Made by a program: the position numbers and the translations under genes. This document shows, one piece after another, positions 1 through 64,000 of a stretch of 64,000 nt of DNA (position 1 is its first letter; the number at the start of each line of letters is the position of its first letter). The stretch lies in NCBI GenBank assembly GCA_018820925.1, contig JAHJNJ010000038.1, positions 1 to 64,000 on the forward strand, given 5' to 3'. The notes under the pieces are model-generated. The model did not search any database, was not told the origin of the DNA, and saw only the letters and a list, made by a program, of their open reading frames with translations. Source of the DNA: Gammaproteobacteria bacterium (GTDB lineage: Bacteria; Pseudomonadota; Gammaproteobacteria; Burkholderiales; Gallionellaceae).

Positions 1-1
1 G

Positions 2-439
<438 letters not shown>

Positions 440-554
440 AATCGCCGCCTTGTATGGTATTGAGGACGGGGCGGGCGCGTAGCAAAACAGTCATGTCATC
501 CATGATAGAATGCGCACCTTCAATTTTTTGACCCTTATTTTTGAGAGGATAGAC

Positions 555-899
555 ATGATTTCAATCAGCCAGTTGTTCGTCAGCAACGCTTATGCAGAGG
601 GTGGCGCTCCGGCACCGCAAGGTGGCGGTTTCATGGAGTTTTTGCCTTTGGTTGCTTTGTTGGCCGTGTTCTATTTTCTTATCATGCGCCCGCAGCAAAA
701 GCGCGCCAAAGAGCTGAAAACAATGATTGAGGCGCTGCAAAAAGGCGATGAAGTCGTCACCGTCGGCGGTGTGATGGGGAAGGTGACCAAGCTTGGAGAA
801 GATAGCGTTGCCATTGAGATCGCCGACAACGTCGTCATCCAGGTGCAAAAAGCGGCCGTTCAGAACGTTCTGCCCAAAGGCACAATCAAGTCCATCTAA
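555..899 (+). CDS. yajC: Sec translocase accessory subunit YajC
   Basis: Small inner-membrane protein that associates with SecDF at the SecYEG translocon. At 114 residues it matches the family length. One membrane segment (FLPLVALLAVFYFLIMRP) is followed by the typical QQKRAKEL turn and a cytoplasmic domain with the GDEVVTVGGVMGKV signature. I chose the ATG at 555 because GAGAGG sits 8 nt upstream; an in-frame ATG at 510 would add 15 atypical residues without a ribosome-binding site. It lies between tgt and secD and is probably co-transcribed with them. Confidence 0.95.
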   Translation: MISISQLFVSNAYAEGGAPAPQGGGFMEFLPLVALLAVFYFLIMRPQQKRAKELKTMIEALQKGDEVVTVGGVMGKVTKLGEDSVAIEIADNVVIQVQKAAVQNVLPKGTIKSI

Positions 900-924
900 T
901 CACGCTGCAAAGCAAGGTGTTGCT

Positions 925-2736
925 ATGAACCGCTATCCACTGTGGAAAAACCTGCTGGTGCTGGTCGCGCTGGTGATCGGGTTGGTGTACTCCCTGCCCA
1001 ATCTGTATGGTGAAGCGCCGGCGGTGCAAGTGTTGCCGTTGCGTTCCAACCTGAAGGCCGATCCGGCATTGCTGGCGCGCGTGGAAGAGGCGCTGAAGTC
1101 AGCGCTACTGAATCCCGACGCCATGTCGCTGGATGCCACCAGCGTCAAGGCGCGGTTCAAGGACACCGACACCCAGCTCAAAGCGAAAGATGTGTTGCGT
1201 GCCGCGCTCGGCGAAGATTATATGGTGGCGCTCAACCTGTTGACGCGTTCACCGCAATGGCTGACCAGCCTCAATGCCTTGCCGATGTATCTCGGTCTCG
1301 ATTTGCGCGGCGGCGTGCATTTCCTGTTGCAGATCGATATGAAAGGTGCGCTGGACAAGGCGCTGGAATCGGATTCCGGCGATATTCGCAGCACTTTGCG
1401 TGAAGCGAATATCCCCTACTCCGGCGTGACCCGCGATGCCGGTGTGATCACCACCAAGTTCCGCGATGCCGATGCGCGCAGCAAGGGAGAAGCGGAGCTC
1501 AAACAGCGTTTCAACGGCCTGGAGTTCAATACGCGCGAAGCGGGCAGCGATTATCTGTTGCTTGCGACCCTCAAGCAACAGGAGCAAATGCGCATTCAGG
1601 AATCGGCAGTGCAACAGAACCTTGTTACTTTGCGCAATCGCGTGAACGAACTGGGCGTGTCGGAGCCGGTGATCCAGCAGCAGGGTGCGGACCGCATCGT
1701 GGTGCAACTGCCGGGCGTGCAGGATACCGCGCGCGCCAAGGACATTCTGGGCCGTACCGCCACGCTGGAAGTGCGCATGGTGGACGATGAGCACCATTAT
1801 GTTGCGGGTGCGGTCGCGCCTTTCGGTACCGAAGTATTCAAGGACAGGGACGGCACACCGCTGCTGGTGAAGAAGACCGTGATCCTGACCGGCGAACGCA
1901 TCAACGATGCGCAGCCGGGTTTTGACAGCCGCAACAACGAACCCGCCGTGCACATCAACCTGGATGCGGTCGGGGCGCGCAAGTTCAAGGAAGCGACGCG
2001 TGAAAACGTCGGCAAGCGCATGGCCATCATCCTGTTCGAAAAAGGGCGGGGCGAAGTGGTGACGGCGCCGGTGATCCGCGAGGAAATCGGCGGCGGACGC
2101 GTGCAGATCAGCGGCAAGATGAATACCGAAGAGGCCACCGATACCGCGCTGCTGTTGCGTGCCGGTGCGTTGGCCGCGCCGATGGAAATCATCGAAGAAC
2201 GTACCGTCGGCCCCAGCCTGGGGGCGGACAATATTGCACGCGGCTTTCATTCCACCTGGATCGGTTTTGCCGCCATTGCGGTCTTCATGATTGTCTATTA
2301 TCTGGTGTTCGGTGGAGTTTCCGTGCTGGCCCTGGCTGCCAACCTGCTGTTTCTGGTGGCGCTGCTGTCCATGATGCAGGCCACACTGACCCTGCCGGGC
2401 ATGGCGGCGATCGCGCTGACCCTGGGTATGGCGATCGACTCCAACGTGCTGATCAACGAGCGTATCCGCGAGGAGTTGCGCAATGGCATGCCGCCGCAAA
2501 CGGCGATCCATGCGGGTTACGATAATGCGTTCGCAACCATTCTCGACACCAATATCACCACGCTGATCGCCGGTATCGCCCTGTTCATGTTCGGCTCCGG
2601 CCCGGTCAAGGGATTTGCGGTGGTGCTGTGCCTGGGCATCCTGACTTCCATGTTCAGCGCAGTGATGGTTTCGCGCGGCCTGGTCAATCTGATTTACGGC
2701 AGCAAAGCGCGTCTGAACAAAGTCGCGATTGGTTAA
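925..2736 (+). CDS. secD: Protein translocase subunit SecD
   Basis: Proton-driven partner of SecF that pulls exported proteins through the inner membrane. The protein has 603 residues with an N-terminal membrane helix (residues 5-25), the LGLDLRGG motif that opens the family, a large periplasmic domain and a C-terminal cluster of membrane segments containing GMAIDSNVLINERIREE. The ATG at 925 is preceded by AAGGTG and begins the canonical MNRYPLWKN. An upstream in-frame ATG at 793 lies inside yajC and is rejected. secF begins 12 nt downstream. Confidence 0.97.
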   Translation: MNRYPLWKNLLVLVALVIGLVYSLPNLYGEAPAVQVLPLRSNLKADPALLARVEEALKSALLNPDAMSLDATSVKARFKDTDTQLKAKDVLRAALGEDYMVALNLLTRSPQWLTSLNALPMYLGLDLRGGVHFLLQIDMKGALDKALESDSGDIRSTLREANIPYSGVTRDAGVITTKFRDADARSKGEAELKQRFNGLEFNTREAGSDYLLLATLKQQEQMRIQESAVQQNLVTLRNRVNELGVSEPVIQQQGADRIVVQLPGVQDTARAKDILGRTATLEVRMVDDEHHYVAGAVAPFGTEVFKDRDGTPLLVKKTVILTGERINDAQPGFDSRNNEPAVHINLDAVGARKFKEATRENVGKRMAIILFEKGRGEVVTAPVIREEIGGGRVQISGKMNTEEATDTALLLRAGALAAPMEIIEERTVGPSLGADNIARGFHSTWIGFAAIAVFMIVYYLVFGGVSVLALAANLLFLVALLSMMQATLTLPGMAAIALTLGMAIDSNVLINERIREELRNGMPPQTAIHAGYDNAFATILDTNITTLIAGIALFMFGSGPVKGFAVVLCLGILTSMFSAVMVSRGLVNLIYGSKARLNKVAIG

Positions 2737-2748
2737 GGGAACACGACA

Positions 2749-3681
2749 ATGGAATTTTTCCGCATCAAAAAAGACATCCCGTTCATGAGTTATGGGCGTT
2801 ACACCACGACCATCTCGCTGGTGACATTTCTGTTCTCGGTCTTTTTCCTCGCGACCAAGGGTTTGAACTTCGGTGTGGACTTCACCGGCGGTACGGTGAT
2901 CGAGGTGCATTACGCCCAATCCGCCGAACTGGATAAAGTGCGCGCGCAACTCGGCAGCATCGGCCTGAACGATGCGCTGGTGCAGAATTTCGGTTCCAGC
3001 AAGGATGTGCTGATTCAGGTTCCGCTCAAGCAAAACAAAGTGGGGTCAAAACTCTCCGAGCAGGTGATGGAAGCCCTGCATCAGCAGGATGCCAGTGTCG
3101 AGATGCGCCGCGTCGAATTTGTCGGGCCGCAAGTCGGCAAGGACCTGGTCGAGAACGGCGCAATGGCACTGTTGCTGGTCAGTCTGGGCATCGTCGGTTA
3201 CTTGTGGCTGCGCTTCGAGTGGAAATTCGGCCTGGCGGCGATCATCGCCAACCTGCACGACGTGGTCATCATTCTCGGCTTCTTCGCGTTCTTCCAGTGG
3301 GAATTCTCGCTCACGGTGCTGGCTGCGGTGCTGGCCGTGCTGGGCTATTCCGTGAACGAATCGGTGGTGGTATTCGACCGGATTCGCGAAAACTTCCGCA
3401 AGATGCGCAAGACCGAAGTCAGTCATATTATCGACAATGCCATCACCCGCACCATGTCACGCACCATCATTACGCACGGGAGCACCCAGATGATGGTGAC
3501 CTCCATGCTGTTCCTGGGCGGCGAGACGCTGCATTTCTTCGCGCTGGCGCTGACCATCGGCATCCTGTTCAGCATTTATTCCTCGGTGCTGGTTGCCAGC
3601 CCGCTGCTGCTGATGTTCGGCGTGTCGCGCGAAGACTTCATCAAGCCGGAAAAGACGGAAGCTGAAGAGGTTCTGCCTTAA
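2749..3681 (+). CDS. secF: Protein translocase subunit SecF
   Basis: Forms the SecDF complex with the preceding gene. The 310 residues have the standard plan: an N-terminal helix, the FGVDFTGGT motif near residue 42, a short periplasmic region, then five membrane segments including the VLGYSVNESVVVFDRIRE helix with conserved charged residues. The stop codon overlaps the start of the next gene (TAATG), so SecF translation is coupled to the DedA-family gene. Confidence 0.97.
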   Translation: MEFFRIKKDIPFMSYGRYTTTISLVTFLFSVFFLATKGLNFGVDFTGGTVIEVHYAQSAELDKVRAQLGSIGLNDALVQNFGSSKDVLIQVPLKQNKVGSKLSEQVMEALHQQDASVEMRRVEFVGPQVGKDLVENGAMALLLVSLGIVGYLWLRFEWKFGLAAIIANLHDVVIILGFFAFFQWEFSLTVLAAVLAVLGYSVNESVVVFDRIRENFRKMRKTEVSHIIDNAITRTMSRTIITHGSTQMMVTSMLFLGGETLHFFALALTIGILFSIYSSVLVASPLLLMFGVSREDFIKPEKTEAEEVLP

Positions 3682-4322
3682 TGGAATTGCTTACCGGTTT
3701 CATCGACATCGTCCTGCACCTGGACGCGCACCTGCTGGCGTTGGTACAGGAGTACGGGGTCTGGGTCTACGCCATCCTGTTTGCCATCATTTTCTCGGAA
3801 ACCGGCCTGGTCTTTGCGCCTTTTTTGCCCGGCGATTCGCTGCTGTTTGTGATCGGTGCGCTGTGCGGCATGGGTTCGCTGGAGCTGCAAGTGGCGATGC
3901 CGCTATTGATCCTGGCTGCGTTCATGGGGGACAACACCAACTACTGGGTCGGTCGCCTGCTCGGACTGCGCCTGCTCAATCATCCCAACCAGCGCCTGAT
4001 CAAGCACGAACATCTGGAAAAGACTCATGCCTTCTACGAGAAGCACGGCGGCAAGACCATCATTTTCGCGCGCTTCCTGCCCATCATCCGCACCTTCGCA
4101 CCGTTTGTGGCCGGCATCGGTACCATGAATTACCGTTTGTATCTGATGTTCAGCATTGCGGGCGGCGTGGCCTGGATCGGCAGCCTGATACTGGCGGGAT
4201 ATTTCTTCGGCAACATCCCCATCATCAAGGACAACCTGACCCTGATGATTCTTGTCATCATCTTCATTTCGCTGGTTCCTGCCATCAGCGAATTCATCAG
4301 GCATCGCAGGCAGCGGGCGTAA
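3681..4322 (+). CDS. DedA-family inner-membrane protein
   Basis: A 213-residue polytopic protein of the DedA/SNARE-associated family, whose members act as lipid flippases or scramblases (undecaprenyl phosphate or phospholipid recycling) and support proton-motive-force homeostasis. Family marks are the E-x2-L-x-F-APFLPGDSLLF stretch, GDNTNYWVGR and the ARFLPIIRTFAPFVAGIGTM motif with its conserved arginines. It overlaps the secF stop by one base, so it is the last gene of the sec operon here. It converges with gluQ, with only 4 nt between the two stops. The exact substrate cannot be read from sequence. Confidence 0.9.
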   Translation: MELLTGFIDIVLHLDAHLLALVQEYGVWVYAILFAIIFSETGLVFAPFLPGDSLLFVIGALCGMGSLELQVAMPLLILAAFMGDNTNYWVGRLLGLRLLNHPNQRLIKHEHLEKTHAFYEKHGGKTIIFARFLPIIRTFAPFVAGIGTMNYRLYLMFSIAGGVAWIGSLILAGYFFGNIPIIKDNLTLMILVIIFISLVPAISEFIRHRRQRA

Positions 4323-5245
4323 AGACTCAGAGTGCGGGAAGCGTCCCGATTCCCCGTATTTTTGTCGCATCCCAGTTTGCAATAGCCCAATCCAGAACGG
4401 CTTTCAGGTCGTAACCGGCCAGTTCGACGGGTGGGTGCTGCTGCAAGAACTCCAGCACGCGCAACAACGTCCTGACGGGATGAGTCTCATCCACTGGCGC
4501 AGCCAGCGTCTGTTTGCTCAACTTTTCCTTCGCATTGTTTACTGCGACAGGCAAGTGTAAATATTGTGGAATACGCAGGCCAAGCAAACGCTGCAGATAT
4601 ATCTGGCGAGGAGTGGAATCCAATAAGTCAGCACCGCGCACGATATGCGTGATGCCCTGGAACGCATCGTCGACGACGACTGCCAACTGATAGGCAAACA
4701 GACCATCCGCGCGTTTCACCACGAAATCGCCGATTTCGGATTCGAGGTTTTGTGAGATGTGGCCTTGCAAAGCATCGACGAATGCAATCGGGGAAGGGGG
4801 AAGAGGGAAGGGAGAAGGGTATTGGTCGGTGCGTACCCGCCAGGCCGGTGTCACGCGCTGATGTGCCATGCCGTTGCGGCAAGTCCCCGGATAAACGAAT
4901 CCCTCAATGCCGTGCAACGCCGAATCCGCGATCTCCTTGCGCGTGCAGCAACACGGATATACCGCATCAATGGCTTGCAACTTGAGCAACGCCTCCTCAT
5001 AAGCTGCCGTACGCTGGCTCTGATAAATGACAGGCTCGTCGCTTTGCAGCCCGAACGCATCCAGCGTGCGCAGAATATCCTCTGCCGCACCCGCCACACA
5101 ACGCGGCGTATCGAGATCTTCCATGCGCACCAGCCAGGTGCCGTGATGATGTTTTGCGTCGAGATAGCTGCCGACGGCAGCGACGAGCGAGCCGAAGTGC
5201 AGCGCTCCAGTGGGGGAGGGGGCGAAACGCCCCCTGTATGCGGGG

Positions 5246-7504
<2,259 letters not shown>

Positions 7505-7807
7505 TTAATTTTCCTCCGTGTGGCATCGTAGCGGATGCCCGTGCTGCTTTGCAAACGCCGATACCTGGGTGACTTTGGTCTCGGCGATGTCTTTTGGATA
7601 CACACCGCATACGGCGGAACCCTCATTATGTATTTTGAGCATCACTTGTGTTGCACGTTCCGTGCCCATCGAAAAAAACGTCTGTAGAACCTCGATGACG
7701 AATTCCATGGTGGTGAAGTCGTCGTTAAGCAAAATCACCTTGTACAGCTTCGGTGGCTTGGTCTTGCTGCGTTCCAATAAACTTACGTTTTCTTGCTTGG
7801 TTGCCAT
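7505..7807 (-). CDS. clpS: ClpA adaptor protein ClpS
   Basis: A 100-residue N-end-rule adaptor that delivers substrates with destabilising N-terminal residues to ClpAP. It shows the conserved [20 protein letters not shown] (binding pocket with the acidic DD), then [20 protein letters not shown]. It lies directly upstream of clpA with abutting stop and start and is transcribed away from the cold-shock gene. Confidence 0.96.
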
Positions 7808-7897
7808 TGTTCGCTATTCTCACCCAGTGCTCAGTTGCATATTTGACGATTAACGAGCGATTTTCAAGTCAATTCGATAATAAATCTTAATTAACCC

Positions 7898-7926
7898 TTG
7901 ACGTTACAAGTTCAAGTGGGGTAAAA
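7898..7926 (+). promoter_or_regulatory. Possible promoter of the cold-shock gene
   Basis: TTGACG (7898-7903), a 17-nt spacer, then GTAAAA (7921-7926). The -35 is good and the -10 weak. A start about 7 nt downstream would give a 5' leader of roughly 120 nt before the cold-shock start codon, which is the long leader typical of temperature-sensing csp mRNAs. The rest of the clpS-csp gap (7808-8054) shows no gene. Confidence 0.4.
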
Positions 7927-8054
7927 AGCGCACGGGTGTTTGAATCAAAGTATCTGCTAGTGCTGGTTTTGCCATGTGCGGTCCCATTTGCGATCTTGTG
8001 AATTCAAACAATTTGACGGGCTTCCACCCGTCGTTTTTCGTAAGGAAGCAAAGC

Positions 8055-8258
8055 ATGGCAAACGGTACAGTTAAATGGTTCAATGACGCAAAGGGTTTCG
8101 GTTTTATTACGCCCGATGATGGTAGCGAAGATCTGTTCGCGCACTTCTCCGCGATCAACATGAGCGGCTTCAAATCGCTCAAAGAAGGTCAGAAAGTGAC
8201 CTTTGAAGTTGTTCAAGGCCCGAAGGGCAAACAAGCCTCCAACATCCAGGCGGGTTAA
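8055..8258 (+). CDS. Cold-shock domain protein (CspA family)
   Basis: A 67-residue single-stranded nucleic-acid chaperone made of one cold-shock domain. RNP1 (KGFGFITP) and RNP2 (DLFAHFS) are intact, and the protein starts with the family's NGTVKWFND. The ATG at 8055 follows GGAAGCAAAGC; the upstream in-frame ATG at 7974 would add unrelated residues and is rejected. It ends 17 nt before a strong terminator, so it is monocistronic. Which csp paralogue it is cannot be decided. Confidence 0.95.
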
Positions 8259-8274
8259 TTCCAGCCTGAGTTGC

Positions 8275-8309
8275 AAAAAGCCCGCCACGAAAGTGGCGGG
8301 CTTTTTGTT
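8275..8309 (+). terminator. Intrinsic terminator of the cold-shock gene
   Basis: A-tract, then the hairpin AGCCCGCCAC / GTGGCGGGCT with a short loop and a run of T (TTTTTG). Strong rho-independent form immediately after the stop codon. Confidence 0.9.
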
Positions 8310-8352
8310 TTGAGTTCAATTTTGCAGTTTCCTGCCCGCGTGGAACCAGACA

Positions 8353-8895
8353 ATGAGCCGTGTTTTACTCTTCAACAAGCCATATGGCGTGATTTGCCAG
8401 TTTAGCCGTGACGGACTGCACCCCACGCTGGCGGACTATATTTCCATGCCCGGATTTTATCCGGCAGGGCGCCTGGACACCGACAGCGAAGGACTGCTGT
8501 TGCTCACCGATGATGGCAAGTTGCAGCATCGCATTACCGACCCGAAACACAAACTTCCCAAGACCTATTGGGTGCAAGTGGAAGGGGTGCCGGATGAGGC
8601 GGCTCTGCAACGATTGCGTAGCGGGGTCAAGCTCGGCGACTTCACTGCGCAGCCTGCCGAAGTGCGTCTCATGGATGAGCCGACAGGCTTGTGGCAACGC
8701 GATCCGCCCGTTCGTTTTCGCAAAGACATTCCCACCAGTTGGTTGCAGATGTCCATCCGCGAGGGCAAGAACCGCCAGGTGCGGCGCATGACGGCGGCAG
8801 TGGGTTTCCCCACCTTGCGCTTGATTCGCTATGCAATCGGCGACTGGAAACTGGATGGAATCCCACACGGAAAGTGGTTGAATATCAACGCGTAA
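8353..8895 (+). CDS. rluE: 23S rRNA pseudouridine synthase RluE-type
   Basis: A short (180 aa) RluB/E/F-family pseudouridine synthase without an S4 domain, as expected for RluE, which modifies U2457 of 23S rRNA. The catalytic Asp sits in GRLDTDSEGLLLLTDDG, with the FNKPYGV entry strand and the KEGKNRQVRRM-like REGKNRQVRRM motif. It stands alone between the csp terminator and the next small ORF. Confidence 0.92.
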   Translation: MSRVLLFNKPYGVICQFSRDGLHPTLADYISMPGFYPAGRLDTDSEGLLLLTDDGKLQHRITDPKHKLPKTYWVQVEGVPDEAALQRLRSGVKLGDFTAQPAEVRLMDEPTGLWQRDPPVRFRKDIPTSWLQMSIREGKNRQVRRMTAAVGFPTLRLIRYAIGDWKLDGIPHGKWLNINA

Positions 8896-9079
8896 TCCAT
8901 GTTTTAAGTGTGGTCGAAAGGCTGTCTGCAAGCCGTCAGCGCTGTCCTCATATCCCCGACATTACATCAGGTCATCTGTCGAATCCCCAGTTGTTATGCA
9001 TTCCAGACATTGGCATGGTTGTTGCGTTGTCCTTATTCATAATTCCCCAAAATAGGGGAGAGCGTGAATAGGAGGATGT

Positions 9080-9226
9080 ATGAAACCGGTATGGCTGGGA
9101 ATTGTTTTTTTTCTTGTGTACGGCTTGTTTTCCATCAAGAGTCATGCGGCGCAGGAAGGGCTGACTGCGGTAACGCCCGGCATGGGGGATGAGTTGGGTT
9201 GGCACAGGCCCTGCCGGGGCGGGTAG
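9080..9226 (+). CDS. Putative 48-residue secreted or membrane peptide coupled to the downstream gene
   Basis: Not recognised as a known family. A perfect AGGAGG (9070-9075) precedes an ATG at 9080. The product begins MKPVWLGIVFFLVYGLFS, a short positive start and a hydrophobic run, followed by a possible signal-peptidase site (SHAAQ). The stop codon TAG directly abuts the ATG of the next gene, so translation is very likely coupled. It could be a leader peptide, a secreted peptide or the remnant of a longer gene. The ribosome-binding site is the best evidence that it is translated. Confidence 0.5.
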   Translation: MKPVWLGIVFFLVYGLFSIKSHAAQEGLTAVTPGMGDELGWHRPCRGG

Positions 9227-10309
9227 ATGCGCAAGGTTCTCGTCGTGGTTGGCACTGATTCCGAAGCAATCAGGGCGTTACCGTTGATTCACAGCTTGCG
9301 TGCCGTCCCTTCAATGCAAACGGTTGTTTGTATTGCGGCGCAGGATAGCCAGTTGCTTGCTGCAGAATTGGCAAGCTTCGGTTTCCTCGTGGACGAAGAG
9401 CTGGAACTGATCAGGCAAACGTTGAATGCAAACGTATCGCCGGGTGTCGACCGTGTGATTGGGAAGCACAAGCCCGATTGCGTGCTGGTATATGGAGACG
9501 CATGCAAATCGATGGCGTCATTCAGTGGGCACAGTCTGTTCGGATGCCTCGGGGCCGGACTGCGCATGTATGAACTGCGTCATCACAGTGCGGAAAGTGC
9601 GAACCCGAGGGGGATTAACCTGACGGCAACGCGATATTTCGTTTCTTCCGTTACTTCGCGCGATAACCTGCTTGAAGAGGGGGTGGCTCCCGAAAATGTA
9701 TTTCTCACCGACAGCACCGAGGTCGATGCGGCATTGATGGTGGCCGAACGCATCCGCAATGATGATGTACTGAGAACGAAGCTGGCGGCCGATTTTCCGT
9801 TTCTTGATCCGGATAAGCGCTTGATTCTTATTGCCGGATATCGGCATGAAAACCGGAGCGGACATATGGCGAGTCTGAGCCCTGCACTGAAATGCCTGGC
9901 GATGCGTTCCGACCTGCAAATAGTCTGTCTGGCATGTTCCGATTCCGGAATGGATGAAGTCATGGACGAAAAATTCGCCGGACTGCCCAATATTACATTT
10001 GTCCAGCCGCAGGACTATCTCCACTCCGTTTACCTGATGCTGACCGCCTACTTCATCATTACCGGTCCGGACGTCACGCCGAAGGAAGTGCTGGCGTTGG
10101 GCAAGCCGGTACTGGAGATGCGCGACTTGTCTGGATACCGGGATGCGGGAGCCATCGATGATCTGGCGGAGAGGGATGCCGACCGCATTCTGCAGGAATG
10201 CGCCAGGCTTCTGGATGACCCCGCCTGTTACAGAACCTTTTCCTTCCATCGCACCCCCCATGGCGACGGGCATGCCAGCCAGCGCATTGTGGAGACCCTG
10301 TTGCGCTAA
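9227..10309 (+). CDS. Divergent UDP-N-acetylglucosamine 2-epimerase-like protein (active site altered)
   Basis: A 360-residue protein with the two-Rossmann (GT-B) plan of WecB/MnaA epimerases, but with family motifs degraded. GTRPEAIK is GTDSEAIR (Asp 11 instead of Arg). VxGDT is VYGDA (Asp 91 kept). The E-A-G-LRS motif is LGAGLR (Glu lost near 109). The HRRENxG motif is YRHENRSG (His replaced by Tyr 205). SGGxQEE is GPDVTPKE. Known catalytic residues of WecB (Arg10, Glu117, His213) therefore appear missing, so epimerase activity is doubtful. It could bind a UDP-sugar or catalyse another reaction. Its start abuts the stop of the preceding small peptide gene. Confidence 0.75.
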   Translation: MRKVLVVVGTDSEAIRALPLIHSLRAVPSMQTVVCIAAQDSQLLAAELASFGFLVDEELELIRQTLNANVSPGVDRVIGKHKPDCVLVYGDACKSMASFSGHSLFGCLGAGLRMYELRHHSAESANPRGINLTATRYFVSSVTSRDNLLEEGVAPENVFLTDSTEVDAALMVAERIRNDDVLRTKLAADFPFLDPDKRLILIAGYRHENRSGHMASLSPALKCLAMRSDLQIVCLACSDSGMDEVMDEKFAGLPNITFVQPQDYLHSVYLMLTAYFIITGPDVTPKEVLALGKPVLEMRDLSGYRDAGAIDDLAERDADRILQECARLLDDPACYRTFSFHRTPHGDGHASQRIVETLLR

Positions 10310-10315
10310 ACCAGC

Positions 10316-10345
10316 TTCTTCCAATGCGGGGGCACAGGGTATAAT
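10316..10345 (+). promoter_or_regulatory. Possible promoter of the FmdB/DUF502/aspS group
   Basis: A perfect TATAAT at 10340-10345 with a weak TTCTTC at 10316-10321 and an 18-nt spacer. It lies 30 nt upstream of the FmdB-family start codon in a 65-nt gap. Confidence 0.45.
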
Positions 10346-10374
10346 GCGCGCCTTTCAAAATGCAGGAGCGGGTC

Positions 10375-10617
10375 ATGCCCATCTACGAATATCGTTGCAG
10401 CAGTTGCGGTGCACAAAAAGATGTCATGCAGAAATTGAGCGATGCGCCGCTGACCAAGTGTCCGGAATGCGGCCAGGAGACGTTCGCCAAACAGCTTAGC
10501 GCGGCGGGTTTTCAGCTCAAAGGGAACGGTTACTACGCCACCGATTTCAAGAACAAGCCTGCCCAGTGCGAACCCTCGGCTTGTGCGAATTGTCCGTCTG
10601 CGGGTACGCATTCGTGA
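10375..10617 (+). CDS. FmdB-family zinc-ribbon protein
   Basis: An 80-residue protein starting with the family signature MPIYEYRCSSCG. It has two CxxC knuckles (CSSC, CPEC) that form a zinc ribbon, followed by the GFQLKGNGYYATDF motif and a Cys-rich tail. FmdB-like regulators were named from formamidase operons, but their role is generally unknown. The stop overlaps the GTG start of the DUF502 gene (GTGA). The gene pair before aspS is a common betaproteobacterial arrangement. Confidence 0.9.
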   Translation: MPIYEYRCSSCGAQKDVMQKLSDAPLTKCPECGQETFAKQLSAAGFQLKGNGYYATDFKNKPAQCEPSACANCPSAGTHS

Positions 10618-11231
10618 AGAAATACCTGTTGACCGGCCTGCTGGTGTGGGTTCCTTTGGGGATCACGCTGTGGGTGCTGAACCTCATTATCGGTACGCTG
10701 GACAGCACGCTGACCTTGCTGCCCGCGCACTGGCGTCCGGATGAGTTTCTCGGTATTCATATTCCCGGCTTGGGCGTCATCCTGACCGCGGTGGTGGTGG
10801 TGGGTACGGGCCTGCTGGTACGCAACGTCTTCGGTCAGCGTTTGCTGACCTATTGGGACGGTATGTTGCGCCGTATCCCCTTCGTCAACGCCATCTACAA
10901 CAGCGTCAAGCAAGTAACCGACACGTTGCTGTCGGAAAACGGCAATGCATTCGGCAAAGTGCTGCTGGTGCGCTATCCGCATCCCAACGCATGGTCGCTG
11001 GCTTTTCAAACCAGTGTGCCGGGTGAAGTGACGCGGGTGCTGGAAGGCGACGAATACGTTGGCGTATTCGTGCCGACCACGCCCAGTCCGGTGAACGGAT
11101 TCTATTTTTACGTGAAGAAGTCCGAGACCGTCGAACTGGACATCAGCGTGGATGCCGCGTTTAAAGCCATTATTTCGATGGGTGTGGTGACCTCGCCGGA
11201 AGCTGCCCAGTTGCCCGGATCCAACTTGTAA
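10614..11231 (+). CDS. DUF502 family inner-membrane protein
   Basis: 205 residues with two membrane segments near the N-terminus (LLTGLLVWVPLGITLWVLNL and LGVILTAVVVVGTGLLVRNV), then the family's RIPFVNAIYNSVKQVTDTLL stretch and a C-terminal domain with FVPTTPSPVNGFYFYV. Function is unknown. I chose the GTG at 10614, which overlaps the FmdB stop (GTGA), because the protein then starts VKKYLLTG as in relatives; the ATG at 10566 lies within the upstream gene. Confidence 0.9.
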   Translation: MKKYLLTGLLVWVPLGITLWVLNLIIGTLDSTLTLLPAHWRPDEFLGIHIPGLGVILTAVVVVGTGLLVRNVFGQRLLTYWDGMLRRIPFVNAIYNSVKQVTDTLLSENGNAFGKVLLVRYPHPNAWSLAFQTSVPGEVTRVLEGDEYVGVFVPTTPSPVNGFYFYVKKSETVELDISVDAAFKAIISMGVVTSPEAAQLPGSNL

Positions 11232-11266
11232 TCCTCCCTTTGTTTTTCTGATTGAACTGAATCTCT

Positions 11267-13066
11267 ATGCGAACTCATTATTGCGGACAACTCAACGTTT
11301 CCAACCTCGGCCAGACCGTCACCTTGTGCGGCTGGGCCCACCGCCGCCGCGACCACGGCGGGGTGATCTTCATCGACCTGCGCGACCGCGAAGGTTTGGC
11401 GCAAGTGGTATGTGATCCCGATCGTGCCGACATGTTTGCCATCGCCGAATCGGTGCGCAACGAATACGTGCTCAAGGTCACCGGCCGCGTGCGCCGCCGT
11501 CCCGAGGGCACCGAGAACAAGAACATCCCCAGCGGAGAAATCGAACTGCTGTGCCATGAAATCGAAGTGCTGAATGTCTCCATTACGCCACCGTTCCAAC
11601 TGGACGACGAGAATCTGTCCGAGAATGTGCGCCTGACCCACCGCGTGATCGACCTGCGCCGGCCGCAGATGCAGAAGAACATGATGCTGCGTTACCAGAC
11701 TGCGCGCGCTTTCCGCCGTTTTCTCGACGGCAAGGGCTTCATCGATATCGAGACGCCGATGCTGACCAAGTCCACGCCGGAAGGCGCGCGCGACTATCTG
11801 GTGCCGTCGCGCGTGCATGCCGGCGAGTTCTTCGCCCTGCCGCAGTCGCCGCAGCTGTTCAAGCAGTTGCTGATGGTGGCGGGCTTCGATCGCTATTACC
11901 AGATCACCAAGTGCTTCCGCGACGAAGACCTGCGTGCCGACCGCCAGCCCGAATTCACCCAGGTGGATATCGAGACATCGTTCCTGACCGAAGAGCAGAT
12001 CATGGAACTGATGGAAGAAATGATCCGCACCGTGTTCAAGGAAGTGCTGAACGTGGCGCTGCCCAATCCGTTCCCGCGCATGAGCTATGCGGAAGCGATG
12101 AACCGTTACGGCTCGGACAAGCCTGATCTGCGCGTGACACTGGAAATCACCGATGTCACAGATGCAGTTAAAGACGTGGGGTTCAAGGTATTCGTTGGTC
12201 CGGCCAATTCGCCGGATGGACGTGTGGCGGCATTGCTCGTGCCGAAGAAAGATGTTGCGCTCACACGCGGCGAAATTGATGAATATGAAAAGCTTGCGAA
12301 AATCTATGGTGCCAAGGGTCTGGCCTACATCAAGGTCAACGACGTAACGCAACTGAACGAAACCGGCCTGCAATCGCCCATCGTGAAGAACTTGCACGAA
12401 GCTGCGCTGAAGACCATCATCGAACGCACCGGCGCGCAAAACGGCGACATCATTTTCTTCGGCGCGGACAAGGCCAAGATCGTCAACGACGCCATGGGCG
12501 CGCTGCGTATCAAGATCGGCCACGAAAAGGGCTACACCAACGGCAAGGCCTGGGAACCGCTGTGGGTGGTGGACTTCCCGATGTTCGAATACGACGACGA
12601 AGGCAAACGCTGGAATGCCTGTCACCACCCGTTCACCGCGCCCAAGGACGAACACCTGTCCATGCTGGAAAGCGATCCGGGCAAGTGTCTGGCCAAGGCC
12701 TACGACCTCGCCCTGAACGGTTCCGAGATCGGCGGCGGCTCGGTGCGTATCCACAAGGAAGCGGTGCAGAGCCAGGTGTTCCGCGCGCTCAACATCGGGG
12801 CGGAAGAAGCGCAGCTCAAGTTCGGTTTCCTGCTGGACGCGCTGCAATACGGCGCGCCCCCGCATGGCGGCCTGGCCTTCGGTCTGGACCGTATCGTCAC
12901 CATGATGACCGGCTCCGAATCTATCCGCGACGTGATCGCCTTCCCCAAGACGCAGCGTGCACAATGCCTGCTGACACAGGCGCCAAGTCCGGTGGATGAA
13001 AAGCAGTTGCGCGAACTGCACATCCGCCTGCGTCAACCGGCGCCGACCGAGCCTCCCAAGGAATAA
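11267..13066 (+). CDS. aspS: Aspartyl-tRNA synthetase (non-discriminating or discriminating type not resolved)
   Basis: Class IIb synthetase of 599 residues, the bacterial length. It has an N-terminal OB-fold anticodon domain starting [10 protein letters not shown], motif 2 ([20 protein letters not shown]), the bacterial GAD insertion domain, and motif 3 ([11 protein letters not shown]). The RNase gene begins 1 nt after its stop. Whether it also charges tRNA(Asn) depends on gatCAB and asnS, which are outside the window. Confidence 0.97.
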
Positions 13067-13067
13067 C

Positions 13068-13451
13068 ATGCGGCACGTGGTACAAGCACGGTGGTGGCTG
13101 CTGTTCGGCTTGCTGCTGTGCTTGCCGTTTGTGCAGGCACACAGTCTTCACGCCCCTGCAGACGCCACGCCTTCAGCAATTGCCATCTCCGAATTGCCGC
13201 CGGAAGCGCAAGCAACCATGCAACTTATCAGACAGGGCGGCCCCTTTCCTTATCCGCGTGACGGCGTAGTGTTCGGCAACTACGAACGTATCCTGCCGCT
13301 GCAACCACGCGGTCACTACCACGAGTACACTGTTAAAACGCCGGGTGCGCATAATCGTGGCGCGCGGCGCATTGTGTGCGGCGTCGTTCCGGAGTGTTAT
13401 TACAGCGACGATCACTATCGCAGTTTCTACCGTATTACGGAGGGACGCTGA
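13068..13451 (+). CDS. Secreted guanyl-specific ribonuclease (RNase Sa/barnase family)
   Basis: A 127-residue N1/T1-type microbial RNase. A signal peptide (MRHVVQARWWLLFGLLLCLP...VQA) is followed by a domain closely resembling RNase Sa: LPPEA near the start, GPFPYPRDGVVFGN, then the catalytic Glu in HEYTVKTPG (E86), Arg in RGARRI (R101) and His in SDDHYRSF (H116). All three catalytic residues are present, so it should be active. It overlaps the barstar gene (TGATG), the classical toxin-inhibitor order. It sits inside a housekeeping operon between aspS and nudB. Confidence 0.92.
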   Translation: MRHVVQARWWLLFGLLLCLPFVQAHSLHAPADATPSAIAISELPPEAQATMQLIRQGGPFPYPRDGVVFGNYERILPLQPRGHYHEYTVKTPGAHNRGARRIVCGVVPECYYSDDHYRSFYRITEGR

Positions 13452-13825
13452 TGGAAGACTTGTGTTACCTGTTGAAAGATGTGAAGGGTGCAGGTGTATT
13501 CCGGCTCAATTGTTCGCTGGATGCATTGAATGATTCCGTGCAACGGGCCGGTTTTGCTTTCTTCGAAGCAGATCTCGCTACCGCACATGGCAAAGGCGAG
13601 GTGTTGGCGGAAATGGCGCGCGCGATCAAGGCGCCGGACTGGTTTGGCCACAACTGGGACGCGTTGGCCGATGCGCTGGGCGACCTTTCATGGCACGGAG
13701 CGCCGGGATTTGTCCTTTTGTTGCACGGCGAGTATCCCGGCGACGAAGTTCTGGATCGCATCCTCCAATCTACAGTACAGTTCTGGAAGACGCAGGGCAA
13801 AGCATTCTGGGTGTTCTTTGCATAA
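13451..13825 (+). CDS. Barstar-family ribonuclease inhibitor
   Basis: A 124-residue cytoplasmic protein matching barstar. The DWFGHNWDALADAL stretch aligns with the barnase-binding helix, and D70 and D74 correspond to barstar Asp35 and Asp39. Start and stop overlap with both neighbours (TGATG upstream, TAATG downstream), so it is translated together with the RNase it should neutralise. It is about 35 residues longer than B. amyloliquefaciens barstar because of an N-terminal extension, which is common in proteobacterial members. Confidence 0.93.
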   Translation: MEDLCYLLKDVKGAGVFRLNCSLDALNDSVQRAGFAFFEADLATAHGKGEVLAEMARAIKAPDWFGHNWDALADALGDLSWHGAPGFVLLLHGEYPGDEVLDRILQSTVQFWKTQGKAFWVFFA

Positions 13826-14274
13826 TGCAGTCTTTTAAACAACCGGTTTCCGCGCTCGTTGTCATTTACACCCCGGCGCTCGATGTGTTGCTGTTGGAAC
13901 GCGCCGATTTTCCGGGTTATTGGCAATCGGTGACGGGCAGCAGGAATGGCGACGAGACTTTGCGCGAGACCGCGATCCGGGAAGTGAGTGAAGAAACCGG
14001 CCTGGATGCGACGCGCTACGTGCTGACGGACTGGAAGTTGCAGAACGAGTACGAAATTTATCGTCAGTGGATTTATCGCTATCCACCCGGTACCACGCAC
14101 AACACCGAGCATGTGTTCGGTTTGCAACTCCCGCAGCAAGTCGCAGTCCAACTTTCGCCGCGCGAGCACCTGCACTACCAGTGGCTGCCCTGGAATGTGG
14201 CGGCTGAAAAAGTTTTTTCGCCGAGCAACCGAACGGCGATTCTTCAATTACCGGAACGCATTCACCATGGCTGA
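13825..14274 (+). CDS. nudB: Dihydroneopterin triphosphate diphosphatase
   Basis: 149-residue Nudix hydrolase acting in folate synthesis on dihydroneopterin triphosphate. The Nudix box is readable as [22 protein letters not shown], with the family's [11 protein letters not shown] before it and NTEHVFGL after it. Its ATG overlaps the barstar stop (TAATG), and its 3' end overlaps nadA by 8 nt. In many betaproteobacteria nudB directly follows aspS, so the RNase-barstar pair looks inserted into a conserved aspS-nudB order. Confidence 0.92.
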
Positions 14275-15364
14275 CGACATTATCTCCATTGCCTACGATC
14301 ACCCCGATACCGCACAAACCAGTTGCAGTACCGCGCATGCCTGGGCGAAGAAACCGCGCGAGCCGGAAGCGGCCGAAAAGGCCGAGTTGATCGCACGTAT
14401 CAAACGCCTGCTGAAAGAGCAGGATGCAGTGCTGGTGTCGCATTACTATGTGAATGCCGACCTGCAGGACCTCGCGGAACAGACTGGAGGCATCGTTTCC
14501 GATTCGCTGGATATGGCCAACTTTGGCCACCAGCATCCGGCCAAAACCATCGTGGTGGCGGGTGTGCGCTTCATGGGCGAGACGGCGAAAATTCTGAATC
14601 CGGAAAAACGCGTGCTGATGCCCGACCTCGAAGCGGAGTGCTCGCTCGACCTCGGTTGCCCGGCAGACGAATTCACTGCCTTCTGCGATGCGCATCCGGA
14701 CCGCACCGTGGTCGTGTATGCCAACACCAGCGCCGCGGTGAAGGCGCGCGCCGACTGGATGGTGACCAGTTCCATTGCCCTGCCGGTGGTCAAACATCTC
14801 AAGGAGCAGGGCAAGAAGATTTTGTGGGCGCCGGACCGGCACCTGGGCAATTATGTGCAGGAACAGACGGGTGCCGACATGCTGCTGTGGCAGGGCTCGT
14901 GCATCGTGCATGACGAATACAAAGCCAAAGAGTTGCAGGAAATGAAAGCACAGCATCCGGGCGCACTCGTGCTGGTACATCCGGAGTCGCCGCGCGCCGT
15001 CATCAAACTCGCGGATGTGGTCGGTTCCACCACGCAACTCATCAAGGCCGCGCAGAATTCGTCCGCCAGGGAATTTATCGTTGCCACCGACAATGGCATC
15101 CTGCATAAGATGCGCACCCTGTGCCCGGACAAGATATTCCTTGAAGCGCCCACTGCCGGTGCGGGGGCGAACTGCATCAGTTGCAGCCATTGCCCATGGA
15201 TGGCGATGAACGGGCTGGTCAATCTGGCGCAAGTGCTGGAGCGCGGCAACAACGAAATCCACGTCGACCCGGCCATCATCCCGCGTGCAGTGCTGCCCAT
15301 CCGGCGTATGCTTGATTTCGCGAAGCAGATTAACCTGCCGACACGCGGGATAGGGAATGCGTAA
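14267..15364 (+). CDS. nadA: Quinolinate synthase A
   Basis: [4Fe-4S] enzyme that condenses iminoaspartate with dihydroxyacetone phosphate to quinolinate for NAD synthesis. 365 residues. It has the [16 protein letters not shown] entry motif and [15 protein letters not shown], and cluster ligands are expected among the Cys residues of [17 protein letters not shown] and CISCSHCPW. The partner L-aspartate oxidase gene (nadB) lies 46 kb away in this window. Confidence 0.97.
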
Positions 15365-15424
15365 ACATGCGGCTTCTTCTGTGCGGTCGCGTGGTGGTGA
15401 CTTCAAAATGCAAGGAGCTGTTCT

Positions 15425-16294
15425 GTGAGTAACGAGAAAACACCGGGTTCAGGTGATGATTTGCGTTTACTGGATGACAGAACGATACACGCTGATCGCA
15501 GGCGAAACGAGACTGAATATGTGTCGCCGCAACCCGTCACCGCGTCGGCCGATGCGCAGATCAAAATCGCAACCTACAATATCCACAAGGGGTTTTCACA
15601 ATTCAATCGCCGCATGGTAATCCACGAGTTGCGCGAACGTTTGCGCGAACTGGGTGCGGACATCGTGTTTCTGCAGGAAGTGCAGGGCGAGCATTTGCAT
15701 CACCGGGAGCGCCATACGGATTATCCCACTGTGCCGCAACATGAATTCCTGGCCGATGAATTCTGGGCGCACCATGCCTATGGAATGAATGCAGTGTATG
15801 ACGAAGGGCATCACGGTAATGCCATCCTGAGCCGCTTTCCCATCGTGCAGTCTTCAAACAGGGATGTTTCCGCTCACCGCTTCGAGAGCCGCGGTTTGCT
15901 GCACAGCGAGGTGGAGATCGGCGGGCAGCGGGTGCATTGTCTTTGCGCGCACTTCGGACTGTTCGCCAATGGAAGGCGCGAGCAGACCGGCACGCTGGTC
16001 GAATATGTGTTGGGCGAGATACCTGCCGATGCGCCGCTGCTCATTGCGGGCGACTTCAACGACTGGCGCAACCAGTTGAGCAGTACGCTGGCAGACCAGT
16101 TGGATGTGCATGACGTGTTCGATCTGCAAAAGGGTAAACCGGCGCGCAGCTACCCATCGAGGGTGCCGCTGTTCCGCCTGGATCGGATTTATGTGCGCGG
16201 CTTCAGCGTGCAGCAATGCGATGTACACATCGGCGGGAAATGGCTGCGCCTGTCCGACCACGCAGCACTATCGGTTCAATTGAAAAAATCATGA
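15425..16294 (+). CDS. Endonuclease/exonuclease/phosphatase (EEP) family protein
   Basis: 289-residue member of the exonuclease III/sphingomyelinase-like metal-dependent phosphodiesterases. Motifs: ATYNIHKG, VFLQEV (metal-binding Glu), GDFNDW and LSDHAALSV. The GTG start at 15425 is preceded by AAGGAG. Its stop overlaps the ATG of the downstream phospholipase D gene (ATGA), and this EEP-ClsB pairing is common. Substrate could be a phospholipid or nucleic acid; its association with clsB makes a membrane-lipid role plausible (inference). Confidence 0.88.
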   Translation: MSNEKTPGSGDDLRLLDDRTIHADRRRNETEYVSPQPVTASADAQIKIATYNIHKGFSQFNRRMVIHELRERLRELGADIVFLQEVQGEHLHHRERHTDYPTVPQHEFLADEFWAHHAYGMNAVYDEGHHGNAILSRFPIVQSSNRDVSAHRFESRGLLHSEVEIGGQRVHCLCAHFGLFANGRREQTGTLVEYVLGEIPADAPLLIAGDFNDWRNQLSSTLADQLDVHDVFDLQKGKPARSYPSRVPLFRLDRIYVRGFSVQQCDVHIGGKWLRLSDHAALSVQLKKS

Positions 16295-17457
16295 ATCGCA
16301 CCCATCGCGTTTCCGGCAATGAACTGATGTTGCTGCAAAACGGTTTGGTATTCTTCCCGCAACTGTGCGCGGATATCAATGCTGCTCAACATTCCGTTTA
16401 TCTGGAGACGTATATTTTTGCCGCTGACGAAACCGGACATCTGGTCGCGGAAGCGTTGCGGCATGCCGCAGAACGCGGTGTGACGGTGCGGGTATTGCTG
16501 GATGGTTTCGGTTCGGCGGAATTGCCGGTGCCTTTTTTGGAAGGTCTGCGCAAATTCGGGGTGGAGGTGCAATGGTTCAGGCGCGAGATTTCTCCCTTTA
16601 CCATGAGTCGCAGCCGGATGCGGCGTCTGCGTCGCATGCATCGCAAAATGGCGGTGATAGACGGTGAAGTGGCCTTCGTGGGCGGAATCAATATTCTCAA
16701 TGACATCCCGGCGAAACTGGACTTCGATGCCCCGCGCCTGGATTACGCGGTGCGGGTACAGGGTGAACTGGCGGGCGAGGTGCATGCGGCCATGCAGCGT
16801 CTATGGGAGATGGTTTCATGGGCCGCGTTTCGCAAGCGGATCAGGGAAAAAGGTTGGCGCAAGTATCGGATCAAGCCTCGCCGGGATTCCAATGTGCAGT
16901 TGTTGCTGCGCGACAACGTGCGGCACCGGCGCGATATCGAGCGCGCTTACCTGACCGCCATCGCGGGTGCAAAACGCGAAGTCATCGTTGCCAACGCGTA
17001 TTTCTTGCCCGGCCGGCTGTTCATGCGCACCCTGGTGCATACGGCGCAGCGCGGTGTGCGCGTGGTGCTGCTGTTGCAAGGCAAAGTGGAATATCGTTTG
17101 CAGCATTACGCCACGCTTGCGATGTACGGGCGGCTGCTGGCTGCGGGAGTGGAAATATACGAATATCATGCCAGTTTTCTGCATGCAAAAGTCGCGGTGG
17201 TCGATGGCGAGTGGGCGACGGTGGGTTCGTTCAATATCGATCCGTTCAGCCTGCTGCTGGCGCGCGAGGCGAACCTGGTCGTAAACGACAAGGCCTTTGC
17301 CGGGGCGTTGCGCAGCAGCCTCCGGACCGCCATCGACCGTGACGGGAAGCGCGTCGAATTCGAACGGGCCAATTTTTTTACGCGTATTCTGGCGCGCATG
17401 AGTTACGGGTTGATACGCTTCATCATCGGCGTGTTGGGTATTGCCAAAAGACACTAA
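16291..17457 (+). CDS. clsB: Cardiolipin synthase B-type phospholipase D
   Basis: 388-residue PLD-superfamily protein with two HKD motifs (HRKMAVIDG and HAKVAVVDG), each followed by an asparagine-containing GGINILND or GSFNIDP stretch. No N-terminal membrane segment is seen, as expected for ClsB rather than ClsA, though a C-terminal hydrophobic stretch (YGLIRFIIGVLGIA) may anchor it. It is coupled to the EEP gene by ATGA. Confidence 0.92.
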   Translation: MNRTHRVSGNELMLLQNGLVFFPQLCADINAAQHSVYLETYIFAADETGHLVAEALRHAAERGVTVRVLLDGFGSAELPVPFLEGLRKFGVEVQWFRREISPFTMSRSRMRRLRRMHRKMAVIDGEVAFVGGINILNDIPAKLDFDAPRLDYAVRVQGELAGEVHAAMQRLWEMVSWAAFRKRIREKGWRKYRIKPRRDSNVQLLLRDNVRHRRDIERAYLTAIAGAKREVIVANAYFLPGRLFMRTLVHTAQRGVRVVLLLQGKVEYRLQHYATLAMYGRLLAAGVEIYEYHASFLHAKVAVVDGEWATVGSFNIDPFSLLLAREANLVVNDKAFAGALRSSLRTAIDRDGKRVEFERANFFTRILARMSYGLIRFIIGVLGIAKRH

Positions 17458-17466
17458 TGACCGGAA

Positions 17467-17495
17467 TTGACACTATATTGAAGCGCGCGGAGAAT
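17467..17495 (+). promoter_or_regulatory. Probable sigma-70 promoter of glgP-glk
   Basis: A perfect TTGACA (17467-17472), a 17-nt spacer, then GAGAAT (17490-17495, 4 of 6 matches). It lies in the 95-nt gap upstream of glgP. Confidence 0.5.
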
Positions 17496-17552
17496 CAACG
17501 AAGGGACTCGCAACACTTCGATTAGACGCGCGCACAACCAATGGGGGGAGCG

Positions 17553-20042
17553 ATGAATAGCAAAGCGACACCGCAACATCGAAATGCGGGTATGAGCAAA
17601 GAGGCGATCGAGGTCGCGCTCGGCGATCACCTGATCTATACCAGCAGCAAATACCACACCGATGCCACCACCCATGACTGGTTCCAGATTACCGCGCTGA
17701 CCGTGCGCGACCGTCTGGTCGAGCGCTGGATGGAAACCATGCAGCGCTATTACGAGCAGGACGCCAGGCGCACGTATTACCTTTCGCTCGAATTCCTGAT
17801 GGGACGCACGCTCAGCAACGCCATGCTCAATCTGGAGATACAGGAGCAATGCAAGACGGCCCTGTACGAACTGGGGCAGGAATTCGAAAAAGTTGCGGAG
17901 ATCGAAGCAGATGCCGCGCTGGGCAACGGCGGTCTCGGGCGTTTGGCGGCCTGTTTCCTCGACTCCATGGCGACGCTTGACCTGCCTTGCTACGGCTACG
18001 GCATCCGCTATGAATACGGCATGTTCCGCCAGAGCATCGAAAACGGCATACAGATGGAACATCCGGACAACTGGTTGCGTTACGGCAATCCGTGGGAGTT
18101 CCCGCGTCCGGAACTGCTCTATCCGGTCAAGTTTTTCGGGCGCGTGGTGGAGTACAAGCACGAGGACGGTCTGGTGCGGCACCACTGGGTGGAAACCGAC
18201 GATGTGATGGCGATGGGCTACGACACGCCGGTTCCCGGTTACGGCGGCAAGACCGTCAACAACATGCGGCTATGGGCGGCCAAATCGTCGCGCGATTTCG
18301 ATTTACGGTATTTCAACCAGGGTAATTACATCCAGGCAGTCGCCGACAAGAACGAATCGGAAAACCTGTCCAAGGTGTTGTACCCGAACGACACCACCGA
18401 GGTGGGACGCGAGCTGCGCCTGAAACAGCAATATTTTTTCGTCAGTGCGTCGTTGCAGGATATGTTGTTCCGTTACAAGAAGAACCACCAGAGCTGGGCA
18501 GAATTGCCGGCCAAACTGGCCGTGCAGTTGAACGACACCCACCCTTCCATTGCCATCGCCGAGATGATGCGCCTGATGGTGGATGTCCATCACCAGACCT
18601 GGGACGAGGCGTGGAGTATGACCACCCGGATATTTTCCTATACCAATCACACGCTGATGCCGGAAGCGCTGGAAACCTGGCCGGTGGCAATGTTCGAGAG
18701 CATGTTGCCGCGCCACCTGCAGATCATCTATGAGATCAACCACCGCTTCTTGCAGCAGGTGATGCATCATTTCCCCGGCGACGGCGAATTGCTGCAGCGC
18801 CTGTCCATCATCGACGAGCGCGGCGGGCGCCGTGTGCGCATGTCGCATCTCGCCATCGTCGGCAGCCATGCGGTGAACGGGGTTGCCGCGTTGCACACCG
18901 AGTTGATGAAACGCACCATATTTGCCGATTTCGAACGCGTCACGCCGGGCAAGATCATCAACATTACCAACGGTGTCACCCCGCGCCGCTGGCTGAACCA
19001 GGCCAACCCTGCCTTGGCCAAACTGATTACGGAACGTATCGGCAAAAGTTGGCTGACCGATCTTGACCAGTTGCGCAAACTGCGTGATTTTGCCGATGAA
19101 AAAACATTTCAGCAGCAGTTCAGCGCCGTCAAGCAAGGTAACAAGGAGTGCCTCGCAGGGTTGATATACACACGGCTTGGAATCGAGGTCGATCCTGCTT
19201 CGCTGTTCGACATTCAAATCAAGCGCATTCACGAGTACAAACGGCAATTACTCAATCTGCTGCACGTCATCACGCTGTATAACCGCATTCGCTGCGGCAC
19301 ACATCCCGACATTGTGCCGCGCACCGTCATCATCGCGGGCAAGGCGGCACCCGGCTATGCGATGGCCAAGCTCATCATCCGGCTCATCAACGATGTTGCC
19401 GACATCGTCAACAACGACCAGCAGGTCGGTGGCAAGCTGAAGCTGGTGTTTATCCCGAATTACGATGTATCCAATGCCGAGCGCATCATTCCGGCGGCCG
19501 ATCTGTCCGAACAGATATCCACAGCCGGGACCGAGGCATCGGGCACGGGAAACATGAAGCTGGCGCTCAACGGGGCGCTCACGATAGGCACGCTGGACGG
19601 CGCGAACGTCGAAATACGCGAAGAAGTGGGTGCGGAGAATTTCTTTCTGTTCGGACTCAACGCCGAGGAAGTGGAGGCAATGCATCGTCAGGGCTACGAT
19701 CCGTTGACTTACTACAACGGCAATGACGAATTGAAGCGGACGCTCTACATGATTTCTTCCGGATTTTTCTGTCCCGACGAGACGACGCGTTACAGTGAAA
19801 TCGTCGATATGCTGCTCAAGCATGGCGACGGTTATTTGTTGCTGGCGGACTACGCTTCCTACGTCGCCTGCCAGGAAAAAGTGGACGAGTTGTATCGCGA
19901 TCCGAAGGAATGGACGAAACGCGCCATCCTCAATGTCGCCGGCATGGGCAGGTTTTCCAGTGATCGCACCATCCGCGAATATGCGGAACGCGTCTGGCAT
20001 GTTGCGCCGATCGAGCCAACGAACAATACGCCCATCCCATGA
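17553..20042 (+). CDS. glgP: Glycogen/maltodextrin phosphorylase
   Basis: Releases glucose-1-phosphate from alpha-1,4-glucans. 829 residues, the normal length. Landmarks are the N-terminal YYLSLEFLMGRTLSNAM, EADAALGNGGLGRLAACFLDS, VQLNDTHPSIA, IKRIHEYKRQ and the pyridoxal-phosphate region with the Schiff-base lysine in ASGTGNMKLALNG. The start at 17553 follows GGGGGGAG; an ATG 12 nt upstream (17541) has no spacer for a ribosome-binding site. glk overlaps the stop (ATGA), so glucan breakdown and glucose phosphorylation are coupled. Confidence 0.97.
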   Translation: MNSKATPQHRNAGMSKEAIEVALGDHLIYTSSKYHTDATTHDWFQITALTVRDRLVERWMETMQRYYEQDARRTYYLSLEFLMGRTLSNAMLNLEIQEQCKTALYELGQEFEKVAEIEADAALGNGGLGRLAACFLDSMATLDLPCYGYGIRYEYGMFRQSIENGIQMEHPDNWLRYGNPWEFPRPELLYPVKFFGRVVEYKHEDGLVRHHWVETDDVMAMGYDTPVPGYGGKTVNNMRLWAAKSSRDFDLRYFNQGNYIQAVADKNESENLSKVLYPNDTTEVGRELRLKQQYFFVSASLQDMLFRYKKNHQSWAELPAKLAVQLNDTHPSIAIAEMMRLMVDVHHQTWDEAWSMTTRIFSYTNHTLMPEALETWPVAMFESMLPRHLQIIYEINHRFLQQVMHHFPGDGELLQRLSIIDERGGRRVRMSHLAIVGSHAVNGVAALHTELMKRTIFADFERVTPGKIINITNGVTPRRWLNQANPALAKLITERIGKSWLTDLDQLRKLRDFADEKTFQQQFSAVKQGNKECLAGLIYTRLGIEVDPASLFDIQIKRIHEYKRQLLNLLHVITLYNRIRCGTHPDIVPRTVIIAGKAAPGYAMAKLIIRLINDVADIVNNDQQVGGKLKLVFIPNYDVSNAERIIPAADLSEQISTAGTEASGTGNMKLALNGALTIGTLDGANVEIREEVGAENFFLFGLNAEEVEAMHRQGYDPLTYYNGNDELKRTLYMISSGFFCPDETTRYSEIVDMLLKHGDGYLLLADYASYVACQEKVDELYRDPKEWTKRAILNVAGMGRFSSDRTIREYAERVWHVAPIEPTNNTPIP

Positions 20043-21019
20043 GCAGGGTTGTCGCGGGCGACATTGGAGGAACCAAGACGCGGCTGGCGGTTGCCGAAGT
20101 CATCGGCAATCAGGTGCGCGTTGAGCGTGAGGTCAGCTATCCCAGCCGCGACTTTGCCACCTTTGAAACCTTGGTGGCGGACTTTCTGGCCGGCGTGCAG
20201 GCCCCTGCCCATGCGGCATTCGGCATTGCCGGGCCGGTTCTGGACGGGGCGGTGCGCACCACCAATCTGCCCTGGTATATCGAAGCCGATGTTTTGCGCC
20301 AACGCTTCGGTTTCCAGTCCTGCACATTGCTCAACGATCTGGAAGCAACCGCTTACGGGCTTCCGGCTTTGGGGAGTGAGGATCTGCTGACCTTGCAGGC
20401 AGGCGAGGCCAATGCAAGCGGTAACGCGGCCATTATCGCTGCCGGTACCGGACTGGGTGAAGCAGGGATGTACTGGGACGGTCACGGGCACCATCCTTAT
20501 GCAACCGAGGGCGGGCACACCGGTTTCAGCCCGCAGTCGGAACTGGAAATCGCATTGTTGCGACACCTGCAATTGCGTTATGAACATGTGAGCTGGGAAC
20601 GTGTGGTTTCCGGCATGGGGCTGGTCAACGTGCACGATTTCTTGCGCGCTTATCGCACAGTTGCAGCGCCGCAATGGCAAACGGATGAGATGCGCGAGAA
20701 CGATACGGCGGCGGTCATTTCACGCGCGGCGCTGGATGGAAAAGACGATATCTGTATCGAAGCGCTGGAGCTCTTTGTGCAGCTTTACGGTGCGGAGGCC
20801 GGCAATCTCGCATTGAAGACCATGAGCCGCGGCGGACTGTATGTGGGCGGCGGCATTGCGCCCAAGATATTGCCGATATTCCAGCGCGGCATCTTCATGC
20901 AGTCCTTCCTGAACAAAGGCCGCATGCGCTCCTTGCTGGAGACCATGCCGGTGCGGGTAATTCTGAACGACCGGGTTGCGTTATACGGCCCTGCACTCTG
21001 CGCTGCCGGTAAGGTCTAA
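20039..21019 (+). CDS. glk: Glucokinase
   Basis: 326-residue hexokinase of the bacterial glucokinase family. It has the N-terminal ATP-binding GDIGGTKTRLA, LLNDLEATAYGL with the catalytic Asp, AGTGLGEAGM, TEGGHTGFSP and GGGIAPKILP. It phosphorylates free glucose left from glycogen and maltodextrin use. Overlaps glgP by 4 nt. Its stop is immediately followed by an NtrC-like dyad and the sigma-54-type promoter of the next region. Confidence 0.96.
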   Translation: MSRVVAGDIGGTKTRLAVAEVIGNQVRVEREVSYPSRDFATFETLVADFLAGVQAPAHAAFGIAGPVLDGAVRTTNLPWYIEADVLRQRFGFQSCTLLNDLEATAYGLPALGSEDLLTLQAGEANASGNAAIIAAGTGLGEAGMYWDGHGHHPYATEGGHTGFSPQSELEIALLRHLQLRYEHVSWERVVSGMGLVNVHDFLRAYRTVAAPQWQTDEMRENDTAAVISRAALDGKDDICIEALELFVQLYGAEAGNLALKTMSRGGLYVGGGIAPKILPIFQRGIFMQSFLNKGRMRSLLETMPVRVILNDRVALYGPALCAAGKV

Positions 21020-21036
21020 TGCGCAGCATTGGTGCA
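21020..21036. promoter_or_regulatory. NtrC-like binding site (weak)
   Basis: TGCGCAGCATTGGTGCA has the 17-nt frame of the NtrC consensus TGCACYA-N3-TGGTGCA. The right half is perfect and the left half matches 4 of 7. It is about 100 bp upstream of the sigma-54-type promoter, a normal enhancer distance. A further TGGTGCG half-site lies at 21069-21075. Confidence 0.25.
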
Positions 21037-21120
21037 TCTGCGACATTGGGGTGCGCGATTGATCCTGGTGGTGCGACATGCAGAAATCCACAATCCTTTC
21101 CAAATCAACATCATTCCGGG

Positions 21121-21137
21121 CTGGCATGACGCTTGCT
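21121..21137 (+). promoter_or_regulatory. Sigma-54 (RpoN) promoter
   Basis: CTGGCATGACGCTTGCT matches YTGGCACG-N4-TTGCW with one mismatch (T for C in the -24 box). The invariant GG and GC doublets are correctly spaced. Predicted start is near 21148. Downstream come a short C-rich stretch and a terminator at 21206-21235, then the ABC exporter. Confidence 0.55.
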
Positions 21138-21147
21138 GAATAGCTGG

Positions 21148-21235
21148 TGAGAGCGGTTCCGGTTCCCTCCCCTTACCTCCCGCTTTCTTGTTTCTCCTCC
21201 TCTTCCGGGCATCTTCGCAGATGCCCGTTTTTTTT
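21148..21235 (+). ncRNA. Candidate sigma-54-dependent small RNA or attenuated leader
   Basis: No ORF with a ribosome-binding site is seen. The span runs from the predicted sigma-54 start to the end of a strong terminator, about 88 nt. Its unpaired part is pyrimidine-rich with three CCTCC motifs (21166-21170, 21176-21180, 21196-21200), the complement of the Shine-Dalgarno sequence, as in many trans-acting sRNAs. Alternatively it is the 5' leader of the ABC exporter, with the terminator acting as an attenuator 18 nt before its ATG. Confidence 0.4.
21206..21235 (+). terminator. Strong intrinsic terminator upstream of the ABC exporter
   Basis: CGGGCATC / GATGCCCG stem of 8 bp, 6-nt loop and eight consecutive T. 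Lies 186 nt after the glk stop and 18 nt before the next start codon. It could end glk transcription, an sRNA, or attenuate the downstream gene. Confidence 0.85.
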
Positions 21236-21253
21236 CAGCAGGGAAAGGAAAGT

Positions 21254-23080
21254 ATGGCAACGGCTATAATACGACCCGTCAAAAAATTCGATGCCCCGAT
21301 GAAGAATCACTATTCGCACACTCCTTCCGCCCCAACCCGTACCGATTGGCGTGTTATCCGCAGTTTGACGCCCTATTTGCTGGAGTTCAAAGTCCGCGTG
21401 GTCGCGGTGATCGTGCTTCTGGTGCTGGCCAAGCTTACCAACGTGGCGGTGCCGCTTGTGCTCAAGGAGATCGTGGATGCGATGGGCAAGCCGCAGGCGA
21501 TGCTCACGATCCCGGTGTTCCTGATTGTCGGCTACGGACTGCTGCGTTTGTTCAGCACCCTGTTTGGCGAGTTGCGCGACGCGCTGTTCGCCAAGGTCAC
21601 GCAGCGCGCGATCCGCCGTGTGGCATTGCAGGTGTTCGAGCACCTGCACAGCCTGAGTCTGCGTTTTCATCTGGAGCGGCAGACCGGCGGTGTGTCGCGC
21701 GATATCGAGCGCGGCACGCGCGGCATCAGCTTTTTGCTCACCTTCCTGTTGTTCAACATCCTGCCGACCCTGCTGGAGATCGGGCTGGTGGCGGCCATCC
21801 TCTTTGTCAAATACAACCCGTGGTTTGCCATCATCACCTTTGCCACGCTCGTGCTCTACATCATCTTCACGCTGGTCATCACCGAATGGCGCATGGTGTT
21901 TCGCCGCACCATGAATGAAATGGATTCCAAAGCCAACACGCGCGCCATCGACAGTCTGATCAATTACGAAACGGTGAAATACTTCGGCAACGAAAAATAC
22001 GAAGTGCAGCGTTACGATGACCAGATGCTGCGCTGGGAAGTCTCGGCGGTGCGCAACCAGACCTCGTTGGCGACGCTCAATGCGGGCCAGAGCGTCATCA
22101 TTGCCATCGGTGTGACGCTGCTCATGCTGCTGGCTGCGGACGGGGTCATGAAGGGCACGATGACCATCGGCGACCTGGTGCTGGTTAACGTGTACATGTT
22201 GCAGCTTTACATGCCATTGCATTTCCTGGGCTTCGTCTACCGCGAGATCAAGAACGCATTGGCCGACATGGAAAGAATGTTCCGCCTGCTGGACGAAAGC
22301 CGCGAAGTGCAGGATGCGCCGGATGCGCAACCGCTCAAGCTGAACGGCGCCGCAGTTCGTTTCGAACACGTCAGTTTTTCCTACGATCCGGCGCGCGAGA
22401 TATTGCCGGACGTGAGTTTTGACATTCCTCCCGGGCACACGCTGGCGGTGGTGGGTGCGAGCGGTGCGGGCAAGTCCACCTTGTCGCGGCTGCTGTTCCG
22501 CTTCTACGACGTGAATTCGGGCAGTATTTCCATCGACGGGCAGGATATCCGCAGCGTAACGCAAGCCAGTTTGCGCGCTGCCATCGGCATCGTGCCGCAG
22601 GATACGGTGCTGTTCAACGACACAATCTATTACAACATCGGCTATGGCCGTCCCGACGCGACACGCGAGGAGGTGATTGCGGCGGCACAAGCGGCGCATA
22701 TCCATACCTTCATCGAGTCTTTGCCCCAGGGCTACGATTCCCTGGTAGGCGAACGCGGCCTGAAACTGTCCGGCGGCGAAAAGCAGCGCGTGGCGATTGC
22801 GCGGGCAATTCTAAAGAATCCGGCAATCTTGATCTTTGACGAAGCCACCTCGGCGCTGGATTCCAAGTCGGAAAAAGCCATTCAGGACGAATTGCGCAGC
22901 ATCGCGCAGAACCGCACCACGCTGGTGATTGCGCACCGTTTGTCGACTGTCGTTGACGCCCATCAGATTCTGGTATTGGACAAAGGCCGTATTATCGAGC
23001 GTGGAACGCATCGTAACTTGTTGGAAAAAAAGGGAATGTACTCGCAAATGTGGGCTTTGCAGCAGCAGGAAGAACATTAA
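21254..23080 (+). CDS. Atm1-type ABC exporter (fused permease and ATPase)
   Basis: 608-residue half-transporter: six membrane helices (roughly residues 40-330) then an ATPase domain with Walker A GASGAGKST, Q-loop VPQDTVLFND, signature LSGGEKQR and Walker B ILIFDEATSALD. The YETVKYFGNEKYE and NAGQSVII stretches in the membrane domain are typical of the Atm1/HMT1 heavy-metal and glutathione-conjugate exporters. The ATG at 21254 has GGAAAGGAAAG upstream; ATG 21188 would run through the terminator hairpin and is rejected. Confidence 0.9.
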   Translation: MATAIIRPVKKFDAPMKNHYSHTPSAPTRTDWRVIRSLTPYLLEFKVRVVAVIVLLVLAKLTNVAVPLVLKEIVDAMGKPQAMLTIPVFLIVGYGLLRLFSTLFGELRDALFAKVTQRAIRRVALQVFEHLHSLSLRFHLERQTGGVSRDIERGTRGISFLLTFLLFNILPTLLEIGLVAAILFVKYNPWFAIITFATLVLYIIFTLVITEWRMVFRRTMNEMDSKANTRAIDSLINYETVKYFGNEKYEVQRYDDQMLRWEVSAVRNQTSLATLNAGQSVIIAIGVTLLMLLAADGVMKGTMTIGDLVLVNVYMLQLYMPLHFLGFVYREIKNALADMERMFRLLDESREVQDAPDAQPLKLNGAAVRFEHVSFSYDPAREILPDVSFDIPPGHTLAVVGASGAGKSTLSRLLFRFYDVNSGSISIDGQDIRSVTQASLRAAIGIVPQDTVLFNDTIYYNIGYGRPDATREEVIAAAQAAHIHTFIESLPQGYDSLVGERGLKLSGGEKQRVAIARAILKNPAILIFDEATSALDSKSEKAIQDELRSIAQNRTTLVIAHRLSTVVDAHQILVLDKGRIIERGTHRNLLEKKGMYSQMWALQQQEEH

Positions 23081-23158
23081 CTATTTTGCGACATACATTG
23101 AAATACTTTGTTTTTTCAGGGTATCCTGCGTGCCGTGTCGGAAAGCGGAAAGTGTAAT

Positions 23159-24064
23159 ATGTTTAAAAAAATCATTATGCTGGCTTTGTTTGTTCATGTG
23201 CTGCTGGCATATGCGGACGGCAATGGAGGCGTGATTCCGGTAGTACGCGACGACCAGCCGGTCAGTCCCGCATATAACCGGACGCCGGCGCCCAGATTAG
23301 AGTCCGCATTCGCCATGATCTATGACGAGCAGGAGCAGCGCCCGATCTACAGCAAGAATGCCAACACCGTCGTTCCCATCGCTTCCATTACCAAGCTGAT
23401 GACGGCAATGGTGATACTGGATGCCAAACTGCCGCTGGATGAGCCGATCTGCATCAGCGCCGAGGATCGGGATCGTCTGAAGGGTACCAAATCGCGCATG
23501 CGCAACGGGATGACGCTGACGCGCGACGAGTTGATCAAGCTGGCTTTGATGGCCTCCGAGAATCGTGCGGCGGCGGCTTTGGCCCGTACCTACCCGGGCG
23601 GTACGCCGGTGCTGCTGGCGATGATGAACGCCAAGGCACGCGAGTTGGGAATGAACTCAACCAAATTCTTCGACCCGACGGGGTTGCACAGCGAAAACGT
23701 CTCGACCGCACAGGATCTGGTGAAGATGGTGATGGCGGCGCAAAACTATGAGTTGATCCAGCGCTACACGACATCCAGTTCTCATAGCGTGGATGTGGAC
23801 GACGGCCGTCGCTCGCTGCGTTTCCACAATACCAATCCCCTGGTGCGGAATTCGTCATGGGACATCGGCCTGAGCAAAACCGGCTATATCAGCGAAGCGG
23901 GGCGCTGCCTGGTGATGCAGGCAAATATCATGCAACGCCCGGTGGTGATTGTATTGCTGGACTCCTGGGGCAGACGCTCCCGCGTCGGTGATGCTGTCCG
24001 GATCAAGCACTGGATGGAGAGGGCAGCAGCAAATTCGGTACGAAAAGTCAGCAGCAGCTATTGA
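23159..24064 (+). CDS. pbpG: D-alanyl-D-alanine endopeptidase (PBP7/PbpG type)
   Basis: 301-residue low-molecular-weight penicillin-binding protein of the S11 family that cleaves peptidoglycan cross-links. A signal peptide (FKKIIMLALFVHVLLAYA) is followed by the three serine-peptidase motifs S76-x-x-K79 (SITK), S134-E-N136 and K240-T-G. It lacks the C-terminal amphipathic anchor of DacA-type carboxypeptidases, as PBP7 does. A terminator follows 17 nt later. Confidence 0.92.
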   Translation: MFKKIIMLALFVHVLLAYADGNGGVIPVVRDDQPVSPAYNRTPAPRLESAFAMIYDEQEQRPIYSKNANTVVPIASITKLMTAMVILDAKLPLDEPICISAEDRDRLKGTKSRMRNGMTLTRDELIKLALMASENRAAAALARTYPGGTPVLLAMMNAKARELGMNSTKFFDPTGLHSENVSTAQDLVKMVMAAQNYELIQRYTTSSSHSVDVDDGRRSLRFHNTNPLVRNSSWDIGLSKTGYISEAGRCLVMQANIMQRPVVIVLLDSWGRRSRVGDAVRIKHWMERAAANSVRKVSSSY

Positions 24065-24080
24065 TAGAGGTTGCCAATAT

Positions 24081-24112
24081 ACACAAAGGGGGCGCAAGCC
24101 CCCTTTTGTTTT
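24081..24112 (+). terminator. Terminator after pbpG
   Basis: AAAGGGGGC / GCCCCCTTT hairpin (stem 9 bp, short GCAA-like loop) followed by TGTTTT. The A-rich left flank could make it work on both strands. Confidence 0.85.
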
Positions 24113-24121
24113 GGTGCCGTT

Positions 24122-24196
24122 TCAGCGGCGCGGCGGTCGTAGCGCGATGACAACGACTGCGACCAGCACGGCGAGGATGATCAATTCAATAAACAT
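24122..24196 (-). CDS. Possible 24-residue single-helix membrane peptide
   Basis: Reads MFIELIILAVLVAVVVIALR followed by PPRR: one perfect membrane helix with a positive cytoplasmic tail. It lies in the gap between pbpG and arsR on the opposite strand and would share the terminator at 24081-24112. No Shine-Dalgarno sequence is visible, so translation is uncertain. Not matched to a known small protein. Confidence 0.3.
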   Translation of the reverse strand: MFIELIILAVLVAVVVIALRPPRR

Positions 24197-24300
24197 GTAA
24201 ATGCCAGAATTCGAGCAGTGAGAACGGCTTGTTCGGATGTTTCATGCTAGCACGAATGCCATTCCCGGATTGGTCGCAAAAAAGGGTTGCGCCCCGTTTA

Positions 24301-24334
24301 ATATTTCCATAATATTGGAAATATAGAATTATGG
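24301..24334. promoter_or_regulatory. ArsR operator dyads
   Basis: Perfect 8-bp inverted repeat ATATTTCC / GGAAATAT (24301-24308 and 24317-24324) overlapping a second 7-bp inverted repeat CCATAAT / ATTATGG (24307-24313 and 24328-24334). AT-rich dyads this close to an arsR start codon are typical autoregulatory ArsR sites. A TATAGA that could serve as -10 lies inside (24322-24327). Confidence 0.6.
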
Positions 24335-24347
24335 CTCGGGAGTGATG

Positions 24348-24665
24348 ATGAAGATCGAATTGGCAGTAGAAGCTTTGGCAGCCTTGGCGCAGGAATCGCG
24401 TTTGTCCATCTTTCGGTTGCTGATCCGGGCTGGGAAAGAGGGGGTGGCGGCGGGCGTATTGGGAGAAAAATTGGGCATTCCGCCTGCCACCTTGTCGTTT
24501 CACTTGAAGACGCTGACGCATGCCGGTCTGGTCAAACCGCGCACCGAGGGACGCTTCGTGATCTATAGCGCCAACTATAGCGAGATGGACAAGCTCATTG
24601 CCTATCTTACCGAGCATTGTTGTGCGGGCGACGCCGCGCAGTGCGCCCCGGTGAAAATTTGTTGA
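24348..24665 (+). CDS. arsR: ArsR-family arsenite-responsive repressor
   Basis: 105-residue winged-helix repressor; the recognition helix is around GIPPATLSFHLKTLTHAGLV. There is no ELCVCDL-type metal site in the DNA-binding helix. Instead a C-terminal cysteine group is present (C91, C92, C99, C105), comparable to Acidithiobacillus-type ArsR, whose ligands are also C-terminal. GGGAG precedes a run of overlapping start codons (GTG 24342, ATG 24345, ATG 24348); spacing favours 24348. It leads arsR-arsC-acr3. Confidence 0.92.
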   Translation: MKIELAVEALAALAQESRLSIFRLLIRAGKEGVAAGVLGEKLGIPPATLSFHLKTLTHAGLVKPRTEGRFVIYSANYSEMDKLIAYLTEHCCAGDAAQCAPVKIC

Positions 24666-24686
24666 AAATGAAAATGGAGAATCCGA

Positions 24687-25184
24687 ATGAGTGAAAAAGC
24701 ATACAACGTGCTGGTGTTATGTACCGGCAATTCCGCCCGCAGCATTTTGGGCGAAGTGTTGTTCAACGCGCTGGGCAAGGGCAAGTTCAAGGCGTACAGC
24801 GCGGGCAGCCATCCGGCCGGAGCGGTGAATCCACGCGCGCTGGAATGGCTCAGGGAGCGCGGCTTGAATACCGAAGGACTGCGCAGCAAAAGCTGGGACG
24901 AGTTTGCCGTGCCCGGCGCGCCGGAGTTCGACTTCATCTTCACCGTATGCGACGCCGCTGCCGGAGAGGCATGCCCACTGTGGATGGGGCATCCTGCCAC
25001 GGCGCACTGGGGCATTCCCGATCCGGCGCAGGTTGAGGATGTTGAAGAGCAACCGGCCGCCTTCAGGAAGGCCGCCGAACAATTGACGCGGCGCATCCAG
25101 ATGTTCCTGAGCCTGCCCATCGATAAACTGGACAAACTCACCCTGAAAGAGAAACTCGCCGAGATCGGGCGTATCAAGGACTGA
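24687..25184 (+). CDS. arsC: Arsenate reductase, thioredoxin-coupled (low-molecular-weight phosphatase fold)
   Basis: 165 residues. The P-loop CTGNSARS starts at C12, and C88 (FTVCDAA) and C96 (EACPLW) are placed to form the redox relay of the thioredoxin-linked ArsC class. It converts arsenate to arsenite for export by the next gene, 4 nt downstream. It carries a C-terminal extension of about 25 residues relative to short members. Confidence 0.93.
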   Translation: MSEKAYNVLVLCTGNSARSILGEVLFNALGKGKFKAYSAGSHPAGAVNPRALEWLRERGLNTEGLRSKSWDEFAVPGAPEFDFIFTVCDAAAGEACPLWMGHPATAHWGIPDPAQVEDVEEQPAAFRKAAEQLTRRIQMFLSLPIDKLDKLTLKEKLAEIGRIKD

Positions 25185-25188
25185 AGCC

Positions 25189-26217
25189 ATGAGCATCTTC
25201 GAACGTTATCTGACCCTGTGGGTGTTCCTGTGCATCATCGTCGGCGTGGTGCTGGGGCAAATAATCCCGGCGCCGTTCCACTGGCTGGGCACGCTGGAAA
25301 TCGCCAAGGTCAACCTCCCGGTCGGCCTGCTGATCTGGGTGATGATCATTCCCATGCTGCTGCGCATCGACTTTGGCGCGCTGCATGAAGTGAAGAAACA
25401 CTGGCGCGGCATCGGCGTCACACTGTTCGTCAACTGGGCGGTGAAACCGTTCTCGATGGCACTGCTGGGCTGGATCTTCATCCGCCACCTGTTCGCGCCG
25501 TATCTACCTGCGGAACAACTCGACAGCTATGTCGCCGGTCTCATCCTGCTCGCGGCCGCACCCTGCACCGCGATGGTGTTCGTGTGGAGCCGTCTGGTGA
25601 ACGGCGAACCGCTGTTCACGCTGAGCCAGGTCGCGCTCAACGACACCATCATGGTGTTCGCCTTCGCGCCGCTGGTGGCGCTGCTGTTGGGCTTGTCGGC
25701 AATCGTCGTACCGTGGGACACGCTGCTGGTGTCGGTGGTGCTGTACATCGTGATCCCGGTACTGCTGGCGCAGCTGTGGCGCAAGATGCTGCTGGCGCGC
25801 GGCGAGGATGCGCTGCAGCGCACTTTGCATGCGCTGGGACCGATCTCCATCTCCGCGCTGCTGCTCACGCTGGTGTTGCTGTTTGCCTTCCAGGGCAAGG
25901 CCATCGTCGAGCAGCCGCTCATCATCCTGATGCTCGCCGTGCCGATCACGCTGCAGGTCTATTTCAACTCCGCGCTGGCTTACTGGCTCAACCGGCGCAG
26001 CGGCGAGGCGCATTGCGTGGCAGGGCCGTCCGCCCTGATCGGCGCCTCCAACTTCTTCGAACTGGCCGTGGCCGCTGCCATCAGCCTGTTCGGCTTCGAA
26101 TCCGGCGCGGCGCTGGCGACGGTGGTCGGCGTGTTGATCGAGGTGCCTGTGATGCTGAGCGTGGTGTATCTGGTGAAGCGCAGTGCCGGCTGGTACCAGG
26201 CCGGGTTGCCGCGCTAA
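25189..26217 (+). CDS. acr3: ACR3-family arsenite efflux permease
   Basis: 342-residue, ten-helix arsenite transporter. It has the VNLPVGLLIWVMIIPMLLRIDF stretch and the conserved Cys in AAPCTAMVFVWS, expected in helix 4 as in ACR3 and unlike ArsB. It completes a minimal arsenic resistance operon. Its last codon overlaps the convergent marR stop by 4 nt. Confidence 0.94.
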   Translation: MSIFERYLTLWVFLCIIVGVVLGQIIPAPFHWLGTLEIAKVNLPVGLLIWVMIIPMLLRIDFGALHEVKKHWRGIGVTLFVNWAVKPFSMALLGWIFIRHLFAPYLPAEQLDSYVAGLILLAAAPCTAMVFVWSRLVNGEPLFTLSQVALNDTIMVFAFAPLVALLLGLSAIVVPWDTLLVSVVLYIVIPVLLAQLWRKMLLARGEDALQRTLHALGPISISALLLTLVLLFAFQGKAIVEQPLIILMLAVPITLQVYFNSALAYWLNRRSGEAHCVAGPSALIGASNFFELAVAAAISLFGFESGAALATVVGVLIEVPVMLSVVYLVKRSAGWYQAGLPR

Positions 26218-26678
26218 CCCTGTTCGGCGAGGCTGCGCATCACCCGGTGCCAGCCTGCTTCCGCTTCGCCTCCAACCTGGTCGAACACTGCCTGCAGCTG
26301 TTTCATCTGCGAGCCGGTGAGTTGGGCTTCCAGCTTGCTGCCGTTGGGCGTGAGCGACAGTTGGCGTACGCGGCGGTCGTGTTCGGCAGTGTCCATGGCG
26401 ACCAATTTCATCTCGATCAACTGGCGTAACGGCGCATTGAGCGCCTGTTTGCTCACGTTGAGCAGGGCGAGCAGGGTGTTGACCGAGATCTGCGGGTTGC
26501 GCCCCACGAAATACAGGATGCGATGATGCACCCGTCCCAGTCCGCGCTGTTCGAGGATGTGGTCGGGCGTGTCGGTGAAGGCGCGGTAGCCGAAATAGAA
26601 TTGTTCGATGGCCAGGCGCAATGCCTCTTCGCGCGGCATGGCGGCTAGCGATTCGCGGGTGGTGGATTGGTCAACCAT
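26214..26678 (-). CDS. MarR-family transcriptional regulator
   Basis: 154 residues with a winged helix: PQISVNTLLALLNVSKQALNAPLRQLIEMKLV as helix-turn-helix and AEHDRRVRQLSLTPNGSKL as wing and following helix. It is divergent from a PLP-dependent aminotransferase and shares two palindromic sites with it, one of which overlaps its own start codon, so autorepression is likely. No Shine-Dalgarno sequence is seen before ATG 26678; a start 13 codons later (MPREEA) is possible. Ligand unknown. Confidence 0.85.
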   Translation of the reverse strand: MVDQSTTRESLAAMPREEALRLAIEQFYFGYRAFTDTPDHILEQRGLGRVHHRILYFVGRNPQISVNTLLALLNVSKQALNAPLRQLIEMKLVAMDTAEHDRRVRQLSLTPNGSKLEAQLTGSQMKQLQAVFDQVGGEAEAGWHRVMRSLAEQG

Positions 26679-26684
26679 ATTGAC
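26670..26684. promoter_or_regulatory. MarR operator copy 1
   Basis: GTCAA-CCATA-TTGAC, a perfect 5-bp palindrome spaced by 5 nt, covering the marR start codon. An identical palindrome with a different spacer occurs 48 bp away. Confidence 0.6.
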
Positions 26685-26717
26685 ATGATAGGCGAGGGGT
26701 CGCTAGACTGTCTATAG

Positions 26718-26732
26718 GTCAAGTTTATTGAC
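26718..26732. promoter_or_regulatory. MarR operator copy 2
   Basis: GTCAA-GTTTA-TTGAC, the same palindrome as at 26670-26684 with another spacer, 9 nt upstream of the aminotransferase start. Binding here would block its translation or promoter region. Confidence 0.6.
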
Positions 26733-26740
26733 TTTTATGG

Positions 26741-27910
26741 ATGGTCGCCATGAATGCCATTATTGAATTGGAAAAAACACGTTTTTCCAGCCGTACCCGG
26801 AATCTGCACGCTTCGCCGATCCGCGAAATCCTGACGGTGGTCGACAGGCCCGGCATGGTTTCGTTTGCGGGCGGGTTGCCGGCGGCAGAAAGTTTTCCGC
26901 GTTTCAGCCTGGAGGGAATGCCGCAATCGGTACTGCAATACGGGCCCAGCGAAGGCGATTGGGCGCTGCGCCAACGCGTGGCGGAAGATATCTGTTCACG
27001 CGGATTGCGTTGCACTGCCGAACAGGTGCTGATCCTGTCCGGTTCGCAGCAGGGAATCGACCTGGTTGCCAAACTGTTCATCGATCCCGGCACGCCAGTG
27101 GCGGTGGAGTCGCCAACCTACCTGGCGGCGTTGCAGGTGTTCCGTTTTTTCGGGGCGCGCTTTGCAGCGTTCGATGTAGACGAAGTGGATGCGCGGCGCT
27201 GGCAGCAGGAGAAGCCGGCATTCGCCTATACCATCCCGACTTTTCAGAATCCCAGCGGCCGTTGCCTCGATGCGGGGCAACGCCATGCATTGGCGGCGGC
27301 TTGCGACGAGGCGCTGGTGCCGCTATTCGAAGACGATCCGTATCGCGATCTGGTGTACGACCCGTGCGAACGCTCGCCGGTTTGTGCGCGACTGGAGCGT
27401 GCGCCGTGGATTTATCAGGGATCGTTTTCCAAGAGTCTGGCACCAGGGTTGCGTCTCGGCTATCTGGCCGCTGCGCCGGAATTGATGCCGCTCCTCACGC
27501 GCCTCAAGCAGGCGGCTGATCTGCACAGCAACCGCATGAGTCAATGGCTGGTGTTGCAGCAATTGAACGATCCGGCATCTGCACAGCGCCTGTACGAACT
27601 GGCAGACATCTACAGACAACGCCGCGATGCGTTCGAGCTTGCACTGCGCCGCCACTTCGGCGGCCTGGCGAGTTGGCAGACGCCGCCCGGCGGCCTGTTC
27701 TTCTGGCTCACGCTCAACCGCAGCATCGACACGCGCTTGCTGTTGCCGCAAGCGATCGAAGCCGGTGTCGCCTTCATGCCCGGCGAACCCTTTTATTCGG
27801 AGGAAACGGGCGGACGCGGGCGGTTACGCCTCAATTTCAGCCATGCCAGCGAGGCGCAGGCCGAGACCGGTCTGGCGAAGCTGGCCGGTCTGGTGCGCGC
27901 TTCAGACTGA
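26741..27910 (+). CDS. PLP-dependent aminotransferase (fold type I, LysN/AroT-like)
   Basis: 389-residue class I/II aminotransferase resembling 2-aminoadipate or multi-substrate aminotransferases related to MocR. It has VSFAGGLPAAESFP, the LILSGSQQGIDL stretch, YTIPTFQNPSGRCL, EDDPYRDL and the cofactor lysine in GSFSKSLAPGLRLGYL. Start codon may be 26741 or 26750. It is divergently arranged with marR and shares its operators, so the regulator probably controls it. The substrate cannot be told from sequence. Confidence 0.88.
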   Translation: MVAMNAIIELEKTRFSSRTRNLHASPIREILTVVDRPGMVSFAGGLPAAESFPRFSLEGMPQSVLQYGPSEGDWALRQRVAEDICSRGLRCTAEQVLILSGSQQGIDLVAKLFIDPGTPVAVESPTYLAALQVFRFFGARFAAFDVDEVDARRWQQEKPAFAYTIPTFQNPSGRCLDAGQRHALAAACDEALVPLFEDDPYRDLVYDPCERSPVCARLERAPWIYQGSFSKSLAPGLRLGYLAAAPELMPLLTRLKQAADLHSNRMSQWLVLQQLNDPASAQRLYELADIYRQRRDAFELALRRHFGGLASWQTPPGGLFFWLTLNRSIDTRLLLPQAIEAGVAFMPGEPFYSEETGGRGRLRLNFSHASEAQAETGLAKLAGLVRASD

Positions 27911-27963
27911 AATATTGTTGCAGCATGGACAGGAAAGACACGAACGGATTTAGAATCGGCCAC

Positions 27964-28191
27964 ATGGACATCAAACTATACGGTACCGAGTTCTGTCATC
28001 TATGTGAGGAAGCGGAGGCCATACTCCACTTGGCAGGGGTGGAAGCCGACTATATCGATATTGCGGATGACGACGGGCTGGCGGAGCGGTATGGCACACG
28101 CATTCCGGTATTGCAGCGTATGGATACCGGGGAGGAATTGGGATGGCCGTTCGATGCTGCAGGCGTTGCCAGTTTCCTGGGGTTGGCCTGA
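27964..28191 (+). CDS. Glutaredoxin-like thiol protein (DUF836 type)
   Basis: 75-residue thioredoxin-fold protein with a CHLC redox motif near residue 11, the YIDIADDDGLAERYGTRIPVL central part (cis-Pro before the strand) and GWPFD near the end. A start at 27925 would add 13 residues. It follows the aminotransferase by 53 nt and converges on proB. Confidence 0.82.
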   Translation: MDIKLYGTEFCHLCEEAEAILHLAGVEADYIDIADDDGLAERYGTRIPVLQRMDTGEELGWPFDAAGVASFLGLA

Positions 28192-28286
28192 AAACATCCG
28201 TCTTGGGCGGGTGTGAATAAATCAGCACAACGCCTTTTAAAATGCGCGAATAAATTTGTACTTCTCCGCAACCTGGTGTTGCAGTC

Positions 28287-30484
<2,198 letters not shown>

Positions 30485-30537
30485 TCAGTTAATGCCCGGT
30501 CGTCCAGAGTAGCCCGTGAAGGCGTATCGAAGGAAAA

Positions 30538-30567
30538 TAAAAAAGCCCTACCTTGCGATAGGGCTCA
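30538..30567 (-). terminator. Terminator between rpmA and obgE
   Basis: On the minus strand GAGCCCTATCGC / AAGGTAGGGCTT forms a hairpin followed by TTTTTTATTTT. It ends the rplU-rpmA transcript; some read-through to obgE is possible. Confidence 0.85.
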
Positions 30568-30585
30568 TTCTAATCGCTTGCGTGC

Positions 30586-30843
30586 TTACGCAGCGACGAT
30601 GCTGACTGTCTTGCGGTTCAGTGCGCCCTTGGTCGCGAACACCACCTTGCCGGTGATCTTGGCAAACAGGGTGTGATCCTTGCCCATGCCGACGTTGTCG
30701 CCCGCGTGAACCTGTGTGCCGCGCTGACGCACGATGATGCTGCCCGCGCTGATCAGTTCGCCGCCGTAGCTCTTGACACCCAGTCGTTTCGAGTGCGAGT
30801 CGCGGCCGTTACTGGTACTGCCTCCGCCTTTTTTCGATGCCAT
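30586..30843 (-). CDS. rpmA: 50S ribosomal protein L27
   Basis: 85 residues, family length, starting [20 protein letters not shown] with the conserved [17 protein letters not shown] block. The N-terminus approaches the peptidyl transferase centre. Directly follows rplU. Confidence 0.98.
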
Positions 30844-30861
30844 GTTGCAGCTCCTTCAGAA

Positions 30862-31173
30862 TTAAGCCGAAATTCCGTCGATGCGGATCTCGGTGAAGTT
30901 TTGACGATGTCCCTGGTGTTTCTGGTAATGCTTGCGGCGACGCATCTTGAAGATGGTCACTTTGTCGTGGCGGCCGTTGGCGACGATAGTCGCCTTGACG
31001 GTTGCACCGCTCAGCAGAGGCTGTCCAACGGAGACCTTGTCGCCATTGCCAACCATCAGCACTTTGTCCAATACGATCGCGCCGCCGACGTCGCCGTCAA
31101 TGGATTCGATCTTCAGCGTTTCACCTTCGACAACGCGATATTGCTTGCCACCGGTCTTGATTACTGCGTACAT
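30862..31173 (-). CDS. rplU: 50S ribosomal protein L21
   Basis: 103 residues, beginning [14 protein letters not shown] and containing the [20 protein letters not shown]-binding stretch. First gene of rplU-rpmA, with its own strong promoter about 85 nt upstream. Confidence 0.98.
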
Positions 31174-31256
31174 AACGTCCTCGCTAGATGCGGTTTTTAG
31201 TTACGGCATAACCTGAAGGTTAGCCTCCACTGAAATGTGGATTTTCAGAGCCGCGC

Positions 31257-31284
31257 ATTATACATAAACCCAACCAACCGTCAA
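31257..31284 (-). promoter_or_regulatory. rplU-rpmA promoter
   Basis: On the minus strand TTGACG (31284-31279), a 16-nt spacer and a perfect TATAAT (31262-31257). A strong promoter, as expected for ribosomal protein genes. Its -35 lies in the tail of the rho terminator-like hairpin. Confidence 0.75.
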
Positions 31285-31301
31285 AACCCTTTTTTCAGGG
31301 C
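31281..31301 (-). terminator. Weak terminator after rho
   Basis: Immediately after the rho stop the minus strand reads CCCTGAAAAAAGGGTTTT, a short stem with a T tract. The T tract runs into the -35 of the rplU promoter. Confidence 0.4.
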
Positions 31302-32558
31302 TTAACGCTTCATCGAGTCGAAAAACTCGGCGTTGTTCTTGGTTGCCTTGATCTTGTCCAGCAGGAATTCCATCGCTTCCAGCTCGTCCATGGGGTAGAG
31401 CAGCTTGCGCAGCACCCAGATGCGCTGCAGCAGGTCCTGTTTGATCAGCAATTCCTCCTTGCGCGTACCGGAGCGGTTGACGTTGATAGCCGGGTAGATG
31501 CGTTTCTCGGCCATGCGGCGATCCAAGTGGATCTCCATGTTGCCGGTACCCTTGAATTCCTCGTAAATCACGTCGTCCATGCGGCTGCCGGTATCCACCA
31601 GCGCGGTGGCGATGATGGTCAGTGAACCGCCTTCTTCGATATTGCGTGCTGCACCGAAGAAGCGCTTGGGGCGCTGCAGGGCGTTGGCGTCCACACCGCC
31701 GGTCAATACCTTGCCGGAGGAGGGGATGACGGTGTTGTAGGCGCGTGCCAGACGGGTGATGGAGTCGAGCAGGATAACCACATCCTTCTTGTGCTCAACC
31801 AGGCGTTTGGCCTTTTCCAGCACCATTTCGGCGACCTGCACGTGACGCGTGGCCGGTTCGTCGAAGGTGGAGGCGACCACTTCGCCGCGCACGGTGCGGC
31901 TCATTTCGGTCACTTCCTCGGGACGTTCGTCGATCAGCAGCACGATCAATGTGGCATCCGGATTGTTGGCCGAGATCGAGTGCGCGATATGTTGCAGCAT
32001 CACGGTCTTGCCGGATTTTGGAGATGCGACCAGCAGGCCGCGTTGTCCCTTGCCGATGGGGGCGACGATGTCGATCACGCGTCCGGTGATGTTCTCTTCG
32101 GCACGGATGTCGCGTTCCAGCGTCATGTGCACGGTCGGGAACAGCGGCGTCAGGTTTTCGAACAGGATCTTGTTCTTGGCGTTTTCCGGCGGTTCGCCGT
32201 TGACCTTGTCCACCTTGACCAGGGCTACATAACGCTCGCCTTCCTTGGGGGTGCGAATCTCGCCTTCGATGGAATCACCGGTGTGCAGGTTGAAACGGCG
32301 CACCTGGCTCGGGCTGACATAAATGTCGTCGGGGCCGGCCAGATAGGAAGTGTCCGGGGAACGCAGGAAACCGAAGCCGTCCGGTAAGACTTCCAGCGTG
32401 CCTTCGCCGAAGATGCTTTCGCCTTTTTTCGCCTGATTCTTCAGTAGCGCAAAAATCAGATCCTGCTTGCGCATGCGGTTGGCATTGTCAATCTGGTTGG
32501 TGGTGGCCATTTCCACCAGTTCGGTGATGTGCTTGGTCTTGAGGTCTGATAAATGCAT
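31302..32558 (-). CDS. rho: Transcription termination factor Rho
   Basis: 418-residue hexameric RNA helicase. The N-terminal RNA-binding part holds GFGFLRSP (RNP1-like) and [10 protein letters not shown], the Walker A is SPKSGKT, Walker [17 protein letters not shown], and the Q and R loops lie near [11 protein letters not shown]. It is preceded by trxA with 168 nt between, an arrangement found in many proteobacteria. Confidence 0.98.
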
Positions 32559-32726
32559 ATGTGGATGGTGGGCGCTAGCGCCGGGTTGTGATGAGTTGCC
32601 AGGGAAGTGTTACGGTGTTTACGGGAGAGCCCGCGCCGGACTGCCTTGAATGTCTTTGTATATTAAATTATGTATAACTGGGTTTCAGAACGAAACAGGG
32701 CAGTTGCGGGCCGGAGATTAAAGGGT

Positions 32727-33053
32727 TCAGATGTGGCTGTCAATGAAAGCGGTGAGTTGGGACTTGGATAATGCACCAACCTTGGTCGCTTCGATATTGC
32801 CGTTCTTGAACAACATCAGCGTCGGGATGCCGCGTACACCGTACTTTTGCGGAGTTTGCTGGTTTTCATCCACATTCAGCTTGGCGACATTCAGGCGTCC
32901 CTCATATTCTTTCGAGACTTCATCCAGGATCGGGGCAATCATGCGGCAGGGGCCGCACCATTCCGCCCAGTAGTCCACCAGCACGGGTAGCGGTGACTGC
33001 AGCACCTCGGCGGTAAAAGTGGCATCGGTGACATAACGGATATGTTCGCTCAT
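32727..33053 (-). CDS. trxA: Thioredoxin
   Basis: 108-residue thioredoxin 1 type with the WCGPC active site, the buried Asp (LVDYWAEW) and cis-Pro in RGIPTLMLF. It could support the thioredoxin-linked ArsC and other reductases. Its own upstream region (33054-33285, 232 nt) shows no gene. Confidence 0.97.
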
Positions 33054-33285
33054 GTTTGGTTCTCGCTTTGGATTAAATTTTTATTTTGGTGCGGTCTTTG
33101 CCGCTTGGATGTACAGCCGAATTCGGGAAGCATCCTAACGAAAAAATTCGTAATTGGGAAGAGTTTCGGTCGCGACATTATAACTCATTGAGAAGGCAGG
33201 ATTTAGTTGTTCGCGATTCACGTCGCTAAAACAGGGGCGGGAAAATTCATGTTGTTTTGCGGATAAATCCGAACCGGCCTGGACG

Positions 33286-34641
33286 TTATTTTCTGAAAAC
33301 AACCATCACTTCTAATCCGTTCCTGTTGCCGTTCTCTGACGAAGAAAACTGCACGGATGCGGAATGAATCTCCGCGATGCGTTTGACAATCGATAACCCC
33401 AATCCGCTCCCGCTGGCGCCGGTACCCAGAGGGCGATAAAAACGTTCTCCCAGCTTCTCCAGTTCCGCTTCGGGAATGCCGGGGCCATCGTCGCTGACCG
33501 TCAGACGGGCAATTCCATTTTCAGCGCTGACGTTGATGCGAACCGTTGTGCCTGGCGGGGTGTGGTGCACGCCATTGTCGATCAGATTGCGCAACAATAT
33601 TCGCAGCAGGACGGGATTGCCGCGCACCGGTATTTCCTCGCCTTCCATCAATTCCAGCCGCACATCCCGGCTCAGTGCGGTTGGAGCTATCGAAGCAATC
33701 ATTTCTGCGGCAAGCGCCCTGAGTTGGCATGGCTCGGTGGTTTCGTCGCCCAGCGTGTCGATTCGCGCCAGCGTCAGCAACTGATCGATCAGGTGGGCGG
33801 CACGGTCGCAACCGATGATTGCGTTGTCGAGGGCGTGCATGCGTTCGGTGACGCTTGAAGCCGAGCGGGCTACCTGCGCCTGGGCTTTGATGCCCGCCAC
33901 CGGGGTGCGCAACTCGTGCGCAGCATCGGCTGTAAAACGGCGTTCCTTCTGCATGGAGGCGTCGATGCGGACGAACAGGTTGTTGAGGCGCTCGATCAAT
34001 GGCACAACCTCGCGCGGCGCCGTTCCGGCATCCAGCGGTGCAAGGTTGTCCGGTTTGCGCTGTGCCACTTCTCCGGTCAGCTTGTCCAGCGGGCGCAAGC
34101 TGCGCGTGATGGACAGCCACAGCAGCAATGCCAATATGGGCAGCGAGAACCACAGCGGCTTGAGCAAATTGCCCGCGACATCGCGGGATAACTCTTCGCG
34201 ATCCCTGGTTAGTTCGGCTACCTGGACCAAGTTCTTGCCGGAGTCGTCCCACGTGCTGAACACGCGCCAACGATGTCCGTCGATGACTTTGTCGCTGAAG
34301 CCTTGTTCGCGATCAGACAATGGCAGGCCCGGCGCGTTGGCAGAGTGCAGACGTAACAAGCGCCCGCCCTCCCATACCTGGAATGCGACACGCAGCGAAT
34401 ACTTATGCAGCAACGGGGTATGCTCGGTTTCGACCTCATTAAGTTCATGGGAAGCCTGGGTGGCCAGAAGCGCAGCGGATTGGGTCAGGTGCGCGTCCAG
34501 TATCTCGCCGAATTCCTCGCGTGCGTCGAAATAGGTGAAGGCGGTTGCCGCCAGCCAGATGACGACGACGGTTGTTAGGGCAAGCACCAACAGGCGTTGC
34601 TTTAACGAACCATTAACACGTTTCTCAAACATTTTTATCAT
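33286..34641 (-). CDS. Two-component sensor histidine kinase (QseC/PmrB type)
   Basis: 451 residues. TM1 at about 17-36, a periplasmic sensor of about 120 residues, TM2 at about 163-179, HAMP, then the H box with H242 in AAHELRTPVAG, N box (RNLIDNGVHH), G1 (VSDDGPGIP) and G2 (GSGLGLSIV). It is an active-looking orthodox kinase. The start overlaps the response-regulator stop by 17 nt (or 8 nt if ATG 34632 is used). Ligand unknown; QseC and PmrB relatives sense iron, pH or signalling molecules. Confidence 0.9.
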   Translation of the reverse strand: MIKMFEKRVNGSLKQRLLVLALTTVVVIWLAATAFTYFDAREEFGEILDAHLTQSAALLATQASHELNEVETEHTPLLHKYSLRVAFQVWEGGRLLRLHSANAPGLPLSDREQGFSDKVIDGHRWRVFSTWDDSGKNLVQVAELTRDREELSRDVAGNLLKPLWFSLPILALLLWLSITRSLRPLDKLTGEVAQRKPDNLAPLDAGTAPREVVPLIERLNNLFVRIDASMQKERRFTADAAHELRTPVAGIKAQAQVARSASSVTERMHALDNAIIGCDRAAHLIDQLLTLARIDTLGDETTEPCQLRALAAEMIASIAPTALSRDVRLELMEGEEIPVRGNPVLLRILLRNLIDNGVHHTPPGTTVRINVSAENGIARLTVSDDGPGIPEAELEKLGERFYRPLGTGASGSGLGLSIVKRIAEIHSASVQFSSSENGNRNGLEVMVVFRK

Positions 34642-35293
34642 TGGGTATCAAATAGCCCACACCGCGGATGGTTTCAATCAACTCGGGAAACAGCTTGCGG
34701 CGCAAATGGTGGATATACACCTCGACCGCATTGCTCTCGACTTCCTCGCCCCAGGCATACAGTTGCTCTTCGATCTGGGCGCGCGACAGCACTCTGCCGG
34801 CATTGAGCATCAAGGCATGCAGCACGGCGAACTCCTTGGCCGGAAACTCAATTGCCTTGTCGCGGTAAAGCACGCGGTGCGCAGCAGGCTCGAGCTCTAC
34901 TCCTGCAACGTGCAGCGCGGGGGATGTTTTGCCGCTGGCGCGACGTACCAGCGCGCGCAGGCGTGCCGCCAATTCACCCATGTCGAACGGTTTGACCAGG
35001 TAGTCGTCTGCACCGGCGTCCAAGCCCCTGATGCGGTCATCCACGGAATCCATTGCAGTCAGGATCAGCACCGGGATGGGGATATTGCGGCTGCGCAAAC
35101 GCTTCAATACTTCCAGGCCGGACATGCGTGGCAGCCCCAAATCCAGAACTGCGGCGGCATAGGGTTCGGTGCCGAGCGCCTGGTCGGCCGATACGCCGTC
35201 CTTCATCCAGTCCACGGCATAGCCGGATTGTTTCAAGCCGGCCTGAATCGCATCGCCCAGCAGGGCATCGTCCTCGATTACCAATATGCGCAT
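34625..35293 (-). CDS. OmpR-family response regulator (PmrA/QseB type)
   Basis: 222 residues: receiver domain with acidic pair D8/D9, phosphoacceptor D51 (VLDLGLP) and a conserved Lys in LVKPFD, then a winged-helix domain ending ETIRGVGYLIP. Members of this branch bind CTTAAG-N5-CTTAAG, and exactly such a site lies upstream of the adjacent cytochrome gene. The cytochrome, regulator and kinase genes run in the same direction with small gaps, so they may form one autoregulated operon. Confidence 0.93.
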   Translation of the reverse strand: MRILVIEDDALLGDAIQAGLKQSGYAVDWMKDGVSADQALGTEPYAAAVLDLGLPRMSGLEVLKRLRSRNIPIPVLILTAMDSVDDRIRGLDAGADDYLVKPFDMGELAARLRALVRRASGKTSPALHVAGVELEPAAHRVLYRDKAIEFPAKEFAVLHALMLNAGRVLSRAQIEEQLYAWGEEVESNAVEVYIHHLRRKLFPELIETIRGVGYLIPNDKNV

Positions 35294-35333
35294 ATTTTTC
35301 GCTTGTCAGCCCGGTATATTTTCTGGCGGCATA

Positions 35334-35828
35334 TTATCTCGGAATCCTGATGTCGCGTTCTCTGTAACTGCCGCTTTCCGCTTTTGTGTGGCACGCTGCA
35401 CAATTGGCCGCGCTTTTTACCTTCGGGTTTTTCCACACACGACCGGGCACCTCGTCATGCTCGCGCACGAACCAGCGCGTCTCGGTAATGCGCAGAAGCG
35501 GCTTGTCGGACTTCGTGTGCCGATTCCTGCCTGCATGCTTGTCCAGAAAGGCACCGATCTCGCGTGCGGACGGTGCATCCAGACTGGCATCGCTGCCGAA
35601 ATGTTTGTCCAGGCCGGACATCACGGCTTGCCACGATTCGGCAGGAAGCAGGCGCGGCGGAAAGGCCACGTGGCAGGATCCGCATTCGGTTTGCCACAGG
35701 GTATTCTTGGCAACGGGCATACGTTCATCGTCATCGTCGTCTTCGGCATGCGCGAGCGAAGTCATTCCACCCGTCAGCAGCATGACAGCCACAAACATCT
35801 GAATAGACACGTGAGTTGTACGAAACAT
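35334..35828 (-). CDS. Di-haem c-type cytochrome (DHC family)
   Basis: 164 residues with a signal peptide ending AHA, an acidic DDDDDE stretch and two haem-binding motifs, C49-GSC-H53 and C143-AAC-H147. Size and placement match the DHC domain of periplasmic di-haem cytochromes. In organisms that oxidise iron or sulfur such cytochromes carry electrons to or from membrane complexes (inference). GGGAGG precedes the ATG. It lies 40 nt upstream of the response-regulator gene. Confidence 0.88.
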   Translation of the reverse strand: MFRTTHVSIQMFVAVMLLTGGMTSLAHAEDDDDDERMPVAKNTLWQTECGSCHVAFPPRLLPAESWQAVMSGLDKHFGSDASLDAPSAREIGAFLDKHAGRNRHTKSDKPLLRITETRWFVREHDEVPGRVWKNPKVKSAANCAACHTKAESGSYRERDIRIPR

Positions 35829-35877
35829 TCATTACCTCCCTGGGTGCATTGCGAGGCATGCAGAATAAAAGCGCAAG

Positions 35878-35894
35878 CTTAAGAATTGCTTAAG
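35878..35894. promoter_or_regulatory. PmrA-type box (CTTAAG-N5-CTTAAG)
   Basis: A perfect direct repeat of CTTAAG separated by AATTG, 50 nt upstream of the cytochrome start. TATTCT, 10 nt further towards the gene on the minus strand (35867-35862), may be the -10. This is the established recognition pattern of PmrA/QseB-type regulators, whose gene is the next but one. Confidence 0.7.
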
Positions 35895-35922
35895 CGGCGA
35901 ATTCGGGGATGAGGCCGTAAAT

Positions 35923-36684
35923 TTACATGCGCCAGAGATAAAGCGTCGACTGATGCAGGTCGTCGACAGTGAGTGTTTCCTGCGGCGGGTGGCCGGGCAC
36001 TGCGAAGGTATTGCTGATAAACAGGCTGCCGGGGCGCATTTCCTGCCTGACTTTGTTCCACAGGGCATCCATCGGCACAGGCGAGAGGTAGGCGAACACC
36101 ACATCGTATTGCGACAGGTCGCTGTCCCACAAACTTCCCCAATGCACGGCACAGTTGCGGTAACCGCCGAACTTGATGCGCAACCAGCTCCACAGGAAGG
36201 GTAACGGGGCGGTTTCGATACCGAGGTAACGACCCTGCGGGTGAGTGTTGGCGAGATGAGTCAGCACGCCGCCCATGCCCGAGCCGAGATCGACGAAAGT
36301 AAATGGCTGTCCGGCAGGCAGCTTGGTTTCCAGTGCGTGCCACACCTTGTCGCTGGAAAGGTAAAGCGGCACTTGCGAGCGGAAGGTGCTCCAGTAAACC
36401 ACCAGCATGACCAGGAAAGCGGCGAGGAAGAAACCCGGTGGAATATTGAGCGCCAGCATCAACACCAGTGCCGGGGCGAAGGCAAACTGGATGAACAGCC
36501 ACCAGCGCGCCAAACCGGCGAAATGGCTGAACATGGCGGCCAATGTACCGCAGTACAAGCCAAAGAGCAGAGGGGGGAGTTGAAAAGCCAGCAGGCGCAG
36601 GGTCAGTGCGGCAAGCGCAAATGCCGCCAGTTGCAGCAGCAATGCGATGATTGAAGGGGGCGCTTTCTTGAGCAGCGAATTCAC
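35923..36684 (-). CDS. Membrane-associated SAM-dependent methyltransferase-like protein
   Basis: 253 residues: three to four membrane segments (about residues 10-115), then a class I methyltransferase domain with motif I FVDLGSGMGG near 150 and IETAPLPF as motif II. The GTG start at 36684 overlaps the yajL stop (GTGA). Similar proteins with an N-terminal membrane part occur in betaproteobacteria without known substrate. Confidence 0.8.
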   Translation of the reverse strand: MNSLLKKAPPSIIALLLQLAAFALAALTLRLLAFQLPPLLFGLYCGTLAAMFSHFAGLARWWLFIQFAFAPALVLMLALNIPPGFFLAAFLVMLVVYWSTFRSQVPLYLSSDKVWHALETKLPAGQPFTFVDLGSGMGGVLTHLANTHPQGRYLGIETAPLPFLWSWLRIKFGGYRNCAVHWGSLWDSDLSQYDVVFAYLSPVPMDALWNKVRQEMRPGSLFISNTFAVPGHPPQETLTVDDLHQSTLYLWRM

Positions 36685-37226
36685 CCGCGCACCAGCCCGG
36701 CCTCGACTTCGTCGCGTTTGGCCTTCCCTGCCAGGCGTTCCACCAGGGTCAGCGCAAAATCCATGGCTGTGCCGGGCCCGCGCGAGGTAATGAGCTTGCC
36801 GTCTTCGACCACGGCTTGCGGCTGGCGCAGGACTTTGGGGAAGGCGTCGAGTGCGCCGGGGAAACTGGTGGCGCGCTTGCCGTCGAGCAATCCGGCCGTG
36901 GCCAGTACCGAGGGTGCGGCACACACGGCGCAGACAAAATGATCATCCGCCGCCATGCGTTGCACCAGTTTAATGATGCGCGCATCGGCCTTGAGGTTGT
37001 TGGTGCCGGGCTGGCCGCCGGGCAATACCACCATGTCGAAGTTGCGTTTGAGCGCCTCATCCAGCGAGGTGTCGGGAATCAGCATAGTGCCACGACTGCC
37101 GCGTACCGGATGCCCGTCCAGACTGGCGCTGACGGCTTCGATGCCGGCGCGGCGCAGGATGTTGAGAACAGTGACGGCTTCCAGATCTTCGCTGCCTTGG
37201 GCGAGTGGGACGAGAACGGATTTCAT
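36681..37226 (-). CDS. yajL: DJ-1/PfpI family protein YajL
   Basis: 181 residues from ATG 37226, chosen because GGGAGC lies 7 nt upstream. It has the nucleophile-elbow cysteine in FVCAVCAAPS and the early Glu in QGSEDLEA that tunes it, as in YajL. This family protects against oxidative and electrophile damage as a chaperone or deglycase. Followed by the coupled methyltransferase gene. Confidence 0.9.
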   Translation of the reverse strand: MKSVLVPLAQGSEDLEAVTVLNILRRAGIEAVSASLDGHPVRGSRGTMLIPDTSLDEALKRNFDMVVLPGGQPGTNNLKADARIIKLVQRMAADDHFVCAVCAAPSVLATAGLLDGKRATSFPGALDAFPKVLRQPQAVVEDGKLITSRGPGTAMDFALTLVERLAGKAKRDEVEAGLVRG

Positions 37227-37311
37227 GTCAGAAGCTCCCTGCAATGCGGATGCCTATTAGACCCGGGCCAAGCTCACGAAGCAAGACCGCCTTGCCCGAA
37301 CACAACCTGCT

Positions 37312-37800
37312 TCAATCGCGGAAATTCTGGTACTGCAAGGGAAAGTCGGTGATCGTCTTCTTGATGAAGGCGATGGCAGCTTGCAGGTCATCGCGGTTCT
37401 TGCCGGTGACGCGCACGGCGTCGCCCTGGATGCTGGCTTGCACCTTCATCTTGCTGTCCTTGAGGTGTTTGACGATCTTCTTGGCCAGCTCGATTTCCAC
37501 GCCCACCTTGACGGTGCAATTGCGTTTGACTTTGTTGCCGCTGACTTTTTCGATCTTGTCGCTGATCTCCAGACATTTGATGTCCACGCCGCGTTTGGTC
37601 AGTTTGCCGTTGAGGATTTCCTGCACCTGATTCATCTGGAATTCGTTGTCGGCATGCACGGTCAGGACCAGTTCGGCCTGTTCGACGCGGGCATCGGAAC
37701 CCTTGAAGTCGAAGCGGGTGCTGACTTCCTTGTTGGTCTGTTCGACCGCATTTTTGACTTCAGTCTTTTCTACTTCGGAAACGATGTCGAAAGAGGGCAT
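37312..37800 (-). CDS. yajQ: YajQ-family nucleotide-binding protein
   Basis: 162 residues starting [19 protein letters not shown] and containing [14 protein letters not shown], the family signature. Two ferredoxin-like halves. Relatives bind cyclic di-GMP or tRNA. Of interest because GGDEF and PilZ proteins also lie in this window, but no direct link is shown. Confidence 0.95.
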
Positions 37801-37821
37801 GGTTTAGTCCTTGTTGATTGG

Positions 37822-38142
37822 TTAACCAAAACTGCAAACGTAGTGGACCGCATCCGCGCCCGTATGAATATCAAAGCTGCCGTTGGCCGCGACGCTGAAG
37901 CTGCTGCCTTCGGCGTAGGTCTTGAAGCCGGACTCGCCTGCGATCTTGACCTGGCAGGTGCCGCCGCTGATTTCCATCAGTTCCGGTGCGCCGATGTTGA
38001 AGGTGAGTTGGCTGTTGGGCAGAACCACGCCCAACGTCTTGCGCGATCCATCGGGGAAAAATACCGAGTGGGATACGCACTTGCCGTCAAAGAATACATT
38101 GGCTTTCTTGCCAACGCTGACATTATCGATTCGGTCTGACAT
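37822..38142 (-). CDS. ppnP: Pyrimidine/purine nucleoside phosphorylase PpnP
   Basis: 106-residue single-domain cupin of the former DUF1255 family, which phosphorolyses diverse nucleosides. It shows FFDGKCVSHSVFFPDGSRKTLGV and the closing SGGTCQVKI, GSSFSVAANGSFDI and YVCSFG strands. Slightly longer than the E. coli protein. Confidence 0.92.
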   Translation of the reverse strand: MSDRIDNVSVGKKANVFFDGKCVSHSVFFPDGSRKTLGVVLPNSQLTFNIGAPELMEISGGTCQVKIAGESGFKTYAEGSSFSVAANGSFDIHTGADAVHYVCSFG

Positions 38143-38168
38143 GCTTGGATTTCCTTTGGGTCGTTGGA

Positions 38169-38660
38169 TTATTTCGAAGGTTCGGCGGCTTTGACGCCTT
38201 TTTGGTAATTAACGTAAATATAAACCGGAATATTGAGGTCGCCGAGATGCTTTTCGATCAGCGGTTTCACGTCGTTCCAGTTCAGGCCGCCTACGCCGCA
38301 GGCCAGACGCGGTAACGCGATGCTGCCGAGTTTTTCTCTCTGCACAACGGTGCGGAGTGCATGCAGGCTGCGGTTGATGTGCTGTAACGAGGCATTGCCG
38401 GGCTTGCTGCCGTGGGCGTAAGCCGCATCCTGGGTGAACAGGTTGACCAGGTAGCGGCCGTCGGCGCTCATCCAGGTCCACAATTCGCCGGACTTGGGAT
38501 GTTTGGTCTGGCAATAGTGGCGGAAATCCTTGTACATGGCCGGCAAGCGTTCGCGCAGCTGCAGGGCGAGGCCTTGATGGAAATCGTCATTCGGCGCAAC
38601 ACCCTGGGCTATGGCTTTCGCGCCGCTGAAAAGAATGTCGCCGTTCAGTTCGTGAAGCAT
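38169..38660 (-). CDS. Macrodomain protein (ADP-ribose binding)
   Basis: 163 residues with a macrodomain-like fold: early ELNGDILFSGAKAIAQGVAPN (Asp and Gly-rich edge), the substrate loop GVGGLNW near residue 120 and IALPRLACGVGG. Such proteins bind or hydrolyse ADP-ribose, O-acetyl-ADP-ribose or ADP-ribosylated targets. Which of these applies is not readable. It lies between ppnP and argG. Confidence 0.82.
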   Translation of the reverse strand: MLHELNGDILFSGAKAIAQGVAPNDDFHQGLALQLRERLPAMYKDFRHYCQTKHPKSGELWTWMSADGRYLVNLFTQDAAYAHGSKPGNASLQHINRSLHALRTVVQREKLGSIALPRLACGVGGLNWNDVKPLIEKHLGDLNIPVYIYVNYQKGVKAAEPSK

Positions 38661-38708
38661 GTCGAGCCTCCGCTTGGTGGGATCGCAGGCGTCCCGCCCG
38701 CATACCCA

Positions 38709-39935
<1,227 letters not shown>

Positions 39936-39950
39936 AGCGTATTTTCCGAT

Positions 39951-40880
39951 TTAGTTGTTGATCTTGCCCAGCAGCAGATATTCCATCAGCGCTTTTTGCA
40001 CATGCAGTCTGTTTTCGGCTTCGTCCCATACCACGGATTGAGTACTATCGATGACTGCGGCCGAGACTTCCTCGCCGCGATGCGCGGGCAAACAATGCAT
40101 GAAGAGTACATCCTTCGCTGCCACGCTCATCATGTCGCTGTCCACTTGCCAGTCGGCGAAGTCTTTCATGCGTTCTTCGTTCTCGGCCTCGAAACCCATG
40201 GATGTCCACACATCCGTGGTCAGCAAATCCGAGCCGCGCGCCGCTTCCATCGGGTCGGCGAACTCTTCGTAATGATCTTCGCCGAACAATCCGGCGCGTT
40301 CCGGTTCCACTTCGTAGCCGGGCGGGGTGGAGACATGCACATTGAAATCCAGTATTTCCGCCGCTTGCAGCCAGGTATTGCACATATTGTTGGAGTCGCC
40401 TATCCACGCCACCGTCTTGCCCTTGATGCTGCCGCGATGCTCGATGTAGGTGTAGATGTCTGCCAGCACCTGGCAGGGGTGGTATTCGTTGGTCAGGCCG
40501 TTGATGACCGGCACGCGCGAATTGGCGGCAAAGCGTTCGATGATGTCCTGTTCAAAGGTTCTGATCATCACGATATCGCTCATGCGCGAGATGACCTGTG
40601 CCGCGTCTTCCACCGGCTCGCCGCGCCCCAGTTGCGAATCGCGCGTATTCAGATAGATGGCAGAACCACCGAGTTGGTGCATGCCTGCTTCGAACGACAG
40701 GCGCGTGCGCGTACTGGCCTTTTCGAAGATCATTACCAGCGTGCGATCCTGCAGCGGCCAGTATTGATGATAAGTCTTGAATTTTTGCTTGATGATGCGT
40801 GTGCGTTCGAACACGTACTCAAGCTCATCGCGGGTCAGATCCTTGAACTGCAGAAAATGTTTGACGGGTTTGCCGCTCAT
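39951..40880 (-). CDS. argF: Ornithine carbamoyltransferase
   Basis: 309 residues. Carbamoyl-phosphate site FEKASTRTRLSFE, then HPCQVLAD and the ornithine loop MHCLPAHRGEEV. Follows argD by 3 nt in the operon argD-argF-argG. Confidence 0.98.
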   Translation of the reverse strand: MSGKPVKHFLQFKDLTRDELEYVFERTRIIKQKFKTYHQYWPLQDRTLVMIFEKASTRTRLSFEAGMHQLGGSAIYLNTRDSQLGRGEPVEDAAQVISRMSDIVMIRTFEQDIIERFAANSRVPVINGLTNEYHPCQVLADIYTYIEHRGSIKGKTVAWIGDSNNMCNTWLQAAEILDFNVHVSTPPGYEVEPERAGLFGEDHYEEFADPMEAARGSDLLTTDVWTSMGFEAENEERMKDFADWQVDSDMMSVAAKDVLFMHCLPAHRGEEVSAAVIDSTQSVVWDEAENRLHVQKALMEYLLLGKINN

Positions 40881-40883
40881 GAC

Positions 40884-42059
40884 TCACTCCCGTGCCAGGA
40901 ATTCCGTGACCAGCGGACACAGGATATCCAGCAACTGTTGTGCTTCGGCTTCGGAAAAAATGAGCGAGGGCAACAACCGGACCACGTTGTCGGCGGTAAC
41001 GTTGATGAGCAAGCCCTGTTCCAGCGCTTTGGCGACCAGTTCGCCGCACGGCTTGTCGAGTTCGATGCCCAGAATCAGTCCCTGGCCGCGCACGGTGACC
41101 ACACCTTTCAAGCCGCCCAGGCGTGTTAGCAGTTGTTCCTTGATCCATCCGCCCACTTTGGCGGTATGGGCCAGCAGCTTGTCCTGCTCCATGATATTCA
41201 GTGTCGTCAGCGCGGCGGTCGAGGCCAGCGGATTGCCGCCGAACGTCGAACCGTGGTTGCCCGGCTTGAATGTACCTGCTGCCTTGCCCGCAGCCAGACA
41301 GGCGCCCACCGGTACGCCGGAGCCCAGGCCTTTGGCCAGGGTCATCACGTCCGGAATGATGTTGGTGTGCTGGAAGGCGAACCATTTGCCGGTCCTGCCC
41401 AGGCCGCATTGCACTTCGTCCAGCATCAACAGCCACTCATGCTCGTCGCAAATCTTGCGCAGACCTTGCAGATAGCTGATGTCCGGCGTGCGGATGCCGC
41501 CTTCGCCCTGGATCGGTTCAACCAGCACGGCGACGATATTGGGTGTGTGGGCCGCAACCTGGCGAATGGCTTCCAGATCGTCGTAGGGAACGCGCACGAA
41601 GCCCTTTACCAGCGGCTCAAAGCCGGCCTGCACCTTGCGGTTGCCGGTGGCGGAGAGGGTGGCCAGCGTCCGGCCGTGGAATGCCTTTTCCATCACGATG
41701 ATGGTTGGCGTATCGATGCCGCGCTGGTTGCCGTACAGGCGCGCCAGCTTGATCGCCGCTTCGTTCGCCTCGCAGCCGGAGTTGCACAGGAAAACTTCCT
41801 GCATGCCGGAAATTTCGCACAGCTTGTCGGCGATCAGTTCCTGCTCGCGAACCTGGTAGAGGTTGGAGGTATGGATCAGCTTGCCGATCTGCGCAGACAG
41901 CGCAGCCGTGAACTTCGGGTGCGCGTGTCCCAGCGTGTTTACCGCGATACCGGACAGCGCATCCAGATAGCGTTTGCCATTGACGTCCCATAGCCAAACC
42001 CCTTCCCCGTGGGTGAAGGTGATGTTTTGTCGTGCATAGGTGTTCATCAAATGTGACAT
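40884..42059 (-). CDS. argD: Acetylornithine aminotransferase
   Basis: 391 residues, class III aminotransferase with FLCNSGCEANEAAIKLAR, LMLDEVQCGLGRTGK and the cofactor Lys in TLAKGLGSGVP. Catalyses the transamination step of arginine synthesis, possibly also in lysine synthesis. First gene of the arg operon, 104 nt downstream of rpsT and beyond its terminator. Confidence 0.96.
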   Translation of the reverse strand: MSHLMNTYARQNITFTHGEGVWLWDVNGKRYLDALSGIAVNTLGHAHPKFTAALSAQIGKLIHTSNLYQVREQELIADKLCEISGMQEVFLCNSGCEANEAAIKLARLYGNQRGIDTPTIIVMEKAFHGRTLATLSATGNRKVQAGFEPLVKGFVRVPYDDLEAIRQVAAHTPNIVAVLVEPIQGEGGIRTPDISYLQGLRKICDEHEWLLMLDEVQCGLGRTGKWFAFQHTNIIPDVMTLAKGLGSGVPVGACLAAGKAAGTFKPGNHGSTFGGNPLASTAALTTLNIMEQDKLLAHTAKVGGWIKEQLLTRLGGLKGVVTVRGQGLILGIELDKPCGELVAKALEQGLLINVTADNVVRLLPSLIFSEAEAQQLLDILCPLVTEFLARE

Positions 42060-42104
42060 CGCGAGCTTTCCGATCTTGTTGTTTCTCTGATGTAGGAACT
42101 ATAA

Positions 42105-42133
42105 ACAAAAAAGGCCGACAGTTCGTCGGCCTT
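42105..42133 (-). terminator. rpsT terminator
   Basis: On the minus strand AAGGCCGAC / GTCGGCCTT (9-bp stem, 5-nt loop) followed by TTTTGTTT. Lies between rpsT and argD. Confidence 0.88.
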
Positions 42134-42162
42134 TCGTCGCAGACTTATCGTCTGCAATAAAA

Positions 42163-42426
42163 TCAGGCCATCGCCTTGATCGCAGCGGACAATCGGCTCT
42201 TATGGCGGGCCGCCTTGTTCTTGTGCACGATCTTCTTGTCGGCGATGGAATCTACCACACTGGTCGATGCCTGGAACACGGCTTGTGCAGCAGCCTTGTC
42301 GCCGGCTTCGATCGCCTTGGTGACCTTCTTGATTGCGGTACGCAGTTCGGAACGCAGGCTGGCATTGTGCTGGCTCTGCTTGACTGCTTGTCTTGCACGT
42401 TTTCTAGCTTGTGCGCTATTTGCCAT
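42163..42426 (-). CDS. rpsT: 30S ribosomal protein S20
   Basis: 87 residues, starting [21 protein letters not shown] and containing the [14 protein letters not shown]-terminus typical of S20. AAGGAG precedes the ATG. Monocistronic between its promoter and terminator. Confidence 0.98.
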
Positions 42427-42468
42427 GACTACTACTCCTTGAGAATTCGGCTTTTCAGAAAGGGGCGC

Positions 42469-42497
42469 ATTCTAGAGGCTCAAGCCAGGTTTGGCAA
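42469..42497 (-). promoter_or_regulatory. rpsT promoter
   Basis: On the minus strand TTGCCA (42497-42492), a 17-nt spacer and TAGAAT (42474-42469), 5 of 6 matches in each box, 43 nt before the S20 start codon. Confidence 0.7.
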
Positions 42498-42796
42498 ACC
42501 CTTTTTTCGGGGGCTTGTGCCAGTCGGGCGCAAGCCGGGGATTCGCGGCTTTGGCCTTTATTTCAGCCCTGGTCATTGACGACGGAGAGTGGCCGGGTTT
42601 GGCAATCCTCCATGGTGCGGCCAACGCCGAGGTTCCCGGTTTGGCGGCTCGTCAGATTGCGGTCAACACGCAAAATGTCCGGAACGGCTTGATTTCGCGA
42701 GAAGACTTTGCGCGGTGGTATGATGGCGCCCCTTTGAGAATAACAAGGGCTAAAGTCCCTGTCTTGATCCAGTGCCATCAATATTCTTCAAACCAA
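42498..42796. other. Intergenic region between rpsT and murJ
   Basis: 370 nt separate the two start codons. Apart from the rpsT promoter nothing firm is visible. The murJ frame is open upstream to 42491, but without a ribosome-binding site and with a composition unlike MurJ. A TATGAT at 42719-42724 could be a -10 for murJ but lacks a clear -35. Confidence 0.5.
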
Positions 42797-44341
42797 ATGA
42801 ATCTGCTTAAAGCCCTTGCTGCAGTCAGCAGCCTGACCCTGGTTTCGCGCATCCTCGCCTTTGTGCGCGATGTGCTGATGGCGCGCATCTTCGGTGCGGG
42901 GATGGCGACCGATGCATTTTTTGTCGCGTTCAAAATTCCCAATCTGTTGCGCCGCATGTTTGCGGAGGGCGCGTTTTCGCAGGCTTTTGTGCCGATTTTC
43001 GGCGAATACAAGAATCGCAAAAGCGCCGATGAGACCAAATTGCTGGTCGATCATGTGACCACATTGCTGGCGATTATTCTGTTCGTCATTACCCTCATTG
43101 GCATCATCGCTGCCCCGATCCTGGTCTACATCAATGCACCGGGCTTTGCCAAAGAGCCGGAAAAGTTTGCGCTTACCGTGCAACTGCTGCGCATCACTTC
43201 ACCGTATATCTTCTTCATTTCGCTGGTCGCGGTAGCGGCGGCCATACTCAATACCCATAACAAATTCTGGGTGCCGGCCTTTGCGCCGATTTTGCTCAAC
43301 GTGTGCTTCATCGTGGCTGCGCTGTGGCTGGCGCCATACTGTAACCCGCCCATCCTGGCGATGGCTTGGGCGGTTTTCGTGGCTGGTGTGGTGCAGCTCG
43401 CATTTCAGCTGCCGTTCCTGAAGAAGATCGGCATGCTGCCGAAGTGGAACTTCAACTGGAAAGATGCAGGCGTCAGACGCATCATCAGGCAAATGGGGCC
43501 GGCCATGTTCGGTGTTTCCATCGCGCAGATCAGCCTCATCATCAATACCATTTTTGCTTCATTTCTCGTGGCAGGCAGTGTGTCCTGGCTGTATTACGCG
43601 GATCGCCTGATGGAGTTTCCTTCCGGGATGCTGGGGGCGGCGCTGGGCACTATTCTGCTGCCCTCGCTTTCCAAGCATCATGCCGACAACAGTACGGTGG
43701 AATATTCCAGATTGCTGGATTGGGGCTTGCGTCTGGTATTTATGTTGACGCTGCCTGCCGCACTGGCGCTGGGCTTGATTGCCGTACCGCTGCTGGCGAC
43801 TTTCTTCCAGCACGGCGCGTTTGGTCCCGAAGACGTTTTGAAGACGAGTTACGCTTTGGTCGGCTATAGCGTGGGCCTGATCGGACTCATTGCGGTGAAA
43901 GTGCTTGCCCCCGGTTTCTATGCACGGCAGGACATCAGGACGCCGGTCAAGATCGGAATCGCCACGCTGATTGCCACGCAACTGATGAATCTGTTGTTCG
44001 TGTTCGGGATGCAATTGCATCATGCGGGGCTGGCGCTCGCCATCGGTCTCGGAGCCTGTTTCAACTCGGCCATCCTGTTCTATTTCCTGCGCAAACGCGA
44101 CATCTACCAGCCCGAACCGGGTTGGGGAATTTACTTCCTCAAATTGTGTATTGCCTTGCTGGCGCTGGGAGTGGCACTCTGGTTTGGAATGGGCAGCCAG
44201 CAGCACTGGCTCACCAGCCACGGCTGGACGCGCATTATCCATCTCTCCTGGTTGGTGGTGCTGGGCGTGGCGGTGTACTTTGCGGTGCTGTTTGCGCTGG
44301 GTTTCCGCCTCAAGGATTTCGCAAAGCGCGGAGCGAACTGA
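42797..44341 (+). CDS. murJ: Lipid II flippase MurJ
   Basis: 514-residue MOP-superfamily protein with about 14 membrane helices. It starts [20 protein letters not shown], then [14 protein letters not shown] and the [24 protein letters not shown] motif with essential arginines, and [15 protein letters not shown] in the C-terminal part. It flips the peptidoglycan precursor across the inner membrane. The following PAS-GGDEF gene starts 58 nt downstream. Confidence 0.96.
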
Positions 44342-44398
44342 ATCTGCACAATTTGCCGGAGGCGATGTTGTACGTTGCTCCGGAAAAAAGGAAAGAAC

Positions 44399-45679
44399 AT
44401 GGCAGTACAAAGAACCTCGGGATATCCGGTTTTGATCATTGGCGCAGGACGCGGCGGCACCGCGTTGCTGGAAATGTTCATGGCTGACAGTCTGGTCAAT
44501 GTTGTAGGCATGGCGGATACGGATGCCGGGGCACCCGGGATCAGGATGGCCAAAGACCACGGGATTCCGACTTTTTCAGATGCAGCCAAGGCGCTGCAGG
44601 CCTGCAAAGATTATCCGGATTGCATCGTATACAACCTGTCGCACGACGACAGCATCGCCGACGCCGCATTCAAGGTGTTCGGTGACAGGCGGGTGGCCAG
44701 TGGACTTGAGGTTCAACTGTTCTGGCAGATGGTGACCAATCTGAAGCGAATCAAGGGCGAACTCGAGAAAAGCCAGAATCAGCTGCAATCCATCATCAGC
44801 AACGTGATGGACGGCATTATTACGATCAATGAGTCCGGTGAAATCCAGGGGTTCAACCCGGCGGCGGAGCAGATTTTCGGATATTCGCAGCAGGAAGTAA
44901 TAGGCAGGAATCTGAACCTGCTGATGCCGGAACCGGATCGAAGCGCGCATGACTCCTATCTCAACCGGTATTTGAATACAAGCCAGTCCAGGATACTGGG
45001 GGTGCGCGGGCGCGAGGTGACAGCCGTGCGGAAAAACGGCGAAGCTTTTCCCATGGAGCTGTCCGCGTCGGAAATGATGCTGGGTGGAGATCGCTACTTC
45101 ATCGGCATCGTCCGGGATATCACAGAGCGCAAATTGGCCGAACAGAAAATTGCCCATCTGGCGCATTACGATTACCTGACCGACTTGCCCAACCGAGCGT
45201 TGTTGTTGGATGTGCTCGATCATTCGATTGCATTGGCTATGCGTAACAAGCATAAAGTGGCCGTTTTGTTCATGGATCTGGATGGTTTCAAGGCAATCAA
45301 CGATACCCTGGGGCACGATGCGGGCGACCGTTTGCTTCAGTGCGTTTCCCAAAGAATAAAGGAAACGATCCGTGATTCGGATACGGTGGCGCGGGTGGGG
45401 GGAGACGAATTCATCCTTGTTCTGGATGACATCGAATCACATGAAAAGGCGGCGTTTGCTGCCAATAAAATACTTGCTGCCTTGTCCGAACCTATTGATA
45501 TAAATGGGCAGCCAAGCCGTGTGGGAGGCAGTATCGGCATCTCCATATTCCCCGACGATGCCGAAAGTTCCGTCCAACTCGTCAAGCAAGCGGATGAAGC
45601 GATGTACCTGGCAAAACAGGGTGGAAAAAATTCTTCACGGTTTTATCGGGAGGTCGTGGCGGAGCGACAAAAGGATTGA
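44399..45679 (+). CDS. Rossmann-PAS-GGDEF diguanylate cyclase
   Basis: 426 residues. Residues 10-110 form a Rossmann-like nucleotide-binding domain (VLIIGAGRGGTALLEMF, G15-x-G-x2-G), followed by a PAS domain (about 125-245, ending FIGIVRDITERK) and a GGDEF domain with an intact active site at 334-338 and the inhibitory I-site R325-x2-D328. It should make cyclic di-GMP. No membrane segment. AAAGGAAAG precedes the ATG. Presence of the Rossmann part suggests sensing of NAD(P)H or another nucleotide (inference). Confidence 0.9.
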   Translation: MAVQRTSGYPVLIIGAGRGGTALLEMFMADSLVNVVGMADTDAGAPGIRMAKDHGIPTFSDAAKALQACKDYPDCIVYNLSHDDSIADAAFKVFGDRRVASGLEVQLFWQMVTNLKRIKGELEKSQNQLQSIISNVMDGIITINESGEIQGFNPAAEQIFGYSQQEVIGRNLNLLMPEPDRSAHDSYLNRYLNTSQSRILGVRGREVTAVRKNGEAFPMELSASEMMLGGDRYFIGIVRDITERKLAEQKIAHLAHYDYLTDLPNRALLLDVLDHSIALAMRNKHKVAVLFMDLDGFKAINDTLGHDAGDRLLQCVSQRIKETIRDSDTVARVGGDEFILVLDDIESHEKAAFAANKILAALSEPIDINGQPSRVGGSIGISIFPDDAESSVQLVKQADEAMYLAKQGGKNSSRFYREVVAERQKD

Positions 45680-45726
45680 ATCCGGTGGCGGTTGCCATTC
45701 AGTATTGATGTACAGGCTTTGTATGA

Positions 45727-45759
45727 AACAACGCCCTGATGTCGAGTCAGGGCGTTGTT
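45727..45759. terminator. Strong 13-bp hairpin between convergent genes
   Basis: AACAACGCCCTGA / TCAGGGCGTTGTT with a 7-nt loop. It lies between the GGDEF gene and the convergent small membrane gene. The minus strand continues TTTCAT, so it fits a terminator for the minus-strand gene and perhaps acts on both. Confidence 0.7.
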
Positions 45760-45781
45760 GGTGGACTGGTGTGAAGAAAGC

Positions 45782-45967
45782 TCAGTGGAGCGTAATCGCC
45801 AGATAACCGAAAAGATGTGACACGGAAAATGCGATCCACCAGCCGGAAGCCTGGATCGCGGACGATATCAAATTTTCCCCGGCATGCAGGCTCAAAGCAA
45901 AAACACCGATTCCATACAAGAACAACAAACTTAGACCAAAAAAGATGACGCTAATCACTGAACCCAT
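45782..45967 (-). CDS. Small two-helix membrane protein, function unknown
   Basis: 61 residues from ATG 45967, chosen because AAGGAG lies 6-7 nt upstream. It has two hydrophobic segments (VISVIFFGLSLLFLYGIGVFAL and SGWWIAFSVSHLFGYLAI). Not recognised. Converges on the GGDEF gene and lies just downstream of a PilZ gene on the same strand, so all three may belong to one cyclic di-GMP output group (inference). Confidence 0.7.
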   Translation of the reverse strand: MGSVISVIFFGLSLLFLYGIGVFALSLHAGENLISSAIQASGWWIAFSVSHLFGYLAITLH

Positions 45968-46010
45968 GATGATCTCCTTTTTACGTATCTCCTCCGGTTC
46001 GATTATGTTT

Positions 46011-46400
46011 CTATGCGCTTTGCGCAATTTGCGGATAGTCGCGGGGGCCGAAAAACATGTTCAGGTTTTTCTCCAGAACTTTCAGTCCGTTTTCTTCGAA
46101 ATGCATAAATTCTATTTCGCACAGGTATTTGCCATCTTTTAAAATGGCTTCGATGTTGTGGCCGATGATTTTGACGACCTTCATGGGGGCGTCATTCAGC
46201 CTGGAAGGGATCATCAGATGCATGGCGACTTTCTTTTTCTGGCAAATGTGATGGTCGCTGAGTATGCGCACACCGTGCGTTGATATCTCTTGTGCAACGC
46301 CATTGTGGAGATTGATTGTCTCGCCCTGTTCTTTGCAATCGCAAAGGAAACGCACCCCCCAGTTTGCCGGGTAACGCGGGTGACTTGGTTTGGATTCCAT
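46011..46400 (-). CDS. PilZ-domain protein
   Basis: 129 residues with PilZ-like layout: a basic start (HPRYPANWGVRF, the RxxxR region partly changed), then AQEISTHGVRI in place of the D/N-x-S-x2-G motif (Glu at the first place), and FMHFEENGLKVLEK at the end. Binding of cyclic di-GMP is plausible but the motif is imperfect. The ATG at 46400 has GGAG 6 nt upstream; in-frame GTG and ATG codons lie slightly upstream. Confidence 0.75.
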   Translation of the reverse strand: MESKPSHPRYPANWGVRFLCDCKEQGETINLHNGVAQEISTHGVRILSDHHICQKKKVAMHLMIPSRLNDAPMKVVKIIGHNIEAILKDGKYLCEIEFMHFEENGLKVLEKNLNMFFGPRDYPQIAQSA

Positions 46401-46432
46401 TTGTTTCTCCATCACAATCGAGCTTGAGAAGG

Positions 46433-46460
46433 AGTATCCTCACTGTGAGTGGGGGGTCAA
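46433..46460 (-). promoter_or_regulatory. Possible promoter of the PilZ gene
   Basis: Minus strand TTGACC (46460-46455), a 16-nt spacer and GATACT (46438-46433). The spacer contains the dyad CTCAC-T-GTGAG (46439-46449), a possible regulator site. Confidence 0.4.
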
Positions 46461-46737
46461 TATGCCAAACGGACTAGCCAAAACTCAAAAAGATATAGAT
46501 ATGCGTATATACCTTCTCCCAATGGTTTGGTCGGGTAACACTATAATTTCAACTGGTACAAGGGTTTTTGGCAATTGCTAACGCCTGTCCATTGCGAACA
46601 ACGCAATTGATGCTTCCTGCACAGACCTGGATGCCTGAAAGAAGCTGGCTGGCGTCGTCGGGAATTAAACTGAAATAACTTGAAGTAGTTGGTTCCGGCG
46701 GGTATATCCCGCCGGAATGTTTTCTGAGACCGGATTT
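46461..46737. other. AT-rich intergenic region upstream of mnmC
   Basis: 337 nt separate the PilZ and mnmC starts. It contains a perfect TATAAT at 46542-46547 without a matching -35, and a perfect dyad CCGGCGGG-TATAT-CCCGCCGG at 46695-46715 that ends 22 nt before the mnmC start. No convincing gene. Confidence 0.5.
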
Positions 46738-48726
46738 ATGCTCGACTGGAAAGACGGACAACCCTTTTCTAATCGCTATGGCGATGTGTACTTCTCCAAC
46801 GACTCCGGTCTGGAGGAGACGCGCCATGTGTTTTTGCAGGGCAACCGGCTGGCGGAACGCTTCGCGGCGCTGAAGGCTGGAGAGAGCTTCTGCATTGGCG
46901 AGACGGGTTTTGGTACCGGCCTGAATTTCCTCTGTGCCTTGGTATTATTCGAGCAGGTCGCGCCGCCGGGTGCGAGCCTGAATTTTTTCAGCGTCGAGAA
47001 ATTTCCCCTGAGTGATGACGAACTGCGCGCCGCGTTGGCGCTATGGCCGGAGTTGGCCCTGCAAGCCGAAGTGTTGCTGGCACACTGGCATCGCCGCGTG
47101 CCGGGCTGGAACCGCTGGAGTTTCGCCAACGGGCGGGTGCGGCTGACGCTGGCGATGGAGGATGCAGAGCAAGCCTTGCCGCAATTGCCTGCGTGCTGCG
47201 TGGATGCGTGGTTCCTCGACGGTTTCTCGCCCGCAAAAAATCCCGAAATGTGGAGCGAGACAGTGCTGACGGGCATCGCTCGCGCCTCGCGGGATGGCGC
47301 CACGCTGGCTACTTACACCTGTGCTGGCTGGGTGCGGCGCGGCTTGCAGCAGGCTGGGTTTGCGGTGGAAAGGGTGGAGGGGTTTGGGCGCAAGCGGGAA
47401 ATGGTCCAAGCAAATTACCTTCCCGTTCGCACTGAGTGCACTGCGCAGCAGGGTGTATCGAAGCCTGTCCTGAGTAGCGCGCATAGCGAGCGTATCGAAG
47501 GGTGTGAACGGAAATTGCCAAGCACCGCCCTTGTCATCGGTGGCGGCATCGCCGGATGCGCCGCTGCCCATGCCCTTGCGCAACGCGGCATCTCCGTCAC
47601 CCTGATCGAGCGCGCCCCGCAACTTGCCACACAGGGGTCCGGCAATCCGCGCGGCATTCTGCATGCGCGCTTTGGTGCAGGCATGAATGCGCTGCATCGC
47701 TTTGTGCTGGCGGCTTACGGCCATGCGCTGGCGCTGCTGGACGAAGCGGTGCCGGCCGATGGGGTACTGCGCTCCGAATGCGGCCTGCTGCAACTCGCTG
47801 CCACGGACGCAGAAGTCAAACGCATCGCCAAACTTTCCGCTCAGGAATGGCCGGCTCATTTGCTGCAAGCGGTGGATGCGGCAACCGCTTCGCAACTGGT
47901 CGGAATGAAAATGGCGCACGGCGGGCTGTGGTTTCCCGGCGGGGGCTGGGTCGTGCCGCCGCAGGTCTGCGCGCGCCTGGCGGATCATCCGCTTATCGTG
48001 CAGCGACTCGGTTGCGAAGTGACGGCACTGGAGCGAACCGCATCCGGCTGGTGTGCCAGCGGCGACGGCTTTGCCGTCGAAGCGGAGCAGGTCGTCGTGT
48101 GCAGCGGCCATCAAGCCAAAAATCTCAGCCAGTTCTCAGATTTTCCGCTGCAACCCGTGCGCGGCCAGATCAGCATCCTGCCCGCCACGGCGGCAAGCGA
48201 ATCCCTGCATGCCGTGCTGTGCGCCGAAGGCTATTGCGCACCCGCAGTTGACGGTCGGCACGTGGCTGGTGCGACTTCAACGTTCGACGATGCGGTGACA
48301 GACCTGCGCGACGCCGACCATGCCGACAACCTCGCCAAGATCGCTGCGCATATGCCAGTGCTGCATCAGGCATTGAATCAGTCCCTTCCCCCTTGCAGGG
48401 GGAAGGACAGGATGGGGGTAGAGTTGCAGGACGCCAACGTTTCTACCCCCTCCCCAACCCTCCCCCTGCAAGGGGGAGGGAGTGTGGTGGCCGGACGCGC
48501 CGGAGTGCGCTGCTCCGTGCCCGGCGCGACGCCGCTGGTGGGTGAGGTCGAGCCGGGGCTGTATTGCAGCCTGGCGCACGGTACGCGCGGCCTGCTCACT
48601 GCGGGCATCGCGGGTGAAATAATCGCCGCCGCGATGTGCGGACAGTTACCACCCTTGCCACAAACTCTGCTGGATGCGCTGGCGCCGTTGCCAAGAGTTC
48701 GAAAAAAAGGTAAAGCTGCAGCATGA
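46738..48726 (+). CDS. mnmC: Bifunctional tRNA mnm5s2U34 biosynthesis protein MnmC
   Basis: 662 residues. N-terminal methyltransferase (GETGFGTGLNFL near residue 50; DAWFLDGFSPAKNPEMW) and C-terminal FAD oxidoreductase (VIGGGIAGCAAAHAL near residue 265), which finish the wobble-uridine modification. The start at 46738 gives the family-like MLDWKDGQPFSNRYGDVYFS; an ATG at 46717 adds 7 residues. Two stretches look like in-frame insertions of dispersed repeats: the interdomain linker (47424-47515) and a block in the FAD domain (48381-48482). The frame is intact, so the protein is probably still made. Confidence 0.93.
   Translation: MLDWKDGQPFSNRYGDVYFSNDSGLEETRHVFLQGNRLAERFAALKAGESFCIGETGFGTGLNFLCALVLFEQVAPPGASLNFFSVEKFPLSDDELRAALALWPELALQAEVLLAHWHRRVPGWNRWSFANGRVRLTLAMEDAEQALPQLPACCVDAWFLDGFSPAKNPEMWSETVLTGIARASRDGATLATYTCAGWVRRGLQQAGFAVERVEGFGRKREMVQANYLPVRTECTAQQGVSKPVLSSAHSERIEGCERKLPSTALVIGGGIAGCAAAHALAQRGISVTLIERAPQLATQGSGNPRGILHARFGAGMNALHRFVLAAYGHALALLDEAVPADGVLRSECGLLQLAATDAEVKRIAKLSAQEWPAHLLQAVDAATASQLVGMKMAHGGLWFPGGGWVVPPQVCARLADHPLIVQRLGCEVTALERTASGWCASGDGFAVEAEQVVVCSGHQAKNLSQFSDFPLQPVRGQISILPATAASESLHAVLCAEGYCAPAVDGRHVAGATSTFDDAVTDLRDADHADNLAKIAAHMPVLHQALNQSLPPCRGKDRMGVELQDANVSTPSPTLPLQGGGSVVAGRAGVRCSVPGATPLVGEVEPGLYCSLAHGTRGLLTAGIAGEIIAAAMCGQLPPLPQTLLDALAPLPRVRKKGKAAA
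47424..47515. repeat. Repeat inserted in the mnmC interdomain linker
   Basis: The linker encodes RTECTAQQGVSKPVLSSAHS and a few more residues, unlike MnmC. At DNA level it carries TATCGAAGCCTGTCCTGAG and a partly inverted TATCGAAGG copy, related to the TTCGACAGGCTCAGCACGAA unit near 53705. Length is a multiple that keeps the frame. Confidence 0.5.
48381..48482. repeat. Palindromic repeat inserted in frame in the mnmC FAD domain
   Basis: Three nested hairpins: CCTTCCCCCT / AGGGGGAAGG at 48384-48406, GGGGGTAGA (48414-48422) with TCTACCCCC (48442-48450), and CCCTCCCCCT / AGGGGGAGGG at 48458-48480. It encodes a Pro/Gly-rich stretch (PSPTLPLQGGG) not expected in MnmC. Such blocks are common intergenic repeats in proteobacteria; here it sits inside a coding region. 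Confidence 0.75.
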
Positions 48727-49559
48727 AAAAAACACCTCCCGAATACCCCGAAATCCGCCCCGGCCAATCCATCGAGCTGCTGAAATCGCTGCACATCCTG
48801 ACGCGCGACGGCAAAATGAACCAGGATTCGCGGCGCAAGCTGAAGCAGGTGTATCACCTGTATCAGTTCATCGAACCTCTGCTGCAGGAGGTGAGCAATT
48901 CACGCGGCGCGCTAACGCTGGTGGACCATGGCGCGGGCAAGTCGTATCTGGGATTCATCCTGTATGACCTGTTCTTCAAGGCATTGAACGACGCTTCGCA
49001 TATCTACGGCATCGAAACGCGCGAGGAGCTGGTTACGCATTCGCACGAACTGGCGCAATCGCTGGGTTTTGGCGGCATGTCATTCCTGAATCTGTCGGTG
49101 GCGGAATCCATCGTGTCGGACAAGTTGCCTGCCACAGTGGATGTGGTGACGGCGCTGCATGCCTGCGATACCGCGACCGACGATGCGATCAACTTTGCGC
49201 TGAAGAAGCAGGCCAGGCACATCGTGCTGGTGCCATGCTGCCAGGCCGAGGTGGCGGCGGTGTTGCGCAAGAACAAGGGCAAACAACTGGCGAAGGATGC
49301 GCTCACCGAGTTGTGGCGCCATCCCATCCATACGCGCGAATTCGGCAGCCATCTCACCAATGTGTTGCGCTGCCTGCAACTGGAGGCGCACGGCTACCAG
49401 GTGACGGTGACCGAGCTGGTGGGATGGGAGCATTCGATGAAGAATGAGCTTATCATTGCGAGTTTCAAGAACCTGCCGCGCAAGCGGGCGGCGGAGCGGT
49501 TGACCGAGGTGTTGCAGAGCGTGGGGCTGGAGGAGATGAGCTCACGCTTCTTTGTCTAA
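48723..49559 (+). CDS. SAM-dependent methyltransferase (Methyltransf_32 type)
   Basis: 278 residues. Motif I is LTLVDHGAGKSYLGF, as in the RRNAD/METTL25/GSTCD-like branch; LHACDTATDDAI and VLVPCCQAEV follow. The start overlaps the mnmC stop (ATGA). Relatives include candidate RNA methyltransferases; linkage to mnmC agrees but does not prove a tRNA target. Confidence 0.82.
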   Translation: MKKTPPEYPEIRPGQSIELLKSLHILTRDGKMNQDSRRKLKQVYHLYQFIEPLLQEVSNSRGALTLVDHGAGKSYLGFILYDLFFKALNDASHIYGIETREELVTHSHELAQSLGFGGMSFLNLSVAESIVSDKLPATVDVVTALHACDTATDDAINFALKKQARHIVLVPCCQAEVAAVLRKNKGKQLAKDALTELWRHPIHTREFGSHLTNVLRCLQLEAHGYQVTVTELVGWEHSMKNELIIASFKNLPRKRAAERLTEVLQSVGLEEMSSRFFV

Positions 49560-49623
49560 CCAGGGCGGGTTATGTGTAATAACTGGCAGGACAACGATTT
49601 ATCAACTTTATGGAAGAAATATC

Positions 49624-50019
49624 ATGCAAATCAGCAATGACACCCGTTCGCATTACGAACGCATCGGCGGGGCGGAGAAGGTGCGAGCGCTGGTGCAGCG
49701 TTTTTACCAGATCATGGACGCGACGCCGGAGATGCAGGACCTGCGCAAGATGCATGCAGCCAGTCTGAAAGGCTCGGAAGAAAAACTGTTCATGTTTCTT
49801 TCCGGTTGGATGAACGGTCCGCAGTTGTTCATGGAGAAATTCGGCCACCCCAAATTGCGCCAGCGCCACCTGCCGTTTGCGATCGGCGACAAGGAGCGCG
49901 ACCAGTGGATGCAATGCATGACGCAGGCGATGAATGATGTGGTGGAGGATGAAGGGTTGCGCAAGGAACTGCTTGCTGCGATTGGCAAGGTGGCGGATTT
50001 TATGCGGAACAAGGCTTAG
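49624..50019 (+). CDS. Group II truncated haemoglobin
   Basis: 131 residues, 2-over-2 globin. Tyr B10 in RFYQIM (Y28), proximal His F8 in RQRHLPF (H82) and the group II marker Trp G8 in RDQWMQCM (W95). Likely binds oxygen or nitric oxide. A dispersed inverted repeat follows 12 nt after the stop. Confidence 0.92.
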   Translation: MQISNDTRSHYERIGGAEKVRALVQRFYQIMDATPEMQDLRKMHAASLKGSEEKLFMFLSGWMNGPQLFMEKFGHPKLRQRHLPFAIGDKERDQWMQCMTQAMNDVVEDEGLRKELLAAIGKVADFMRNKA

Positions 50020-50030
50020 GAAGCTCTATT

Positions 50031-50109
50031 GTAGGATGGGTTGAGCAGCGCGATACCCATCGTATCCAAATCTAATTTGTTGGGTATCGCTACGCTCAAC
50101 CCAACCTAC
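50031..50109. repeat. Dispersed inverted repeat, copy 1 (both arms)
   Basis: Left arm GTAGGATGGGTTGAGC... (50031-50061) and right arm ...GCTCAACCCAACCTAC (50079-50109) in inverted orientation, with a 17-nt centre. The same roughly 31-nt arm occurs at 53174, 53771 and 55745/55793. Sits between two convergent genes and may act as a bidirectional hairpin. Confidence 0.85.
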
Positions 50110-50181
50110 GATTGTTGATTACTGTTCTCCGTTCATAGTCCTATAGGTTAACCACGAACGGAGAACTTATTCGATATTTTT

Positions 50182-51078
50182 TCAGTCCTGATCTTCTGAA
50201 GATTCTTCTTTGTTCGGTGTCGCAGTCTTCAACATCTCTTCCCGCGTTGCCGGTGTCTCCAGGCTGATACGTCCCAGTACTCCCATGCGGTAATCCTGCA
50301 GCAAGGTCATGGCCGCCTTTTCCAGATCGAACTCCTGTCCCTTGATGCGGAAGCCGCGCTGTTGGGCGATGGCTTCGATGAGGGCGACCCCGTCCATCTT
50401 GTCCGTCACTGATTTATAGCGTTGCTGGATCAGTGCCGGATAACGCTGCATGAGCAGATCGCCGAGGAAAATGGCGACTTCACTTTCATGATAGGCATTG
50501 CGGCCGATCAGGTTGCTGGCCGCGAGCAGGTAGCCGTCGCTCTCATAGGCAATCTTCGGCCACATCATGCCCGGCGTGTCGATGAGCTGCATGTGGTCGT
50601 TGAGGTCGAAGTGCTGCAGGTTCTTGGTGATGGCGGGCTCGTCGCCGACGGCGGCGGTGCGTTTCTTCAGTAGCGCGTTGATGAAGGTGGATTTGCCCAC
50701 GTTGGGGATGCCCATCACCATCATACGCAGGGGTTTCAGCACCGTGCCGCGATGCGGCGCCAGCGGCAGGCACAGCTTGGGGATCTTCGCAGCTTCGCCC
50801 GGTTTCTTGCACGAGAGGGCGACGGCCTTCACGTTCTTCTGGCTGTTGAAGTGATCCAGCCAGGCCTTGGTGGCCGCCGGATCGGCGAGGTCGGCCTTGT
50901 TCAGCACCTTGAGGCAGGGGCGCTGGCGGTGTTCGCGCATCTCGCGCAGCATCGGGTTGCTGCCCGCCTCCGGCACGCGTGCATCCAGCACCTCGATGAC
51001 GACATCGATGCGCTCCATGGTCTCGGTCGCTTTTTTCTTCGCCGAGGTCATGTGTCCGGGGAACCACTGGATAGCCAT
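50182..51078 (-). CDS. rbgA: Ribosome biogenesis GTPase RbgA/YlqF
   Basis: 298-residue circularly permuted GTPase: G4 LNKADLAD comes first, then G1 MGIPNVGKSTFINAL and G3 LIDTPGMMWPK, with a C-terminal helical domain (FDLEKAAMTLLQDYRMGVLG). It acts in 50S assembly. It starts with MAIQWFPGHMTSAKK, the family N-terminus. Divergent from fumarase. Confidence 0.94.
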   Translation of the reverse strand: MAIQWFPGHMTSAKKKATETMERIDVVIEVLDARVPEAGSNPMLREMREHRQRPCLKVLNKADLADPAATKAWLDHFNSQKNVKAVALSCKKPGEAAKIPKLCLPLAPHRGTVLKPLRMMVMGIPNVGKSTFINALLKKRTAAVGDEPAITKNLQHFDLNDHMQLIDTPGMMWPKIAYESDGYLLAASNLIGRNAYHESEVAIFLGDLLMQRYPALIQQRYKSVTDKMDGVALIEAIAQQRGFRIKGQEFDLEKAAMTLLQDYRMGVLGRISLETPATREEMLKTATPNKEESSEDQD

Positions 51079-51178
51079 TTGCGTACAGCCCTTGAAATGA
51101 GGCGCGCATTCTAACTGTTATTTGACGCGGTCAGCCTGCCCTTACATAATCGGCGGGTTCTCAATTTGGAGTTTTAAT

Positions 51179-52699
51179 ATGACCGCGATTCGCCAGCAGG
51201 ACTTAATCGACAGCGTCGCCGACGCGCTGCAATACATCTCCTACTACCATCCGCTCGACTACGTGCAGGCCTTGGGCCGCGCTTACGAGCGCGAGCAATC
51301 GCCCGCCGCGAAGGATGCCATCGCGCAGATCCTCACCAACTCGCGCATGAGCGCGGAAGGCCATCGCCCCCTCTGCCAGGACACCGGCATCGTCTCTGTC
51401 TTCGTCAAGGTGGGCATGGACGTGCACTGGGACGGCGCCACCATGGGTGTGTCGGACATGATCAACGAGGGCGTGCGCCGCGCCTACCTGCACCCGGACA
51501 ACATGCTGCGCGCCTCGGTGCTTGCGGATCCTGCTGGCGCGCGCAAGAACACCAAGGACAACACCCCCGCCGTCATCAACTACGAGATCGTGCCCGGCGA
51601 CAAGGTCGACATCATCCTCGCGGCCAAGGGCGGCGGCTCGGAGAACAAATCCAAGTTCGTCGCGCTCAATCCCTCCGACAGCATCGTGGACTGGGTACTG
51701 GAAACCGTGCCCGAGATGGGCGCCGGCTGGTGCCCGCCCGGCATCCTCGGCATCGGCATCGGTGGCACCGTAGACAAGGCCATGCTGCTGGCCAAGGAGG
51801 CGCTGATGGAGCCGGTGGACATGCACGAATTGCAGGCGCGCGGGGCAAAGAACCGCATCGAGGAGCTGCGCCTGGAACTGTTCGAGAAGGTCAACGCGCT
51901 GGGCATAGGCGCGCAAGGCCTGGGCGGCCTCACCACCGTGGTGGACGTGAAGATCAGGGACTATCCCACCCACGCCGCCAGCCTGCCGGTCGCCATGATC
52001 CCCAACTGCGCCGCCACGCGCCACATCCACTTCACGCTGGACGGCAACGGCCCGGCGGTGCTGACGCCGCCCTCGCTGGCCGACTGGCCGAAAGTCGAAT
52101 GGAAAGCCTCGGCCGAATCGCGCCGCGTCAACCTCGACACCATCACCCGCGAAGAGATCGCCACCTTCAAGCCGGGCGAAACGCTGCTGCTGAACGGCAA
52201 GCTGCTCACCGGCCGCGATGCCGCGCACAAGCGCATTGCCGACATGCTGAAGAAGGGCGAGAAGCTGCCGGTGGATTTCAAGAACCGTTTCATCTACTAC
52301 GTCGGTCCGGTCGATCCGGTACGCGACGAAGTGGTCGGCCCCGCCGGCCCCACGACGGCGACGCGCATGGACAAGTTCACCGAAACCATGCTGGCCGAGA
52401 CCGGACTGATCGGCATGGTGGGTAAATCCGAGCGCGGACCTGAAGCTATCGAGGCGATCAAGAAGCACAAGGCTGTGTACCTGATGGCGGTCGGCGGTGC
52501 GGCCTACCTTGTTTCCAAGGCGATCAAGGCATCGAAGGTGCTGGCGTTCGGCGATCTGGGCATGGAAGCCATCTATGAATTCACCGTGCAGGACATGCCG
52601 GTGACTGTTGCCGTGGATGTGAATGGGACTTCGGTGCATGAGACGGGGCCGAAGGAGTGGCAGGGGAGGATTGGGAAGATTCCGGTGAGGGCGGTGTGA
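51179..52699 (+). CDS. fumA: Class I (iron-sulfur) fumarate hydratase
   Basis: 506 residues, single-chain class I fumarase of the TCA cycle. The cluster ligands are expected in RPLCQDTGIV, MIPNCAATRHI and GWCPPGILGIG. The C-terminal beta domain has FIYYVGPVDPVRDEVVGPAGPTTATRMDKF. TTGGAG lies upstream of ATG 51179. Oxygen-sensitive cofactor. Confidence 0.96.
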   Translation: MTAIRQQDLIDSVADALQYISYYHPLDYVQALGRAYEREQSPAAKDAIAQILTNSRMSAEGHRPLCQDTGIVSVFVKVGMDVHWDGATMGVSDMINEGVRRAYLHPDNMLRASVLADPAGARKNTKDNTPAVINYEIVPGDKVDIILAAKGGGSENKSKFVALNPSDSIVDWVLETVPEMGAGWCPPGILGIGIGGTVDKAMLLAKEALMEPVDMHELQARGAKNRIEELRLELFEKVNALGIGAQGLGGLTTVVDVKIRDYPTHAASLPVAMIPNCAATRHIHFTLDGNGPAVLTPPSLADWPKVEWKASAESRRVNLDTITREEIATFKPGETLLLNGKLLTGRDAAHKRIADMLKKGEKLPVDFKNRFIYYVGPVDPVRDEVVGPAGPTTATRMDKFTETMLAETGLIGMVGKSERGPEAIEAIKKHKAVYLMAVGGAAYLVSKAIKASKVLAFGDLGMEAIYEFTVQDMPVTVAVDVNGTSVHETGPKEWQGRIGKIPVRAV

Positions 52700-52736
52700 T
52701 ATGTCGGCTAAATTGCGTTAGGTCCGGTGGAATATT

Positions 52737-53159
52737 ATGCGCACCTATCAATGTCCCAATTGCATGTCGAGCTTTACAGAAGCAGACAACCTCTGGGATG
52801 TGGCTATCAATTCAGATCAGTGTCCAAAATGTTCGGTACCGCTCAGCGACTTTCCTGGTACCAAACCGGAAAATATTAAATCCACTACGAATTTGCAGCC
52901 TCAAAATGGAGCATTGCTCAATATTGTGCTCTTCATAATCTGGGCAATAAGTGCCTTCATTTCGTCTGCTATAGCAATTTTGTCAGTATCTTCAATCGTG
53001 ATATCCATCGTTACCTTAGCAAGTATTGTTAGCCTTATATCGGCATTCATTCTTGCATTTAATCAAAAGACGGTAACCGCATTCGTTGTTGCCTTTGTGT
53101 CAGCGCCAGCCACAATTGGCATTCTCATGGCATATATCTATGTGGTGGTGAGGCTTTGA
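52737..53159 (+). CDS. Small zinc-ribbon membrane protein, function unknown
   Basis: 140 residues. The N-terminal zinc ribbon (CPNCMSSF...CPKCSVPL) is followed by three hydrophobic segments that cover most of the rest. Codon use is clearly AT-richer than its neighbours (many ATA, TTA, AAT), suggesting recent acquisition. GGTGGAA precedes the ATG. Located between fumarase and a cluster of repeats. Confidence 0.7.
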   Translation: MRTYQCPNCMSSFTEADNLWDVAINSDQCPKCSVPLSDFPGTKPENIKSTTNLQPQNGALLNIVLFIIWAISAFISSAIAILSVSSIVISIVTLASIVSLISAFILAFNQKTVTAFVVAFVSAPATIGILMAYIYVVVRL

Positions 53160-53173
53160 GTAAGTAAGCAAGC

Positions 53174-53204
53174 GTAGGATGGGTTGAGCGTAGCGATACC
53201 CATC
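53174..53204 (+). repeat. Dispersed repeat arm, left member of an outer pair
   Basis: GTAGGATGGGTTGAGCG, followed by TAGCGATACCCATC. The inverted partner lies at 53771-53802; between them are the 468-bp fold-back element and further small repeats. Confidence 0.85.
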
Positions 53205-53211
53205 AAAAACC

Positions 53212-53679
53212 GCCGGGGGTTGCCCGGCAGCAAGTCACTTTTCTCGTCTTGCCGAGAAAAGTAACCAAAAGAGGGCGCCCCCGGTGCGCCGCCCACTGCG
53301 TGGGTTCCCTGCGTTGCTCGAACAGCCGGGCCTCCTCATAAACTCGCACGATCCGCTTCGCGGCCACGTGCTCAAACATATTCGTCGGACTACCCCCGGC
53401 TGTCCTGCGCTACTCGGCGGTGCACAGGGGAAGGAAAGTCAAAGGCGGTTTTGTGTGCGCTTCGCGCACGCTTTTTTTTTGGGGTTTTGGCGAGGCGGGC
53501 ATTACCCGCCTCGCTGGTTTTGGGGTTCGGCTTTTGACTTTTTTCTCCCCTGTGCGCAGCCCCGCTTGTTTGCGAAATGTCGAGGGAACCCCGAAGGGGC
53601 GGCGCACCGGGGGCGTCCTCTTTTGGTTACTTTTCTCGGCAAGACGAGAAAAGTGACTTGCCGCCGGGCAACCCCCGGC
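53212..53679. mobile_element. 468-bp fold-back (MITE-like) element with 83-bp terminal inverted repeats
   Basis: Left arm 53212-53294 and right arm 53597-53679 are inverted copies with 2 mismatches in 83. Each arm itself carries TTTTCTCG / CGAGAAAA. The interior continues the symmetry: TGCACAGGGGAAGGAAAGTC (about 53421) pairs imperfectly with GACTTTTTTCTCCCCTGTGCG, and the centre is the perfect hairpin GCGAGGCGGG / CCCGCCTCGC (53490-53514). No transposase is encoded. Short open frames cross it in several phases but show no protein-like composition. Confidence 0.75.
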
Positions 53680-53700
53680 AATCGTTAATTGCAGCCATTC

Positions 53701-53729
53701 ATGCTTCGACAGGCTCAGCACGAACGGCT
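53701..53729. repeat. Short dispersed repeat unit (TTCGACAGGCTCAGCACGAA)
   Basis: A unit of a kind seen in many proteobacterial genomes next to genes; a related, diverged copy is in the mnmC linker. Another such unit, GGATTCCGGCCTTCGCCGGA, follows at 53810-53832. Confidence 0.5.
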
Positions 53730-53770
53730 GAAGCTGTCGGACCACCCCCGACGGTGTTTGCTCTTCGATT

Positions 53771-53802
53771 GTTGGGTATCGCTTTCGCTCAACCCAACCT
53801 AC
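53771..53802 (-). repeat. Dispersed repeat arm, right member of the outer pair
   Basis: GTTGGGTATCGCTTTCGCTC, followed by AACCCAACCTAC: inverted copy of the arm at 53174-53204 with small changes. Confidence 0.85.
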
Positions 53803-53966
53803 AAATGCTGGATTCCGGCCTTCGCCGGAGCGGCGCACAAGAGGAAAGGGGCAGCACCCGATAGGGCCTTTGCCGACTCCTTTCATGGATTTATCCCCGC
53901 TTTTCGACTATCATGCGACCTCGTTTTCGGGCGGCTATTCGCCCGCAGGACAAAGATTTCACGAAT

Positions 53967-54064
53967 TGGCGGGTCTCCCCGCATTGCGACATGGTGAACC
54001 TGGTCAGGTCCGGAAGGAAGCAGCCACAGCCAATCGTTGCAAGTGCCGGGGGTAAGGCTCGCCT
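53967..54064 (+). ncRNA. ffs: Signal recognition particle RNA (4.5S, small bacterial type)
   Basis: The invariant core GGTCAGGTCCGGAAGGAAGC with the GGAA tetraloop is present at 54002-54021, together with the symmetric and asymmetric loop sequences. The ends pair as GGCGGGTCT (53968-53976) with AGGCTCGCC (54055-54063). About 98 nt, directly upstream of dnaX, a conserved position for ffs in proteobacteria. Confidence 0.95.
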
Positions 54065-54112
54065 CCTTATTTATCGAGGGTGTTGCACTCGACAGGCGGA
54101 GGGTAGGGCGTT

Positions 54113-55726
54113 ATGTCAGCGACTTCAGTTCTAGCGCGCAAATGGCGTCCGAGGAACTTTGCCCAGTTGGCGGGGCAGGAGCATGTCGTGCAGGCGCTGA
54201 CCAACGCGCTCATGCAGAACCGCCTGCACCATGCCTACCTCTTTACCGGCACGCGCGGCGTGGGCAAGACCACCATCGCGCGCATCTTTGCAAAATCCCT
54301 GAATTGCGAGAACGGCATCACTGCCGAGCCTTGCGGCGTATGCGGTGCCTGTACCGAGATCGACAGCGGACGCTTCGTTGACCTGATCGAGCTGGATGCG
54401 GCATCCAACACGCAAGTCGACAATATGCGCGAACTGCTTGAAAGCGCGCTGTATGCGCCGACCAGCGGACGTTTCAAGGTGTACATCATCGACGAAGTGC
54501 ACATGTTGTCGAAGTCGGCCTTCAACGCCATGTTGAAGACGCTGGAAGAACCGCCGTCGCATGTGAAGTTCATTCTCGCCACTACCGATCCGCAGAAGAT
54601 CCCCGTTACTGTGCTGTCGCGCTGCCTGCAGTTCAACCTCAAGCAGTTACCGCCCGCGCTGATTAACACCCATCTGCAATACGTGCTGGGGCAGGAGAAT
54701 ATCCCGTTTGAGATGGGTGCGCTGAATCTGGTGGCGCGTGCCGCCCAAGGCAGCATGCGCGATGCGCTGAGCCTGCTGGACCAGGCCATCGCTTATTCTT
54801 CGGGCAAGGTGGACGAGGCGCTGGTGCGCACCATGCTGGGGGCGATCGACCAGGGTTACCTGTTCGACCTGTTGCAGACCTTGCGCGCGGGAGACGGCGC
54901 AGGTCTGTTGCGCATTGCCGACGACATGGCGATTCGCAGCATCGCGTTCGAGGCAGCCTTGCAGGATCTGGCGACCTTGCTGCACCGCATCGCGCTGGCG
55001 CAGACCATCCCCAATGCCATTCCGGACGACGAGCCGGAGCGCGCGCGCCTGCTGGAACTGGCGCAGCAGTTCACGCCGGAAGAGATTCAACTGAATTACC
55101 AGATTGTCATCCACGGGCGCAACGAGATCGACTTGGCACCGGACGAATATGCCGGTTTCACCATGACCTTGTTGCGCATGCTGGCCTTTGCACCGCAAGG
55201 CGCGCAAACGAGTGCCTGCCAGGCTGCGCCAAAAACTGCGCCGGCAACGATGCCCAAAGCCGCATCCACTGCGGCCAAACACGTGGCCGCCGAACCTGCG
55301 CCCGTGATGCAGTCGGTGCCTGTGCAGACTGCGGCAAGCGGCACCGATCTGGACTGGAATACCCTGCTGTCTCAGCTCAACCTGCAAGGCATGGCGCGCG
55401 AACTGGCCAAGAACAGCGTGCTGGCGAGTTTTACTGATGGCCGGGTGGTGCTGAACCTGGCACCGCAGCACAAACATCTGCAAAGCAACAAGATCGCGCA
55501 GGATAAGCTGCAGGCGGCGCTCAGCGAGTATTTCGTCAAGCCGATCAAACTGGCTGTTCAATTGGGCGAGACGAAGGATGTCGCCACCCCTGCCGCCGTT
55601 GAGCAGCATGAAAAACAGACGCGCCAGCAGCAGGCAGAAGAAGCAATCAAGCAGGACAGCTTCGTGCGCGAAGCACAGGCGCACCTGGGTGCGCAGGTGA
55701 TCGAGAGTTCGATCAGGCCCGTATAA
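54113..55726 (+). CDS. dnaX: DNA polymerase III subunits gamma and tau
   Basis: 537 residues. Clamp-loader ATPase with Walker A GTRGVGKTT, zinc module C-x8-C-x2-C-x2-C region (NCENGITAEPCGVCGAC), Walker B IIDEVHMLS and sensor SRC. The C-terminal third is Ala/Pro/Gln-rich as in tau. Followed by ybaB-recR after a repeat pair. Confidence 0.96.
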   Translation: MSATSVLARKWRPRNFAQLAGQEHVVQALTNALMQNRLHHAYLFTGTRGVGKTTIARIFAKSLNCENGITAEPCGVCGACTEIDSGRFVDLIELDAASNTQVDNMRELLESALYAPTSGRFKVYIIDEVHMLSKSAFNAMLKTLEEPPSHVKFILATTDPQKIPVTVLSRCLQFNLKQLPPALINTHLQYVLGQENIPFEMGALNLVARAAQGSMRDALSLLDQAIAYSSGKVDEALVRTMLGAIDQGYLFDLLQTLRAGDGAGLLRIADDMAIRSIAFEAALQDLATLLHRIALAQTIPNAIPDDEPERARLLELAQQFTPEEIQLNYQIVIHGRNEIDLAPDEYAGFTMTLLRMLAFAPQGAQTSACQAAPKTAPATMPKAASTAAKHVAAEPAPVMQSVPVQTAASGTDLDWNTLLSQLNLQGMARELAKNSVLASFTDGRVVLNLAPQHKHLQSNKIAQDKLQAALSEYFVKPIKLAVQLGETKDVATPAAVEQHEKQTRQQQAEEAIKQDSFVREAQAHLGAQVIESSIRPV

Positions 55727-55744
55727 CAACACCGGAGGAAGTGT

Positions 55745-55823
55745 GTAGGATGGGTTGAGCGTAGCGATACCCATCGCTAATGTTGAAATAATGATGGGTA
55801 TTGCTACGCTCAACCCATCCTAC
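55745..55823. repeat. Dispersed inverted repeat, copy 4 (both arms)
   Basis: Left arm 55745-55775 and right arm 55793-55823 are inverted copies with one mismatch in 31, separated by 17 nt, in the dnaX-ybaB gap. Same family as at 50031 and 53174/53771. Confidence 0.88.
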
Positions 55824-55872
55824 GATTTTTGGTTCCGGCTTGTCCGGCTTGGGATAACAGGAGGAAGTGGAA

Positions 55873-56196
55873 ATGATGAAGGGCGGAATTGCCGGGTTGA
55901 TGAAGCAGGCGCAACAGATGCAGGCAAACATGAAGAAGGCGCAGGATGAACTGGCCACCGTCGAGGTGGAAGGGCAGTCCGGTTCCGGCATGGTCAAGGT
56001 CACCATGACTTGTGCGCATGAAGTGCGCCGCGTGAATCTGGATCAGAGCGTGCTGGACGACAAGGAAATGCTGGAAGACCTGATCGTGGCCGCACTGAAC
56101 GATGCCCACAAGAAAGTGGCCGAGACTTCGCAGAAGCGCATGAGCGGATTTACTGCCGGGATGAATCTGCCGCCGGGCATGAGCCTGCCGTTTTAA
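55873..56196 (+). CDS. ybaB: YbaB/EbfC nucleoid-associated protein
   Basis: 107 residues; [22 protein letters not shown] and the [17 protein letters not shown] block identify the family. AGGAGG at 55859-55864 sets the start at 55873. Its stop overlaps recR (TAATG). The dnaX-ybaB-recR order is widely conserved and linked to recombination repair. Confidence 0.96.
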
Positions 56197-56795
56197 TGAA
56201 TACACCGTCCAGTCTGGAAGACCTGATCGGCGCTCTGCGCTGTCTGCCGGGCGTTGGGCCGAAATCCGCACAGCGCATGGCTTATCACCTCCTGCAACGC
56301 GACCGGCAGGGTGCTTTGCATCTGGCGCATGCGCTTGATCATGCGGTGGAGAGCGTCAGGCACTGCAGCAAGTGCAACAATTTTTCCGAGGAAGAGATTT
56401 GTTCCATGTGCAGCTCGGCGCGGCGCGAGACCGACATGCTGTGTGTGGTGGAGATGCCGGCAGACCTGTTGATGATGGAGCAGGCGCAATGCTATCGCGG
56501 GATGTACTTTGTGTTGATGGGACGTCTTTCGCCGCTGGATGGCGTGGGTGCCCGGGAACTACCGTTGGAGCGTTTGCTCCAACGAGCCCGGGAATTGGCG
56601 TGCGAGGTGATCCTGGCGACCAATTTCACGGTCGAGGGGGAAGCTACGGCGCATTACATCGCGACGCTGTTGCGCGCGCAGGGTATCAAGGTGTCGCGTA
56701 TCGCGCGCGGTTTGCCGGTCGGCGGCGAGCTGGAACATGTGGATAGCGGGACCTTGGCGCAAGCCGTGCTGGAAAGAAGAGCGGTGACAGAATGA
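56196..56795 (+). CDS. recR: Recombination mediator RecR
   Basis: 199 residues: helix-hairpin-helix at the N-terminus ([17 protein letters not shown]), the Cys4 zinc finger ([16 protein letters not shown]), then a Toprim domain with [12 protein letters not shown]. Loads RecA with RecF and RecO. Overlaps both neighbours. Confidence 0.97.
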
Positions 56796-57637
56796 TGGAG
56801 CAAGCCGAAACAAGCATGCAACCGGGCGAGCGCCTGCAAAAGGTGCTGGCGCAGGCGGGCATCGGTTCGCGCCGCGAGATGGAAGCCTGGATCGAAGCCG
56901 GCAGGGTCGCCGTGAACGGCGCGGTGGCAAAGTTGGGAATGCGTGTCTCCGAGGGCGACAAAGTGCAGGTGGATGGACGCCAGATTCGCTTGCAGCTTCA
57001 AGCCGAACAAACCATGCCGCGCGTTCTGCTGTATCACAAACAGGAAGGCGAGATTGTCAGCCGCGACGACCCGAAAGAACGCGCCAATGTGTTCGATGCG
57101 TTGCCTAAATTGCGCGGACAAAAATGGATTGCCATCGGGCGTTTGGATTTCAATACCAGCGGTCTGCTTATTTTCACGACCTCGGGAGAACTGGCCAATC
57201 GCCTGATGCACCCGCGTTTCGAGGTGGAGCGCGAGTATGCGGTGCGCGTGCAGGGCGAGATGACGCTGGATCAGATGCATCAGATGACCAAAGACGGGAT
57301 TGAACTGGAAGACGGCCTGGTGCGTTTCGAGAAACTCAGCGACGAGGGCGGCGAAGGTTTTAATCACTGGTATCGCCTGGTGCTCAAGGAGGGGCGCAAT
57401 CGCGTGGTGCGCCGCACCTTTGAGGCGCTGGGTTTGCCGGTAAGCCGTTTGATGCGTGTGCGCTTCGGGATCGTCAATCTGCCACCGCGCATAAAGCGCG
57501 GGATGATGGTCGAGTTGGAGGATGGAGAGGTGAGGAAAATTCTTGAGTGGGTGGGTTTGCCTGCCGGGGTTGCCAGGCAGGTGGTTGACGGTGGACGAGG
57601 CAATAAACTTCAACGCGCACGAATTAGAAAAAATTAA
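56792..57637 (+). CDS. rluB: 23S rRNA pseudouridine synthase RluB type
   Basis: 281 residues with an N-terminal S4 domain ([22 protein letters not shown]), catalytic [17 protein letters not shown] and [16 protein letters not shown]. RluB modifies U2605 of 23S rRNA. Coupled to recR by ATGA. Its last 47 nt overlap a possible small gene. Confidence 0.93.
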
Positions 57638-57725
57638 AGCTGGCGAGATTGACGAAAGTGTCGTTAAAATCCGATACTTGAGCAGTATTGTTAGAGAAAA
57701 CGGCAAACTGGCCGTTAATATTTAA
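57591..57725 (+). CDS. Possible 44-residue acidic protein upstream of the adenylate cyclase
   Basis: GTG start with AGGTGG 6 nt upstream. The product is charged and soluble, beginning [20 protein letters not shown] (GTG read as Met) and ending KLAVNI; it ends 11 nt before the cyclase gene. Base composition is AT-richer than rluB. No family recognised. It may be a real partner of the cyclase or chance. Confidence 0.35.
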   Translation: MDEAINFNAHELEKIKAGEIDESVVKIRYLSSIVRENGKLAVNI

Positions 57726-57736
57726 GAGCGGGAACA

Positions 57737-58954
57737 ATGGAAGAGCGTGGCAACAAGACCATCATCTGCAGTGTATTTTTTCTGGATATCGTTGAATATT
57801 CAAAGAAATCCGTTGCAGGGCAGATTTCGCTGAAAGAGCGTTTCAATGCCTTTTTGTCCATTGCGATCCGTGATGTGCCTGTCAACGACCGCATCATTCT
57901 CGATACCGGTGATGGTGCGGCCATCAGTTTCCTCGGCGATATCAGCGATGCCTTGCACGCTGCGCTGAGCATGCGCAGCAGCCTGTTGAACGAAGGCGTG
58001 CGTATGGAGCCGCCGTTGCTGGTGCGCATCGGCGTCAATCTCGGGCCGGTGCGTTTGGTCAAGGATATCAACGGACAGCCGAATATTGTCGGCGACGGAA
58101 TCAATGTTGCACAGCGCGTGATGGGTTTTTCCGATCCCGGACAGATTCTGGTCTCGCGTTCCTACTACGACGCGGTGTCGCGCTTGTCGCCGGAATACGC
58201 GGGCATGTTCCACTATCAAGGTTCGCGTACCGACAAACATGTGCGCGAACATGAGGTGTACGCGATCGGTTACCCCGGCGATTTCACCTCGACACAGCGG
58301 AGTCTGTCCAAACAATCCAAGTACCTCGGAGCGACGGGCTTGAATGCGGTGATGTTCAAGCTGGAAAGTTACTGGGACAGGCTTGTGCACAATATGGCCA
58401 AGTGGGAGCGTCGCGGGATTGAGATTTACGGAAACGCAACCCGCAGGCAGCGCATGGCTATTATCGGAACTGCGTCCGTTGTCCTGCTTTCATTACTGAC
58501 GGTACTGACAGTCAAGCTGGTGAGTAGTCCGGCAGGGCAACCTGCAGCATTGTCTTCGCCACAAGCAAAGCTCGCAGACGAAAATACCCAATCGGCGGCC
58601 AACGCGAATGCCTTGACTGATAGCAAGGCGCAGTCTGCCAAAACTGAGGATGCAGCAAACAAAAAGGCTGCGTCTCCCGAGAAAAAGGTGCAGGGCGTCA
58701 AGAAGAGCTCTCGAGTGCGAACTCTGGTTGAAACGACGGGTGCGCCGGCGGTGCTGAATCTGGTGATTGTGCCGTGGGGAGAGGTGTATCTGGATGGTAG
58801 AATGCAAGGGGTCAGTCCGCCGCTGCTGGAGTTGCAGGTTGTGGCGGGCAGGCATGTGTTGAAAGTGCGCAACACGACATTCCCGGAGTTCACCAAAGTC
58901 ATCAAGGTGAAATCGGGCGAAAAAATCAAAATCAGGTATAGCTTCGCCAAGTAG
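57737..58954 (+). CDS. Class III adenylate/guanylate cyclase with membrane helix and PEGA domain
   Basis: 405 residues. The N-terminal cyclase homology domain has metal-binding Asp residues D17 (FLDIVEYS) and D59 (DTGDGAAISF) and a transition-state Asn/Arg pair in GDGINVAQR (N123, R127). One membrane helix follows at 241-260, then an Ala/Lys-rich linker and a C-terminal PEGA domain (about 335-405; GEVYLDGRMQGVSP). Cytoplasmic cyclase and periplasmic PEGA. Whether it makes cAMP or cGMP is not decided here. Confidence 0.85.
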   Translation: MEERGNKTIICSVFFLDIVEYSKKSVAGQISLKERFNAFLSIAIRDVPVNDRIILDTGDGAAISFLGDISDALHAALSMRSSLLNEGVRMEPPLLVRIGVNLGPVRLVKDINGQPNIVGDGINVAQRVMGFSDPGQILVSRSYYDAVSRLSPEYAGMFHYQGSRTDKHVREHEVYAIGYPGDFTSTQRSLSKQSKYLGATGLNAVMFKLESYWDRLVHNMAKWERRGIEIYGNATRRQRMAIIGTASVVLLSLLTVLTVKLVSSPAGQPAALSSPQAKLADENTQSAANANALTDSKAQSAKTEDAANKKAASPEKKVQGVKKSSRVRTLVETTGAPAVLNLVIVPWGEVYLDGRMQGVSPPLLELQVVAGRHVLKVRNTTFPEFTKVIKVKSGEKIKIRYSFAK

Positions 58955-58985
58955 GTTTGGTGATCGAAAGAATAGGGGAATTTGG

Positions 58986-59384
58986 ATGTTGGGTCGCCGT
59001 AGTACTTTACTGGGCGTGATGTTGGTATGGGTGCTGGCAGGTTGTCGGGCTCTGAATACCTGTGACGAGTGCTGGTGGTACAACAGGACTCCCGGCCACA
59101 AGCTGACCAAGGGCGTCGAAAACTACGAAGAAGGTAATTATTATGCCTCGGTAGAAGCCTTGAACAATGTGTTACAAACGAAACTGGCCGACAGGGATGA
59201 TAAGGTGAGTGCGTATAAATATCTGGCGTTTATTCATTGCGTCTCCGGGAGGGAGAAGATGTGCTATGAGTCTTTCCGCAGGGCACTGGCTTTGAATCCG
59301 CGTTTTGAACTGACACCGGCCGAGGCAGGGCATCCGGTGTGGGGGCCGGTGTTTCGCAGTGCAAAAGCCAAATTTGGCAAATAA
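58986..59384 (+). CDS. TPR-like lipoprotein (TssQ-like)
   Basis: 132 residues with a lipobox LAGC at C20, then a helical repeat part (GVENYEEGNYYASVEALNNVL...KYLAFIHCVSG...YESFRRALALNPRFEL) resembling one TPR unit. Proteins like this have been named TssQ when beside type VI secretion genes, but no such genes are in the window. It lies between a PEGA cyclase and a Ser/Thr kinase. Confidence 0.75.
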   Translation: MLGRRSTLLGVMLVWVLAGCRALNTCDECWWYNRTPGHKLTKGVENYEEGNYYASVEALNNVLQTKLADRDDKVSAYKYLAFIHCVSGREKMCYESFRRALALNPRFELTPAEAGHPVWGPVFRSAKAKFGK

Positions 59385-59402
59385 CTATTCCTCGCTGGAA
59401 AC

Positions 59403-60608
<1,206 letters not shown>

Positions 60609-60629
60609 TCGTTCCTGATCCTGGCTGGT

Positions 60630-61070
60630 ATGCAGCTATACTACAAATTACGACCATCCCGTGCGCTTGCGCTTCTGCTCTTCTTTCTCTGTGCAATGTC
60701 GCTTGTTTCGATATGGATGCTGACATTGCCCGGTTTCTGGTTACTTGTGCTGACTGCGGCAATGTTGGGTTCGATTGGCTATGGCCTGCTGCTTTACGCT
60801 AGCTTGAGCATGGCGCATTCGTGCGTGGCATTCCGCATGGAAGGCCAGACGGAGATCGTGATGGTATTACGCAGTGGCAGACACTTGCCGGGCCGGATTT
60901 CTCCGGATAGTTTTGTTACTCCCTATCTTGTCATACTGAATGTTGTACTGAGCGAACAGCGCAGAGGCCGCAGCCTGTTGATTTTGCCTGATACCATGGG
61001 GGCGGAAAGTTTCCGGCGTTTGCGCGTTGCGTTGAAATGGGGCGATAAAGCCGGTCAGTCCGCTACATAG
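60630..61070 (+). CDS. ygfX: YgfX/CptA-family membrane protein
   Basis: 146 residues with two membrane segments at the N-terminus ([20 protein letters not shown] and [20 protein letters not shown]), then a small cytoplasmic domain with [20 protein letters not shown]. YgfX relatives near nadB-rpoE are frequent in betaproteobacteria; in E. coli the YgfX/SdhE pair has been described as toxin and antitoxin. No sdhE is next to it here. Its 3' end overlaps nadB by 16 nt in convergent orientation. Confidence 0.75.
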
Positions 61071-62644
61071 CCATTTGGTGTCAAAACGGTCGGGACGGCT
61101 TCGGGCAGTATCTGCGGATAATCCTTGCTGAAATGCAGCCCGCGACTCTCGTGCCGGGAAAGTGCACTTTGTACGATCAGATCAGCAGTCAGAACCAGAT
61201 TGCGCAGTTCCAGCAGGTCGGCGCTGACATGGAAGTTGCTGTAATACTCGTTTATTTCTTCGTGCAGTAATTTTATTCGATGTTGAGCACGTTGTAGTCG
61301 CTTGGTCGTACGCACGATACCGACATAGTCCCACATAAAGCGGCGTAGTTCATCCCAGTTATGCGAGATCACCACAGTCTCATCTGCATCCGTCACGCGG
61401 CTTTCATCCCAATGCGGAAGCTCGGGAATACTAACGGGTACTTTGCTCAAGATGTCCAGGGAGGCCGCTTCGGCAAACACCAGACATTCCAGCAACGAGT
61501 TGCTGGCCAAACGGTTGGCACCATGCAGTCCGGTACAAGCTGTCTCCCCGATCGCATAGAGTCCTCTCACATCGGTACGTCCGTGTAAATCGGTCAAGAT
61601 TCCACCGCAGGTAAAATGTACAGCCGGAACGACCGGGATCGGCTGCTTGGAAATGTCTATTCCCAGCGCCAGACAACGCGAGTAAATGGTCGGGAAATGT
61701 TCTTGCAGGAATTCGAGGGGTTGGTGCGAGATGTCCAGATAGACACAGTCCAGACCGCGCTTCTTCATCTCGAAGTCGATAGCTCGCGCTACAACGTCGC
61801 GCGGCGCCAATTCGGCGCGTTCGTCGTGCCAAGGCATGAAGCGTGCGCCGTCCGGCAACTTCAAAATACCCCCTTCGCCGCGCACTGCCTCGCTGATTAG
61901 GAAGGATTTGGCATGGGGGTGGTAAAGGCAGGTTGGATGGAACTGAATGAATTCCATGTTGGATACGCGGCAGCCTGCACGCCAGCCCATGGCGATGCCG
62001 TCTCCTGTGGCGGTGTCCGGATTGGTGGTATACAGGTATACCTTGCCTGCTCCCCCGGTGGCGAGCACCGTATTTTCGGCTGCAATGGTGATTACTTCAC
62101 CGTTCAAACTGTTTAGTGCATATGCGCCGTAGCAGCAATTGTCGTCTTTTCGCAATTTTTTGCAGGTGATAAGATCAACGGCAATGTGGTTCTCGAGCAG
62201 GGTGATATTGGGATGTGCGCGAGCTCTGTTGGCAATGGTTTCCTGCACGGCTTGTCCGGTGGCATCTGCGGCATGGATAATACGGCGATGGCTGTGTCCG
62301 CCTTCCCGGGTAAGATGGTATCCACTATCCGAACTGGAATCGCGGGTGAACGGCACTCCCTGAGAAATCAGCCAGTCAATGACTGACGCACCATGTTCGA
62401 TCACGAAACGGGTTGTTTTTGGATCGCACAAGCCTGCTCCGGCGACCAAAGTGTCGCGGATGTGTTCATCCTGCGAATCGTCGGACGAGAGCACGGCTGC
62501 GATTCCGCCCTGCGCCCAGGCGCTGGCACCGTCAAGAAGCGATTTTTTTGTGATAACGGCGACTTTTTGCCTGTCGGCCAGTTTGAGTGCCAGTGACAGG
62601 CCGGCAAGTCCGCTACCAATGATGAGAGTATCGAAACGCAACAC
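61055..62644 (-). CDS. nadB: L-aspartate oxidase
   Basis: 529 residues, flavoprotein of the first step of NAD synthesis. FAD site [14 protein letters not shown] at the N-terminus, [18 protein letters not shown]-like [12 protein letters not shown], and the C-terminal helical domain. Supplies iminoaspartate to NadA (14267-15364). Divergent from rpoE. Confidence 0.96.
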
Positions 62645-62715
62645 GCTACTTGTCCAATCGGGTTGATTACCCGGCGAACTATATCAAACTTGGGCGAGGG
62701 CCATGCTGACAGAGT

Positions 62716-62741
62716 GAACTTATTTCCAGCCTTGCGGTCAA
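62716..62741 (+). promoter_or_regulatory. Sigma-E-type promoter upstream of rpoE
   Basis: GAACTT (62716-62721), a 15-nt spacer and GTCAA (62737-62741), close to the GGAACTT-N15/16-GTCNAA pattern of RpoE-dependent promoters. Autoregulation of rpoE is usual, which supports the call. Confidence 0.5.
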
Positions 62742-62761
62742 TTCGGCTGAAACTGGCAAGG

Positions 62762-62791
62762 CTGACGTTAGGGTATCCATCCGGTTATACT
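62762..62791 (+). promoter_or_regulatory. Housekeeping promoter of rpoE
   Basis: CTGACG (62762-62767), an 18-nt spacer and TATACT (62786-62791). A second, sigma-70-type promoter nearer the gene. Confidence 0.5.
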
Positions 62792-62837
62792 AGCGAGCCG
62801 CTAATCAGCGGTTCAAATCAATAAACCGGAAGACGGA

Positions 62838-63437
62838 ATGGGTGACAGGGAGGTCGATCAGCAACTGGTGGAACGTGCGCAACGCGGCGACAAGCACGCG
62901 TTCGAGTTGCTGGTATCAAAATATCAGCGCCGGTTGGGCAGGTTGATTTCGCGCTTCGTGCGAAATGCCGCCGAAGCCGAGGACGTGACCCAGGATGCGT
63001 TCATCAAGGCGTATCGTGCTTTGCCGTCGTTCCGCGGGGATAGCGCGTTTTACACCTGGCTGTACCGGATCGGCATCAATACTGCCAAAAATCATCTGGT
63101 AGCCCAGGGGCGCAGAGCACCGACCAGTACTCCGTTTGACGCGGAAGAGGCGGAAGATTTCGAGGATGCGGCGCTGTTGCACGAAGTAGCGACACCCGAA
63201 AATGAATTGATGAGCAAGCAGGTGGTTGAGGTGGTGAATGCTTCTCTGCAAGAGTTGCCGGACGATTTGCGCACGGCGTTGACTTTGCGCGAGATCGAGG
63301 GGCTGAGCTACGAGGAGATTGCGGTTGTGATGAATTGTCCGATTGGCACGGTCAGGTCAAGAATTTTCAGGGCGCGCGAGGCGATCGCTACCAATCTGCG
63401 TCCTTTGTTGGGTACAAGCGAAAATACAAGGTGGTAA
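62838..63437 (+). CDS. rpoE: RNA polymerase sigma-E factor
   Basis: 199-residue ECF sigma factor of the RpoE group. Region 2 (YQRRLGRLISRFVRNAAEAEDVTQDAFIKAY) and region 4 (DLRTALTLREIEGLSYEEIAVVMNCPIGTVRSRIFRARE) are complete. Directs the envelope-stress response and is held by RseA encoded next. Confidence 0.97.
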   Translation: MGDREVDQQLVERAQRGDKHAFELLVSKYQRRLGRLISRFVRNAAEAEDVTQDAFIKAYRALPSFRGDSAFYTWLYRIGINTAKNHLVAQGRRAPTSTPFDAEEAEDFEDAALLHEVATPENELMSKQVVEVVNASLQELPDDLRTALTLREIEGLSYEEIAVVMNCPIGTVRSRIFRAREAIATNLRPLLGTSENTRW

Positions 63438-63439
63438 CC

Positions 63440-63919
63440 ATGAAACAGGAAATTTCGGCATTGATGGATGGGGAGATGTTTGAGGATCAGGCGGAGGCCT
63501 TCCTGGATAAACTCAAACGACATCCTGAGACAAGGCAGGATTGGGAAAATTATCATCTGATTGGCGATGTTTTGCGACAACCCGACCATGTTTGTAAAAG
63601 CTTCGGAGAGTCTTTCCATGAGCGATTGCAAGCCGAACCCACCGTAATTGCCCCCTATAAACGCACTTCCCAGCGAGTCCGTAATTTTGCCCTTTCTGCC
63701 GTTGCTTCCGTGATGGCGCTGGCTTTGGTTGCGTGGCTGTCGCTTCAGGTCGGTAGCGAACCCGCCCCCCGGGTTGCTGAAGCGAATTTACAGCAGGACA
63801 ACGCGATCAGGCCGGCTTCCGCGCAGGCGAACGATTACCTCATGGCACATCAGGAGTTTTCACCCAGTGCCGAGGTGCATGTTTCTGCTCCTTATATCCA
63901 TGCGGTGGCAGGCCGATAG
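63440..63919 (+). CDS. rseA: Anti-sigma-E factor RseA
   Basis: 159 residues. The N-terminal anti-sigma domain (EISALMDGEMFEDQAEAFLDKLK...WENYHLIGDVLR) is followed by one membrane helix (NFALSAVASVMALALVAWLSL) and a short periplasmic tail. Starts 2 nt after rpoE. Its stop overlaps the next start. Confidence 0.93.
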   Translation: MKQEISALMDGEMFEDQAEAFLDKLKRHPETRQDWENYHLIGDVLRQPDHVCKSFGESFHERLQAEPTVIAPYKRTSQRVRNFALSAVASVMALALVAWLSLQVGSEPAPRVAEANLQQDNAIRPASAQANDYLMAHQEFSPSAEVHVSAPYIHAVAGR

Positions 63920-64000
63920 TGCAAGTCTCAATGCAACAATCCAGATATCTGCTTTTCATGATGTTGCAGCTTGGTGTTGCAACTGCATTCGCCGACCCAT
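63919..64000 (+). CDS. rseB: RseB/MucB-family sigma-E regulator, N-terminus only
   Basis: The window ends 27 codons into this gene. A GTG at 63919 overlaps the rseA stop (TAGTG); an ATG at 63931 is the alternative. The visible part is a signal peptide (QQSRYLLFMMLQLGVATAFA) followed by DP. RseB is the periplasmic binder of RseA and normally follows it, so the name rests largely on position. Confidence 0.65.
   Translation, partial: MQVSMQQSRYLLFMMLQLGVATAFADP

Follow-up and report, generated by a model that had tools for sequence, protein, structure and literature searches.

The region between glk and an ABC exporter gene

The DNA analysed here, referred to as the window, is a stretch of 64,000 nucleotides from a member of the Gallionellaceae whose genome is 3.44 Mb in size. 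A predicted small RNA (sRNA) locus lies in the window between the glucokinase gene glk and a gene for an ABC exporter. The features are as follows.

20039-21019, + strand: glk (glucokinase), upstream neighbour of the sRNA locus; PF02685, and TIGR00749 above cut-off
21020-21036, no strand assigned: distal NtrC-like dyad TGCGCAGCATTGGTGCA, candidate enhancer site 1; 10 of 12 consensus letters, start at -128
21039-21055, no strand assigned: proximal NtrC-like dyad TGCGACATTGGGGTGCG, candidate enhancer site 2; 9 of 12 consensus letters, start at -109
21103-21108, + strand: AATCAA box, its 3' end 14 bp before the sigma-54 element; invariant in 13/13 aligned loci
21122-21137, + strand: sigma-54 promoter TGGCATG-ACGC-TTGCT (TGGCATGACGCTTGCT); one mismatch to the consensus
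21148-21235, + strand: predicted sRNA of 88 nt, its start deduced from the promoter
21149-21187, + strand: predicted 5' hairpin with a C-rich loop (21149-21156 pairs with 21180-21187)
21188-21205, + strand: linker predicted to be unpaired, between the 5' hairpin and the terminator, with a conserved anti-Shine-Dalgarno (anti-SD) core (UCUCCUCC from 21193)
21206-21235, + strand: intrinsic terminator; stem 21206-21227 with 9 pairs (6 G-C), 4-nt loop, eight T
21265-21270, + strand: TATAAT, -10-like, between the terminator and the ABC exporter gene
21299-23080, + strand: ABC exporter gene, downstream neighbour; PF00664 and PF00005

No NCBIfam model was above its cut-off among the 25 matches listed for the exporter gene at 21299-23080. 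At the Rfam gathering thresholds the sole match in the window is a bacterial small SRP RNA (RF00169; 53968-54066, 78.5 bits), and no family matches the sRNA itself at E<=1.

The -24/-12 consensus of sigma-54 promoters is TGGCACG-N4-TTGCW. The element at 21122-21137 has GG at -24 and GC at -12 at exactly the right spacing, which bears out the original prediction of a -24/-12 element with one mismatch. The predicted +1, at 21148, is derived from the position of this element.

The 88-nt transcript has a predicted folding energy of -28.9 kcal/mol (z -5.55), and none of 200 shuffled sequences was as stable. The predicted fold makes up 0.70 of the ensemble and no rival antiterminator structure was seen. 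Its 5' hairpin is predicted to begin at +1 or +2 in 13/13 loci (+2 in the window), and 92.3% of the alignment cells in the helix are paired, with changes that are mostly one-sided. A guessed inner helix of this hairpin proved wrong (13.5% paired). The covariation score is weak and does not go beyond the shuffles, being equalled by 111 of 500. The case for the structure is one of consistency and energy rather than of covariation.

The UCUCCU core of the linker has a predicted unpaired probability of 0.96-1.0 in 13/13 sequences, and a conserved, unpaired, CU-rich stretch complementary to the SD sequence is what is expected of an anti-SD sRNA. Three CCTCC motifs had been noted before and all three are present in the window (at 21166, 21176 and 21196), but only the third, in the linker, is kept across relatives. 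The non-linker CCUCC copies come and go, so the idea of three equal anti-SD motifs was rejected and the three reduce to one conserved seed. The eight T of the terminator are as first described, whereas the stem has nine pairs, not eight. The transcript was also correctly thought to lack a translatable ORF: there is no ATG or GTG ORF with its own stop, and the plus-strand starts at 21188 (TTG) and 21221 (ATG) are in frame with the ABC exporter gene and read on into it.

Conservation of the promoter and the RNA

A DNA search of 61 genomes (the window's own and 60 others) gave a match of any kind in 26. The match extends from roughly the -24 box as far as the terminator in 13 of the 61, among them the own genome, and lies mainly at the terminator hairpin in 13 others. 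Conservation of the terminator only, which would have spoken against the original prediction, is therefore not what is seen. All 13 long matches fall within one genus (34 genomes including our own). Across these 13 loci conservation spans the tandem dyads through to the terminator, and little or no variation is seen in parts of two GTGC-type dyads, in AATCAA, in TGGCA-G-N4-TTGC, in the feet of the hairpin, in UCUCCU-CU and in the terminator.

A covariance model of the transcript only (R1) was built with the 13 loci as seeds. At E<=0.01 it has matches in 105 of the family's 158 genomes and in 41 of an order-wide sample of 399. We then searched R1 in 74 loci, made up of the search returns and 20 picked stretches (19 R1 matches and one pattern match) chosen before their promoters were looked at, with weaker matches left out. 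This gave 86 matches. Setting aside the 13 seeds, and 12 low-scoring and mostly partial matches (E 0.0073-0.044), left 61 for analysis; match-by-match inspection covered 65 of the 74 retained matches, nine seeds not being repeated. In 29 of the 61 non-seed matches a sigma-54 site, mismatched at one position at most, starts between -31 and -24 (18 at -27 and 8 at -26), compared with 0.009 expected by chance from the background rate elsewhere in the same loci, although many of the 29 loci are orthologues of one another and the number of independent cases is therefore smaller. As the promoter is absent from R1, this ties sigma-54 to the RNA, and the pair is also found elsewhere, at further loci and in further families. 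The remaining 32 matches have no sigma-54 site; some belong to a second class of RNA (see below) and the weakest look like chance matches.

The R1 carriers comprise the exporter-linked locus, two paralogues (A and B), and members in families f13 and f48; family f37 has a short form of the RNA of 58 nt. Paralogue A is a predicted sigma-54 sRNA found at seven loci (L106, L107, L108, L109, L110, L113 and L069), where the gene for IHF-beta starts 5-20 nt after the RNA and there is no TATAAT within 130 nt after it. The downstream gene was identified by PF00216 and by NF001222, which is above cut-off in both proteins tested. What we take to be an IHF-like box (YAANNNNTTGATW) can be made out in groups A, B and C, including paralogue A's own promoter, and is unclear in the window. 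For the window we infer at most that the AATCAA box may have such a role, for example in binding IHF, as the IHF consensus is incompletely matched there. The pairing of paralogue A with the IHF-beta gene could possibly reflect a loop between nitrogen control and IHF, or a true leader. One of these loci in a relative also contains a c-di-GMP-I-GGC riboswitch (RF03167; L107:3824-3926, 61.1 bits).

Paralogue B, also a predicted sigma-54 sRNA, is found at L076, L078 and L079 beside a proteasome-like gene, named by reading, which is presumably Anbu-like and gave no Pfam or NCBIfam match at 1e-5. At two of the three loci a cyclic-nucleotide-binding-like gene lies 55-58 nt downstream, a weak assignment (26.5 bits against a cut-off of 27.5). 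In addition, L067 (G077:C1:592550-592828) has two tandem copies of the sRNA upstream of an exporter gene, one with a sigma-54 site with two mismatches and the other with a decayed site.

The second class of RNA, also found by R1, has the same CUUUCAUACUCUCCUCCU core without a sigma-54 site. Its -10 element resembles TACAAT, and a ATATAGGCC...GGCATATAT dyad is conserved upstream. There is a copy with a CUCCUCCU core in the host genome outside the window (G000:C50:12317-12398; L114:2018-2099), adjoining prmC-like and argH-like genes (named by reading), and at least seven other loci share this layout. It seems that one seed is used under two controls.

A further model (R2) included the promoter, with a hairpin there that RNAalifold had wrongly predicted. 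At E<=0.001 it matches 41 of 399 genomes of the order, which are spread over ten families and 14 of 158 genera. Class-wide it matches 7 of 369 genomes including our own, the other six weakly (38.6-47.6 bits). Most of 23 R2 loci have a sigma-54 site, hairpin, CCUCC-type linker and terminator, and a few of the weakest (e.g. L295 and L298) have poor linkers; the expression used to place the sites itself requires GG/GC, and one of the 23 (L286) could not be placed. Because the promoter is part of R2 and its structure is partly false, these matches are treated as leads only. Outside the order, L294, L296 and L299 (families f177 and f157) are weak matches, yet each has a sigma-54 site, hairpin, ACUCCUCC linker and terminator. 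These may be convergent or distant kin.

Tandem dyads and the ammonium-transporter-family promoters of the same genomes

The NtrC dyad consensus is TGCACC-N5-GGTGCA. One NtrC-like dyad about 100 bp upstream had been proposed; a dyad is indeed present, but there are two, starting at -128 and -109. Across the 13 seed loci the best distal dyad lies at -125 to -135, and the spacing from dyad to dyad is 19 bp in the window and 20 bp in 11 of the 12 other seeds. Tandem dyads are present at P<=0.05 (summed best scores against dinucleotide shuffles) in 36 of 42 sigma-54 loci, or 24 of 29 non-seed loci, in two score windows that were fixed after prior inspection of the loci. The loci with no significant tandem pair in these fixed windows are L065, L066, L070, L086, L107 and L111. 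The two dyads are mostly 19-21 bp apart in the main group and in groups A and B, and mostly 30-32 bp apart in f13 and L087. Values near 20 or 30 bp come up again in several families.

Single dyads are common in the host genome (261 places with up to two mismatches, 65 in a backward control), and since the backward control differs in make-up these genome-wide counts are uninformative. One of 15 fetched dyad loci had a sigma-54 site nearby by the filter used.

As a yardstick we chose the ammonium-transporter-family genes of ten genomes, comparing their promoters without a shuffle control. The second gene of this family, which scores 306-318 bits and thus lies below the TIGR00836 cut-off of 343.3, has a sigma-54 site at a near-fixed distance in 10/10 genomes (at most one mismatch in nine, two mismatches in G077). 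Dyads at -135/-136 and -106 are among the three best in all ten of these promoters. The first gene, above the TIGR00836 cut-off in nine genomes, has a weaker sigma-54-like site with two mismatches, and its dyads lie at -119 and -106 in the four genomes with the full upstream region (G000, G030, G013 and G006); in five others the promoter either ran past the edge of the locus or had no site, and the comparison did not include L264. NtrC itself is above its curated cut-off in 145 of 158 genomes of the family and scores 703.9 bits in the host genome.

The sRNA locus thus has the tandem TGCACC-N5-GGTGCA-like sites about 100-140 bp upstream that are expected of an NtrC promoter, with the limit that the second yardstick gene falls below its family cut-off. 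Because the ammonium-transporter-family promoters have the same dyad layout, the sRNA promoter resembles a nitrogen promoter of the same cells. This shared layout strongly suggests nitrogen control of the sRNA.

Target searches, related RNAs and probable biological role

Searches for complementary sites established no mRNA target; among the places inspected, few start codons have a long exact complement and none of these recurs widely among carriers. With up to two mismatches, AGGAGGAGANACATGAAAG occurs at 19 places in 35 genomes, of which 11 are sRNA genes. In the 34 genomes of the genus ACAGGAGGAGA occurs at 36 places, of which 30 were inspected, and for AGGAGGAGA-N1-8-ATG 40 listed places were inspected, with sRNA genes making up many of the remainder. 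The start of a TRAP-permease-like gene was matched in G005, G015 and G033 by ACAGGAGGAGA and in G032 by AGGAGGAGA-N1-8-ATG. This dctM-like start has a AGGAGGAGAAACAATG-type site in four genomes of the same genus (L131, L136, L149 and L244), and no main-type sRNA is among the R1 matches listed for the four TRAP-permease-start genomes; it may pair with the second-class RNA. Starts repeated among sRNA carriers are those of a TetR-like gene (G006 and G013) and a PilJ-like gene (G010 and G028), and the host genome gave matches at dapB-like, hydrogenase-maturation-protease-like and 49-aa ORF starts, all named by reading. Four NtrB starts showed no strong pairing with the sRNA (only G018 of the four genomes is a main-type carrier), and the search pattern for PII returned nothing.

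NrsZ of Pseudomonas and Qrr of Vibrio are sRNAs transcribed from sigma-54 promoters, NrsZ being nitrogen-controlled, and both differ from the window RNA in length and layout. Neither family was matched in the Rfam search, in agreement with the view that the RNA is not recognisably either of them. MmgR/NfeR1 and RF02278/S17 are closer comparisons. According to two papers, MmgR/alpha-r8 (RF00519, suhB) of Sinorhizobium meliloti is a 77-nt, Hfq-dependent, trans-acting sRNA with an anti-SD motif, under positive control by NtrC and nitrogen source (PMC8401924, PMC7143759), and one table lists it with both RpoD and RpoN (PMC7143759). In contrast with the window RNA, it is alphaproteobacterial, is described as controlled through a dyad between -35 and -10, and has its anti-SD motif in the first loop rather than in the linker. 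NfeR1/alpha-r14 of the same species is likewise presented as a nitrogen-stress sRNA with several copies and three CCUCCUCCC anti-SD motifs, acting at translation starts (PMC10746234, PMC7143759). It differs in having a promoter described as sigma-70, activated by LsrB and repressed by NtrC.

Like the window RNA, the RF02278 double-hairpin or toxic sRNAs of Burkholderia cenocepacia (ncS03/05/27/62) are betaproteobacterial and exist in several copies, with a pair of hairpins and a CU-rich stretch of the anti-RBS kind. Their promoters are described as mostly uncharacterised; a motif upstream is common to three of the RNAs (PMC5688073). S17 of Bordetella pertussis, also betaproteobacterial, is reported as an Hfq-bound sRNA whose sites should disrupt ribosome binding, but it differs in being processed from a 190-nt precursor to about 67 nt, in its sigma-A promoter, and in repressing a sigma-54 activator (PMC11722255). 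Four RF02278 RNAs are listed in a survey of Herbaspirillum, the main text of which mentions neither NtrC nor RpoN.

The shared hairpins and CU-rich stretch raise the question of whether the RNA is a diverged member of RF02278, a family to which S17 has been likened, rather than a family of its own. RF02278 does appear below threshold in one f13 member (24.9 bits), and the motif upstream of three of the Burkholderia RNAs could be a further likeness. Against this, the gathering cut-off of 50 is not reached, and the family gives no match at E<=1 in the window locus or at E<=0.5 in nine further loci, where Rfam as a whole returned nothing; S17, as described, has a sigma-A promoter and is processed. 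RF00519 similarly gives no match to the window sRNA at E<=1 and remains below its cut-off of 41 in two divergent members (26.0 bits in L086, and 24.9 bits). Membership of either family was rejected at these cut-offs, and a diverged RF02278 origin is in our view quite improbable. A small protein gene on either strand is far less probable still. On the minus strand AGGAGGAGAAACATGAAAG resembles an SD sequence and start, but CATGAAAG is kept in only 6 of 13 loci and is absent from the window; on the plus strand an ATG near +36 occurs in 10 of 13 loci, and the frame has no stop inside the transcript in the ATG cases listed. A small ORF was therefore rejected.

It is harder to separate an independent sRNA from a sigma-54-driven leader with an attenuator for the downstream gene (the ABC exporter, or other genes at the paralogues), or from an RNA that does both. 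A TATAAT follows the RNA within 110 nt in 18/18 exporter loci of family f1, whereas none follows the terminator in the six f13 loci examined. Of 31 further loci, 14 have the exporter downstream in the same orientation, among them 7/7 in f13, but none was found downstream in the other 17, the downstream gene varies, and at L066 and L068 it is oriented oppositely. The anti-SD linker is retained whichever gene lies downstream, and the absence of a rival antiterminator structure also argues against attenuation. As the IHF-beta gene directly follows paralogue A, the leader gains weight and the independent sRNA loses some; the cyclic-nucleotide-binding-like gene after paralogue B points the same way. 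The earlier competing view of an attenuated leader of the exporter, then labelled Atm1-type, is weakened for the window, although paralogue A keeps it in play. On balance a leader is unlikely here and we take the window RNA as an independent sRNA, while copies elsewhere may act as both. It is similarly doubtful that an enhancer-binding protein other than NtrC activates this putatively sigma-54-dependent RNA. Each genome has several TIGR01818-like activators listed, the dyads deviate from a perfect palindrome, and the six loci named above have no significant tandem pair; but dyads of the same consensus lie at similar positions at ammonium-transporter-family promoters of the same genomes, and several families share a dyad spacing near 20 or 30 bp.

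The nitrogen-controlled sRNA of the original prediction remains the best reading, given the joint conservation of promoter and RNA and the dyad layout common to the ammonium-transporter-family promoters. The observation itself is right and non-random and the sRNA reading is well supported. We put at roughly 0.75 the probability that the RNA represents a new family of anti-SD, trans-acting sRNAs driven by sigma-54 and probably by NtrC. From sequence data we infer transcription, activation by NtrC and action by pairing. Under nitrogen limitation, phosphorylated NtrC (NtrC-P) would bind both dyads, some 128 and 109 bp upstream, and activate sigma-54 RNA polymerase at 21122-21137. An RNA of about 88 nt would be made, ending at the intrinsic terminator, and its exposed CUCCUCC linker, between the 5' and terminator hairpins, would pair with AGGAGG-type ribosome-binding sites and lower the translation of selected mRNAs. 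Blocking of ribosome sites is suggested because the seed is exposed and conserved, and by analogy with MmgR, NfeR1, the RF02278 RNAs and S17. The RNA would then probably reduce the synthesis of certain proteins when nitrogen is scarce.

Searches of the open-access literature yielded no sigma-54/NtrC-driven anti-SD sRNA in betaproteobacteria and none linking nitrogen status to translation through such a promoter. More tentatively, the RNAs may form an undescribed class of sigma-54/NtrC-activated anti-SD sRNAs spread through the order, with model matches in ten of the sampled families, and perhaps beyond it. Sibling copies would be frequent, and during nitrogen starvation the class would curb, on a global scale, the mRNAs whose ribosome sites are strong. 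This would be a betaproteobacterial counterpart of MmgR/NfeR1 on a canonical NtrC enhancer, with one copy also placed directly before the IHF-beta gene. A family whose promoter, enhancer and seed are all defined lends itself to tests in cultured relatives. It also suggests that the anti-SD sRNA design is used under nitrogen control in more than one class of proteobacteria.
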